From positions 1 to 64,000 of the forward strand of contig MCGO01000186.1 in assembly GCA_002104985.1 (NCBI GenBank): DNA of 64,000 nt, read 5' to 3'. Made by a program: the position numbers and the translations under genes. The stretch is from Rhizoclosmatium globosum (Eukaryota; Chytridiomycota; Chytridiomycetes; Chytridiales; Chytriomycetaceae). The first letter of the stretch is position 1. Each line of letters begins with the position of its first letter. Positions 1-64,000 of the stretch are shown in pieces. A model generated the notes under the pieces. That model had not been told where the DNA came from. It did not search any database and worked only from the letters and a program-made list of their open reading frames with translations.

Positions 1-1
1 C

Positions 2-2064
2 AATAAGTGCCCAGAAAACGTTACTCTGTCTCAATTCCAAACACTTCTTTGGGATCATGGAATCAGACCAGTACTTGCTGATATCCTGCCTCTCACAACT
101 TTACAACGTGTATCCAATGATTCCCATGGGCTTCAAATCAATGCAATGGTTGGACGTCCTGGACTTCGATTTCCTTCTGTCACTGTTGAAGGAAAATACC
201 TTGCTGGATTTACAGAAAAATTCAAGAGATTGTTAAATACACAAAATATACCAAGAATTGCAGAATTGAAGAGGGCATTGGGTGATTTTCGGTTCATTGG
301 TGTTCATCAAGGTGTAAAGGATTTGTACACATCTGAAATTTATATGGGCCCCCCATCTGCATGGAGAGATGGAAATCCAATGTATAAACGTAAAAATACA
401 GCTGTAGGTATTGCATCAACTCCAAGAACTAGATTTACAGTTGTTGATGGTGCCATCAACATGATGTTTGAAAGTCAAAATCCAAGTGAGGGAATTACTA
501 CTCTTGCTCCTGTCAGTAACTGGGAAGCTTTACTCACATCTTTGGGGTTTTCTGTTGAAAGAGAGATAATGTTGGATTGTGTTCACATTGGAGGATTGAA
601 AGCTGTTCCCACTCAAAATTGTGCTTATGAAGGTGTATTCAAGGTTATATATATTCTGGTTTCAAGTATCAGACCATTGATCATGTTGACGCAAAACATG
701 GGTTCAGCAGCATATCTGTTGAGGAAATCATGAACAACTCTGATTCTCTTCGTAAAAAAGTTGTAGCTTTCCAGAACCATCTGCGCAAGGCAGTTGATAT
801 GTGTTTTGGGATGCAATGTGAAGTCAGAGGTGAAGAAGGGGCTGTTGCGGCATTCCTGCAGGACTTTAAAAATAAGGTCCAACAGTTTGATCGGCTTGCA
901 AGATCTACACTTTTGATTGTTGAAAGAACAAAGGACTTGATTCAGTACATTGACATTCGATCACAAGCACTTTTGAGTTTGGCTGACGTTGCTTATGCCT
1001 TGCAGTCCCGCCATTCTAGACTAAAACCATACTGGATGGAATTAGCAAATTACATCCAAAAAGAGTTTCTTTGTTTAGTTTCAAAGCCAAGAGGTTATTA
1101 CACACCCAACTTTGACTTGTTCACTCTCCATTACTTTACTCAACAAGTCCATGCTTTCGGGAGTGTACCATATCAAGCCTTTCCCCTGCTTCAGATTTTG
1201 GCTAATCCACAGTCTCTGAATGATGAATTCAGAGATCCATTGCCAAAGAGTTTGGTTCCCAAGTTTGTTGACAAGGCCGCTCTGGTCAAGTATTCCAAGA
1301 AAAAGAAAAGCAAAGGAAAGAATAATCCTGAATTTGTGTTGCATCAGTCATTTGCCCCTGATAGGGTGGCACATATTATGGATATTGTCAGAACAATACA
1401 ATTCAGCCAAGGGTCACAGACATTCTTGTAACACCAAATGCTCGGACTGTTGATGAACTAGTTACTCAAATGATAGACATGCTTTTTGATGGTCTTATAG
1501 AAGATTTGCCTGAAAATATGATTCGGTTTCCTGAAAATATGCAGCAAGTAAAGAGTCGGAAGATGCTGACTGTCGATGCTCTGAGACTGATTGTTGACAA
1601 CAAAAATGCTTACCCCTATCACCTGGTAAAGGGAATATTTGGAAATCGGGTGAAATGTTATGACGACAAGTTGGCAAGATTTATCAATTTTGATGAACAA
1701 GAAGTGGCTTCCTTTTTTCAGTCCCCACCAAATAGATCAACAAGACTGGGACGTTATTCAAAGTACTTCGGATTACTCCTGGAACAACTACGTTCTTTTC
1801 AATCTATCATTATTATGGTAGCAGAAATGAGGCCAATTCAGCCAAGGAGACATTGAAGAATAAGCTTGTTGCTGAAGCAAGGAAAGATTTGAGGTGTTGC
1901 CATGTGGTGACCTTGATCCCAATCATGCAGTTTGGGCATGTTCTAATCTTAATTTGCCTGGTGAAAGAAGAATGCAATTCCTGCGAATGTATCATATTGA
2001 TGGAAGAGGAATACCATATAATGCTAAAACTAATGGTTTAATTTATCTTCCATCTGCCAAATAG
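2..2064 (+). CDS. Unknown protein, 5' truncated, frame-broken
   Basis: I do not recognise this protein. An open frame enters from the left edge and continues, through four frame changes (near 644-667, 1387-1407, about 1733-1760 and 1866-1885), to a stop at 2062-2064. Each segment has good protein-like composition, and the joined product would be roughly 660 residues or more. Visible features are a basic patch KKKKSKGK near 1290 and a conserved-looking C-terminal part containing CGDLDPNHAVWACSN and ending LPSAK. Every frame change is in the same direction (equivalent to one missing base). At three of them a very short GT..AG segment (14-23 nt) could also restore the frame, and at the third a 32-nt one. 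Sequence error or decay of a transposon-linked gene is more likely than such tiny introns. No signal peptide or membrane helix is seen in the part present. Confidence 0.5.
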
Positions 2065-3419
2065 AATGTAGTTGTATAGTTTATTTCTGTTGCTTTAATT
2101 TGTATCAGTGTTTTAGTTTCAGAAATAGAATACACATTTGATAACCATTACTCACGTTGCAGAACACTCACTCTCACTGTCACAATCTCTCTCTCACTCA
2201 CCAAAAAAATTTTCACTTCTGTAATCTCTCCACACTCACTCTCACTGTTGCAATCTCTCTCTCACAGGTCCCCAACAGCAGGAGGTCGAAAAAATCTCTG
2301 AAGCGTCTCCTTGCTCAAACACATATAGAAAAATCTCTGTTAGAGATGAATTTTTGACTTTCACATATTTTTTCGAATCAGATTTGCCTCAACGGGTGCC
2401 CTCATTAGAACAAAAATAAATAGTTTGTTGCGTTAAATCCACTAAAAAGGCAACCAATTAAATACAGGGACAACGATAGATCCAGACCCGACTAAGAGTT
2501 CATAACCTTAGTTGCAGTATATTTCATCACCTGCGCTAAAAGGGCTCAAATACACATGAGAGATCTTTCTTACTTCCGTTCAACCAGAATTCCATTTGCT
2601 GGCCGAGATTTTATTGCATAAGCGGCACTAAGAAAGCCTCGTTCCTTTGGAATTGAGCTTCGAAATCAGGTACATTATGTGGTTGGAAGAGGCTATTGAG
2701 GTTGTTACACCACAACTCATTCAAGTCACGTAAGTCCAACACATAGAGCTTCTTACGTCTTTCAACTTTATTCAAGATTCCGACAACTTAATTCTGGATT
2801 CCGACTACACAATAGATGTCCTCAGATATTACAGGATTTGCCGGATTTCAGAGGATTTTTGGAAATCCTGATATATCCTGTTGGATTTCACTTTCTCCAC
2901 ATATATTCCAATAAATCCTCTTGGATTTTTTGCAAACCTTGAAATCCTGCAATTCTTTATTTATCCTCCTAAATCCTCTTCATTTTAGGTGGCAAGTTGA
3001 AATCCACATCTGGAGGTGGTTTTAGGAGGATTTCTCTGCGCCAAAACACAAACTCCACGAAAACAGGCCCATATGGCAGATCCAAAGCATCTTCTTTCTC
3101 TCATGTATAGGTTTCTCTTGACAAGGAAGCCTGCCATGGAGTCCGATCCTGTCAGCCATTGCCAACTGCCTGAGTTTTTTATCCCACCTGTTGCCTAGCT
3201 CGTTACTTATTTTGTCTCCCACCAATAATAAATCCTGGATAAACTTTGCCAAATCCTCTTCCGCCCAAATCCTTACACAAACACAAAAGAACACCTTTAA
3301 TCAATGTAGTTATCCACGTTGTGCAAATTGTACCACTGCCAGGGTTTCTTCGGCTTTTCATCCCCGGGTATCAAAAAAAATATCCAAAACTTGCCCCCGC
3401 AATCTTCATTGTCCAAGAA
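2065..3419. other. Intergenic stretch, no gene supported
   Basis: No ORF here has convincing protein character. It holds two near-copies of a CT-rich block (about 2164-2200 and 2230-2268, both with CACTCACTCTCACTG) and, from 2820 to about 3000, a stretch dense in GGATTT/AAATCC words. Confidence 0.5.
2820..3000. repeat. AAATCC/GGATTT-rich repeat island
   Basis: About 180 bp in which the words AAATCC, AATCCT and their complements recur at short irregular intervals. A similar island lies at 40640-41300. No coding potential is evident. Confidence 0.5.
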
Positions 3420-3423
3420 CACA

Positions 3424-3895
3424 ACACGCTGATAGAGGACGGTAACACAGGACACTGTTGGAGGACGCTGTTAGAGGACAGTAACCTGGAGGACGCTGAT
3501 AGAGGACGGTACCACAGGACGCTGTCGGAGTACCCTGGAGGACGCTGTTAGAGGACACTGTTGCAGGACGCTGTTGGAGGACGCTGTTAGAGGACGCTGA
3601 TAGAGGACGGTAATACAGGATGCTGTTGGAGGACGGTAACACAGGAGGACGCTGTTAGAGGACGTTGTTGCAGGACGGTAACACAGGACGCTGTTAGAGG
3701 ACGCTGTTAGAGGACGTTGTTGCAGGACGGTAACACAGGACGCTGTTAGAGGACGCTGTTAGAGGACGCTGTTAGAGGACGCTGATAGAGGACAGTAACA
3801 CAGGACGCTGTTGGAGGGTTAGGGTTCTGTTGGAGGACGGTAACCTGGAGGACGCTGTTGGAGGACGCTGTAGTAGGACAGTAACACAGGAGGGA
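3424..3895 (+). repeat. 13-bp minisatellite array
   Basis: Roughly 35 tandem units of a 13-bp repeat, with variants AGGACGCTGTTAG, AGGACGGTAACAC, AGGACGTTGTTGC and AGGACGCTGATAG. A single telomere-like GGGTTAGGGTT is embedded near 3817. Because 13 is not a multiple of three, the reading frames that stay open across it are incidental. The words AGGACG and GGTAAC reappear on the opposite strand in the 31-bp repeat at 4481-4590. Confidence 0.9.
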
Positions 3896-3919
3896 GGAAA
3901 GACTTTTTTAATCACCAAA

Positions 3920-4225
3920 ATGATCATTGAAATTGATAGAGACACATTGCTGGATGGCTATCAGGCTGCCCTGCGTTTCATTAAGCATCTGGAGGCCATT
4001 GTGAAGGAGCAATCAGAGCAGATTCATGACCTTCATGAGGAAATAGGCACAGTAAATCATGACAACTCTGAGCTGGAGCAAAAATTGAAGCAAGTCACTG
4101 CCTCATTGGATCAACTCAGGCAAATGCAAGTTCTGCAGGGAACAATTGAAGATGCTTCTCAAAGTGGATCAAAGAGAAGGCACTCAAGTACAAAAGCCAA
4201 AATTGAGTATACAGTTCAACAGTGA
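3920..4225 (+). CDS. Small coiled-coil protein, unknown
   Basis: A 101-residue single-exon ORF beginning MIIEIDRDTLLDGYQAAL. Residues about 20-75 are rich in E, Q, L and K with heptad-like spacing (for example HLEAIVKEQSEQIHDLHEE), which suggests a coiled coil. The C-terminal 25 residues are basic and Ser-rich (KRRHSSTKAK). The start is taken at the first ATG after the minisatellite, because upstream codons are repeat-derived. No family is recognised. It sits between two related satellite blocks, so it may belong to a subtelomeric or mobile unit. Confidence 0.45.
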   Translation: MIIEIDRDTLLDGYQAALRFIKHLEAIVKEQSEQIHDLHEEIGTVNHDNSELEQKLKQVTASLDQLRQMQVLQGTIEDASQSGSKRRHSSTKAKIEYTVQQ

Positions 4226-4390
4226 AGTAATGTTGCTGAAAGTGGGCATATTCAATGGCATATTAAATAAACATACTGATATTCTCTGAATTTACTCTCT
4301 GAATTAACCACCATACATAGAGTGTGACTGAAATATCATCCCTCCTGTGCTTATGTGCCATCAGATGTAGATTTCCATCTCTCAGAATAA

Positions 4391-4452
4391 ACATTTTTGG
4401 CTTAGTTGGTATGTAACACTGCTTCCGCTCACGAGGTGGTGGGATCAAACCC
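4391..4452 (+). mobile_element. tRNA-derived SINE-like head (A and B boxes)
   Basis: TGGCTTAGTTGG at 4398-4409 matches the RNA polymerase III A box (TRGCNNAGYNGG). GGATCAAACCC at 4442-4452 resembles the B box (GGTTCRANYCC). The offset between them is 44 nt, exactly the spacing of tRNA positions 8 and 52. The acceptor stem and anticodon stem do not pair well, so this is a tRNA-like promoter module rather than a functional tRNA. The 31-bp repeat follows directly. Confidence 0.5.
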
Positions 4453-4480
4453 ACTAGTGGGTAGCGTCCCCTGCACACAA

Positions 4481-4590
4481 GGTCAGCGTCCTGTGGGTTA
4501 CGGTCTTGCAAGGTCAGCGTCCTGTGGGTTACGGTCCTGCAAGGTCAGCGTCCTGTGGGTTACGGTCCTGCAAGGTCAGCGTCCTGCAGG
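4481..4590. repeat. 31-bp tandem repeat, about 3.5 copies
   Basis: The unit runs from AAGGTCAGCGTCCTG through GGGTTACGGTCCTGC and repeats nearly perfectly three times plus a partial copy. Its reverse complement contains AGGACGCTG and GACCGTAAC, the same building blocks as the minisatellite at 3424-3895. The two blocks are therefore related and inverted with respect to each other. Confidence 0.85.
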
Positions 4591-4610
4591 ATGAAGGTGA
4601 CTCATCCTAA

Positions 4611-5089
4611 TCACCCTAATCCAACAGTATAGAACCTGAGTCCTAACCCTAACCCTAACCCTAACCTTAAGGTAACTACAACAAACAATGAATTGTACTC
4701 AAAGAGTAGTTGTTTCCTTGTTTCAAGTAAGGTCTCTACTTCATTAAATATGTCGACAAGATTGGCGTTTCTGGACAGCAGATATCGTGATTGGTTGTTG
4801 ACAGACTTTCTGAGAATCCTGTAGTAGATGTGGAGGGCAGAGTCTTGATCCTCTCCGAACGCTTCAATTATCTTAAGTGTGGTATGTGAGAGTGAATGAA
4901 GAGACAGTAAGACAACTCACCTTGTTTCTCAGACAATCCACAGTTGTTTCAGTGAGAACGATGGTCTTTTGAGCCTTATTGTCATTATACGGTTGCACAG
5001 TGACAACCAATTCGGGATTCCCTGAGTTGTAAATTAGGCAGGAAAGAAGGTATATAATACACACCTGTTCGGGAAGCGTAGTTGCCCAT
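4611..5089 (-). CDS. Unknown protein whose 3' end lies in telomere repeats
   Basis: A three-exon model: 5065-5089, 4921-5021 and 4611-4871, with introns of 43 and 49 nt that begin GTGTGT and GTGAGT and end CAG and AAG. Phases match exactly and give 128 residues. The start MGNYAS fits an N-myristoylation consensus (inference). The middle is ordinary soluble protein (GNPELVVTVQPYNDNKAQ; later LLSRNANLVDIFNEVETLL). The last about 20 codons are translated from TTAGGG units (LGLGLGLGL) before a stop at 4611-4613. The real C terminus has therefore probably been lost, and the gene looks cut by a telomere-addition or fusion event. No family is recognised. Confidence 0.55.
4641..4672. repeat. Interstitial telomere-type repeat (CCCTAA)n
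   Basis: Four consecutive CCTAAC/CCCTAAC units, degenerating to CCTTAAGG at the right end. CCTAATCACCCTAATCC just to the left looks like further decayed units. On the minus strand this reads TTAGGG. Confidence 0.9.
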
Positions 5090-6309
5090 CAGAGGTTTCG
5101 AGAGTTGAGACAGAGTTGTTCTAGGAAGAGGCGGAACTTAAGTGAGCTCAGCTAATAGTAGGATTAGAAATGATTGAGTCTCCACCCAATTAAACCATGA
5201 ATGCACACACTTGTTGGTTATTCTTGTCAAGGACAAGGACAAGTACAGGCTAAGGCTCAAGGATCAAGAGGTTATGTGGTGTTGATCGGAGAGGTGTGTT
5301 GTTCCGGGAGACTTTGGAAGAGGAGCGTGAGGCAATGGGAGATATAAGGTGATCTTACTTTTTTCTGGGACTCGGTCTGCGTGGATCTGTTGAATCAATT
5401 ACTTTTATTGTATTTTTCCTTGACGCTCCAATAATAGTTTTTAATCAATTAGTAGAGCCCTGAAAGTTATTAATAATCATCGGTATGGACCCACCCTCCA
5501 ACAAAAAGAAAACAACAGAGAAAATAAAATAACTAGGAATACATTGGAATGGGATCTTATGCCTTTAGCTATAGATGGACGACGGAGACGACTGTTCGTG
5601 ATTTACAGTCCACATATTTAGGTGCACAAGACAAGGCAAATCTATCGCTGTGCCTCTGTTGGAATTGCTGGAAAATCACTCGTGCGTTGGCCCAGTTCTT
5701 CTGGTACCTTTGCCATTGAAAGCGATGTGTCTGACCATGACTTAAGTGAGGGTCCAAGATTTCCTGAGGTTTCTGCCTGGAAGTTCCAGTTATGAAACAG
5801 GAAGCATTCTTTGAGTTTATTACTAAAGGTTAGAAGCACAGAAAATGCTTATGAACTTGCTACAACCTGTCCGTTGACGAAATGAAAGTACGTGTCGACG
5901 AGTTCTGTCCCGACTTTCTTACCGACTGACACTTACCAACAGAGCCCATCTTCAAAGACATACTTCAATCATACTGGTGTGAGACGTTATCGGTGTGATG
6001 TTCAGGGCTGTCAGGACGTTTGTTCGTTCCGACTACCGGGCAATGTCGTGCCGCCGCGTTTCGGGTTTCAGAAAAGCCGTTGAAATTGATCGTTAAGTTG
6101 GGTGATGCGGGTCTGGACTTTGGTTTTAAGGATACCTCCACGTTTTATAAACAAGCGCGACTTGAACATGGCAGATTGGACGTGTTTGAACGAGTGGAGC
6201 TTCGTCTCTGAATCTGATGAATCGGCGTCGATAACGTCGAAACAGAGTTCAGTTCTTCTACATCCCATTTCTCTTTCTTTTTTTTCAACTTTCAGCAACC
6301 TCACCTAAG
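5090..6309. other. Intergenic stretch with possible zinc-finger remnant
   Basis: No complete gene is supported. Around 5960-6060 one plus-strand frame reads HTGVRRYRCDVQGCQD, reminiscent of a C2H2 finger linker and knuckle, but no second finger or reading frame continues. The 5560-5760 frames have no recognisable content. The final 100 bp are the NOP10 5' flank. Confidence 0.3.
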
Positions 6310-6922
6310 ATGCACTTGATGTACTACGACAGCCCAGAGGGCAAGCGAATCTACACGCTCAAGGTACAGCTACACTCAAATAAGAAGATATCGAGGTTGA
6401 GCGAAAAGCACTTCCGATGCTGCCGGTGGATCAATAGCACAGCAAGACGTTTGGATGTGAAACTAGTGATCGAAAGCAGCAAATGTTGCCGAGTGCTTCT
6501 TGAGTTGACCGAACAATATCAAAGTACTGAAATCTGGCGTGTGTATATGGAATGGGTTCGTTTAATGGTTGCCACTGAGAGTTGGACAATGAGTGTTGTT
6601 CGCCTCGAACAACTTAAACGAAATCAATAGGTGTGGGACAGGAATGAAAGTTAGGAATCGGGAACGAGTTGAACTGGGATGGAAAGGTGGGAGAAGGTCG
6701 ACGCGGATGAACGAAATAAGAACAGATTCCTACAATCACATCCGACCCATCGTTGCTCGAAACTAACTATTTATTCAATAGAAAGTAGCACCAGATGGAA
6801 AGGTGACCAAGTCAGCACACCCAGCCCGATTCTCTCCAGATGACAAGTTCTCCCGTCACCGTGTCACACTCAAGAGAAGATTTGGATTGTTGCTCACACA
6901 GCAAGCTGCCAAAGCAAAGTAA
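6310..6922 (+). CDS. NOP10: H/ACA snoRNP subunit Nop10
   Basis: Two exons, 6310-6363 and 6782-6922, encode 64 residues, the normal length of Nop10. Exon 1 begins [18 protein letters not shown], and exon 2 has the family core [19 protein letters not shown] followed by [10 protein letters not shown]. Nop10 binds Cbf5/dyskerin in box H/ACA particles, which pseudouridylate rRNA and mature it in the nucleolus. The 418-nt intron (GTACAG..AATAG) is many times longer than the roughly 50-nt introns of neighbours. Its first 267 nt stay open in frame, which is probably chance. No frame break is present. Confidence 0.95.
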
Positions 6923-7032
6923 ACGTATCTAAAGTGTTTCCAATGCAATAAATGAATGTTCATTTCGTTTTGTCTGATTCGAACAAATAGAAAAGAGCAA
7001 ACAACTACAGGACAACCTCACGATCAAACAGG

Positions 7033-10000
7033 ATGCTCTGCTGTCGACAACCTACGATCCGGCATCACACGATCGAATGCAACAAGGTTACCGACTCTCA
7101 CCAGCAACCAAGGACAGCCCCTCTCAGTCTCACACTCCGATCCAGGCACCTTGAGCCACGCACGCGAGCCATCTACACCTTCTCGCACGCACTGTCTCCA
7201 CCTGAATCAGCATCGACCGCCGAATCGAAGCTCGGGCTCGAGTCAAAGCCACGGCTGATCCAACGCCAAACTCTTCTTTCGCTTTCGAGCCAAACACTCG
7301 TTGCCCTTTCTCAGGTTTCTCAGTTTTCTCAGTTAGGGTTAGCTCTCACCACCGATCAAACACTCGCACTCAACTTGGCGTCGCCGCATCCGGCGCAGGT
7401 GACGTCATCGAAGCGCGGCAAAGTGGACTGCGAAGGAGGTCGGCGCCGATGTCGTTGAACTCGACTACCTGGAAGTAGTTAAGATGGTCGAGGAATTGGG
7501 CGAGAAGAAAGGGAAGGGTGCGTGGTCTTGAATGGGTGTTGTGTGTGACTGCTAAACTCCTTCTCAAACACAGATTCAACCATTCCACAACTACAACCAT
7601 CTGCGATCACTACCAGTACACCATTCAGCCCGGCTCTTTATACTCCGCAGAAAGATATTCAGTCCTCTTCAACGTTCGATGACGACTTTGACGACGATGA
7701 GGATTTCGATGAAGACGAGGTGATGAATCTCCGTCTCCCCGTGGATCTGCCCGTGCAATCTTTGGAGGACTCATTCGGGATTCAAATGCAATTACTCATC
7801 ATCACCATCATCATCAAACATTCCCGGTCTCTGTTCGTGTTGTTGTCGATGGAAAGGATTCTGTTGTGATGTCAGACAATTCAAACACAAGCTCATCCGT
7901 TTCAACGGATGCTCCTCCGTCTCCACTCTATCTGCGAAATCGTTGCCAACTGGAAGAGCTGGACGTGTTCGCGTCCAAGTTGACCGACCCCACTCCCCCT
8001 CCTCAACTTCGCCAAAGTTTCATCATCAACAGATATCTGGAACCCCAAAAACTTTTCTTCGCCAGACATGAATTTCTACAATGTGGATCTTCGGGCTTCT
8101 CATATTGATCGCGTCATGAATTCTTCCTTGAAACCATCATCAAGAACGTCAACTCTTCATCAACAAGTCGCAAGCGTGTATCGTTATTTACAAAGATGTA
8201 ACCGATACTCTTGAGCATGGGAAAGAGAGTGGAAAACGCGTACTCGCTGGTCTATTGAATCTCGTAAAAACTGCCAGGGAAACCCACAACATCAATATTG
8301 TTCTTCACGTCTTTGTACACCCTCGCTTCTTTCGAAACCATCCGCTGCTACCTCGGAATCAGACTCTCTTGCTCAATTCACTCCCTTCGACAACACTCAT
8401 TTCACTCGCCTCTTTGCTGAAAAGGTTGTCCAAACATCTGACTCATCCCAGTCAGCGGAACCATTTTCTCTTCTCCAATCCACGCATTTGTACAAAACCG
8501 TTCTCGATCAACTCCACACCTGTTTGAAAAGGTCGAAGTACCTCCCACATTCATCACTCCGGCTCCTCTCCCAGCTTCCTCCTCCAATGACACGCAACAA
8601 TCATCATAGAAATATCTCCCGAATATCTTCAAGAAACAGCAAATTCTCTTACATCTCGTCACATATCCTTGAACCTCCGTCAACTCCACCTCCACGCCGC
8701 ATCCCGAAACCTCAAACTCAACCTCCCTCCCCTCTCAACATTCACAAATCAAGAAGAAGCTCCACAAGACCGAACCCTTCTCCCCGAAGATCTTCTCCCT
8801 CTCACAAAAACCCTGTTGGGACATTCCATTTGGCCACTTGACCGAATCCGTCGACTTGTTGGAATCGCTATGGGGTAACATACATTTTTATACCTAATAG
8901 TAACAAACTGACATCACCTCGAACAGCTCCCAACTTCTCACAACGCATCCCTTGACGACCCATTGAGGGCACCCTAGAAATCGGCGTCGCATGTACAGAA
9001 GCGTTAAAGTCATTCAATCGAAACGTGGGGAACCTTGGTAACGACCGCGACACGATTAGCAGCCGAGAAGGTCTTGGATGTTACAGAGGATGGATCCGTT
9101 TCAGCAAAGAAAGATGATGGCGATGATGGTGGGGTTGCAGCTGGCTTGATTGTGAATGAACCTGTGCAGACCAGTGTCAAAGAGACTGTTGTGCCGAAGG
9201 CTCCTATCTTAACGTCTGTACCAGAGACAGCGGAAACAGCGGCTACGAGGTTAAAGCAGATGTTGAAACGACAAGGTCACAAGTTAAACAGTTATGAGAC
9301 AAAAATGTTGTCCACTGTTGTGACTCCATGTATGTCCTTACTTTTTCATTTGAAGTTTCTTTACTGATAGTTCTCATAGCTTCTATTCAAGTTGGATTCA
9401 ACGACCTTATCCTTCCACCACCAACAAAACTAATGCTACAAACACTCGTCACACTGCCTCTCCTTCGCCCAGACTTGTTTCAGACTGGAATCTTAGCGAA
9501 ACACTCAATTGCGGGTGTCCTCCTTTTTGGACCTCCGGGAACAGGAAAAACAATGCTCGCAAAAGCAGCAGCAAAGTCATCTGGTGCAAACTTCATGTCC
9601 GTCTCTCTCTCCGACATTTTCGACAAATACGTAGGAGAAGGTGAAAAGAACGTCCGGGCAATCTTCACTCTCGCTCGAAAGCTCGCTCCGTGCATCGTGT
9701 TCCTTGACGAAGTCGATGCCTTGTTTGGAACCCGTCGTTCTTCAGAGACATCCTCCTCAAAACGAGAAATCATCAACGAGTTTATGACAGAATGGGACGG
9801 CTCACGTCCTCCAACAAATCCATCACGATCTTAGGTGCAACAACCGTCCCTTCGATTTAGACGACGCGATCCTACGTAGAATGCCACGACGCGTCCTGAT
9901 TGACCTACCCACCCCTGCTCAACGCCTCGCAATCCTTAAATCTCACTTGAAAGACGACATCTTATCCCCAACACTATCTCTCGACTCAATTGTAGAAAAG

Positions 10001-10381
10001 ACACCCCTCTACTCTGGATCAGACCTCAAAAATCTATGTATCGCTGCATCACTCACATCCGTCAAAGAGCATATCCTTCGCACATCCCTTCCAACATCAT
10101 CCACCTCTGAAATCCTTTCAAAAATGAATGAAATCGAAGACTGGAACACGATCCCTACAACAGCAGCAGTTGCAGCGACTTCTGTCGTTGAGCGTGTCTT
10201 GACTCAAGAACATTTTGAACAGGCGCTGAAGGAAGTGCCGCCAAGTCTGACTGACGAAATGCAAACACTGGTTGAACTTAGAAAATGGGACGAAATGTAT
10301 GGAGACGGTGGTGGTAAAGGAAAGAAGAAGAATGCAAAGGCTGGTTGGGGATTCACACCTGCACCACCTCTCAAGAAGTAG
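7033..10381 (+). CDS. Msp1-like mitochondrial AAA ATPase, frame-broken
   Basis: This resembles the long fungal AAA ATPases related to Msp1/ATAD1, which act on mitochondrial membrane proteins. The ATPase module is clear: Walker A GPPGTGKTMLAKA (about 9532), FDKYVGEGEKNVRA, Walker B IVFLDEVDALFGTR, then DLDDAILRRMPRR with the arginine finger and VLIDLPTPAQR. Upstream are an acidic run (DDDFDDDEDFDEDE, about 7681), the words VGADVVELDYLEVVK and DVTDTLEHGKESGKR typical of the family's N-terminal half, and the linker NSYETKML. Introns include 9330-9391, and probable ones near 7518 and 8875. The coding frame breaks at least eight times, nearly always as if one base were missing. Two losses are visible in homopolymers at the conserved WDGL and GATNRPFDLDD motifs (9800 and about 9845). 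The start is uncertain. Confidence 0.8.
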
Positions 10382-10465
10382 TTCATTTCTCTGATTCGAC
10401 AACAGTATACAGCTCATTCACTCTAAGTTATATTTGACACAACAATAAACGTTATCTTTTAATAA

Positions 10466-11302
10466 TCAGTATTTCAATTTAGTAATGAAGGGAAGTTGTA
10501 TACCCTCTGGAAACGTTATCTGGTTCTTAGCAACCAAACAACTCTTCAACTTAGTCAACTTCAACATTCCTGATGGTACTTCTCCACTGAGGCATTACCT
10601 TCGACAGAGAAATGTACAACCCATCCAATCACCCAACTCCTCTGGAATCTCCCCTTCCAACAAATTATGCCCAAGCGCAAGAACTCTCAATCGTTTCAAC
10701 ATTCCAATCTCCTCGGAATCACACCAGTAAGCCGATTCTGCAACAACCAAAGCTCTCTCAACTCCCCCATCTCTCCGATTCTCGCAGGTATGCTCCCCTC
10801 CAACAAATTCCACCGCAAATCCAAACACCTCAAAGCTTTCAACTCCCCAATAGATCAGGAATACATCCAATTAGGCCACACTGATTCAAACAAAGCGTTT
10901 CCAACCCAACAAGCCGGACACCGCATTCGGTATTGGCCGTGAAACCTTAAAATCAAGCCATTGATTTTTTCAGTGGCGTAAATTGGAATCGCAGTATGCG
11001 TTTTGGTAAGCAGGTGACGCGGTGAAGAAGAATCGGTCGTAGAATCTGGGAACGTTCCAGTCCGTTTTGCCGCGTTCAATACGAGGAATCGCTCGTGAAA
11101 GATTTAATGTCGCAAATGAATGTGATTTGATGCGCGAATGGAGGGAGCTTGAAAGGGAGCTGTACTGTAAGACTTGAAATGGGGAGAGCCAACTGAGTAT
11201 GAGTAGAATCAGTTCATCTGGTATGTATTGTGCTTTTTCTGGAGTTGCGGTTTGTTGTGGGTTATTGTTCCCTCGCGTCGTTAGACTTGTCCTTGTGTCC
11301 AT
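10466..11302 (-). CDS. F-box/leucine-rich repeat protein, frame-broken
   Basis: The N terminus holds an F-box (YIPDELILLILSWLSPFQVLQ, about residues 25-60), which would dock Skp1 in an SCF ubiquitin ligase. After it come plant-type LRRs, visible as LETLCLNQCGLIGCIPDLLG, LDLRWNLLEGSIP, LWLLQNRLTGVIP, LALGHNLLEGEIP and LSGEVPSGML, ending LPFITKLKY at 10466. The LRR array is spread over all three minus frames. Every visible break has the polarity of one lost base, for example in a G run between LLG and ELKAL. As sequenced no long product is possible, but the repeat pattern shows a single gene. F-box/LRR proteins normally select ubiquitylation substrates, and the substrate cannot be guessed. Confidence 0.7.
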
Positions 11303-11449
11303 TGAATCTGATTGGTGAACAATGAGGGTAGTTTTCCGTTATTTATTTCTTCCCTTTCCATTAAACGAAGGTATTGAACTTATTTCAGCCCCCTTTCAAG
11401 TTCACAACAAAAAGACACCAAAAACTCAACACGTCACAACCTCCCAAGA

Positions 11450-11907
11450 ATGAGACTCATCCCCATCATCATTGATATTGTCATCGCAGCAACAATATTT
11501 GCAGCAGTTCTCCGGTTGGAAACCTCGGTAAGCATTAAGATACCTTATCCACCCACCCTAACAGTTACCCAAACCCCCTTGCAGAACTCCACGTGGACAA
11601 AGTATCCAACTTCATCGTCCGTTGGATCCTTCTCCAACTGATCTTCATCGGCGACTCAGTCTTGGACACGTGCATAAAGATGGCCGTTGATTCACAGTAC
11701 TTTGCCTTCAGGGACCACCACCCAAACGATCAAAAGACAAATTTGACAGCCGCAGCTTTGTCGGGTCTTGCATCAGCGCTTGGAATGGGCGGGAGTGTGA
11801 AGGAGGATAAACGGTATTCGAGGGAAGGCGCGTCATCTCCATCGGGTCTTGGGAAGTTGACGGCTCAACAAGAGAATATGAAGAAACGAAGCACGAGTAG
11901 CAGTTAA
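11450..11907 (+). CDS. Small membrane protein, DUF1748-like
   Basis: Exon 1 is 11450-11527 and exon 2 is 11585-11907, with an intron GTAAGC..TGCAG of 57 nt. The joined phase is off by one base, so either a base is missing or the junction is slightly different. The product has two hydrophobic segments (LIPIIIDIVIAATIFAAVLR and FIVRWILLQLIFIGDSVLD) followed by a polar, Ser-rich tail. Length, the two-helix plan and the sequence between the helices resemble the fungal DUF1748 family of small mitochondrial or ER membrane proteins. This is recognition by pattern, not a search. It is divergent from the F-box/LRR gene, with about 150 bp between the starts. Confidence 0.4.
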
Positions 11908-12035
11908 GTTTCATGAATATTACCATGGTTTGCTAACCTTGAGTTATCTTATAGTGCGCTAAAGAATTCTATTCCATTTCCATCTTTTCAAACCAAATAA
12001 ACCCATCTCAAAATTAAACATACGCGCTGAATGAT

Positions 12036-13181
12036 TCAATTTCCTTCGTCTATAATAATATTCGGATGGCTGAACTTCTTGATATCTTCTTCAAGCAAGG
12101 CGAGTTGCTTCTCAATCGATATTTTCCTATCATCCACATTAGAATTATCCAAACACTCTTATTGAACTCACCTATTAATTTTCGAAACAGTGTCTGTCGC
12201 AACTGGAAGTCTGTTATAAATCCCAAGTAACGACTGGTAATTTGATTTTAGCCCAGCCAGAACTGCCAACCTCTCAGCTTCAGGAAGCATCCGCCTCCGA
12301 TTTCCGCCACCAATACTCCCCGCTGGCATAACCATACTTCCTGATTTGATGCTCTGATTTTTCTTGATTCCTTGTTTCCTCACAGCACCAGATTCCATCT
12401 CCGTTGGTGGCGGTGACGATCTTCTCATCACGCGTCCAGCTTCGTCTACATCATTCTCGAAAGGTTCCCAGTGTTCAATCAACTCTTCAGGACTTCTTCG
12501 TAATTGACTCCTTTCTTCAACGGTGAAGTGGATTCAGCAGCATCTGCCGCAAGATGGTCCCACGCGTTTGTATCTGCAACAACAGGCGTAGCCGCGTTAG
12601 AGCGACGTTCAGCTGCCATAGCTATGCGTCCAGATGTAGGTTTTGAAATTGGCTTAGATACGCTCTTAGGCGCTGGAATCTTGGTCGAAACAGCTAATTA
12701 TGGTTGTTAAACTACAAACAGCTTTCTTTTTCCAAACAGCGCTTACCTTTCTTTGGTTTCGAAGTTGATGATGTTTTATTCACCCGATTTGCGTGTTGCT
12801 TTATCGCCTTCTCAGGTGCTGGATTATAGTCATGATCAGTCCAGACCGCACATCTGACGAACCCAACTTACAAGCTCCAACTTTAGATTTAACTTTTCCA
12901 TCTTTCGAGACACTCTTTACACTCGCATTTTTCACCATTCCGCTGATAGGAATCGCGCTCCGTGCAATTTGTTCAGGGATAGGGCCACTCGGAAGCGAAA
13001 CCGTGCGTCTCGCCTTCATATGCTCCGATCGAACATGCTGCGCAAACTTTGATTTGAAGAGTGGTGGTGGCCGATCTTCAATGCCAGGACGGAGCACCAT
13101 GTTGTAGATACTTTCATCAAGTGGATCAGAAGGAATCCGACGGCGAGATGTGCGTGCGTGACTGATTATCGTGGCGGCCAT
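12036..13181 (-). CDS. ENKUR: Enkurin, flagellar doublet-microtubule protein
   Basis: The N terminus MAATIISHARTSRRRIPSDP is followed by DESIYNMVLRPG and a PPPLFKSKF stretch, like the conserved start of enkurin. The C terminus is the enkurin domain: LPEAERLAVLAGLKSNYQSL, then ATDTVSKINR, then EKQLALLEEDIKKFSHPNII. Introns are at 12694-12746 and 12127-12171, with matching phases. Two breaks (near 12485 and 12825) each look like one lost base, and the peptide resumes sensibly after each. Enkurin (FAP106) is a microtubule inner protein of the axoneme and interacts with calmodulin and TRPC channels in animals. Its presence implies a flagellated life stage, so the breaks are more likely sequence errors than decay. 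Confidence 0.8.
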
Positions 13182-13446
13182 TTGAATCAGTTACAGAGGA
13201 GTTTTGGGTATGTGAGCTTCAGAATGATTCAGAGACTTGGTTGGGCTGGAACCAGTTTGTTGTTTCAACCAGCAATAATTGTCAGTTCGGAAAAAGACAT
13301 ATCCTTCCACGAAATGCATACTCAACCCGAAATTCAACTTTGATTTGCGGGTAATTAACATAACTTATTGAAAATCAAACGATCCTCTCTCCCAAAATAT
13401 CGCCACCACCAAATATTCATACCCTTAACAATAAATAAGATTTCCC

Positions 13447-15011
<1,565 letters not shown>

Positions 15012-15233
15012 GGTGAGGGGGTTGTGTTGCCGTTGAACTCAGGAGGGTCTGCGTTGGAAGGGGCCACCGTGTTGGTTTACACGGATTATGGATATCTTAA
15101 GATCAAGCGAAGGGCGTTATAGCAAGCTCCAGGAATATTCGATATATGCGTGCTGATTACCGCTGAGATGAAGAACCAGCTGAAGTTACGATTCCTTTGT
15201 TCCCGTTTCTACACCAACTGTCACCATCACCCA

Positions 15234-15971
15234 ATGTCCCGCGCCACCGCCTTAAAGCGTCTGATGACAGAGTACAAAGGTATCTTAAACTGGTTAATTG
15301 AATGATCCAACCAATGAATCCATCGTCATCTTGCAGAACTCACCGTCAATGCCCCCGAAGGCATCACAGCCGGTAAGGACTCTCCACCATTACGACACAC
15401 TCATTCTCACATACACACGATACACAGGTCCCATTTCAGAGGACAACTTCTTTGTGTGGGAGGCTCTCATTTGGTAATCCACCGACACCACAACACTCAA
15501 TCTGACACACTCTTCGATCAAGTGGTCCAACAGACACAGTTTACGAAAACGGAATCTTTACAGCAACACTGACATTCCCGAGTAAGCACGCACCGATGCG
15601 ATCCTTTACTTCTTGTCTAAGTTGTCTTACAAACAAACAACGCACCACCAAACCCAGCCGACTACCCCCTCAGTCCACCCCAAATGAAGTTCACGCCGCC
15701 GCTCTTCCACCCAAACATTTACTCCGACGGCCGCGTGTGCATTTCAATCCTGCATGCCCCCGGCGACGACCCACTCGGCTACGAACTCGCTTCAGAACGC
15801 TGGTCGCCCGTCCAATCCGTCGAAAAGATTCTCCTGTCCGTCGTTTCAATGCTCGCCGAACCAAACGATGAATCGGGTGCGAATATCGAGGCTTCGAAAA
15901 TGTGGCGGACCGATCGGGATAAGTTTAATGCGATTGTCAAGAAGCAGGTGTTGAGTACGTTGGGGCTGTAG
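15234..15971 (+). CDS. UBC7: Ubiquitin-conjugating enzyme E2, Ubc7/UBE2G2 type
   Basis: Five exons (15234-15279, 15337-15372, 15428-15473, 15523-15581, 15658-15971) give 166 residues in perfect phase, the usual Ubc7 length. The core has [20 protein letters not shown] and the catalytic cysteine in [13 protein letters not shown]. The acidic insertion after the cysteine is diagnostic of the Ubc7/UBE2G2/CDC34 group. [18 protein letters not shown] and [10 protein letters not shown] follow. Ubc7 works at the ER membrane with Cue1 and the Hrd1/Doa10 ligases in ER-associated degradation. Confidence 0.95.
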
Positions 15972-16114
15972 CTGTTTTGCAATTGGATGGAATTGGATGC
16001 CTGGGTGGGGGCCAGACTGATGAAACGGAGTATGTATGCAATAAAGATGGTTCAATATTCGTTTTATACACTATCTTGTGTTTAATCCCTCCTGTAACTT
16101 CAACCGTAACCATA

Positions 16115-17386
16115 TCAATAAAGTCTCATGACCAGTCCGAGTCTCGTAAAGTATGCATCACAGTCATTCAGAATCTTTCCTGTCAATGAGTGATGTAACA
16201 ACATCAAATTCTCACGCTCTTCCTCAGCTCCATTACTTTCAGCATGCATTATCATTGTTTCCAAATGATACAAGTGTCTGTAGAGAAGCATATTCATTTC
16301 CAAGGTACAAATTGCCAAGTCCACACGATGATCCATAAACAACATTTGCACTATTCTCCAGTGTCCTTTTCTGCTAGCTTCTTTGATAATATAGTTGTTA
16401 CGTGCAGGTGGGTAAATTCCACATGGACTTGGCAGACCGAGAAGCGTCATAACAATATGAACCTGATTATGCGCACAAGCTGCTCCAAGAACCCTTTGCT
16501 GTCCATTCACTCCATCTCCTGCAACTACTCGAGGGTCAAAAAGGAGAGCTTGAACAATCAAGATATGACCATATATACAAGCTGCAACAAGACAGTTTTC
16601 GGACGGAAATACGCGACCATCCAAAAGCAGTCTCCTCAAAATCTCAGTATGATCCTTAATACAAGCAGCAGTGACAGTATAACTCCCAAGAGCTGAAGGA
16701 TCCACGCGTGCATCGGCCAACAACACACAAACGACATCCAACGAGCCATTCAAAGCCGCTATGCGAATACAAACATTATTCAAGCAGGCCGGATCAACCC
16801 TCCCATCCTCCAACAGTGCCCTCACAACATTTCCATGTCCTAACTCGCACGCACTCTGAATCGCCTGGTTCGCACACGCCGACGCATCCACGCCACTTAA
16901 CCCACCCAAATATCGAACGACCGAACTTTGATTATTAATCGCGGCAAACCGAATAGATCGACTGGACCGAATCGCGGCCACGAATCCATTCTGCACCATC
17001 TGAAGCGCCACTTTCAAAGCGCGTGAATCCGGAAGAATCCACCGACTCGGATCGCCAATTGAACCGCGGCGCACGTTTTCTTCGGACGTTGACAGCACGG
17101 CCTCGAGGACAACGCCCTGGTAGCACAGCGACAGGGCTCTGAAGACCGGTCCGCTTATTCCAAATGACGCAAGAAAGAGAAGGGGACTTGGAATACGCGA
17201 CTGGGTCCATCGAAAGAGAAAGTGCTTTCGGGCAAAGGCCGGTTTCAGGTGGACAAGATGGAGGAAGAGTTTTGAGGTGCGGCCGAGGAATACGAGCGAC
17301 TGGTCAATTGGAAGGTGGAGAACAATTGAGGCAATTAGGGTTGGTGGAAGTGAAAGAAGGCGTGGTGGGTGGTGTGTTTGCAGCAT
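16115..17386 (-). CDS. Ankyrin-repeat protein with F-box-like start
   Basis: A single-exon ORF of 423 residues without interruption. The first 50 residues (PPTLIASIVLHLPIDQSLVF) look like an F-box-type helix bundle. From about residue 150 to 330 there are five or six ankyrin-like repeats of 33-37 residues, for example GHGNVVRALLEDGRVDPACL, GSLDVVCVLLADARVDPSAL and GHILIVQALLFDPRV. Proteins with this plan are abundant in chytrids. An SCF-adaptor role is an inference from the N terminus, and the partner is unknown. It is divergently transcribed from the membrane-protein gene at 17423, with only 36 bp between the two ATGs. Confidence 0.7.
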   Translation of the reverse strand: MLQTHHPPRLLSLPPTLIASIVLHLPIDQSLVFLGRTSKLFLHLVHLKPAFARKHFLFRWTQSRIPSPLLFLASFGISGPVFRALSLCYQGVVLEAVLSTSEENVRRGSIGDPSRWILPDSRALKVALQMVQNGFVAAIRSSRSIRFAAINNQSSVVRYLGGLSGVDASACANQAIQSACELGHGNVVRALLEDGRVDPACLNNVCIRIAALNGSLDVVCVLLADARVDPSALGSYTVTAACIKDHTEILRRLLLDGRVFPSENCLVAACIYGHILIVQALLFDPRVVAGDGVNGQQRVLGAACAHNQVHIVMTLLGLPSPCGIYPPARNNYIIKEASRKGHWRIVQMLFMDHRVDLAICTLEMNMLLYRHLYHLETMIMHAESNGAEEERENLMLLHHSLTGKILNDCDAYFTRLGLVMRLY

Positions 17387-17422
17387 CTTTTCTTTTTAAA
17401 AAGTCGATTCTTTTTGCATTCA

Positions 17423-17989
17423 ATGGCGTTTGCGGACACATCGAATTCTCAGACATTTACTGTGCTAATTGATCGCAAGAACGCAAAGATTACTGCTGCT
17501 TTCCCACCTGCTTTGGCGCCGTACTTGACCGAAGGCGAGTTCGCCTCCCGAATCAGCCTTCTCCAACTCCGCTTCATTGTCCATCGCCATCGCACTGCAA
17601 AAAAAGCCATACTATTTGCATGGATCTATACCATCATTTGGTTTGCTGTTTTCTTTGGAAACATGAACCAATCCACCTCCAACGCCTTCGTCTATGCAAT
17701 GGCCTCATCCTCTATGGCTCTTCTTATCTCATTCTATTATTCACCCTACGCTGTTCAGGTGATTTGTGTCTTGATTCCAGTTGCGATTTCTAAAATAGAT
17801 AGTGAGCAGGGTATCCAAGCATGTACGGAAATGGCTCATGAATGGTCTCTACAAGACAAACGCATTGGAATTTCTTATACCGTAATTAAACCAAAACTTA
17901 CACTCTTGGAGCTCTACCAGGAAACGCTGGGCGTAATAATACAGATTTCCCCAACCTCTGGCTCTCGCCAATTCCTTCTTTCCACTTGA
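17423..17989 (+). CDS. Two-helix membrane protein, array relative A
   Basis: Exons 17423-17758 and 17810-17989, with a 51-nt intron (GTGATT..GCAG), encode 171 residues. A soluble N terminus ends in FPPALAPYLTEGEFASRISL, then two helices follow (AILFAWIYTIIWFAVFFG and AMASSSMALLISFYYS), then the intron falls just after the second helix. The second exon has HEWSLQDKRIGISYTVIK, which aligns by pattern with KKWTEEDxxxGxxLVYxVKK of the 46-56 kb family. PPxY and LPxY motifs are absent. Function unknown. It is the first of three adjacent same-strand relatives. Confidence 0.65.
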   Translation: MAFADTSNSQTFTVLIDRKNAKITAAFPPALAPYLTEGEFASRISLLQLRFIVHRHRTAKKAILFAWIYTIIWFAVFFGNMNQSTSNAFVYAMASSSMALLISFYYSPYAVQVICVLIPVAISKIDSEQGIQACTEMAHEWSLQDKRIGISYTVIKPKLTLLELYQETLGVIIQISPTSGSRQFLLST

Positions 17990-18142
17990 CTTTATCCTGA
18001 AAATAAATACGTTCTTGATTGTTATTGGTAGCTTGTGCAAAGTTCAAAAACCCAAAAAGTAATTGGTGCAAAAGCAAGTCCACCTCCCACAACCTCAATT
18101 GCTTCTGACGCTCTCCAGACATACATTCCAAACAACTCAAAA

Positions 18143-18656
18143 ATGTCAGACACAGTTCTCTCAACCCACGTCCTCGCAATCACCCGCCACACAGGCGAAA
18201 TCCAAAGCAACCCAACAAACTACCTCACCCAATCACACCTCCGCCAACTTGAATCAACCCTCCGCAAAACAGTACGCTTTTACAACATACTCAACCTCAT
18301 CCTCGCAATCGCCACAATCGCATCCGTTTTCGTCTTGATCTATATACCGGGTGTGAACGATGACTTACGAAAGGGTCTCATGATTGTGTTGATTGTTTGT
18401 TACCCACTGTTTGCCATGTACTTTCCTTGGATGCCTGTGGTAAATACCTGTACTGCTTTCGCAAATGTGAATCGTGTCTAAAGAAATGTTATTGACACAG
18501 CACCTTGGAGTCGTTCGAAGAGTTATGGCGAGCTGGGATAACGAAAATGATGGGATTGTGTATAGAGTGCATACACCCGAAACAAACTGGGCAGTGTTTT
18601 GCACGCCAGGAGTATATATTGAAGTTGATATTGTGTGTCAGAAGCAAAATGCTTAG
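18143..18656 (+). CDS. Two-helix membrane protein, array relative B
   Basis: Exons 18143-18439 and 18501-18656 encode 150 residues, with a 61-nt intron placed immediately after the second hydrophobic segment. The helices are YNILNLILAIATIASVFVLI and GLMIVLIVCYPLFAMYF. The second exon reads VVRRVMASWDNENDGIVYRV, repeating the W-acidic-G-x-x-Y pattern of the family. No PY motif is present. The start was chosen at the ATG that begins MSDTVLS, because the next gene also starts MSDS and upstream codons lack an ATG. Confidence 0.6.
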
Positions 18657-19177
18657 TCTTCTATGTTACTAATCAGGTTACGATAGTTAACCTTGTGTAC
18701 AAATATCTTCTATGAATGGGCTTTGTATTCTATTATAGTCGAACCCTTTCTTCATACGACTCAATAAATGACGTAAATATAACCATCATATTGTATCCAG
18801 TAGTAAATGATCTTGTATTCAAATTGACAGTGTGCTTTTTTTTTTGATGCCTGAATCTGAGGTGATGCCTAAGCCGCTGGTTTTTTGCAAACCTGATCTT
18901 GATTGTTGAACAATGTGCTCCGGGCAATTCTACGGTTTTTTTCTTCTTTTTTTCTATGGATGATTAAGATGATTCTCTTTCAAATGCATTTTAACGATTC
19001 CTTCAAAACCGCAGTCAAGTATCTACTACAAAACAACCCATCTAGTTCCGCACCTCTACATAAAAAAAAGCAATTGGAAAATTGATTGATGGTGATGGAA
19101 TTGCTTCTCCCCAAGGCTTGTGAAGAAACAGGCAAGCACAACGTAACAATTTCTTGACCACACAATTTGGACTCCCA

Positions 19178-19672
19178 ATGTCTGACAGCCTGGTCCGCCT
19201 CGGCTCCCATACGGTCGCATTACAACGCTTCGGAAGAAGCGTCAAAGATACATGGACTCCTTCCTCAGAGTACTTCACTCCAGACCAGCGCATTCAGCTT
19301 GAAGGCGGCGTCTACGACTCGATCGGGAAGTTCAATCCATACATGGCCGCTGTGGTTCTTTCTTACATTGCAACTGTCATAACTGTCATCTCCGTTGCTG
19401 GTAAGACCTTGGGGACGCCATTAATCGTTTCTGTCGTCATTTTTGGTTGGTTCTTGATATTAGTGTACATGCTGTGGGAGCTACAGGTGTGATGCTTTGT
19501 TCTTCGGTAAATAATCTGTCTGATTATAATTTAGCAACACTTGAGAGCAGTACAGATGGTTTGCGATTCTTGGAGAACTCAAGGGATTGTGTACAAGTGT
19601 CAAATTGACTATCTCCCGTACTTTATTCGACCGGGCCATGTTGCGATTGATGTACAGGCATTTTCTGTATAG
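19178..19672 (+). CDS. Two-helix membrane protein, array relative C
   Basis: Exons 19178-19486 and 19535-19672 encode 148 residues, with a 48-nt intron after the second helix. The helices are YMAAVVLSYIATVITVISVA and LIVSVVIFGWFLILVYML. Exon 2 carries VQMVCDSWRTQGIVYKCQ, again the conserved W..G.VY pattern. No PPxY or LPxY is found. Together with A and B it forms a small tandem cluster on the plus strand, about 26 kb from the larger minus-strand array. Confidence 0.6.
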
Positions 19673-19837
19673 TCCGAAGATACTTTTCATTTTACCCTAG
19701 ACAATAAACGGAAGAAAACGGTCGGCATTGAACGTATTTTTGTACCAGACTATCTCTTCTTTATTTCTATTCATTCTGGATACTGTAGAACATAATGATT
19801 TCATAACAAAATGGTTTTAACAAAGAATTCTGTATGT

Positions 19838-20164
19838 TTAGCAAGTGATTCCACAAATGGAGCTGACTTCACCAACACAGACACTGTCCCAAGAAGTAGT
19901 ACCACAGTAGCTGTCCTGAGCAATAATTTTACCAACACAAGCGTCACAGGTAGATCTCAAAGCAACACCAGTAACACACACTTGCTATGAGAACAAGCAG
20001 TTCCAGAGGAAGTGGCGGCAACGCACGCGTTGTCAGCATTGGACCAGAGTGGTTCCTTGCTGTGCGTTACAAATATCACCATTCTCTCCATTAGTCTGGT
20101 CGCACCAAGCAAGTGGAGATCCGATAACAGTTGCGACACCAACAGCACACAGTAGATTCGTCAT
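19838..20164 (-). CDS. Small secreted cysteine-rich protein, frame-broken
   Basis: The ATG at 20162-20164 opens a hydrophobic leader (TNLLCAVGVATVIGSPLAWC) that looks like a signal peptide. Downstream, in two other frames, the sequence continues as SNADNACVAATSSGTACSH and then STCDACVGKI, DSYCGTTSWDSVCV and EVSSICGITC, stopping at 19838. The regular cysteines suggest disulfide-bonded repeats. Two frame breaks separate the parts. One has the polarity of a lost base, the other the opposite or a two-base loss. Function unknown; extracellular location is inferred. Confidence 0.5.
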
Positions 20165-20313
20165 CAAAGTTAAACCCAAAGAAAGTCTTCACTTTTCTAA
20201 GAATTTGCAGCAATTGAAGGTTTAGTTCACTACATATGTTTAACGCAATTATTAACAGATAAAGATGTTTTTATATTCTTTTGGATTATTTAACGCCACA
20301 AAAGTTTCCAGCA

Positions 20314-21346
20314 ATGAGTGAACGTGACGAGGTTTTATTGAAAATGATGCTATCCGCCGAAAAAGACTACCATGACACAAAGAAAGACTACGAAGACTCC
20401 AAGCACGATCTGACACTCGAGTGGAAGTTGGTACATCCCCATGGACTGGTCGGCGACTTACGTGGATACCTCCAGGCCAACAAGTCCTTGCAAGAAATGG
20501 CAACAAAAACTGAGCACACAAGGGACATCTATCACGATATCATAAGATCGGGTATATTCTATTGCGTGCAGCGATACCGGTCTAAATTATCTGTTTGGTA
20601 GACTTTTCACCTCTGAAACGAAAAAGTGAGGCGTCAACCAACACGTTGTCCAAGAAATCGCGCTATCAATCAGAATCGGAAAGGTCTGTCAGGTCGTCAG
20701 ACAAGCAGACCCAATTTCGGAAACGTGTAATGGATCGCGATCAACAAAAATGTGTTTGTTGCAAGCTATCGTCTGGTGATGCTTGCCATATTATTCCTTT
20801 GGCGACATACAACTGCAATCCGGTTCTGTGGAATACACAGTTTGGTGGATTCTGTTATGACCGCGATCATAATTCGTTTGACGTTCGGAATGGGCTCTTT
20901 CTGTGCTTTAACCATCATCACGACTTCGATAGTTTTCAATTTACAATTCAGTATAATCTGGGGAGATTCTTTTACACGACTTTTACAAAATCTGGTCTAG
21001 TTCAAGGACAAGCGTTGGAGTTTGGGGAAATGGTTGCCTTTCACCCACATCCCAAATTTTTGGACCACCACAATCAAAGGTACGTACTCTATCCCTAAGT
21101 GAACATATAAGTTGAAAATGTTATTCATTCTTCACTGACAGATTCTACGATTATCATAAAATGAAAGCTGCTTCAGAACCAAATCATATTAAAAAACAAG
21201 AGTCGGACACAACTCTGGGAAACGAGCAAGCCAAACACAAAGTTTTAGATTTTTTTGAATTTCTGGAGAAAGAGGAGAAGCTGGTGCAGCTTCAGTGTTT
21301 TATGGAACTCGATGCAGTGGAACGGCGCTTTGTACTTTCGGATTAA
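20314..21346 (+). CDS. HNH-endonuclease domain protein
   Basis: Three exons (20314-20551, 20602-21079, 21142-21346) join in phase to 306 residues. The first 90 residues are charged and helical (MSERDEVLLKMMLSAEKDYH). The middle is an HNH_2-type nuclease module: CVCCKLSSGDACHIIPLATY, then NGLFLCFNHHHDFDSFQF, providing the two zinc-knuckle cysteines, the ACHI histidine and the HHHDFD asparagine/histidine cluster. A lysine-rich tail follows. Such stand-alone fungal HNH proteins are common and mostly uncharacterised. Some resemble nuclease domains of Crinkler-type effectors, but no Crinkler header is present here. There is no signal peptide. Confidence 0.75.
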
Positions 21347-21635
21347 TGAAAGTAAAGTGAATAATATTACAAGTGTAAGCAGTTTATCTTTTTGTAATTG
21401 TAAGGAGAATTTAACAAGAGATTTCGTCGTTTTCAGCGACATGAGAATCATCATCCAATTGAACAACTGATGATCAAACTCACGACAAAGAACTTTATGA
21501 TTCCGTTTACCCATTAATTATGTTTGTTGGATTCTATAATAATTAGTTTCCGACACATTGGTACACTCTTTGATACAAAAAGAAACAGTTTATATAGCTC
21601 AACAAAACAGGGCCATGCATTAACTACAATAAGAA

Positions 21636-22484
21636 TCACACCGAGGAACTCGATGAACCTCCCAATGCAGCTTTCGACTCCATAGCATCCGCCATACTAG
21701 AATCATCATCCAAGCCAACATCGCAATTCTCTACAATCCAATTGACAACCCGTTCCCTTCCCATCATTTCCGCAAGACCAAGAGGACTCTTTCCCTCCAA
21801 ATTCTTTGCCCCAATATTCGCACCGAGTTTCACCAACACTTTAACAATCTCCAAGTGGCCATTCAAGCAGGCCCAGTGCAGAGCCGTACCACCATCTTCC
21901 GAGGTAGAAACAGTAGAATTCAAGTCGGCAGGCAGGACGAGCGCATCGAGGAAGAAGAGGGAGAGGAGGGGCAGGTGGTTGTTTGCCGCCGCCGCATGCA
22001 AGGGGGTAAAGCCCTGTTTGCACGGGGTTATCGCAATTGTCCTCAGCAGAGTTTTCAGCGGGTGCGCCAGTTCGGGCACCTGTTCAACGACCGGTGGACT
22101 CGGCTCGGGCACCTTCAATTCGGAAAGCGCGGCCTTGTCCTTGACCGTGTTCGCCTCAATGTCCATTTGATCCGGTTTCTCGTCTGTTTCGCCTTCCGTT
22201 TCGAAGGTCGGCGTTGGATTCGCCGCTTCAAAGGCCCGCACCTCGTTCGCAAAGGCGGCGTAGTAGCGATCGAGGCGCTCGATTGCCGAAGCCGCTTTCG
22301 AGGAAAAGGCGGAAAACTCGGTGGAAGCGGGTGTGTTTTGCGTGAGAAAGCTGATCAGAGTTGCGATGTTGTCGACTTCGTTGTATCGGACACACTCGGA
22401 CATCACATCGATGAAGCTGTCGCCGTCTTCGTCAATTGGGTAGCTGGCGAGGTTGGACAGAAGCTGCGTGGTTGTGGCATCCAT
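21636..22484 (-). CDS. Ankyrin-repeat protein
   Basis: A single exon of 282 residues from the ATG at 22482-22484 (MDATTTQLLSNLASYPIDED). An N-terminal region (CVRYNEVDNIATLISFLTQN) and an acidic middle segment precede at least two clear ankyrin repeats, QGFTPLHAAAANNHLPLLSL and GGTALHWACLNGHLEIVKVL, plus a third, GKSPLGLAEMMGRERVVNWI. The tail is acidic and Ser-rich. The repeat placement recalls small cytosolic ankyrin proteins such as the ribosomal-protein chaperone Yar1, but that identity is only a suggestion. Confidence 0.65.
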   Translation of the reverse strand: MDATTTQLLSNLASYPIDEDGDSFIDVMSECVRYNEVDNIATLISFLTQNTPASTEFSAFSSKAASAIERLDRYYAAFANEVRAFEAANPTPTFETEGETDEKPDQMDIEANTVKDKAALSELKVPEPSPPVVEQVPELAHPLKTLLRTIAITPCKQGFTPLHAAAANNHLPLLSLFFLDALVLPADLNSTVSTSEDGGTALHWACLNGHLEIVKVLVKLGANIGAKNLEGKSPLGLAEMMGRERVVNWIVENCDVGLDDDSSMADAMESKAALGGSSSSSV

Positions 22485-22666
22485 CGGGAGAGCTGGTTGG
22501 TGTTTCAAGGGGGACGTTGCTTCAAAACAAAAAGAAAAAGGTAATAGGAAATAGGAAAATAAATGGTACGTTTAGAACACCAATCATTACAGTATGGCCT
22601 CTCTTTCTCGAATTGGACTTTTCTTGATAGAACTTTGGAATGATTCTACTATAATAGGAAATATTA

Positions 22667-24478
22667 TTAACGATTCCGCACATCTGCCATCCACAACGAT
22701 TCAAACACAGGAAAATATATTTCCTGATATCTGGGATTCTCCAACATCTTATTCGCCATTCCATTCAAAAAATCTTCATGCACTTTCAAACACTTGTCCA
22801 CACCAAACAACGTATTCGACGGCAAAACATCCATCAACAAAGCCTTTGCCATCACATAATCTGATTCTTGTCCACAAAAACTCCCGTTCACAACTGATTT
22901 CAAACGTGCACTGAACGCAGGTGGAATCACCAACATATAATTTTTGTTCAACGCTTCAGCAATAGCTTCTAACCGTTCGTCTACTTTGTTTTGCCACTCT
23001 CGGCGTTCGATTACACCGGCGTCATCTAAATCAAAGCCAGTTGTGAAGTCCAGTCCTTTCGAGACGTAGAATTTTTCAACGATTAGTCCGAGGCCAATTG
23101 TATGAAAATAGCACTTGCGGTTGAAGTAAAGGGAGCTTTCGGCGAATAGCTTGGCTTCATTGAAAGTGGCAGCTGGTTCTGTGAGAAGCGATTGAATTTC
23201 TGCGACTTTTTTCCTCATTCCGTGATAGTCCGGATATCCCTCGTGGATGTTTGTAAGTCGTGTTATGTTTTCCAAAAATCCTCGGACAGTGAGAACCGCT
23301 CTTGGGTCTAGGTCAGAAAGGTAGTGCCATTCATAGGGTCCCATGAGTTGGGCAATTTGATTGTCAAGGAGGTTGGTGTCGAAGAGTTTGGGGCTGCACT
23401 TGGCGGTGATGTGTCGGTAAACTGTGGTAATACGGATTGCAATGGTATCTTGCCATGCTAAAAATGAGGCTTTCATAACGTCTCCATTCCAAGAGTCAAA
23501 TTTGTAGTCAAAAGCATCCAAATTCTGATAGAACCATTGTGTTCCACCTAGTAGATGAATTTCAACTGCTGGCAATGTCTGGAAGATGTTTGGGTGAAAT
23601 AATTCTTCAAGTCTGGAAAATAGAACTTCGGACTGAATTAACTGCTCAAACTTCTCAGCTTGGCACTTTTCATCTACATTCCAGAATATATCTTGAAGAT
23701 CTTCCAAGTCGCAATCGTTGTCTTTGAAATCGTCGAGGATGGTTTTTAAATGTGGCATCCGGTTCAAGATATCCCGTTCAGCTTCAACATACTTTTCATA
23801 TGGTGCGCGGAGTACTCTTCGAGCTTCTTCCAGATACTTATCGACGTTAAAAGCAGGGAACGCGTCTGACCACTGATATGTATCCAAATCCGCAAGAAAC
23901 TCATGTCTACACCATCTTATAAAATTCAGATCTTTGCCTGCCACATTTTCCGAATAATCAATCGACGGAACATCCATGCTCATATAGCCGTTCCAGGATT
24001 TCGGAATCCCTTCCATCGCGATTGTATGGAGTTGTATATACCACTCCGTCCACGTTTCTTGGACACGTACGGATCGAATTTGGGGAGCCAATAAGCGTTT
24101 GATGTTTACGAATATGCGATCGGTGATGGGGACTGGAGGCTCACAGACTCTCTCAAAGCCTTCACACTCGTCCAGAATGTCTTCAGAGATTGGAGGGTTC
24201 ATCGCTCCAAACCTATTCGTACCACGTGAATCAAGAGTCGCACAAACACATAAATACAGTACCGTCTGAGTATGTCCCAATGTCGTTGACCCTTGATTTC
24301 TTCAATCTCATTAAGCCGTTCTTTAACACGCGCAGCCTCAAAGTTCTTCATTTCCTCCACCCATTCAAAAAACTCCTTGTTCCACAACTGGACCTCAGAA
24401 AGCTGTGTGCACTTTACACATACTCGTTGAAGGAGCCTCCAATTTACTTGTTTCGTTTTCGTTGGGCAACGAGAACAT
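22667..24478 (-). CDS. Large unknown protein, about 590 residues
   Basis: Exon 2 (22667-24212) carries an uninterrupted frame through to the stop at 22667. A 50-nt intron (24213-24262) links it in phase to an N-terminal exon containing WNKEFFEWVEEMKNFEAARV. A further frame break near 24405 separates a short start MFSLPNENETSKLEAPS at 24478. The protein is helix-rich and soluble, with many aromatic and acidic residues (WNGYMSMDVPSIDYSE, HLLGGTQWFYQNLDAFDYKF). No catalytic motif, membrane helix or repeat is evident and I recognise no family. Confidence 0.6.
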
Positions 24479-24614
24479 CCTGCCTGTTGAAATACGATCA
24501 GAAAAGGGGAGGTGGGTGTGCGGGAATGAAGTAACTCGCGATGTCAAACTAAAGACTTGTTTGTGAGAGACAATGTTGGCGGCGGTGGTGGGAATGGCCG
24601 GCAGACCTGCGTTT

Positions 24615-24899
24615 TTATACAGGATCCTCCAGATGCTTGATCATGTGAGTTTTAATATTGTAAAGCATATAAGGAACAGGTTGTTTGTTAACATACCGAG
24701 AATGTGATGTGGTTAGGGAGGCAAGGCGGCGATTGACACAGCCCAGATTCAAGACATCGACTGGTTCCAGATACGCACACACATCATCAAACAGCTCTGT
24801 TGGCAGTATATTGAAACTACGACTGCCATAAGCAGAACGCTGCGATGGCAGCGTGAGCCTTTTGGATCTCCTCAGACTGCCACTTGTCTGAAATGGCAT
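24615..24899 (-). CDS. Short F-box protein
   Basis: From the ATG at 24897-24899 (MPFQTSGSLRRSKRLTLPSQ) the frame runs to an F-box (FNILPTELFDDVCAYLEPVD then VLNLGCVNRRLASL) and stops at 24615. A GTATGT shortly after the F-box could be an intron donor to further exons not resolved here. The open frame extends upstream to an ATG at 25049, but that part is atypical. If real, the product would be a minimal Skp1-binding adaptor. It is head-to-head with the mitochondrial carrier gene. Confidence 0.45.
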   Translation of the reverse strand: MPFQTSGSLRRSKRLTLPSQRSAYGSRSFNILPTELFDDVCAYLEPVDVLNLGCVNRRLASLTTSHSRYVNKQPVPYMLYNIKTHMIKHLEDPV

Positions 24900-25047
24900 T
24901 GAGGTTATTAAACCGTTATTTGAGGTCGGGTTTTGCTCTTCCCTCTTTCTAAATAATACAACAATTAACAATTCTGGAAAAGTGATCAAATGAACCTTTG
25001 CCCAAAATGAGCAACTCAGAGACGATTGACGTGAGTGCTTCTTTGCC

Positions 25048-26221
25048 ATGTACAGTCTTCAATCCAAACTTTGCAATAGCGCATCATTGGAATACCTGCT
25101 GGAATCGCATCAGGCGTGACAAAGCTGATTGTTGGAGTTGAGTACTGTCCCTTGTGTGTGATTCATATCAATGTCTCCAAGATAAGCATAAGCATCTAAC
25201 CCACATCTGATGTTACATCCACAACCATACAACAGCATCCATTAGATACAGTCAAAGTCCGCATGCAAACTGAAGGTGGATTCGGCCGCTTCAAAGGTCC
25301 TCTTGACTGTCTCATGTCAACAGTTCGTCGGGTAACCTGTCCACTTAAACAAACATACGGACGACGCTGCTAAATGATACAATGGCAGGAAGGTTTCATG
25401 GCCCTCTATCGAGGCGCTACACCGCCGCTGATTGGATGGACGATCATGGACTCGGTGACATTGACAACGTTGACAAATATGCGGATTCTGTTGCAAGACA
25501 TGCATCCTGAACGACCTTTGAATACGGGAGATCAGTGTATTGCTGGATTAGTAGCTGGACTGACTGTATCGTTCGTCGCGACACCAATCGAGTTGTTGAA
25601 GGCGAAACTGCAGGTTCAGTACAATGTGAAGGGAGGTATAGAGGGAAAGTTGTATACGGGGCCTGTGGATCTTGCGAGGAAGCTTGTTAGGAATCATGGT
25701 GTTGGGGTGTTGTACCAAGGCTTAGTTCCGTGCTTGATGTTTCGGAGTTTCTTTTGGGCGCTTTGGGGCAGTTATGATGTGAGTTTGTTATAATGGTGAT
25801 TGTAAGATGCTTATCTGGTTGTATCCTGTAGGTTTATTCGCAGTGGCTCAAGCAGAGAGGGTATTCTGACTCCATGACGGCATTCTTGGCGGGAGGAATG
25901 AGTGCGAATACGTTTTGGACTATTTCGTATCCATGCGATGTCATCAAAAACCGGATTATGGCACAGAAGGATCCTGGGGCTGGAAGTAAAGCCTGGCAAT
26001 ATCCAAACGTTTCATCATGCGCGAAGCATATCTTCAAAACTGGTGCGTTCTTTATTGTAGTAAATTAATTGTTGTGCTGATATATTGTGAGTGCAGAAGG
26101 AATCAAGGGATTCTATCGAGGTTTCGCTCCGTGCTTCTTGCGAAGTTTCCCCATGAATGGTGCAGCCATCTTGGTCTTTGAAACAGTGTCCTCGACAGGA
26201 AAGAAGCTGTTTAAGAATTGA
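25048..26221 (+). CDS. Mitochondrial carrier family (SLC25) transporter
   Basis: At least five exons, with introns near 25132-25229, 25332-25388, 25779-25831 and 26043-26096. Three carrier repeats are visible: IPAGIASGVTKLIVG with HPLDTVKVRMQ, CIAGLVAGLTVSFVATPIEL with LKAKLQV, and FLAGGMSANTFWTISYPCDV with IKNRIMAQ. These match the PxDxxKxR signature (P-I-E-L-L-K in the second). The C terminus GFYRGFAPCFLRSFPMNGAA is typical of the acyl-carnitine/basic amino acid branch. The substrate cannot be fixed from sequence alone. The true start is uncertain, since the ATG at 25048 is out of frame with IPAGIASG by one base. Confidence 0.8.
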
Positions 26222-26295
26222 ATATAGATATAGATATATTTAGTGAATAGTTCTCATCTTTTGACTGTTTTTTGGAAAGTTCAAGCAAACCAACA

Positions 26296-26923
26296 ATGAT
26301 CCGCACAACCCGTCTTTTCACATTGCCCATGCGATCAATGCTCATCCGCCCTCTTTCCACTGCTCCTATTCGAGGAACATCGTTCTTGCCCGTGTCCACC
26401 TTGGCCTTGTCTCGGCCTTATCCAAGAGCAACTGCAACACTAAAGAACCACCACATGCACCAACACCTTCACCTTCACCAACACCGACAGTACCACGACC
26501 AATCGCAGCCTCAACCAAGTGCAACCGATGACTCATCACCGCCACAGCCACTTCTCCTTCTAATCGCAGGTTACCTTGTCCTCGTCAACGCCGGCGCCGT
26601 GGCTCTGTTTTGGTACGACAAGAACCAGGCACAAAAGAAAGGGTGGCGCGTCCCGGAGAAACAGCTTCAATTGACTGCATTGCTTGGTGGCTGGATTGGA
26701 GGTTTGCTTTAGTACTCTTCATTCTGCTTATTAAATGCATACATCAGGAATGTGGGCGATGAAGCAGTTTAAACACAAGACGGTCAAGAAGGAGTTTCAG
26801 CAACCGTATTATGTTGCTGTCGCTGGAAATATGGTCATTATGGGAGGTCTTGCTGGCGCGTGGATGTTTTTGCCTCGATTTAGGCAAAGTGCGAAGAGCT
26901 TTGTGAGAGGGATTGTTGGATAG
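26296..26923 (+). CDS. DUF1294 membrane protein, mitochondrial presequence
   Basis: Exons 26296-26701 and 26748-26923 encode 193 residues in phase. The start MIRTTRLFTLPMRSMLIRPL, rich in Arg and poor in acids, looks like a mitochondrial targeting sequence. A His/Gln-rich spacer follows. The DUF1294 module is then clear: LLLLIAGYLVLVNAGAVALF, YDKNQA, RVPEKQLQLTALLGGWIGG, MWAMKQFKHKTVKKEFQ and a last helix. The DK, RVPE and HKT residues are the family signature. The function of DUF1294 is unknown. Confidence 0.8.
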
Positions 26924-27299
26924 ATGGGTGTTGGAGTGTCCATCATCTGTAAACTCCCAATATGTAATAAACTGGAAAATAGTGGAAAATAACGTGAAAT
27001 CATGTGAAATAATGCACAATAATGCTTGTCACGCTCGGAAGTCTGAGCCCTAGTTATGATGGAGCATTTGTAACACACGGAATACCACTTAATGCATTAA
27101 AAGTCAGTCAGTATAGATGAACTAGACCAGGTTGCATACAGAGACATTTATTGCATTATGGTACATTGAGCATATTCCAAGTGTGCTATGGCTATTCAGT
27201 GTGTGTGATTATGTGATTCAAATTACAGTGGAAATGACATAGATAGCTACTCAAATAGAAGCATTTTTTAATGATTTAAAACAAGAAATAGAGTCAAAA
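26924..27299. other. Intergenic, nothing recognised
   Basis: AT-rich sequence between the DUF1294 gene and the transposon companion gene. No ORF, stem-loop or clear terminal inverted repeat of the transposon was found by eye. Confidence 0.5.
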
Positions 27300-28822
27300 T
27301 CAAACAAGCATGTCATCATTAGCAGAAGTGAAAGTACACTTTAGCTCATCGTTCATTGCATTATAAAATGCGGTTTTTCCTTCTTGAATGCCTGTTGCGT
27401 CCTTGTTGTCAATGATCATTCGGTAAACAGCGTAGCTTGAAGCTTTTGAGTCCAAATCATGCGTTTCAATTTTGTTGCACAAGTTGTGGCGGACCTGCAT
27501 TGAATTTAAGCATTAAAAGCATGGATGACATGCTTACCAAACAAGCAATGAAGGCAAGTACATGAAGAGACTTTTTGCGAATGAAACTCTCCTTGTCAAG
27601 ATGTCTTTTAAACGCAGCCAGTTTGCAGATTCTTGCAGCTGCTTTAATGAAGATAGGGTTTGTGAAGCGTTCGAAAGACTCTGTTCCATCGTCTTTGGGA
27701 GTATACTTGTGCATAAACCTGAGTTACTGTTTAGAAGTTGAGTTGAAAAGTCAAGGAGGCTACCGATGAGTTTTAGTGTCAATTAAAGCCAAAATTTCAT
27801 TAGTCTTTCCAGTCACGCCATAAAGTTCGGAATCAATGGCCACCTCTTTATACTTCAGCAGTAGATGGCTCCGAAAAGTGCTTGTGACTGTAACATACTA
27901 GTAATTCTAATGTTAGAAATTCCACACCTTGAAACCAAAGCACAAACCATTGTAACCAGCTGATCAGGTAATCCTGAAAGTTTATCCTTGAGAGCTTTGG
28001 TTCCCATAACTTGCCCAAACACTGTCCAAAGCCAGGCCTTTCCCTCTGCATCACCATTTCCTTTTGTGATGAAACCAAACGCGTTTCCAAAAATAACCAT
28101 TCGTTGGAATGTTGCACGGATGGTTGCCATGTGGCTGGATTTGTTTGATTAGTGACGTTGTTGAAAATGCAAACTTAACTCAAACCTTTTGTCAACATAG
28201 TTCTCCCAGTACGTTTCCCCAGATTGGGAAAAACTTGAGTTGGAATCATTGAAGGGCAAATAGGATCGAGATGATACGTAATCAACGCGCTTGCGTTTAC
28301 CCACAGTCTGGGAAGCTTGCACTCCAACAGAGTCCTCATTTTCATAGATACTGTGGTCAAAATTTATGTCCAGTTCAGTCTCTTGCTCGTTGTCTTCAAG
28401 ATCTGGATCCATAATGGTGTCCACTTCTGGCAGATCAGCAGATCCATCAACAACATCATCACTGCCTCCAGCTGCAGACTGAGAGAGATCATCAATAGAA
28501 TTTTCAGAAACGTTTCCAGCTCTATTGGGGGCGTGAACTTTGTGTTGGAAAGGTGTAATACTAGTAGTCATTGGTTGAGGTGTTCCTTTGGTTGTAGTCC
28601 TACAAAGACCAGTTAGAATCAATGTCACCCATCTTAGCAACGTACTTAGTCTTTGATGGCGTAAATGACTTTGTTGCAATGCTGGTGGGTGCATTGCTGT
28701 GCCATAATTGTTGTTAATCACAGCAAACCAAACCTTAGAACTCACCGCTGTTTGGAACCAAAGGATTTTGCGCCGCTTGCTTGCTGCTCATTGTGTGGTT
28801 TTGTTCGCTTCTGACTGGACAT
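27300..28822 (-). CDS. Transposon companion protein
   Basis: A spliced gene beginning MSSQKRTKPHNEQQASGAKS at 28822. Exon joins consistent in phase are at KQR/NAPTS, KT/KTTTKG, VDKS/HMATIRATF and IACL/VRHNLCNK. The N-terminal third is acidic and low-complexity (DDVVDGSADLPEVDTIMDPD) with a basic patch GKRKRVD that could be a nuclear signal. The rest is helical (QRMVIFGNAFGFITKGNGD; ESFERFTNPIFIKAAARICK) and ends TSANDDMLV. I recognise no domain. Its divergent arrangement with the transposase and its codon use suggest it is the element's second gene, possibly a DNA-binding accessory. One segment near 27860-27880 is not resolved. Confidence 0.5.
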
Positions 28823-28953
28823 GTTGCTCACAGAACAGTTGGACAGATCAGGATCAAGAATTGCGCAATTTTTGGAAAGTGCTCAACCACAATTGCGCCA
28901 TTTTCGCAGTTTAAGAAGCTGCTTTTCACCCAGAACTTGCCAAATATTTTCTC

Positions 28954-31798
28954 ATGCGTTTCAAGTGCGATTTGGACGGTTGCCAGCGTGTCTTTGGGGA
29001 CCAACGTGGTCTTACAAAGCACATGAACGTAACACACGCTGCTTATTTACAACGAAGACGCTTCCAAGATGTCTCTTCAGATTCGATTGACTTGGATGAA
29101 ATTGAAACTGCTGTTTCGGAGCTCATTGGACTGAGCAATACCAATAATAGCCTCGAACTGCCTTCCGAAACCACTGGCAGTGAAGGTTCTGTCGCCGACT
29201 TTGATCATTCCATTTCAGGGGAACCAGACTCTGGAATCAATATTGAAACACATGGTATTTAAATCATAGGTTGTAATAGTGGTAACATTATTTAGGTCAA
29301 CCGACTTCTGATGAAGTTTATGATTGTAACGTGAACCTAGAACGTGCTGTCCGCGAGAAATTCACACCAGCGGACCTTGACTGTATAATTCACGTTATTC
29401 ACGATAATCCTATGGGTCAAAATGCCATCACCAAAAAGCTGCAATTTGATCGTCCACGTCTGAAAGAGATTTATGTACCAACGTTCAAGAGTGGAAAACA
29501 ACTACATGCAGCAGTGGACAGTTTCTCAGGGCTCAGTGTGGTAAAAGATCTTGATGTCTCACTATTCTCTTCTAAAAAACATTCTAGGATTACGAACTCA
29601 AGATCATTCCAATAAACGTCATTCTTGAAAGTCTCCCACGAAAGTATCATGGAGAAGCTCAAGAACTTTACAATGATGATCCTGTCCATATTTATCTGCG
29701 ACCATTAGACAAGCTTCTTAAAGAAATGTTGGCGGATGTTACTTTGAGAGAGCAATTTGTTTATTGTTATACTGAACAGTTTGGCAGTAATGGTGAACGG
29801 TTGTACGATGAAGCATTTTCAAGTGACTACTGTAAAGAACTCCAGGACCTTCTTGATGATGATTTTGGTGTGCCTCTGCTCTTAATTTTTGGATCTGATG
29901 CTGCACTCGCAACCAAAATTGGAAAGCAATCCTTTCATCCTGTTGTTCTTACTCTTGGAAACATCAAAAAAAATTGGAGAAAAGTACTTAATAACTATGC
30001 CAGTCGTCTTGTGACTTATATCCCCATTGTGAAAGCAAGTAAGAATAGTCAGCTGAAGTCTGGGTTTCTTACAGCCTACAAGAGGGCCGTTTATCATTCA
30101 GCACTTGGAATTGCATTTGAAAGTATTAAAAATTGGATCCAAAATGGAGTTGAACTAGTTAGTCCAGATGGGTTGCAGCGCAGGTTCTTTCCTTGCCTTT
30201 TCAATTGGAATGCTGATTATCCAGAGGCAGCACTGGTTTCGACTGTTAGTCCAATATGCAAAGCATCACCAATGTTTTGCTGCTTTGTTTCAAGTGATGA
30301 TTTGGATCGTTGCGATGTAACTTGCACGTACTGGGGAATCAAGACAACGACCGAAATGAAACAACATTTTGATAATTCAATGAATCAAAATTCAAATGCT
30401 GCCAAAGCAAAAATGTTTGCAGAGAAAGGACAAGTGCCCTTTATAAAAAACGCGTTTTATGAACTTGGTCCAAGGTTTTGTATTCATGCAGCTATTCCCG
30501 CTGATCAAATGCATTCAATTCCTTTGGGTGTCTTTGGCAAACATCTTTGGCCAATAACATTGAAACTGGTAGAAGGTCAAAACGATGGTGGCTTAGATGT
30601 TTTGGATTCACGATTTAAAAGAATCCCTCCTTACCCTGGGTTTAGCCGTTTCAAGAACAGTGTCTCGAGTCTTAGTTTCCTTACCAAAAAAGACTATGAA
30701 AGCATTATGATGGGTTTGCTTCCTTGTCTCTTTGGTTTAGTAAGCAGTGATGTTATTTTGTGCCTGAGAACACTGATTGACACATTCATGATGATCAAAT
30801 CTGCTTCACACACAGAAAATTCAATTGGAGTTCTTGAAAACAACCTTGTTCTGCTGCATGAACAGCTGAATGTATTTCGGGCTCAAAAATCAATGAAATT
30901 CCCCAAGATGCATATATTGGCATCATTTCCCCGCAACATAAGGCGTTTTGGTGCAGCTGATTCCTATGGCACAGAATTCCTTGAATCCACACAGAGATTA
31001 AATGTTGTGGAGGCCTATGAGGGAACAAATCATAAAAATTCGGAGGAGCAAATGATCCGAGCAGTCACAAGGAAAGACAAAGTACATCGTATGAAAGCTA
31101 TTCTGGGGAGACTGAAGGAGAATAGGCCAGGGTGGGCTAAGCCCTCAAAGAATGCAGTGTTTGCTCTTCTGGTCTGCAAGGGAAGGTTCCGATTTCACGA
31201 GTTTGAAGTTCGATGGCCTGGATCTCAATTATACACAAAACTATCTCAGTATGGTATTGAATTTCAGTTTAATGGAACAAAGGTAAGAACCTTTTGCAAT
31301 TTTGACTGTCGTCTGACTTATTTTAGAATATGGCATATGAAACTCTCAGGAAGATTGAGCATTACGAAGATCGCAGAAATCATCAAGAATTTATCAGGGT
31401 CAACAATAGAGTCCCTGAGCATAATTTCTTGATTTATGATGCCTCTATGCAAAGACCTTCAACTCTTGACACCGGTTTGGGTGAAAGTCAGTTATGGCAG
31501 GACGCGCACAGTTATTTTTGTCAATATCGCACCAAAGTGGTGACAAATACTTTGCAGTTATACACTGTTACAAGGCAGTTGCACGTGATATGCAAAATGG
31601 GACTGGGTGTTTTATTATTGAGCCTGCAGCAACACCGGCAATCACAGTTATCCCTGTTGAAGCTATCATCAGCAAAGTCCATGTAATTCCTTATTTCCAA
31701 GATGGTCAGAATGGGCAATCAGGCAAAGTTTACATTAACACCTATGCCGACCGTTATTTGTGGTCACTTTTAGGAAGCAGTTGTGAAGTTGAACAGTG
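28954..31798 (+). CDS. Plavaka-type transposase
   Basis: Exons 28954-29254, 29296-29540, 29588-31282 and 31327-31798. The N terminus is a C2H2 finger (FKCDLDGCQRVFGDQRGLTK then HMNVTH), typical of Plavaka/KDZ-type elements. The catalytic region has GLQRRFFPCLFNWNADYPEA followed by a cysteine-bearing CCFVSSDDLDRCDVTCTYWG. It then has HAAIPADQMHSIPLGVFGKH, corresponding to the family's D/L-H-x-L-x-x-GVF-x-x-H block. One frame break near 31490 (polarity of one lost base) separates the last about 100 residues, which end SSCEVEQ. Apart from this the gene is intact, so the element is young or recently active. Confidence 0.75.
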
Positions 31799-31866
31799 AA
31801 ATGGAAATAAAGAAAGTATATCTTAATTATGCTGTATCATTTTGTGCTCTTTTGTAACATTGTTTG

Positions 31867-32215
31867 CAGCTTGTGCGCAAACTGAAAAGACCATTTTCAA
31901 CGTTCGCACTGTCCGCAAGACTGGTCAGAGATTCCGAAAGACCGTTTGTAGCTTCCGCACTATCTGAAATACCATTTGTAACGTTTGCATTGTCTGCAAG
32001 ACTGTTTACACCACTCTAATTCAGTTTGCAGCTGCCACAAAACTGTTTGCAGCTTTGGCAAGTGCCTGCACTATCTGGAAGACCATTTGAGTTTCTGCTC
32101 TCAGTTTGATTATCTCCAGGTCTGCAAGTCATTCACAGCTTGCACAGTATGTTAGTAGGGGGATTGCATCATCTGGAAGACTTGTTGCAGCTTCTGGAAC
32201 ATCTGTAACACCCAA
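31867..32215. repeat. Degenerate about 31-bp tandem repeat
   Basis: Units resembling GTTTGCAGCTTCCGCACT followed by ATCTGSAAGACC recur about nine times with heavy substitution. They lie immediately downstream of the transposase stop. From 32216 to 33050 no gene is recognised. Confidence 0.65.
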
Positions 32216-32624
32216 GGCACATCTGCCATGCACAGTACATTTTGCAAGAATAATCATTCAGAAAAGTGTAGACAGAATATTCATTATTTCTTTATTTTGT
32301 ATGTCTATGAATCCTTTGTATTTAGAGTGTCCACAGATGTTATTTGGAAGGACAAGAATGTGGGTTTTCAAATGACAAACACATTATCATGCATTACAGA
32401 TGACTTACTGTTATTCTGGATGTGTGTATGTTATTATCCTGTGTTATCATACATTTTTTTGGCACAAATAATAGGCATAATACACTGTTTTGCATTGTCA
32501 AGGAGGGGGCTGTTTCCTGATGATGGATGTTTAGATTTGTCAGAACTCCTGAATCCATATGTTGTACACGTCACAACAGAAACTAATAAATAATCAATAA
32601 ACATCTAATGGATAACCGCAATAG

Positions 32625-32650
32625 TGTTCTTGACGACGTCGTCAAGAACA
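32625..32650. promoter_or_regulatory. Perfect 26-bp palindrome
   Basis: The half-site TGTTCTTGACGAC is followed immediately by its exact reverse complement, with no spacer. It lies 400 bp upstream of the pyruvate carboxylase ATG and about 830 bp past the transposase stop. It could be a dimeric transcription-factor site (core TGACGACGTCGTCA, close to a CRE/bZIP-type TGACGTCA), a recombination relic or chance. Confidence 0.6.
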
Positions 32651-33050
32651 GCAAAGGTCGCCAAAAATGTTAAAGTTGAAAAATTAAACCCGGATCATTC
32701 CGTAAATAAAGTTACGTCATTCTCATTTGCCCATGTGAAGCAGCAATCTACGTATCTGATTTCTCGCTTCCGTATGTGGCGCGAAAGAGTATAAGAAGGA
32801 AAGGTCCGGATCGGATTCGTTCTCCGATATTCCCCGACCCCTCCCAAAACCCGCGTCCCCCGTGTCTCCCACGTCTCCACCCACATCCAAACACGCCCAT
32901 GATCACAACCAGCTATTCCAAGTGCGTGTGTTCCCCGAGTCCCTGCCCTGGTCCCTCGAATCATTCTTATCTGTTCCTTATCTGATTCATCTGATTCGAC
33001 TCCCACCACCAAAAACAAACCAAACAAAAAACAGATTTGAAACGACGCCG

Positions 33051-36000
33051 ATGCTTCGAAGTGTCGCCGCCGCCGAGCCGCCGCAATCGCCAAAGACCGC
33101 GTCGCAGCCAACGATCCTCGCGGCGAATCGCGGTGAAATTGCCCTGAGAATCATCAGAGCCGGACGCGAACTGAACATGAAATGCATTGTACTTTGTCGC
33201 TTTCGTTGCTGCCTAAAACAACCCTAACCCTAAGTCTATGTATTAGGCTATCTACTCGTTCGAAGACAGGCTCTCAATGCACAGAACTAGGGCGGACAAG
33301 TCCTACCAAATCGGTTCCCCTGAAACCCACACCCCTGTTGGAGGTACCCCACTCCACTCCACTCAACTTTACTCCAACCACATCTAACGAGTAACTAACG
33401 AGTAACTCCCCCGCCTCTTTCTCCCCCGCAACCCCCCACCAGCATACCTCGCAATCAACGACATCATCGACATTGCAAAGTCAAAGAACGTCGACGTGAT
33501 CCACCCCGGATACGGTTTCCTCTCGGAGAACCCTCAATTCGCAGCTGCCTGTGAAGCTGCGGGAATTGCGTTCGTGGGTCCCGCGCCTGAAGTCATTCTT
33601 GCGTGTGGAGATAAGACGAAGGCGAGAGAGATGGCGATTAAGGCGGGTGTGCCTGTTGTTCCTGGGTCCGATGGCGCTGTTAAGAATGTGAGCTCTATTT
33701 TTGATAAACACACGTGTTGTGCGTGTGTGTGTGTGCTTTATCTCTGTTGGACTCATGCATCAAAAAAAAACACGAATAGGCGACTGATGCCGTTGCCTTT
33801 GCGGAGAAACATGGTCTTCCAATCATTATCAAAGCTGCGAATGGTGGTGGTGGTCGTGGAATGCGTGTAGTCAGAGACATGGAATCCCTTCCTATGCTCT
33901 TTGAACGTGCTCGATCTGAATCTCTTTCTGCGTTCGGTGACGACACTCTCTTTATCGAAAAGTTGATTGAGAAGCCAAGGTTCGTCACCACACATGTTGT
34001 TGCATTGGTCACCATAGATAACGAAACCTCTAAAATTACAAACCACCTACCAACAGACACATTGAAGTACAGATCCTCGCAGATGGACAAGGAAACGTTA
34101 TCCACTTGTACGAGCGTGACTGTTCCGTTCAACGTCGTCACCAGAAAGTCGTTGAATACGGTCCCTCCTTCCTCCCCGAAGCCAAACGCCAACTTCTCCT
34201 CGATGATGCAATCAAATTGGCAAAAGCGTCTGGATACAAGAATGCTGGAACAGTCGAGTTCCTCGTTGACCAGAACGACACACACTATTTCATTGAAATC
34301 AACCCGCGTGTGCAGGTGGAGCACTGTGTTACTGAGGAGATTACGGGAGTCGATATTGTTGCTTCGCAAATTCAGATTGCGTTGGGCAAGTCACTGCCTG
34401 AGTTGGGATTGACGCAGGATAAGATTCAGATGCGGTGAGTTTGGGTTTCTTTGTTTTGGTGAATGGCTAAACAAATCTAAAAATGATAGTGGATTCGCTA
34501 TTCAATGCCGTATCACTGCTGAAGACCCTCGTCAGAACTTCCAGCCTGATAGTGGAAGAATCTCAATGTACAGATCCCCTGGTGGTAACGGTATCCGTCT
34601 TGACGGTGGACCAGCTTACTCGGGTGCCCTCATTTCCCCACACTACGACTCTCTTCTCGTCAAGTGTATCGCCGTTGGCAGAGACTACACCGCCTCCCGT
34701 CTCAAAATGCTTGCCGCTCTCTCCGAGTTCCGTGTCCGTGGAATCAAGAACAACATCGACTGGCTCATGAAACTCCTCCAACACCCTACATTTGCCGCTG
34801 GTGGTAAAGTCTGGACGACTTTCATTGACGACACACCCGAACTCTTCCGCGACTACGAGCACGAGCAAAAGTGCGGTCAGCAGTTAATGCGATACCTCGG
34901 AGAACTCATTGTCAACGGCCCACAAGTCCCCGGCCAAGTCGGCGTCCCAGAACTCAAAGGCGAAGCCATTGTCCCAGAACTCCCCAACGCCCCTCCAACA
35001 GCCGCAACAGTCTCCTGCCTGAAAGGATGGCGCAACATCCTCGTCGACCAAGGCCCCGACGCATTCTGTGCCGCAATCCGAAAACACCCAGGAGTCCTCG
35101 TCACAGACACAACCTGGCGTGACGCCCACCAATCCATCCTCGCAACCCGCGTCCGAACAATCGACATTGCCAAAATCGCACCCCTCACCTCTCACGCCCT
35201 CCAAAACTGTTTCTCTCTCGAATCATGGGGCGGAGCCACATTCGACGTATCCCTCCGATTCCTCAAAGAATGTCCATGGGACCGTCTCGACATTCTCCGC
35301 AAACTCGTACCCAACATTCCATTCCAGATGCTCCTCCGAGGCGCGAACGCTGTCGGGTACACAGCGTACCCGGACCACGTCGTCTACGAGTTTTGTGAAC
35401 ACGCCGTCAAACACGGGATGGATATTTTCCGAGTCTTTGATTCCCTCAACTACGTGGATAACTTGAAACTTGGTATCGACGCGGTGAAGAAGGCTGGTGG
35501 AGTTGCTGAAGCTGCGATCTCGTACACTGGAGATGTGAGCGACTTGTCAAAGAAGAGGTATGATCTCGCGTATTACTTGGATTTGACGGATAAGCTTGTT
35601 GCCGATGGGATTCATATTTTGGGGATTAAGGATATGGCTGGTTTGTTGAAGCCGCGGGCTGCTACAATGTTGATTGGAGCGATTAGAAAGAAGTATCCGG
35701 ATTTGGTTATTCACTTGCACACGGTGAGTTTATTGGGGTTTTTGGCTGATGTTGGAAGCTAAAGGTTGGATGTTTAGCACGACACTGCTGGAACTGGTAT
35801 TGCTACTTACCTTGCTGCCGTTGCTGCTGGTGTTGATATTGTTGACTGTGCTGTTGACTCGCTCTCTGGGCAAACGTCCCAGCCATCTATGGGTGCCTTT
35901 GTTGCTTCTGCCGAGAACACTGGAATCGAACCATCTGCTGTTCAAGCTCTCTCTGGATACTGGGAACAAATCCGTCTTCTCTACTCTCCATTCGAATCAC

Positions 36001-37004
36001 CAATGCCACCATCCGACTCATCCATCTATTACACAGAAATGCCAGGTGGTCAATACACTAACTTGCAATTCCAATCCCGTCAACTTGGTCTCGGTAAAGA
36101 ATGGACACGTATCAAAGCTGCGTATGCCCAAGCCAACCGGCTTTGTGGTGACATTGTGAAAGTAACTCCATCCTCCAAAGTCGTTGGTGACTTGGCTCAG
36201 TTCATGGTTGCCCAAAACTTGTCTGAACAAGATGTCCACGACCGCGCCGGAACTCTCTCCTTCCCGCAATCTGTAGTCGAGTACTTTCAAGGATACCTTG
36301 GTCAACCTCCATACGGCTACCCAGAGCCCCTCCGCACCAAGATCCTCACCGCCAAGAACGTCCACCCCGTCAACGGCCGCCCAGGTGCATCCATGCCCGC
36401 CATCAACATGAACGACCTCAAAGCCTCCCTCATCGAGAAATTCGGCGACGACATCCGCGACGTGGACGTCCTCTCCGCCGCCCTCTACCCAAAAGTATTT
36501 GACGAATACCGCACCGCAATCGACCTGTTCGGCCCCATCCAACTCATCCCAACCCAATACTTCCTCCGCCCCATGGAAATCGGCGAGGAATTCGAGTACA
36601 TTGGCGAAGAAGGAAACCACATGATTGTCCGCTTCGTAGCCGTTGGACCTCTCGACGAAATCACGCTCCGCCGCGACGTGTTCTTTATGATTGATGGTGA
36701 AGCGCGGGTGATTGATGTTCCTGATAAGGCTGGGGAGAAGACTGCAAAGGCGACATCGATTGTGCGTGTGAAGGCGGACCCGAAGTCGAAGCATGAGTGT
36801 GGAGCGCCGATGGCTGGTCTTGTTGTAGATGTTCCTGTGAAGGAGGGACAGGCTGTGAAAATGGGACAACCGATTGCGGTGTTGTCGGCTATGAAGATGG
36901 AGACAATTGTTGCGGCGACTATGGATGGTGTTGTGGAGAAGGTTTGTGTTAAGCAAGGTGATTATATTGCGTCTGGGGATTTGATTGCAAGGGTTGTGGA
37001 GTGA
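33051..37004 (+). CDS. PYC: Pyruvate carboxylase
   Basis: Seven exons (33051-33188, 33247-33343, 33443-33687, 33780-33979, 34057-34434, 34490-35723, 35778-37004) join to 1172 residues, the standard eukaryotic length. Biotin carboxylase: [35 protein letters not shown]. Carboxyltransferase: [18 protein letters not shown] and IHLHTHDTAGTG with the metal ligands. Biotin carrier: VLSAMKMET with the biotinylated lysine, near the C terminus. The enzyme makes oxaloacetate from pyruvate and bicarbonate using ATP. The start [11 protein letters not shown] could be a weak mitochondrial signal, but fungal PYC is often cytosolic. The third intron position contains GT repeats, and intron 1 contains ACCCTAACCCTAA. 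No frame break is present. Confidence 0.97.
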
Positions 37005-37162
37005 TTTTTGGTTTGGTTTTGAGTTTTTTTAGTTATAAAACTAGTGCTATTTGAAAACTTTATCCAGACGTTTATGCTAAATGAAATTGAAGTTACTTAT
37101 ATTACCTATACACATTTACTTCCAAATAGCAATGATCAACATTTATTCTGTCCGAGACCAAA

Positions 37163-39694
37163 TCACCCAATTAACTCTTTTTCTAATTCAGAAACCATAG
37201 CATCCAGCTGCTCCAATTTGTCGATCCGTACTTTCTTGCGATGTACATTTTGCGACCAAGAATAGGTTGAAGAAGATTCCCTACCATAAGAATCCACATT
37301 GATATTGACAGAACATCCTGGATAATTGACTAGAGATCCATAGAAGTAAGGAGAATCGGCTTTTGAAGCCAAGAACATTGCATTTGGAATCGAATCCAAG
37401 TTAATCTTTGAGTGTAAACTCATCAATCCAACCACAACTTCTACGTTATTCAAAAATCCGGGCATGCAAGGGATTTTGTACACGGAAGTACATGAGTCAA
37501 GCTGCTGTCGTTGAACAAAAACAACAATATATCCAGGATAGTCTCTGCGTTTCAATACAAAGAATATATCAAAACCTGACTCGTCATCACCATTCAACAC
37601 GACTTGCAACTTTCTGCCGTCAAAAAAATCGCAGGAAATGTTATCCGCATTCTTTTGCAAGATGAATTGAGACAAATCAGGCCCATATTGTTCGTTTGAA
37701 TGGAATACGCTCGCAACACGGATGTGAACAGTTGAATCAAGAAACGCCGAATTCAATTGTGATCCTCGCAATATATCAGACACACAAACTTCATTGTACC
37801 CCAAGACGAGAAATGCATTGATTCGAACACAATAGAAATGAGCGTCGAAAGACTGTGACGAAAGCCGAACAGACGAGTCGGGATAACGATCAATGAGACT
37901 CAACAATTCCTTCAATGATGCCATAAGTCCAACTTCATATTCGTCAAGCACGTTTTGTTCATTTTCTTGTCTTTCCAGAACTTGTGGTATGACAAAATAT
38001 GGAACAATAACGCGTCCATCTTCTTGAATCAAACACATTCCAGCTGATATCAAGTCATTCCAGCTAATGTTTTGAGCGAAAGGCAAAGCCAATTTTCCGA
38101 ATGGACAAAAAAGCAGATTCTTGACAGGAGTGTTGGTGAATGAGAATGCGAGTAGTTTCAATGTGTCAGAAACCGATAATTCCAGATTCCAAATGTCGAG
38201 AAGTACTGCATTTCGAGCCTTTTGGAATTCTTCTTCTGCCCAGGTCTCTTCATTCATTTGACTTAATTTCTTGGCAAATTGTGTAAGAAGTCCTGGAACT
38301 CCGCCCAAATAGTAAACGTTTTTTGCAAATTTGTTGCTGATTACAAAGTTCGGATGACGCTTCAAAATACACGGCACAATCATATCGATAGCCTCTCCAT
38401 GTGTCAGAAATTGAATAGGAATATTTTCAATGCCAGGATGAGACATACACGCTGCTCTTGTCATGTTTAAGTCCGTACCAGTGAGCAGACAAAACAAAGT
38501 AACGCATGAGGATTCCGAGATACAAGACGAATTACACAACGTGTCCAACAGAAGGTTGAAGTTAACATCCCCCAATTCTTGATATTCATCAACACAAACA
38601 AACAGAAGCACATCGCCTGTACCACCACTCTTCTTCCAGTGATAATCAACAATTAATAAAACCAAACCAAGAGTCAATTGGTTTCTGTTAGAAGGTGAGT
38701 TGCCGCACATCCACTCTTCAAAAGTGACATGTGATTTGAAAATGGCGTGTAAGACTCGCCAAGCAAATGAACACTGAATCCCAAGATGTTCATCAATCCA
38801 ACTGCTTGCATTTCCTAATTTTCCAAAGGAAATTATAACTTCAAGGCGTTTTCCTGGGATACCAGTTATATCCAGAATCGTTCTTGAGCATTCTTCTAAA
38901 AGACGGGTTTTACCCAGACCAGGACCTCCAACACACACAGGAATTGGTCGCCTGCTTTGATCTCTACAAGTCCGATATTTATGGGTCTTTATGAAACATT
39001 GTGCAATGAGTTTGATGCATCCGTCTCGTCCAACCAAAGGAAACGCTTGTTCTTGGTTCACTACTGGACTTTCGGAAATGTCTGTAAACTCAGATGCTGT
39101 TAACCAGTCGTTTAGAGCCTTTGGTATCATTCGAATTGAGATGGAACTCGTGAACTTTTTTCCAGCTGCAACAGCTGCTCTCCAATTTTTAGAATGTACG
39201 TTCAGTGAGCCTGAAGGATAAAACTTACATGGAACAAGGACTATTACATGATAAACTTTGTCAGAACTTGAAGCCAAATAGAACGAAAGCTGTTCCCAAG
39301 GGACCATCACCTGCAACCAACCTGGTAAACAAACGTTGAGTTTTTTTAGCATACAAACTTTAAAGGTGAATCCATCCGATTGCAGATGCTTTCCAATGGT
39401 TGAATCGGCCTCAGACCCATCACACCTAGATCCATCTTTCCCAAACTCACCACCAAAGCATACTACATTCATTGCCTGTATGGATTGCTCAACCTCAAGC
39501 TTGGTCAACCCTTCGCCATCGTCCTTCAAGACCTTTAGGAGCGTAAGATGTGCGGCATCAAGGCCTGCTAACCGAGACTTCATCTTCGCATATACCACAT
39601 CCTTCAGACTATCAACTGAAGTAGTGAGATCGTCTACAACCACTTCAAAGTTTGTGAGGCAGGCGTTGTTGAAAAGGCAAACGATTTTTGGCAT
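37163..39694 (-). CDS. Crinkler-type protein with P-loop ATPase
   Basis: An uninterrupted 843-residue ORF. Residues 1 to about 85 form a ubiquitin-like Crinkler header (start MPKIVCLFNN; SLKDVVYAKMKSRLAGLDAA; LTLLKVLKDDGEGL). From about 245 there is a P-loop ATPase with Walker A GGPGLGKTRLLEE and Walker B LLFVCVDEYQE, resembling STAND-like NTPases. The C-terminal region about 650-790 has the sheet pattern of a restriction-endonuclease fold (ESGFDIFFVLKRRDYPGYIV then VFVQRQQ), but the usual E/Q-x-K catalytic pair reads QRQ, so nuclease activity may be lost. There is no signal peptide. Crinkler-type proteins occur in oomycetes and chytrids, including saprotrophs, with roles in host interaction or inter-organism conflict. 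The role here is unknown. Confidence 0.75.
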   Translation of the reverse strand: MPKIVCLFNNACLTNFEVVVDDLTTSVDSLKDVVYAKMKSRLAGLDAAHLTLLKVLKDDGEGLTKLEVEQSIQAMNVVCFGGEFGKDGSRCDGSEADSTIGKHLQSDGFTFKVCMLKKLNVCLPGWLQVMVPWEQLSFYLASSSDKVYHVIVLVPCKFYPSGSLNVHSKNWRAAVAAGKKFTSSISIRMIPKALNDWLTASEFTDISESPVVNQEQAFPLVGRDGCIKLIAQCFIKTHKYRTCRDQSRRPIPVCVGGPGLGKTRLLEECSRTILDITGIPGKRLEVIISFGKLGNASSWIDEHLGIQCSFAWRVLHAIFKSHVTFEEWMCGNSPSNRNQLTLGLVLLIVDYHWKKSGGTGDVLLFVCVDEYQELGDVNFNLLLDTLCNSSCISESSCVTLFCLLTGTDLNMTRAACMSHPGIENIPIQFLTHGEAIDMIVPCILKRHPNFVISNKFAKNVYYLGGVPGLLTQFAKKLSQMNEETWAEEEFQKARNAVLLDIWNLELSVSDTLKLLAFSFTNTPVKNLLFCPFGKLALPFAQNISWNDLISAGMCLIQEDGRVIVPYFVIPQVLERQENEQNVLDEYEVGLMASLKELLSLIDRYPDSSVRLSSQSFDAHFYCVRINAFLVLGYNEVCVSDILRGSQLNSAFLDSTVHIRVASVFHSNEQYGPDLSQFILQKNADNISCDFFDGRKLQVVLNGDDESGFDIFFVLKRRDYPGYIVVFVQRQQLDSCTSVYKIPCMPGFLNNVEVVVGLMSLHSKINLDSIPNAMFLASKADSPYFYGSLVNYPGCSVNINVDSYGRESSSTYSWSQNVHRKKVRIDKLEQLDAMVSELEKELIG

Positions 39695-39972
39695 CTTACT
39701 TATTTTTGGAATTTGGAAATCATGAAACGGACTCTACCACGTAACCACATGATGTAAAACGTTTCCTTTAATTCGCTATAACAACAGATGGGGTAATCTT
39801 TAGTGATGGCGACTCCTTCTTCATATATTGTACATAATTCTAAACAAAGAATTCTTCAATCCCATCAACTTCGTCGTATAGGTTATCACGACGGGTATCC
39901 CTATTTCCATGACGCCAAGCATGACATCATTTTACAACATCCAGATGTTTGTGTCCCGTCATTAAAAACCCA

Positions 39973-41623
39973 TCAAGAAACACCACATGATGTCCTTGAA
40001 CTTAATCCAAAACAGACCACATCAAATCCATATCTGTGTCTGGAAGTAGAGTACACCGCGTCGAAGCACCGTTGAAGTGAACAACCATTGGGTAAATGCT
40101 CAGACTCAGATGAATCCAAGTAGCTGCTCAGGTAGGAAATAGGGTGGGCATCGCAGAAATAAACGCAAGACACGTTGTTGATTTTCCTGTTCCCGGTGGT
40201 CCAAGAATCACAACCCTTTCGTTGATGAATTTGAACTGATCACGGAACCGCACTCAAGGACAAGTTTTGATGTTGCGGGTGGAACTAATCCTGACTCTAC
40301 AAAATAATCTGAATCCAGTTCAAATAGAGGTGGGGTTTCGTCGTAGGTATGATGACAGTTGATAGTATGTGGATTCCAAGTGACCTCCTTGAAGGGTTGA
40401 AAAAAGGCTAGAGTTCTAAGAGTTAGCCTTCTCGGTATCAAATTAAGTCGATGAACTTTACAAGGCACGGCAGGAGGTAGAACCAGCACAGGACAAAGTT
40501 TTCTTGGGAGGGAAGCTGTTTATACGGAGAGCTGCTTCATTGGGTTTATGAGCTATGGTTTTAAAGAGCTGTAAGAGAAAAAGAAAGCGTGCTTTAGAAG
40601 GGAGTACGATACACATACCTTGAACGTTAACCCATTAGCTGGCGGCAGATATTGCTGGATTCGAAGGATTCACTCCGAATCCTCCGAATCTTTTCAAATC
40701 CGATGAAACCTGCGTTTTGAGCAGATATTCAACGCCGAATCCTTCCAGGATTTTGAAATCCTGCAAATCCAAGGTTTTGGGCAGATATTCAGACACGAAC
40801 CTTGCTAATCCAACAAATCCTCCAGCGTTTCTGAATCCGATTCCAATCCACCTGAATCCTTTCCATTTTGGGTGTAAAAACTGAAACCAGGGGTTGAGCA
40901 CGATTCGAAGGATTCGAAAGCAAGATTCGGGTCTGAAACAAACAAAATCAGAACTTTCATTTCGTTTACTTCTGAACTTTAAAACTTTCTTCTTCACTTC
41001 CTCTTCAACAGCGACTGCAAATCAAGTGATTCTGAAAATAATATCCCAAACTTTTCTTGGCTACCTATTAATCCACGGGTCTCCTACCTTGAATTGTTTC
41101 AACAGATTATTTTTGGCAACGCTAACAGTTGCGGCAGGTTTTGGTACCAACTTGTTGGAGGAGACCAAACCTCGAAGTCCAGCTTGAAATCGACGAACCC
41201 AACCCCAACCCTTGCAGGATTTGATCTCAAACAGAATTGGCTGGACCGAATATCAAATCCTGCAAATCCTGTGAATATCTGCCGACCACTATTGTATGTT
41301 TTGCAGGTTCCTGAAGTGGATCCGAAAACAGATTTCTGGTAGCCGTGATCAGAATCAACGGCATCATCTTCGTCTTCATCTTCGGTGTACGCTTGATCCA
41401 TTGTTTCTTTAGATGCTCCCAACTCTTCTGCCGTAAACCCTCCCACGTCTCCCTTAAAGACCCTTACGAGGGTAAGGTCTGCAGTATTGAGATCCCTCAA
41501 CCGGAATCGCCTCTTCAAACGAATAGCATCTTTTAGATGTTCAACCGTGAGTGACCCTTCAATGTCAACGTGAAACGCCGTGAGGTTGGCATCGGTGGAG
41601 AGAACACAGAAGATTGTGAGCAT
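39973..41623 (-). pseudogene. Broken Crinkler-type gene
   Basis: A Crinkler-like header starts at the ATG near 41623 (first residues MLTIFCVLST; later TVEHLKDAIRLKRRFRLRDL). About 700 bp of AAATCC-rich sequence follows. Then, past an apparent intron at about 40572-40618, fragments resembling the linker and P-loop of Crinkler proteins appear (TYDETPPLFELDSDYFVE; Walker A GPPGTGKST near 40190), spread over different frames with at least three breaks. The 3' part decays without a clear end. It is smaller than and not closely similar to the intact neighbour at 37163-39694. I interpret it as a degraded second copy. Separate fragments are also possible. Confidence 0.55.
40640..41300. repeat. AAATCC-rich repeat island inside a Crinkler-like gene
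   Basis: Dense AAATCC, AATCCT and GAATCC words, with three or more copies of GCAGATATTC (near 40716, 40780 and, inverted, 41275). The composition resembles 2820-3000. The island lies between the header and P-loop parts of the broken Crinkler gene. Confidence 0.5.
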
Positions 41624-41782
41624 CGTTTTTCTCTTCCTTGAGAACAGCATAGAGAACAAAGGTATTAAATTGAATTAAAAAGTACATCAATGATTTTGTT
41701 ACTCTTCCGTTCATCAATTTGTTGTTCAATATCATTTCTCTGTTTTCATTTCCAAATTTGGGAGCTGAGTTGAAACAAGAAG

Positions 41783-44700
41783 ATGCAACTGGATGCAGAT
41801 GTGCTTGTGAACCCTGGACCAGGCATGGCGGGAGTGTTCCGCATCACATCGACGATAGTGAATCTTGCCGAGGGAGTACCGCACGATCGGGCACGGATTC
41901 GACGACTTGCTTTAAGGATTCAGGTGTGTGTACCCGTTGACAGCTAATTGGGTAGTTCGTGTTAACCTAGTTTGGTGTGTGTGTGTGTATATTGTAGATG
42001 CTCAGTCTCTCGTTGAACACTCTTTCGCACTTTGGAGAACTGGGCGATGTTGGAAGCACCGAAGAAGGTGGTGCATCGACACCAAAGCAAACTAGGCCTG
42101 GCACACCTTCAATTGCTTCAATTGGTTCAAAAGAAAAGGAAAAGCGACTGAGTCTCGTTGAATCGGCAAAGAACAAGTTGGCGGCAATTGTCACTACTTC
42201 GTCGCCACTTTCAATGTCAACTTCGAATCAAACTTCAAATTTAAATCACTCTTCAAACGACGCTGACTCAGACTTCGAAGACAGTGAAAAGGAGGCCGCC
42301 CAGTTGGTTCAGCGGAAAATGTCGTCTCGGGCTTGGAATGCTGTCAGGCGTCTTTCTTCAATGGCCCTGTCTCCACTCGCTCAAACTGCAATGCCACAAC
42401 TGCCACTTGAGCAACAGCAGCTGCAACTGCCTGGAACTATCCCCCTCTCTCCCTCCCGCCGCATTCCTCCCTCCCACATGTCCCTCTCTTCCCTCCTGCT
42501 TCTCCTTGAACGCATCAAGGGCTTCATCAAGAACAACTCTTCAAGTGACTTGCTCAGAATAATGGGTACCCGTCAACGCTTTGAAGATCGTCTAAAAGGA
42601 TTTCAAGGACTTGTTCGTACCTGGGTCGAGGAAGTTGGTGATGGGGTGTGTATTTGTGTTTGATCACAAGCGAGATTGGTTGAGTGCACCTGCAACTAGA
42701 GAAAGAACAATTCATCACAACAAGATGACTCAGAGAGACCGAGTTTGAATCTTTCAGGGAACAGGGCAATAGCGAGTGGACCGAACATTATCAAAAGTGT
42801 GAGGAAAGAATAGCGAGTGAAGGACATCAAACGATCAGCACTCTTCAGACACCGCCGTTATCTCTTCTTCTGTCTCTAACTTACCACGTTTGGCATTACA
42901 ATCCAAACTAACCAACACTCAAAGATCGACTCACCGGAAACATATGACCTCGACGACGTACAAGATATAGTCTCAGACATTGAATCACTCAAACAAATTC
43001 TATCAACTCATATCCTACGAGTCACTGGGGACCGCGAATATTCCCCCAAAAAATCACAACCCAATCTTGACGAAAATCAAGACTATGATTCTAGCACCGA
43101 CGAAGACGGCGACTTTTCCCTCCTCCCCGAACTCCATATCCCCGTCGGAATGTATCCTGCATCCCTCGAATTCGCACACAGACGTCTGTCAGAACTCCTC
43201 GCAATCTCTCAGGAATCAACACACCTGGCCGCTGTGTTCCAAACACCCGTCCAATCCTCAGATACAGACCACTACAGCATCGATATTTCCCTTGAAATCA
43301 AATGGCTCAGTCTTGTTGTGAAGGCTCTTTCAGGATACCAGCCTCTTTCTCCGGGCTCCATCTCTCCATATGATCTCGATGAAGAAGGGGACGGTGCACC
43401 GTTGGGACCTATTGGAGTCTCTGAATCAGTCAGAGGATCCCTATTTCCACATGGGAACTCTGTGTTTGATGCACGCGATGTTGTCATTAAACGAGTTCGT
43501 ACTCCAAAGAAACGTGACACTCGACAGCAATTCTATGAATCCGTACGTCTTATTTATTTATGGTTTCCTTGACTATAACCTAACCCCAATTGTTCAGAGT
43601 TTATCATGGCTCCAAACATCTGCAACAAACAAATCCCTCAAAATACTTCCACTTCTCGGTGTATGCTACGAAACAATCCCACCTCTCCTCGTAACGCCAT
43701 ACCTCAAAAACGGAAACATTTTGCAGTACTCGAAACTATACCCGGGACATTCCCTTCGTTTGCTGACTGAGACTGCTTCGACAATGTCTGCGCTTCATTC
43801 GCTTGGGATCTTGCACGGTGCACTGCGATCCTCGAATGTGTTGGTCGATGACGCCGGGAAAGCTGTTGTTGCTGATTTCGGATTGTGGGAGTATCGACGA
43901 GATGTTGGGATTGATGGTTTAGCGAGGAATGGATGGCGACGATGGACAGCCCCAGAAGTCCTTCGTGGAGGTAATAATTACCCACCCGATTTCTTTTTTT
44001 GCTGACTAATGCCGTCATATTAGGAAATCTGAAACCACACTCTGATGTATACAGTTTCGCCATGACAATGTACGAGATCCTCTCAGGAAACATGCCCTTC
44101 CACAACACCCTAAACGACCCTGACGACCCCAACTCCGGATTCGAGCCTGACACTGAAGAAAGCGATATCGCGCGATTAGTCCTCTTCGACTCAATTCGTC
44201 CAACAAGGCCGTCTCACTGCCCAGACAAATTCTGGGCTCTGATTGAATCGTGTTGGATCCAAGACCCGTTACAACGTCCCTCGTTTTCAAGCATCGAAGG
44301 GCAATTACAGACCTTGTTGAAGATGCAAGCGCAATTCCGTCGTCAATCTCAAATCAAATCACGCGCGGAAGCGTTTTTGGTTGAAGTCCCGTTGGATGAT
44401 TTGATGAGCTCTGTGATGGCGGTTGGATCGCCAAAGTCGACTGCGAGGAACTCGTTGAATGTTGCGATTCCGTCTGCGGTTCCTGACCGTGTTTATGAGA
44501 AGGATCTTGATTCTGCAAAGTCGTCGAGTCGGATTAGTGTGAATTTGTCGTTTAACTTGGACTCGAATGTGTTGTTGTCGACGATTCGGCCGCTTCCGCT
44601 TGGTATTGATTTGCCGCCGGAGTCTGATGAGTCTGATACGGACTCTGATGGTGAAAATCTTCCAATTGATACGATTGAAGAATGGTCTTCCGAATATGAC

Positions 44701-45612
44701 GAATCAATCTTTGCATTCTGGGATGTTCTGACTTCAACAATCAAGACCGATGTGACAACTTCCATCTCATTCACTGACTTCGCAACATCGCTTCGCCTCA
44801 ACTACCCAACCCTGATTCCTTCCCTCCCTTCCCTCAAAACCGCATTCGCAGACCCATCCAACCCAAACACAGTCACATTCCCCCAATTCCGTAAATACAT
44901 CACAACCCAACTCCCCGAATCCGCAATGAAAGAATCAACCTCCTTCGCACCACTTGAACAAATCTTTGGCCAATTCTGTATCGCCCACGACGCCGAAACA
45001 AACCCCCAATCCCGCGGCCCGATTTCAACCACCCGCATCGCCGAAACAATGACAAACCTCACCGCCGGAAACCTCGCCATCGACCTTTCCGCCCAACACT
45101 ACCTCCACACCCTCGTCACCCTCCCAAACGCCCTCGGCCTCGACGTTCTCGAAACCCTGACAGACCCACGCGTCATACTCCCATACGAGTTCTCAACCCT
45201 CATCAACGCGACATACGATTCCCGCGGAAACCTCCCCCTCCACGCCGCCGCGAAGCTCGCAAGCGACAATTCCCTGATTGTCCGGCATTTACTCATCCAC
45301 GGCGCGGACCCATCGATCGTGACGAGGAAGGGTGGTTGGACGGCGTTGCATATTGCGTCGTGGGTAGGATCTGTTGCGACGCTTGAGGTTTTGTTGGAAG
45401 TTTCGTCGCGGGCTGTTGTTTTGCAGAGGGATGAAGAGGGGTGGACTTGTTTGATGCATGCTGCGCGGTATGGCCATTCCGGGTGTGTGCAAGCGATTTT
45501 GGGGGTGATTGAAGATGTGGAAGGTGTTAAGATGTTGATTGATGAGGCGTTTGAAGTTGCAGTGAAGTTTGGGCAGGAGGAAGTGGCGGGGTTGTTGGAT
45601 GAACGGATTTAA
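41783..45612 (+). CDS. Kinase-like (TKL-type) protein with ankyrin repeats
   Basis: Exons seen include 41783-41923, 41998-42645, one near 42760-42885, 42925-43542, 43598-43970 and 44024-45612, giving over 1,100 residues. The join near 42645 is unresolved by one base. A Ser-rich N-terminal half precedes the kinase-like domain: VVIKRVRTPKKRD with the ATP-binding lysine, PYLKNGNILQYSKL, then LHSLGILHGALRSSNVLVDD. The HRD/HGD catalytic aspartate is alanine, although DFG (VVADFGLWEY) and APEVLRGG are kept. A GNMPFHNTL/DPLQRPSF C-lobe end follows. The C terminus has ankyrin repeats (RGNLPLHAAAKLASDNSLIV; GWTALHIASWVGSVATLEVL; EGWTCLMHAARYGHSGCV). It is probably a pseudokinase scaffold. A 90-bp copy of its exon/intron junction lies at 47847-47940. 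Confidence 0.75.
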
Positions 45613-45756
45613 AATTTGTTTGTGTTGAGAGGTTTTATTTTCCCCGTAGTAGGTGTGACATTCATTAGAAGAGAATTATAGATAAATGTTGGTTTAGATA
45701 ACGTTTCGAATTTTTGTGTTTCATAAAGTGCCAAGAAAGTTGATTAGTTGCTTTAA

Positions 45757-46403
45757 TCATGCTTCTTTACAAAGTCTTTCTGACACCTTCAGATCAATAC
45801 AATCAATACTTTCATATCTCAATCGCAATAACTGCATAGACACAAAATGACAATCGAATAAACTCCATCGATAGTCAATCATAGAAACTGTGCCGTTTAC
45901 AATATCTTCTTGATTCCACCTTTGAATATACGGTTTGCAGATGTTTACATACTTGGTCGGATGCGAATTAGTAATGTTTCAAATGACCCCAAACCAAACG
46001 AGGAACTCACATATAGCCCTAGAAAGCAATATTCAAATAACAGAATCCCTATCTGAATGATAGCAGGCGGTGAATACAGAATGAGAGGTATATCCGCAGC
46101 ATAACGACTTTGGAGGACAACAAGCACGACAGCCCATCCAAAAGCGATCAGAGACAGCGTTGATGCAACAAATTCAAAGTATCTTCGACTTTTGTGTAAG
46201 GCGCTGTTGAGCTCTTCCAGTTGATCATCCGTGGCGTGTGTTTGTGTCTTGGCTGCTGAATCTTGTGAAGGATGTGATTGTTTGAATGCGGAACCACGGC
46301 AGTCAAAGTCAAAGGACTTGAGAAGTACGAATCCGTTGGGAATGTGGGTGATCATGGCTGGATGTGGCAGTGACAGTGTGCACGCAGTGGATGGTGACAT
46401 CAC
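45757..46403 (-). CDS. Two-helix family, copy 1 (divergent, no PY motif)
   Basis: Exon 1 is 46011-46403 and exon 2 is 45757-45951, with a 59-nt intron directly after the second helix, as in the other copies. The hydrophobic segments are YFEFVASTLSLIAFGWAVVL and SPPAIIQIGILLFEYCFLGL. Exon 2 starts YVNICKPYIQRWNQEDIVNG, matching the family pattern Y-V-x-I-x-x-x-x-x-x-W-x-x-E-D-x-x-x-G. PPxY and LPxY are absent, and the C terminus is different (VSERLCKEA). An inner ATG at 46355 (MITHIPNGF) is an alternative start. This is the outermost copy, next to the kinase-like gene. Confidence 0.6.
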
Positions 46404-46497
46404 AGAATTTTATGACAGAGATCTGAGAAAGTAGGCCAGAGCAGATGAAAGGATGTATGTACATATACTTTATGGCTATAACACTTCCGTAACTGCT

Positions 46498-47385
46498 TCA
46501 TTCAGCTCTACCTCTGTATTCTGGTAAAAATACGACAGGCATCAGCTCTTGGACCTCAGACCTCTCGAAAATACCAATCTTGACATTAATGAACGTAGAT
46601 AACACATTGGCTTTGCGCTTTTGCAAGGTGAAGAACAAGTTGATGTTCTCGTCATGACAGCTTTTGTTGAATCGACGAACAAATGCGTCCACAACCCCAA
46701 CGTACTAAAATATCAATGAATCAATTAACGAATTAAGCTAAAAACTGTAAGATTGTCCTGTTACCTTTGCACTGATTTCAACAGACGGCATCAGTCCATA
46801 CACAATCAAGGGTATAATAACCAAAGAGAATCCAGCCCATAACCGATCGTGAGCGTAAATAAATACTGCTGTGGCCGATACAATACAGACGACAGCCGTG
46901 ATTATGACGAAAGAGCCATAATAACGCAAAAGCCAAATACTCTTGATCGACTCTGGCGAACTCAAGAGCTCATTCAATTCCCGCATTTTAGACTCGTATT
47001 TCTCAGGGGAGATAATGTGGTGCAAAATAGTTGGGCACGATGTTTTAAAGAAATTTGGTTGACTATCAATTCGCATTGTCACGGTCTCCAGTAATATCAT
47101 TCCTGGTGGTCTATGACCATCGTATTCTGGAGGAGGTTCAGAAGGAACTCGATTAATGCGGGCAGCTGATCTTCGAGGCACTTCGTTGCCCTCTGGTTCT
47201 TCGATTCCGATATTGACGACATCAGAGTTGTTTTCGCGATTGGCAGGATCTGGGGTTTGTATGCTTGGATTGTCATCGCTTTCATATTCGTACTTGACGT
47301 CAGCCTCGCTGTGTCCTTTGTACACACTAGAGGCCTCCACTGCATCAGCCGCATTTGGTGAAGGTGATGGCGCTGGAGTGGACAT
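46498..47385 (-). CDS. PY-motif two-helix membrane protein, copy 2
   Basis: Exons 46765-47385 and 46498-46704 encode 275 residues. The N-terminal tail has acidic stretches and SEPPPEYDG (PPxY). A conserved block follows (PNFFKTSCPTILHHIISPEK; ELNELLSSPESIKSI), then two helices (YGSFVIITAVVCIVSATAVF and AGFSLVIIPLIVYGL). Exon 2 (YVGVVDAFVRRFNKS) ends VFLPEYRGRAE with LPxY. Both tails would face the cytosol for a two-helix hairpin, placing both PY motifs where a WW-domain ligase could bind. Its N-terminal and C-terminal tail segments have been copied into the chimera at 48135-49307. Confidence 0.75.
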
Positions 47386-47576
47386 TGTAAACTAGATATG
47401 AGGACGTTGATTGCGGCGATTGGAAGTTGGTGGTATTAAATTGAGCACGCTTTCCAACGATTGGGCTTGCCTTGAGTGCTCAAACGGTCACCTTTACAGA
47501 ACAGCGCAAGACAACCAGACTTTAATAGATCTCACGCATCACATAGAAGATAAAGTCGCCATATACCTTCAAGCAG

Positions 47577-47840
47577 CTAGGCAGCATACTCTGGCAAGTT
47601 CTCTCCCATCACATTACGAACAGTATCGCCCATAACTCCTTGTCTTTCAAATACAAGCAGCTGTGCATTGATACGACCAAAGTCCTTTGGATCCCCTTGA
47701 AAATTCTTTATATTGTGAAACAGATTTACTCCCTGAGCATCATCCTCTTGAGTCCATTTCTTTGCAAACTCAGAAACAATCTCGATGTATTAATGCATCC
47801 ATTAAATCGATAATGCTAATCCATACATCCCAGGAATCAA
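47577..47840 (-). pseudogene. Remnant of a PY-motif family copy
   Basis: The second exon of a family member is readable (YIEIVSEFAKKWTQEDDAQG to ENLPEYAA, LPxY kept), with a few codons of the second helix (ILLIPGMYGL). It then breaks off at about 47840 into a plus-strand kinase fragment. The 47333-47790 segment closely resembles 49990-50440 around copy 3, so this is the truncated twin of copy 3 produced by segmental duplication. Confidence 0.65.
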
Positions 47841-47846
47841 CAGAAT

Positions 47847-47940
47847 AATGATTGACGGTTTAGCGAGAAATGGATGGGGACGATGGACAGCCCCAGAAGT
47901 CCTTCGTGGAGGTAACAACTATCCTTCCCCAATATTCGTT
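47847..47940 (+). repeat. Duplicated kinase-gene fragment
   Basis: About 90 bp nearly identical to 43908-43998 of the kinase-like gene, covering IDGLARNGW through APEVLRGG and the first bases of the following intron (GGTAACAACTA versus GGTAATAATTA). It lies on the plus strand inside the minus-strand array, at the break of the remnant copy. Confidence 0.8.
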
Positions 47941-48134
47941 TGTTTGTATTGGAAGTGGTGCCCGGGGCGTGCGGTGGAAACGGAGGTCGGGATGGAGTCG
48001 GAGGCGTGGGAGTATAATGGTGACATGCAGGGTGACATGTGTAGGCTTTTACGACAGAGATCTGAGAAAGATGGACAGAGCAGATGGAAATATATGTACA
48101 TAGACTTTATAGCTTTAACTTTTCCACATCTGCT

Positions 48135-49307
48135 TCATTCAGCTCTACCTCTGTATTCTGGTAAAATTGGCACGGTATCCACTCCTGGTGGTCTATGGTC
48201 ATCGTATTCTGGGGGAGGTTCAGAAAGAACTCGATTAATACGGGCAGCTGATGGTCCTTCGATTCCGATATTGACGACATCAGAGTTGTTTTCGCGATTG
48301 GCAGGAGCTGTTGGATTGTCATTGCTTTCATATTCGTGCTTGATGTCAGCCTCGCTGAGTCCTTCGTACACACTAGAAGCAGTCTTTCTGCTCTGAGTCT
48401 GGATAGCTCTCAACTCGAGGGCATCAACAAGAACCTGCTTGGAGTTGACACCAGCAACCTTGTTAACGAACTTTGGCTGGGTCTCGACAATCTCGAGGAC
48501 GGCATCGGCGAGGCCGGAGTAGGAGATTTGGTTGGTGAGGCCGGTCAAGGTCTTCTCGCCGGCTTCGTCGTAGACAAAGACATCGTTGGGCTTCGAGGTC
48601 TCGATCAAGGTTGGTGGACGCTAATAGATAGGTATAATATTTGTCAGTTTTTGTTGTGTTGCGCCAATTAGGGTTTTTGGAAAGGAAACGTGTCAGCCAT
48701 AAGAATTTTTGAATGGTTGTTTGCCAGAGTGATGGTTTGATCCCTACTGGCTTTCACGATCCGATAGGAAGAGATAGTCGGCCATATGTACTTACGAAGA
48801 CAGTGTACTTGATGTTGACATGCTTAGCGACGAGCTCGACCAAGTCCTTCTCGGCGTGGATAAGCTCAGCGTAGAGAGCTCTCTCCAATAATGGAGCAGT
48901 TGGCCTAGCACCCTCAGCAGAGACGAGGTAGATATGCTTGAACTTGTATCCGTGGACCTAGATAGGTGCAGTTTTTTAGAGATCTAACCCTTCCCTCCAA
49001 TTTATTGCCAATTTATGATCAAAGATACCGTGTTGGCCTCAACGTAGGCAGCAACACGCTTGACGGCGTGGTGGGCAGCCTGGTGGTGCTCGGCACCTCC
49101 GGCAATGACAACAACGTCGGCCTTGACGAGGAGCTCGTCAAGGGTGTTGGCAACGGAGAATTTCTTGGCCTCGGTGAAGGTCTTATTCTGATTCCCGAGG
49201 GCAACGACGCGGTGGCCGTTCTGGAGGGCGTTGCCAACGAACTGGGCGGAGGTCTTGGAGTTGGTCTCGAAGACGGCGATGGTGTGCTTGGGGCGGAAGA
49301 AATGCAT
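48135..49307 (-). CDS. NAD(P)-binding protein fused to PY-motif tails (chimera)
   Basis: Exons 49029-49307, 48796-48957 and 48135-48620 encode 308 residues in phase. The first about 210 residues look like an NmrA/SDR-type Rossmann protein: HTIAVFETNSKTSAQFVGNA, ALGNQNKT, ADVVVIAGGAEHHQA, FKHIYLVSAEGARPTAP, YTVFRPPTLIE and NQISYSGLADAVLEI. From about residue 220 the sequence switches to the tail of array copy 2 (SSVYEGLSEADIKHEYESND; PPPEYDDHRPPG) and ends ILPEYRGRAE, the same C terminus as copy 2. Both membrane helices are missing, but both PY motifs remain. Codons in the Rossmann part are GC-rich (GCC, AAG, GTC), unlike the tail, supporting fusion of two sources. Confidence 0.7.
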
Positions 49308-49399
49308 TTGAAGTGGTTGGGTTTTGAATGTGGGTTTTCTGATGGCGTTTTCACTTTTTGGCTACTGAGGGAGACACCATCTAATCCTTTTTCTGCCAT

Positions 49400-50231
49400 T
49401 TAACATTTTCCGAGAAAAGAATGCGCACAAGGGTCGTGTAGTCATTGAAATATTACGACGCTTATCAGACACAGTACAGCCACAATCAGTCTTTTTTAAG
49501 AATAATACGAGATAAAGAAGAGAGGAAGAGAGAGAATTTAAGCTCAAACGAAAAGAGGGACTTCTCTGATTAGAAGATGATAGCAAAAGTAGACTAAGTC
49601 CGCACATACTGTAAGCCAAAGATGTTCACCATTCTCACCCTTTCAACCATCATCTCTTCTTAGATCCCTTTCTCATCGAAGTTAGAAAACAAGCTACGAT
49701 CCTATGGCACTCATCTCGATTGCCCCTCATCGTGTTCTTAAAATTCATCCCGTGAATCTTGAACTTCAGAACTTCGTGATTTCTCGTTTAGGCTCTATGG
49801 TTTCTGAAGACAGCAGAGAATGAAGTAGCTCAAACTTAAAAAGGAAGTTCAGTATCTCGGACAGAGTTAATATTTATCACTTCAAACAATGCTCGTTCAC
49901 ACCTTCAGGACATGACAGACACTCTTATCTTTTTTTTCTCCAATACTTTGCTTAAGGATCGTACAGTTTAGATGACTATCTGGACCGTGCAAGGCTTCCA
50001 CTCCATCAGCCGCATTTGGTGTAGATGATGCCGCTGGAGTGGACATTGTAAACTAGATATGAGGACTATTGATTGTTGGCAGTCTACATTTAATTGGGCC
50101 AGCTTTCCAGCAATTGGGCTTGCCTTGAGTGCTCAAACGGCCACCTTCAAAACATAACAAACAATAACCAGATTTTAATACATTTCAAGCATCACATAGA
50201 AGATAAAATTTACTATATTCTATTGGTACAA
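49400..50231. other. Intergenic within the array
   Basis: No gene is supported. The right half (from about 49990) is a diverged duplicate of the 5' flank at 47333-47480, sharing GTGGACATTGTAAACTAGA and TTGGGCTTGCCTTGAGTGCT. The left half shows nothing recognisable. Confidence 0.6.
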
Positions 50232-51064
50232 CTAGACTGCATACTCTGGCAAGTTTTCTCCCATCACGTTGCGAACAGCATCACCCATGACTCCCAGTCT
50301 TTCAAATACAAGCAATTGGATATTGATTCGACCAAAGTCTTTGGAATCCCCTTGAATCTTTTTGACGTCGTAAAACAGATTTACTCCCTGACCATCATCC
50401 TCTTGAGTCCACTTCTTTGCAAATTCTTGAACAATCTCGATGTACTTATGGAGTGACAAAGAAGGTTAGAATGGATTTGTTGGCACAATTGCTTAAATAT
50501 AGTGCACCACTCCACCCTTACCTTAACATCCGTCGATAGAGATAACCCATACATCCCGGGAATCAACATAATAATGAAAGCATATGCACCGCTTGTTCCT
50601 CCAATCGCAAAGAATATTGAAAACGACAGCACCAAACACACAGCTATGATTCCAAACCCAATCCATCGAAACCGTTTGAAATACTCCATGCTTTTCAAAC
50701 TTTCATCTGTATTCAGTTTCTCGTTCAACTCATTGATGCGGTTCAGATACGTCAGATTGGGGATCTTGTCTTCCAATCGAGCTGGTCTTTGTGGACTAAA
50801 GAAAGCAGGCTTGCTTTCAAAGTCTATTTTTACAACAGCGAGTAGATTGGCACCGATTGGGATGGGGCCATCATAGTCGGGAGGAGGTTCGACTTGTGTT
50901 TGAAGCGAAGTTGAATTGAGGTTATCTATGTCGATGGCAGCGGCAGCCTGTGGTTCCCGTAGCTCGATCTGCTCAACTGCTTCAAAGGGAGGCGGATTGA
51001 TGGTCGCCTGGGGTGGTTGATGGGGAGCGGATCGAGTTGTGGTGTTGATTTGGAATTGAATCAT
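50232..51064 (-). CDS. PY-motif two-helix membrane protein, copy 3
   Basis: Exons 50522-51064 and 50232-50444 (77-nt intron) encode 251 residues. The N tail contains EPPPDYDGPIP (PPxY). The conserved block FFSPQRPARLEDKIPNLTYL and ELNEKLNTDESLKSMEYF follows. The helices are WIGFGIIAVCLVLSFSIFFA and YAFIIMLIPGMYGLSL. Exon 2 starts YIEIVQEFAKKWTQEDDGQG and ends ENLPEYAV (LPxY). It is intact, and is the best match of the remnant at 47577-47840. Confidence 0.75.
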
Positions 51065-51122
51065 GTTTAGTTTTAAGTTTTGTGCGACAACAGCATTTAA
51101 TTCTTTTCGTAAATGAGGTATA

Positions 51123-51879
51123 TTATACGGGGCTATACATGGGCAATTCCTCTGTCACTAATGGTTCGCCTGGAACCCTTCTTTCGTAAATCAGAAGCAC
51201 AACATCTGTTCTCGACTGTTGCTGTTGCGATCGAACTGAGTGATGTCTATATATCAAGTTGATTCCTTGGGCCGCATCTTCGTCCGACCACTTCTTGGCA
51301 AACCCTTCCACAATCGTTACGTACTGTTGAATTGAGGTCAGCCAGTTGATCACTACCATCGAAACATACCTGTGCAGTCATGGGAACCCAAATTCCATAA
51401 ATAACGGGAATCACAAGTAACGCATAGCCATACACCTCTGTTGTGACAAGATCAATTACGAGAGCAGTAACAAGGGTGACAGCCAGCAATACAAGCCAAA
51501 TTACACGCAATCGAGTCAAATGCTTTATACTATCCAAACTTGCTTTCGTGTTGAGGTGTTGGTTCAACTCAGTCATTCGTGCCAGGTACAGGTTGTATGG
51601 GATCTTGCCATCAAGGCGATCAGGCAGCCGGGTATTAAAGAAGTTTGGTTCCTTGTCAAACTGCATTCTGACTGCGGCAAGCAGAACATTGTTGGTTGAA
51701 GGAGGGTTGTCATACAAAGGAGGAGTTGTGTCAAGGGGTGGCAGAACGTTGATCGCAAGAGTTTCTCGAGTTGGTCTCTGAGAGAGTTGATCTAGGTGAT
51801 CAATTGATGGTGGTTCGGAGCTAGGTTGCCGCTCCGGTGGGGTATTGGAAAGTGGAGGGTTGTTCTGAGGGTTGCTCAT
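51123..51879 (-). CDS. PY-motif two-helix membrane protein, copy 4
   Basis: Exons 51370-51879 and 51123-51323 (46-nt intron) encode 236 residues. The PPxY motif is in TTPPLYDNPPS. The conserved block reads EPNFFNTRLPDRLDGKIPYN and ELNQHLNTKASLDSIKHL. The helices are VIWLVLLAVTLVTALVIDLV and GYALLVIPVIYGIWVPM. Exon 2 begins YVTIVEGFAKKWSDEDAAQG and ends ELPMYSPV (LPxY). It is intact. Confidence 0.75.
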
Positions 51880-51972
51880 TTGGCTTTGAAATCTCAGGTG
51901 TGGCGCGTGCCTCTTTTCCCTTTATCAGTTTCATAGACGTAAAAGCATTAAGAAAAGAATAATGCATGAGAT

Positions 51973-52637
51973 TTAAATTTGTTCTTCTACGTAATTGGGC
52001 AATTCTTCAATATCCACTCCAACTTGATCTGAAGCTTTTCCATAGACATGTAGATTAAGTTCAATGATGCGTCCTCTTGAGTCCATTTCTTGGCGAAGTC
52101 CTCAACAATGGCGACAAACTTAAAACAAGAAATGAATAAGAAGAGAGAAAAGAAGATAATACAACAGTACCTTTTCGTGTCTGGGTACAAGAATCGCATA
52201 AAGTGCAGGTACACTCAACAACGCAAATCCATAAGCAACTTTAACGATTGACAAGATCAAAAATCCTGCTGCAATCGAAACCAAGACCAGTGTGATTCCA
52301 AGTGCAAACACTTGACCCAAATACGTCATACTCCGCAAGCTTGCTTTTGTGTTTAAGTGCTGATTCAGCTCCTGCATCCGATGGAGATACACATTGTAAG
52401 GGACCTTTCCGTCAAGGCGCCTTGGAAGCCTGGTGTTGAAGAAATTCGGTTCATTGTTGATATGGAACTTGATGGCAGCAAGCAGAACGGTGCCGGCAGG
52501 TACTGGACCGTCATATTGGGGAGGGGCTTCGATAGGAGAAATATCAAGAACAGCATCGGATTGAATCTGCTGAAGCTCTATCTCTTCGACGGTTTTGCAG
52601 GAGGACCAGCGGCAGGTTGAGGCTGTTCTGTGGTCAT
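51973..52637 (-). CDS. PY-motif two-helix membrane protein, copy 5, frame-broken
   Basis: Exons 52171-52637 and 51973-52118. The start MTTEQPQPAAGPPAK matches the MTT/MAT starts of copies 6 and 7. The frame then breaks in an A-run before VEEIELQQIQSDAV, as if one A were missing. PPxY is in EAPPQYDGPVP. The block EPNFFNTRLPRRLDGKVPYN and two helices (GITLVLVSIAAGFLILSI and YGFALLSVPALYAILVP) are kept. Exon 2 (FVAIVEDFAKKWTQEDASL) breaks once more before ending DIEELPNYVEEQI (LPxY). Both breaks have the polarity of one lost base. Confidence 0.65.
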
Positions 52638-52937
52638 TTTCACTCAATTTAAAAGACCCATTCAGCCGCCACGCCACGTGCTTATGGCAATCAAATCTTC
52701 AGTGGAGACATACAACGCTATACACAAAAAGTTCAATTAAAGGATAAAAGGCGAGTTGGCGGTTAATGAGCAACCAACAGCAACACCAACTTCAACTCTC
52801 AATAACGAAGTTAACCTAAATAGAAGAGAAACCCCTCTTGTCTGGCTTCATGAGCACAAACATCACAAAAAGTGGACAATTCTGTGTATAGCACTATCAA
52901 AAACTATAAATGTATGATATATTTAACATTACGATGA

Positions 52938-53749
52938 TTACGCGGGTGTGTAAGTTGGCAAATCCTCAAGAACTTCCGTTCCACCTCCAGTCGGAGTCTT
53001 TTCAAAAATCAGCAAAGCAAGACTAGTCCTCGTCTCTTGCCTATCAGGCTGAATTTTCTTCACTATATACACCAAATTATGTCCAAGAACTTCATCTTCC
53101 TCCGTCCATTTCAGTGCAAAGTCTTCCACAATCGAAACATACTGAATGCAGTGTGCGTTAGATTTCAAACCCAAGAATACAACAAGCAAAAAACCCCCCC
53201 ACTCACCTGTGCACTCATAGGAACCAACATCCCATACCCAATCGGAATCAAAATCAACGCAAACACATAAGACGCCTTCGTAAACAAATTCACAATCAAC
53301 GCCGTCGCAACACAAACAACAAACAGAATCGTCCCAATCAACCGCAACCTCGCCAAATTCTTCATACTGTTCAAGCTTGCGTTCGTGTTCAAGTGGGTAT
53401 TGAGTTCCGTCATTCTGTGCAGGTACGTGTTAAATGGGATCTTTCCTTCAAGGCGATCGGGGCGGCGGGTGTCGAAGAAGGTTGGCTGCTTGTCAAAGGC
53501 CATGCGAACTACGCAGAGGAGTGTTGTGTTTAGCGGTGTTGGGCCGTCGTAGGTTGGAGGGGCTTCGATTGGGGAGACAGTGGGAGACAGTTGCTGGTTG
53601 GCTTGTGGTGGCACTGCATCACTAATTGCGATAACTGTTTGAGATGGACGAGGTTCGGATTGTTCAGTTGTTTCAAATGGTGGTGGATTGGTACTTGGGG
53701 AAGGCTGAGGAGGCGAAATGGTGGGCGTCGGTGGTGATGCAGTAGTCAT
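52938..53749 (-). CDS. PY-motif two-helix membrane protein, copy 6
   Basis: Exons 53207-53749 and 52938-53141 encode 248 residues. The Pro-rich N tail carries EAPPTYDGPTP (PPxY). The conserved block is QPTFFDTRRPDRLEGKIPFN and ELNTHLNTNASLNSMKNL. The helices are IGTILFVVCVATALIVNLF and YVFALILIPIGYGMLVPM. Exon 2 starts YVSIVEDFALKWTEEDEVLG, continues LVYIVKKIQPDRQETRTSLA and ends EDLPTYTPA (LPxY). It is intact. Confidence 0.75.
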
Positions 53750-53815
53750 GGTTTCGATCAATTTCTCATCCAAGAAAATAATAGTTGTTATACGTGAATT
53801 TATGCATCAAATCAA

Positions 53816-54596
53816 TTAAACTGGTGAGTAGGTCGGCAGGTCTTCGATAGCTTCAGCTCGTCTACCAGTTTCTGCAATCACAGTCTTCTCAAATATCAGC
53901 AACACAACATCAATTCTTGTCTGCTGTCTCTCTGGTCGAATCTTTTGCACTTCATACACTAAACTATTTCCAAGAAGTGCATCTTCTTCCGTCCACTTCT
54001 TCGCAAAGTTCTCCACAATTGAAACATACTATCGTATAATAGATCAGTAGATTAAAAGAGAGTTGGATTGTACATACCTGAGCATTCATTGGAACCAACA
54101 TACTGTATATAAACGGAATCAATATCAACGCGAAAATCAGCTGTGATTTGATGACCAAGAACACAACCACAGCAGTCACAACACAAACTCCAAACAACAC
54201 CGACCCGATGATCCTAAATCGTGCCAAATACTTCATACTGTTTAAACTGGCTTTCGTGTTTAGGTGAAGGTTCAATTCTGTCATTCGGTGGAGGTAGGTG
54301 TTATATTCGACTTTGCCTGCAAGGAGATCTGGGCGGTGCGTGTCAAAGAAGGTTGGTTCTTTGTCGAAATTTATGCTAACTCCGCAAAGTAGGACAGTGC
54401 CGACTGGTACCGGGCCGTCGTAGGTTGGAGGGGCTTCGGGAGACAGTGTGTCAATAGGTGGTGGCGGATCATTGTCAATGGAAACCGTAGTTTGTGACTG
54501 CTGAGCTTCGGTTTGATTTACAGTTTCGATTGTTGGAGGATCAGATGAGGAGAGAGGCTGCTGCGTTCGAGAGGTATCGGTGGTTGTTGTTGCCAT
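53816..54596 (-). CDS. PY-motif two-helix membrane protein, copy 7
   Basis: Exons 54078-54596 and 53816-54028 (49-nt intron) encode 243 residues, starting MATTTTDTSRTQQPL. PPxY is in EAPPTYDGPVP. The block EPTFFDTHRPDLLAGKVEYN and ELNLHLNTKASLNSMKYL precedes the helices IIGSVLFGVCVVTAVVVFLV and IFALILIPFIYSMLVPM. Exon 2 is YVSIVENFAKKWTEEDALLG to EDLPTYSPV (LPxY). The frame is open further upstream, but the ATG at 54596 matches the paralogues. Confidence 0.75.
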
Positions 54597-54910
54597 TTGG
54601 ATTTCGAAATCGGATGAGGTTTTGTACCCGTGCGAAAAAAGTTTGATTTCAAACTGGACCTCTTTTGCGGTTATTTTCGATTTACGTTTATTCATTGTTT
54701 CTGATATAGCGGGGAAAAGTGTTGGGAAAATGCCCATAATGACGTACAATAAGAGATTTTAAACCAAGGAAAACTACAGCCAATATTTTATATAAAGTGC
54801 AAAAAACCAACTCTCAATAGCTGGTACGAAGAACCATAGTTCTCCCTTTATTTCTTATTTAACAGAATGGCATTGATGCTGAATCATGCAGCATCACTGA
54901 AACAAAGCAA

Positions 54911-55696
54911 TTACGATGGTCTATAGCTTGGTAAGTCTTCTTCTTCAGTGCGTCTTATTGGTTCAGCCAACGTAGTCTTTTCAAAGATCAGCAATACAAC
55001 GTTAATTCTTGTCTGCTGATTTGACGGTTGCTTCTTTTGAACTTGATACACCAAAGACTTTCCAATCTGTGAATCTTCCTCGGTCCACTTCTTCGCAAAG
55101 GTTTCAACTATTGAAACGTACTAGATGTGTTGCCGCACTTGTTAAATCAACACACATAAAAATAAACTGATGCAACAGACATACCTTTGCATTCATTGGG
55201 ACTAACGAGACATAAGCAATTGGAACAATTAACAGCGCGAAGCGAAAGTCAACTGCGATTTGAAGACAAAGAACAGAATTACGGCCTTTGCAGTAAAAAC
55301 TACAAACAACGCCAACCCAAGCACTCTAAGCCGTACCAAATACTTGATACTGTTTAAACTGGCTTTCGTGTTCAGGTGAGCGTTCAATTCCGTCATACGG
55401 TGGAGGAAGGTGTTATATTCGACTTTGCCTGCTAGTTGATCTGGGCAATTTGTATCAAAGAAGGTCGGTTCCTTGTCAAAATTCATGGGTACTGCCCAAA
55501 CAAAGACAGTTCCGGCTGGTACTGGCCCGTAGTAAGTTGGAGAAGCTTCGGGGGTAAATGCAGATATATCATTGTCAATGGCAACCGCAGTGTTTGCCTG
55601 ACGAGGTTTGGATTGTCCTACGACTTTGGCAGGTGGAGGGTAAGATATGGTCGAAGACTGCTGTGAGTGAGTGGCGTTGTGGACAGCTGCCACCAT
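54911..55696 (-). CDS. Two-helix membrane protein, copy 8, frameshifted
   Basis: Exons 55185-55696 and 54911-55120. The N-terminal motif has become EASPTYYGPVP, so PPxY is lost. The conserved block (EPTFFDTNCPDQLAGKVEYN) is kept. In the second helix the frame is broken by a tandem duplication of TTCGC (about 55240-55250), after which LLIVPIAYVSLVPMNAK continues in another frame. Exon 2 (YVSIVETFAKKWTEEDSQIG) ends EEDLPSYRPS (LPxY). It is probably decaying, although one error of sequence cannot be excluded. Confidence 0.65.
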
Positions 55697-55911
55697 TTTA
55701 ATTGATCACTTAACTTTGCAAGCGGTCAATGTGAAACTTTTGATTGGGGTGATTGAACCAAAACAAACCCTCAAGAGTGATATCCTTTTTTTTTTGAATG
55801 ATTGAATACCCCATAAAATATTATGCTTACTCTTGTTTTTATTAGCTATTTATTCTTTTATTGTTTTATTTGTGTGTGTCTATTTCGGGTAACAAAAACG
55901 AACAGAATCCG

Positions 55912-57561
55912 ATGGAGTACCGACCAGTAACGTCGTCCAAGATGCGGCGGCCAACTTCAAGCAGCCAATTCAGCACAGCCTCGACCAATTCGTACGCATC
56001 AAACACGGGTGGATCCTATGGCCAGGCGTACTCCAACTACACCTTCTCTCCAACCAGACGATCGTCCTCCTCCAATCAAGCGAATCAAGCGAATCAAGCG
56101 AATCCAGCCAATCAAACAACTCCAATCGACGATGATTCGTGTGTGTTAATGGCGGGCATCCTCGGAGCGCCACGGCGAAAGCAGGCCTTCCTCAACCAAG
56201 TCACCCAACAATCGAATCCAAATGTGTCGCTGAACCGAAAGCTGCTCGTTCTCGCTGTGCCAACAAACACCGACGACATCACCGATCTCTACGACCGCTT
56301 CTTTCTGCACTCGCTGCCCTATGCACAGCAACGATCGCAATTCAACCATCAAAACGATCTAGACGACGACGACGAGGAAGAACTGCCACGGGGCTTTGCA
56401 AATGGACTGGTGCCGGATATCATGGATCAAAGGGTGTGCTTGGCATTCGGTCAGATCACAAAGGTGCGTCAACTTACTACTTTTTAGTAGGGAATGCATC
56501 TCTGAAACACTCTCTGCAAATAGGCGGCTGTCGAAAAGAGCCCACTCCTTATAATCACAGAACCTGGAATCCGTGTCGAGCATCCACAGTTTATTTACAT
56601 GAACACTGTCGACCATTTCATTTCGGAAGTAGAGCTTGGTTTGCCTGGAACTTTTGCATTCCGTCAAGGCAAAGTCGAGCACAGATTCTCTGCTGCTTCT
56701 TCGCTTGAGTACCAACGCTGGGAGGCTGCTTTTATTCGCGCACTCGATATCGTTGTCAAGAACAAGCAGAATGTGGCGGTATTCAAGCGCAGAATCTCTG
56801 ACGTCCCCAACAACTTTTCGTCTACTTGGAGCGACACGAATGAATCAAGAAACTCGTACGGTTCTTTCCAATCCACTCCAACCACATATTCTGCAAACAA
56901 CAATTTCACTCGAAACTCGTCATCATCCATAAACACTACACCATCCAGCTACAATTCAACCACATCCCCAGGCTCCGCCATCCGCGAAGTTTCCCGCAAG
57001 AGCCTCGACAATTTCAAGAACAAAGTCATGGGTCTCAAAGCCTTTGGAATGTTCAAACAACAGCAACAACAGCACCAGCAACAATCCGATTCCACTTTAC
57101 AATCAACCTCCGCCCAATCATACACCTCCTCCTACCCAACCCCAACCGCCTCTCCACTCCCAGAAACTCAATACACATCATCACCGTACACATCCACATA
57201 CGAACCCCCAAAAACATACTCCTTCTCCTCCCCTCCAACTCCACTCACATCCCAACCACCCTCCACCTACCAACAATCCCGCACCATCCCAACATCCCCT
57301 CAAAAAGACCTCCCCACAACACCCCACTCAGAAACCTCATTCTCAGAAGAAGTCCTCTCTTCCCTCTTGTATGACCACTCGAACGGTTCACTGTCGCGTG
57401 CGTTGGAGGAATTTAAGGGTGGGAATGTTGTGAGGAGCTCGGTTCCGGCTGGACCTCCGTTAACGACGGTTTCGCCGACGTATGCGGGTGTGAAGGGGGC
57501 TTATAAGCTTGGGTATAGTGAGTATGTTGCGTTTCCGAGTTCAGGGCAGGAGAGTGAGTGA
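55912..57561 (+). CDS. Low-complexity protein with PH-like domain
   Basis: Exons 55912-56463 and 56524-57561 encode 529 residues in phase. The Ser/Asn-rich N terminus contains four NQAN-type repeats. A folded region of about 180 residues follows (CVLMAGILGAPRRKQAFLNQ; ELPRGFANGLVPD; LIITEPGIRVEHPQFIYMNT; VELGLPGTFAFRQGKVEHRF; SLEYQRWEAAFIRALDIVVK). Its ending, strand-rich then a Trp-containing helix, looks like a PH domain. The rest is Ser/Thr/Pro/Gln-rich with a QQQQQHQQQ tract. The family is not recognised. A membrane-phospholipid or cytoskeletal adaptor role is only a guess. Confidence 0.6.
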
Positions 57562-57823
57562 TGGTAAAAGGGGGAAGAGAAGGGAGAGTTGTGTCGTTGT
57601 TTCGTGCTTATTTATGTCTGTTGTATTTGTTTTTTTGTGCGCGTTATCAATACAGAATTGGAAGTGTGAACCAAGTAAGAAACAAATGTTTATTCCAATT
57701 GAGAGAAAAGAAAGTCCAGGAACAGAAGATTCAGAAAGTAAAAGGCGGAGTATGAAGTAACTCCTGATACAGATGAAAATGAGGGGAGGAAAGACCAGAT
57801 GATGATTCAGAAAGAGGAACAAA

Positions 57824-57854
57824 GGATTCAGAAAGAAGAAAAGGGGTTATCACA
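57824..57854 (+). repeat. 31-bp direct repeat, left copy
   Basis: This begins GGATTCAGAAAGAAGAAA and ends ATCACA. It matches 29 of 31 bases at 61088-61118 in the same orientation, flanking the LRR gene. Confidence 0.7.
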
Positions 57855-57907
57855 TGAAAGAGAGAGAAGAAAATAAAGGAAGGAGACTCTCAGTACCGAT
57901 AGATGCT

Positions 57908-60900
57908 CTAGATACAGAGACAAAGAGTCATACTCAAAACAACAGGGAACAGCAACGCGTGTCCCTGACTGACAACAACGTTGAGCTTTGTCAAAGAATG
58001 AGTGGTTGTTGGAACAGCTGTAATAATAGTTTGTGAAGTTACAAACGCAGTTGTTGGAACTATTGCTGAGCTTGTAGTCGTAGTGGGAGCAGCACCCGCG
58101 GAAGCGACAATTGTGCTGGTGACTAAAGTGCTAGCTGTGTTAGTACCAAGCGCAGCAGCGCTAGTGGAAACCTTGCTAGTAATAGACGTGGAAGCCACAC
58201 TAGTGGTTACCACCGTGCTAGCAACAGCATTCGACACAGTACTGGCAGTAGTACCAACAGCCGTATTCACAACTCCAACCCCATTCACAACAACAAACCC
58301 AACATCCCCATCCGCACGTTTCCCACCACCAGCACTCACGGGAAACACAATCGACGCAACAACTCGATGCCCCGTGTACACAGAAACAGTCAGACTCTTT
58401 CCATTACCGCTCAACTGCATCGCGAACCATTCGCTTTTGTAGCTGTTGGCGAGGATGTAGCTGAACCCGACGCCGTTGGTGCCTTGGATGAAGTCTGTTG
58501 TGATTGAGATGGTGCATGAAGCGTCGTTGTATACACGGATGTCGGTTGCCGTTGGGAGACTTGTGTGCTACAAAAGGTGTAGGATGTGTGGGGGGGCATA
58601 ACCTTATACTGAGAACTCAGAATCAAAACCACAACAGCGTTTGACGCGTTCGTGAACGGCGCGCCTTCGAATGAGACGGGCGGGTCTCCTGGACTGATTG
58701 GTTCTGTGATTTGGAAGAGAGAGGAGCTGACTTGGTTTGCGTTTAAACGGTTCAGGGAACCTGGGACGAGTTTGTTCAAGGTTGCGATGATTCCTGTTGC
58801 GTCGCCGTTGTATTTCTTCATGGGGGTTCCGGATGGAATTGGGCCGGCGGCAATTGCAGACAGTTGAGCAGAAGGCGTGTTTACTGAACAGGAGGACGTA
58901 GTTGGAACTAGAGTGGACAGCGTAAAGGATTTTGTCACAGCAAGGGTTTCAGATGAAAGTGAAGAAGTTGGGATTGTTGGGATTGTTGACACTTGAGTAG
59001 CAGAAAGCACAAGACTTTGTGATGAGACAGGTCTTGTTGCAGACGTGGCAGGAGACAGTGTGGACGCTTCACCCGTTGTCAATGAAGGGGATTGAAATGT
59101 CGATGCCAAGGTTGCTGTCGAAATATTTGTCTGAAGCGGAACTGTTGATGATGCAGCATCAGAAGTGGCCGTTGAAATTGCTGTGGAAAACGTGGAAACA
59201 ACAGCAGTCGTTGCTGTGGGGCATGCAGGGTTAAGACTCAGTCCAAGAGCCTGCGAATTGTCGAAACAATTGGAATCAAGATTGGCCAGTTGGTTTCAAA
59301 AGGTTCCCACCAAGTTTCCTAGTTGTTAAGTGTAAGGAGATATAAAGCCAAAGAATTATTGTTACGCAGAATCGAGCTGAAACATAAACGTAGGAACTGA
59401 GCCCGTGAGCTTGTTGTTTGAGAAGTCTACTGTTTTTAGATCTGGTTTTGGGATGAGGTCAGGAATAGGCCCAATCAGGTTTGCGTTGATAGCCGTGCTG
59501 TTGTGAGTTAAAAAGCCGAAAGAGCAATAATTTAATCCTTACATTGATTGTATGTTGGTGGTCCCTGGGACTGAGACAACTGATCTAAAGATTTGGAAGT
59601 CAGAAATCTTGTGCATTGACTAAACTATAACACAAACATTGTAGCACCAGCTTCCGAAGAATGGTATTCGGTACAATCCGCAATTTTGGTTTTCGGGAAA
59701 GTGCTCGCCCAGGCATTGTGGAGCACCACGCAATTAGGGTCATCAGGACAATCTGGGTTCAATGAAATCCCAAATGCATCAGCATTACTAAAACAGTTGT
59801 TCTGAAAATGTTCCGGATTTTGGGTATCAGCTGGAATCGTTCCCGTAAGAAGATTATTCTCAAAATGACTGTGGCATTTTTAGCTTCCTAAACTGATCAA
59901 GCAATTAACTTCTTACGAATATGGTCTCTTAGTGTACAAAGCAAAAATAGAGTCTGGAACTGGACCACTGAGTTGATTAAAGGAAACATCAATGTAAGTC
60001 AAAACGCTCAAGCCAGTTATATCAAGAAGGGGTCCAGTCAGTCCAGCCGATTTTCCAAGTCTAAATAATGAATACGGTCAGCTAAAACTAAAAAGAAAAC
60101 GACTGCATACAGTGCACGAATTGGTCCCGTACCATCAGCCTGAGCAGCAACCATACTATTAATCAGATGGTTAGATTGAAATTTCACTAATACCATATCT
60201 TACACTGCAGAGTTTGTGGATTGCAAGCATAGGGGCGCATAAATGGACGGAAACAAAGTGGGCCACTCTTTGTTTAGCACGACACAGTCATTATTTATTA
60301 CAGGACAGTTAGGATTGGTTGTCAAGGTGAAATCAGCTGCATTAGAGAAGCAGTTATTATCAAGGAATTTAGTTTTGTCCTCGATTGCCCCAGCTGGGAT
60401 TTCTCCCGAAAAGAAGTTGTTTCTCAGGTCACTATAGATTATGCATTAATTTAAATGTGTGTATATTTTCAACCCACCAAAACTGAAGACCGAAGCAAAA
60501 CGTAAAGAGGTCAGGAGTCAATTTCTCTGAAATGGAGTTTGATCGCAGGTCCAACCACGTCAAGCTCTTTAGATCACGTAATGAATCAATAGAGCCGGTA
60601 ATTTGGTTGTTGTAAAGGTCAATCAATGTAAGAGACTGGAATTGATCACTTGTATGTTTAAGGATGTCGCCAGTGAGATCGTAGCCATTCACTTGGCTAT
60701 TGAACAGAAAGTGCGTTAGTGTCTGGCTAAAACAAATCATTGAAAAGCAACGTACATCAAAGTGAACTCCTTGCCGTTCGTCGTGTTTGTGTTCCTTTGT
60801 TCGGTTTTAGAGGCAAGCCCAAAAGAATAGAAGATACTTACAGAAGCTTTGATGGGGCGTTGATGTGGTTGTCAAGACAGCCTGGGTAAGTTGTTGACGG

Positions 60901-60999
60901 AACGAGTGAAGGCCATTGTGCATGGAGTGCTTCGCATTCGGTCTCAGCGTTGACGAATGTAACGATCGCTGCAGCAAGGATGGAAGTTAAGCTGTACAT
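57908..60999 (-). CDS. Secreted Ser/Thr-rich LRR protein, probable GPI anchor
   Basis: The start at 60999 gives a signal peptide (MYSLTSILAAAIVTFVNAET) and then CEALHAQWPSLVPSTTYPGC. Multiple short exons encode LRR segments (LTLIDLYNNQITGSIDSL; LTYIDVSFNQLSGPVPDS; LIGPIPDLIPKPDLKTVDFS). They are separated by a thrice-repeated cassette NNCFSNADAFGISLNPDCP with a conserved cysteine pair and a WPTLFPS/WASTFPK motif. The C-terminal 550 residues are mucin-like Ser/Thr/Val/Ala-rich with a folded insert (NGVGFSYILANSYKSEWFAM). They end with the hydrophobic tail HALLFPVVLSMTLCLCI, as expected for a GPI signal. Some exon limits are unresolved and one or two stops need introns. It is likely a cell-surface adhesin or receptor-like protein. 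Confidence 0.65.
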
Positions 61000-61087
61000 G
61001 GAACAAATGTGTAGAAGAGGGGAGTGGCTCTCTTATGTATCCGTTTGGCCGCCGGGATTAAATTTGGCCAAGGAGATATGACCTAGG

Positions 61088-61118
61088 GGATTCAGAAAGA
61101 AGAAAGGGGGTCATCACA
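61088..61118 (+). repeat. 31-bp direct repeat, right copy
   Basis: The partner of 57824-57854, with two mismatches. Downstream (61180-61245) the word TCGCACT recurs three times, with one ACGCACT, in the shared upstream region of the LRR and protease genes. Confidence 0.7.
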
Positions 61119-61291
61119 GAACATAACATCTGATTACGGAACCAATAACAAAATTGAGTGACGGCATCATACTGCACTTCCAACTGTCGCACTACGCACT
61201 TAAACTTTCGCACTAAACACTCTTATTTTTCGCACTGCATGAGCATTATTTAATTGATTGGTTTGACCACTCGTGCTTCCAGAAAAATTTC

Positions 61292-63009
61292 ATGGCAACC
61301 ACAACTATGTTTGTCCAACTCATTGCCCTTGCAAGTGCCGCCGTGGCAGTCAATGCGCAAGCTATAACGTGAGTGTTTGATGCTTGATTGTAGTAGTGGG
61401 ACGGCTCGGGTGAAGGCGGGCAAAGGCTTGAAGGTGCTTTATCAGTGCCCTGGCATTCAACAGATCAGGAACCAAGGATATTGGCTACATTATTACGTAC
61501 ATCGGCTTTAGGAATGAACACTGTAGAATAGGGGCAATCAACACTACAGAACGGGAAGCAGCAGTATGGGCAAGCCGCCATCACTTGATTGGCAATAACA
61601 ATCACACTCAATCCCAAAACCAGTCTTCCCCTCGAACAAGTGGCAACCAACTTTGGCGGCCCAGGATCGCACAACCGCATCTTTGAAACCCTTGCATCCC
61701 TCGGCGAAGAGTTCCAAGTCCTTGAAGAAGACGCAACAGGCGAACACATTGTGCGTGACGCTGCGACTCCTGCCGTCATCAACTTGACAAACTTGCGAAA
61801 TGGGCTCTCGGTATTACCAAATCTCTCTGCTACTCAGTCACTGACAACCTTGCACAGTACCTCGTCAACATCAAAGTCGGGACTCCAGGCCAGCCTTTCC
61901 TCATGACTCTTGACACGGGAAGTAACCAGCTCTGGGTCCCATCTGCCACATGTGGAGCCACGGGGAACTGTGCAAACCTGAACTACTACGAGTCAAGCCG
62001 GTCGTCCAGTTACATCCCAACTTCCAACGCCATCGCTACGAATATAACGTATGGAAAAGGGTTCGTGAAGGGATACACAGCGACGGATGTTGTTACCATG
62101 GGCCCATACGTTGCACAGAACCACCCAATCTTGGTTGTGTCAAGTGAAGATGCGACGCTGTTGAAGCAGTTGAAGGGAACAAGTGACGGTGTGCTGGGAC
62201 TCGCGTATTTGAACGGCGGGAACTTGAACTCTACGAACGCGGGTGTCAAGATTCCTACGATTTTCAATTCTTTCTTTGCGCAGAAGCAGTTTACGGAGCC
62301 TGTGTTTTCGATTTACTTGGGACCGTTGAGTGCGCAGAGTACGTTTACGTTGGGTGGTGTTGACAGTTCAAGGGTGAATGCTTCTGCTGTGGTATATTTC
62401 CCAGTGACGTCGCATCCAGTGCTTTCGTACTACTGGACACTTGAATCTGTGTCGCTTGGTACGGATTCCAAGACATTCAGTGCACCTCCTCAAACTTCTG
62501 CGGTTTATGCTGTCATTGACTCTGGATCTTCGTTTCTCATCGTCGATTCCACTACATTCAAGTCCAATGTCTTGCCAGCCCTCCAATCTTCAGGTGCACG
62601 AGTCAACTTTGACACTCCAACAAATATTACATTGGTTGAATGCGCAGACATTTCAAAACTTCCTACATTCACGTTTGCGTTTGTCGATGAAAAGGGGACT
62701 ACACAGAAGTATGGATTGCAAGGCAAGGACTACGTTATTCAAGTGACAGTTGAAGGAGCCACCGGCTGTGTCGTTGGATTCTCGCCAACTGCTACAATTC
62801 GCAAAGATGGCAGTGTCATGTGGATTTTGGGTGATGTGTTTTTGAGAAAGGTAGTGAGTGTGTACGACTTTGGAAAGGGGCGTGTTGGATTTGCAACTGT
62901 GGATGGAAGCAGCACTACTGGAGCGACTGTGACAACCAAAAGCGGTGCAGTTGGTGGAGTTGTTACTGGGTTGGCTGTGTTGGTTGCCATGCTCGTTCTT
63001 GTGATTTAG
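61292..63009 (+). CDS. Pepsin-type aspartic protease, GPI-anchored, frame-broken
   Basis: Exon 1 (61292-61369) gives a signal peptide ending SAAVAVNAQAIT. A propeptide-like part follows (about 61590-61800). The protease core starts AQYLVNIKVGTPGQPFLMTL and has both catalytic motifs, DTGSNQLWVPS and VIDSGSSFLIV. The fold's WILGDVFLRK near the end and YYWTLESVSLG in the middle fit family A1. The C terminus GAVGGVVTGLAVLVAMLVLV suggests a GPI anchor, as in yapsins. One frame break at about 61805 lies in a GGG run and resumes sensibly (ALGITKSLCYS), so a G is probably missing. The first intron's acceptor is not resolved. Confidence 0.8.
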
Positions 63010-63147
63010 ATTGCCTCTTATTCTTAGTATACACATTTCATGGGGTTTAAAATACAATAGTATTATTCAGAGTACATTTTTGTTGTAAGAGTGAGTGATT
63101 CCTATTTTTTGTCCGAACACAGCACAGCATTCTAAGTTTCAACATTG

Positions 63148-64000
63148 ATGGCATCGACGAGTGTCCGAGTCGCGGTGCGAGTGCGACCGCTCAGCGGCAA
63201 AGAGGCGCTCTCAACGACGAGCGAGTGTGTGAGTGTTGATGGACGGGCAGTTCTAGTTTCGAGCCGGGACCATTCTGATTCGGTGAGTGATTGTTTCAAC
63301 TCTTTAGTTTAGTTTAACCTTCTGAAACCTTTTAAACCAACCAGGTCTTTCTCGCACCTCGAACATTCACATTTGATGCGGCATTTGATCCGTCGTCGAC
63401 TCAGGACGATGTCTTTGGCCTTGTTTCGCCGTTGGTGGCCCGCTTTGTCGATGGCTTCAACGCGACTGTTCTTGCCTATGGACAGGTATCTACTTGTTTC
63501 TTCTTGCTTCTTTTTACTTCTTCTTACTTAAAAGTACTGCTTCAACTAGACCGGCTCAGGAAAGACTTGGACAATGGGCACCGGTCTCGACAACTCGTCG
63601 CTTCAACTGCCAAAACACCAAATCGGAATTGTCCCACGCGCCATCGAATTGCTCTTTGACCTGCTCAATTCAAAAGAAGGCGACGCGTTCGAATTCGCAG
63701 TTTATGTCTCCTTTCTCGAACTTTACAACGAAGAACTCGTCGATCTGCTCAATCCTATGCCACACTCACACTCACGCCCGAATACCGCTGGATCTTCGCG
63801 TCCTGCTACTGCTGCGAATCATTTGCCGAATATCAGGGAAGATGCGAATGGAAACATTATTTGGTCAAACGTGCGCGAAGGTAGAATCGTAACATTCGCA
63901 ATGAAAGCAGCTAATGAGAAGTATAGAGCCGGTATCAAATCCACAAGAACTACTATCATGCCTCCAACGAGGCTCCTTGTGCCGTTCCACAGGCTCCACA
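63148..64000 (+). CDS. Kinesin motor domain, 3' truncated (kinesin-4-like)
   Basis: Exons 63148-63282, 63345-63485, 63550-63880 and 63927 to beyond the right edge, all in phase. The start MASTSVRVAVRVRPLSGKEA is the first motor strand. AYGQTGSGKTWTMGTG is the P-loop, and its TMGTG ending is typical of the KIF4/KIF21 branch. FELYNEE-type FLELYNEELVDLL follows, then REDANGNIIWSNVREE and PQELLSCLQRGSLCRSTGS, leading to the switch I region that is cut off. It is probably a plus-end motor in mitosis or flagellar transport. The class assignment is tentative. Confidence 0.9.

Follow-up and report, generated by a model that had tools for sequence, protein, structure and literature searches.

Membrane proteins with an Erf4/GOLGA7-like core and a conserved C-terminal LPxY motif form an expanded gene family in the chytrid Rhizoclosmatium globosum

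Analysis of a 64,000-nucleotide window (the whole stretch of DNA under study) from the chytrid Rhizoclosmatium globosum identified an array of two-exon membrane-protein genes (55696-45757, minus strand) that belongs to a real, conserved and expanded family, although the array is less tidy than first described. On balance, we favor the interpretation that the array genes encode membrane-anchored proteins of an Erf4/GOLGA7-like chytrid family, the PY tails of which would recruit a Nedd4/Rsp5-type ligase, with the core holding the ligase at the membrane.

The array genes share a common plan. Exon 1 encodes a proline-rich N-terminal tail, a block of the form FFxTxxPxxLxGKIP..ELNxxLNT and two hydrophobic segments, which are present in all five family proteins tested. 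A phase-0 intron of 46-77 bases is located immediately 5' of the Y-V-x-I-V-E exon, exon 2, which opens with Y/F-V/I-x-I-V-E and, in the copies with PY motifs, closes with LPxY. In the 5' to 3' order on the minus strand, the array consists of c1, c2, c3, c4, c5, c6, a segment specific to the window haplotype, c8 and c9, where c1 to c6, c8 and c9 correspond to copies 8, 7, 6, 5, 4, 3, 2 and 1 of the original prediction:

55185..55696, minus strand: c1 (copy 8) exon 1, SPTY; in the window haplotype, reading frame disrupted inside the second hydrophobic segment
54911..55120, minus strand: c1 exon 2, LPSY end
54078..54596, minus strand: c2 (copy 7) exon 1, PPTY
53816..54028, minus strand: c2 exon 2, LPTY
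53207..53749, minus strand: c3 (copy 6) exon 1, PPTY
52938..53141, minus strand: c3 exon 2, LPTY
52171..52637, minus strand: c4 (copy 5) exon 1, PPQY; frame broken near the N-terminus in the window haplotype
51973..52118, minus strand: c4 exon 2, shortened in the window haplotype, with LPNY out of frame there
51370..51879, minus strand: c5 (copy 4) exon 1, PPLY
51123..51323, minus strand: c5 exon 2, LPMY
50522..51064, minus strand: c6 (copy 3) exon 1, PPDY
50232..50444, minus strand: c6 exon 2, LPEY
48135..49307, minus strand: chimeric gene inside the window-only segment, tail with PPPEY and LPEY
47577..47789, minus strand: orphan exon 2, c6-like, LPEY, at the edge of the window-only segment
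46765..47385, minus strand: c8 (copy 2) exon 1, PPEY
46498..46704, minus strand: c8 exon 2, LPEY
46011..46355, minus strand: c9 (copy 1) exon 1, shortened, without a PY motif
45757..45951, minus strand: c9 exon 2, without LPxY

The original prediction was an array of eight copies, with PPxY kept in copies 2-7 and LPxY in copies 2-8. The shared plan was confirmed, but only five copies are intact in the window, namely, c2, c3, c5, c6 and c8, with in-frame PPTY, PPTY, PPLY, PPDY and PPEY, respectively, and in-frame LPTY, LPTY, LPMY, LPEY and LPEY, respectively. The c1 and c4 genes are broken, with the frame of c1 lost and the LPNY of c4 out of frame, and c9 lacks both PY motifs; the orphan exon 2 and the chimeric gene had been overlooked.

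The genome that contains the window comprises 56.9 Mb in 420 contigs; strain JEL800 of R. globosum is described as a saprotroph that degrades chitin (PMC12115818, in excerpt). The assembly contains three instances of the array, on the window contig (C97), C400 and C12, with aligned stretches that are roughly 91-97% identical; these three loci are probable haplotypes, and the database protein P0001 from R. globosum is the C400 allele of c3. None of the three alleles of c1 is intact, each haplotype carrying its own lesions, and c4, which is broken twice in the window haplotype, has intact versions in C12, C400 and strain JEL0117. In the broken c1 and c4 alleles, the PY motifs are lost in part.

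Neither C400 nor C12 contains a counterpart of the region between approximately 47.8 and 50.0 kb of the window, which is bordered by repeats made up of c6 exon 2 and the adjoining DNA. A fresh insertion of this segment is unproven: the flanking repeats are only 81% alike, compared to 91-97% identity between the haplotypes, so that loss from the C400 and C12 haplotypes is at least as likely. Inside the segment, the chimeric gene lacks Pfam matches at E ≤ 0.1; its first 225 residues correspond to genes at C2 and C106 (83-93%, by exon), and this parent-like part is fused in frame to a c8-like end, suggesting that, in this predicted gene, an unrelated protein acquired a PY tail.

Outside the array, genome searches with c5 and c8 identified 52 and 31 places, respectively (haplotypes and exons counted separately), including the following dispersed paralogues:

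Paralogue G (C235, C34, C394): PPAY and LPIY/LPMY
Paralogue H (C388, C411): LPLY and APEY
Paralogue I (C388, an allele with a frame break): LPAY and APEY
Paralogue J (C80, C278, C388): LPSY and VPSY
Paralogues K1 and K2 (C189, C364, C93): LPTY and LPAY

The splice sites of G, H, I, J and K1, read by eye, place an intron before the last helix at a common position. A search by exact five-residue words found no array-type relatives outside Rhizoclosmatium. Relatives of the H/I type beyond R. globosum were found in Obelidium mucronatum (two proteins), Chytriomyces hyalinus (two), R. hyalinum (one fragment) and JEL0117 (one); the absence of relatives elsewhere is weak evidence because this search reaches only proteins that share such exact words. 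The JEL0117 proteins were not counted as independent orthologues because they are too close to those of R. globosum: the c6 part of P0005 shares 250 of 251 positions with the C400 allele, the sole difference being located at the fused end of P0005. In the family tree, the H/I/J-type and the array/G/K-type rows fall on two sides; the tree is weakly resolved, with long branches and 3 of the 11 inner branches starred, and is accordingly used solely for this split.

To assess the conservation of the motifs, we examined an alignment of 14 proteins (A7), in which the other rows share 16-60% identity with the first. The alignment leaves out c1 (broken), c9 (no PY motif), I and K2 (with a frame break or an incomplete model; each has LPAY), additional alleles of genes already represented, and P0002, P0004, P0005, P0006, P0012 and P0013 (mis-modelled, fused, truncated or fragmentary). 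The C-terminal LPxY is present in all 14 rows, those of the dispersed paralogues and of the Obelidium and Chytriomyces relatives included, and its L, P and Y account for three of the seven invariant columns, the other four being P, L, N and L in the core. The N-terminal PPxY, in contrast, is present in 7 of the 14 rows (c2-c6 and c8 of the array and, among the dispersed paralogues, only G); one Obelidium row contains PPFY within the core rather than at the N-terminus. The hallmark of the family is the C-terminal LPxY, not the N-terminal PPxY. In the H/I type, LPxY and a second motif, TPAPxY, are both kept in all seven rows.

PY motifs alone prove little because 11.7% of human proteins hold PPxY (PMC8509885, in excerpt). 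When the tails were shuffled protein by protein, [LP]PxY arose in 0.3-4.3% of cases (p 0.003-0.043); these p values are not independent given that the rows are related, and their product is not a probability. The earlier suggestion that the tyrosine motifs look selected is nevertheless supported by the retention of LPxY in every row despite deep divergence, including the H/I-type proteins of Obelidium and Chytriomyces. The proposed dN/dS comparison, performed between alleles, points in the same direction: the values for c2-c6 and c8 are in the range of 0.07 to 0.29 (14 allele pairs), indicative of purifying selection. The c9 gene is little constrained (dN/dS of 0.84, one pair of alleles).

These observations bear on the possibility that the array is a selfish killer family in which PY motifs mark the antidote form. 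The fission-yeast wtf antidotes bind Rsp5-family ligases via PY motifs, and the Spk-1 proteins of Neurospora also carry a PY motif, both being lineage-specific families of membrane proteins (PMC10721834, in excerpt); the decay of array copies and their differences between haplotypes would fit such a scenario. In contrast to wtf and Spk-1, however, the motif conserved in the chytrid family is C-terminal, the alleles are under purifying selection, members are found in three genera and the core has an Erf4-like fold, all of which makes a killer family highly improbable.

The nature of the core, a point absent from the original prediction, is suggested by profile and structure comparisons. The GOLGA7/Erf4 family (PF10256) matches 11 of the 14 aligned proteins (best E 4.7e-5), compared to 3 of 14 for the next-commonest Pfam family, and the matches are in one register, starting at profile positions 11-17. 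The best scores, 23.8 bits for a whole protein and 25 bits for a single exon in the genome search, are below the gathering cut-off of 29.3. A structure model likewise revealed likeness to the GOLGA7/Erf4 fold, with moderate fold scores; a second model, of the H/I-type protein P0009, has a pLDDT of 39. The H/I profile produced no match to PDB at E ≤ 10, and P0009 itself retrieved four isoleucyl-tRNA synthetase chains (E 0.35-0.73), which we take to be chance hits. Other Pfam matches, namely, LPG_synthase_TM (0.0016), TrkH, Got1, MFS, MENTAL and DUF2207_C, involve one to three rows each and were rejected as non-recurrent hits that mostly lie in the hydrophobic hairpin. The RDYS motif of GOLGA7, which is required for ZDHHC5 binding (PMC12528901, in excerpt), is found after the first strand in none of the 14 rows, and RYD or RYN occurs near this position in four of the five H/I-type rows. 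Because the fold and the register fit, whereas the Pfam cut-off and RDYS do not, we denote the family Erf4-like rather than Erf4; judging by the model, its core resembles GOLGA7/Erf4, which is the point added to the original prediction. Compared to GOLGA7 (GCP16) and Erf4, the chytrid family additionally has a proline-rich N-terminal tail, the invariant C-terminal LPxY and the tandem expansion, and its hydrophobic hairpin is stronger than that of GOLGA7 (in a comparison with 58 GOLGA7 residues).

The modeled core would consist of a strand, a helical block with the hydrophobic hairpin and a two-stranded sheet. Given that two hydrophobic segments form a hairpin, both tails would be on the same side of the membrane, probably the cytosolic one, by analogy with GOLGA7/Erf4. 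The chytrid proteins, like Ndfip, Bsd2 and Sna3, are small membrane proteins whose tails carry PY motifs, but they differ in their core, and their ligase binding is putative. No known ligase-adaptor family (NEDD4_Bsd2, Sna3 type) was found among the Pfam matches of 13 proteins at E ≤ 10. The earlier view of an undescribed adaptor or cargo set was half right: the reading of the motifs holds, but the core is not an orphan, resembling GOLGA7/Erf4, and the count of copies included broken ones. Convergence on a Sna3-like self-sorting cargo or an Ndfip/Bsd2-like adaptor, without any link to S-acylation and with the Erf4-like fold as an inherited scaffold or a chance resemblance, would be consistent with the loss of RDYS and the moderate fold scores, and a small membrane protein with PY motifs is a known recipe (Sna3; PMC2171029, in excerpt). 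Nevertheless, the recurrence of the Erf4 match in the same register in most rows and in the structure, together with the lack of a known adaptor family among the Pfam matches, makes such convergence unlikely.

Among the proteins that recognize PPxY and LPxY on small membrane proteins, Nedd4-type ligases are the best known. The genome encodes a ligase of this type, with three WW domains upstream of the HECT domain, at two apparently allelic places (C212:277945-279835 and C414:77349-79241). Binding of the PY tails to WW proteins other than this ligase would be in line with the observation that only 6 of the 55 WW places detected in the genome at E ≤ 0.01 lie no more than 3 kb from one of the HECT places listed (E ≤ 1e-10), these six forming two allele-like sets of three; considering the established role of Nedd4-type ligases in reading such motifs, we regard this possibility as quite improbable. 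Under the favored interpretation, the C-terminal LPxY would recruit the Nedd4/Rsp5-type ligase through its WW domains, aided by the N-terminal PPxY in the array copies or the C-terminal TPAPxY in the H/I type.

A candidate for the enzymatic partner is also predicted. A DHHC protein encoded at C361 contains KHNYRHFF downstream of its DHHC box, and a later open frame encodes NPF..G....VFCRP; we take these to be marks of Erf2/ZDHHC9-type enzymes. In published work (PMC12528901, PMC10076531, both in excerpt), the second RNYR arginine and the final cysteine of the C-terminal motif are described as essential or most critical. Yeast Erf4 guards Erf2 from ERAD degradation and is also needed for acyl-group transfer, and GCP16 stabilizes DHHC9 (PMC10076531, in excerpt), so that the level of such a subunit would control the enzyme. 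The proteins might, then, be accessory subunits of an acyltransferase and, at the same time, substrates of the ligase, with tails that serve the turnover of the subunit and its DHHC partner rather than ligase delivery. The presence of the Erf2-type candidate agrees with this scheme, as does the distribution of PF10256 matches, which occur at eight genome places, seven of them in the array family and the eighth (C187) apparently unrelated by eye. Given, however, that RDYS is missing, that several diverged copies face one Erf2-type candidate and that an intron-split canonical Erf4 could have escaped detection, we consider turnover of this kind a minority option, with a fairly low probability.

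If the PY tails instead deliver the ligase, the Erf4-like core would keep it at the membrane beside a DHHC acyltransferase, setting the stability or lifetime of the enzyme; alternatively, the core may be a derived adaptor that brings the ligase to other cargo or neighbors. In its most extended form, which we put forward tentatively and with some doubt, this interpretation amounts to a dedicated link, evolved in chytrids, that connects S-acylation with ubiquitination: through an ancestral, invariant LPxY tail, Erf4/GOLGA7-like subunits would dock a Nedd4-type ligase on DHHC complexes (or such a subunit would have turned ligase adaptor), with tandem expansion in Rhizoclosmatium and a PY tail lent to an unrelated protein by fusion.

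No paper on the array family was found in a search conducted mostly outside subscription journals, and among the matches listed for chytrids, PPxY and gene-family expansion, nothing concerned it. In the matches listed for Erf4 with Rsp5 or PY motifs, Erf4 was absent, and literature naming Erf4 and Rsp5 together yielded only passing co-mentions, with one mention each; GOLGA7 was mentioned once or twice each in the matches listed for GOLGA7 and Nedd4. Queries for Erf4, Golgin subfamily A or PF10256 in fungi returned no such family among the matches listed, and those for palmitoyltransferase and Rhizoclosmatium retrieved sphingolipid work only.

Erf4 and GOLGA7 help to set the stability and activity of certain DHHC acyltransferases, and Nedd4-type ligases set the fate of many membrane proteins. 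An Erf4-like core that nearly always comes with a ligase-docking motif would unite the two systems in one gene product, and the Erf4-like assignment offers an identity that can be tested for chytrid proteins that are otherwise without a name.

Different haplotypes appear to have been assembled into contigs of their own: the three that carry the array of Erf4/GOLGA7-like genes (C97, which contains the window, C400 and C12) and also C68 and C79. The match lists of C68 and C79 are mirror images of each other. The features considered here are as follows.

Window 48135-49307: chimeric gene, PPPEY and LPEY
Window 43978-45612 (+): extended open reading frame, resemblances judged by eye
G000:C12, c4-c5 interval (locus L017, roughly 2300-6650): insertion, 4.4 kb
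C400, between c4 and c5, same place as in C12: insertion, 2 kb
G000:C388:700304 (L019): dispersed paralogue I, allele with a frame break

The chimeric gene, in which a c8-like tail bearing both motifs is joined in frame to another protein, is confined to the window haplotype; parent-like copies of the non-tail protein are found at C2:133630 and C106:49092. The open frame adjoining the array appears, by eye, to start kinase-like and to contain ankyrin-like repeats.

The C12 insertion contains reverse-transcriptase-like reading frames and, on visual inspection, looks like a non-LTR retrotransposon. The C400 insertion is a different one, with inverted repeats close to both ends and no open frames longer than 139 aa found within it.

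The best Pfam Erf4 scores belong to paralogue I and to the Obelidium relative P0009; the R. hyalinum fragment P0013 closely resembles exon 2 of paralogue I, as judged by eye.
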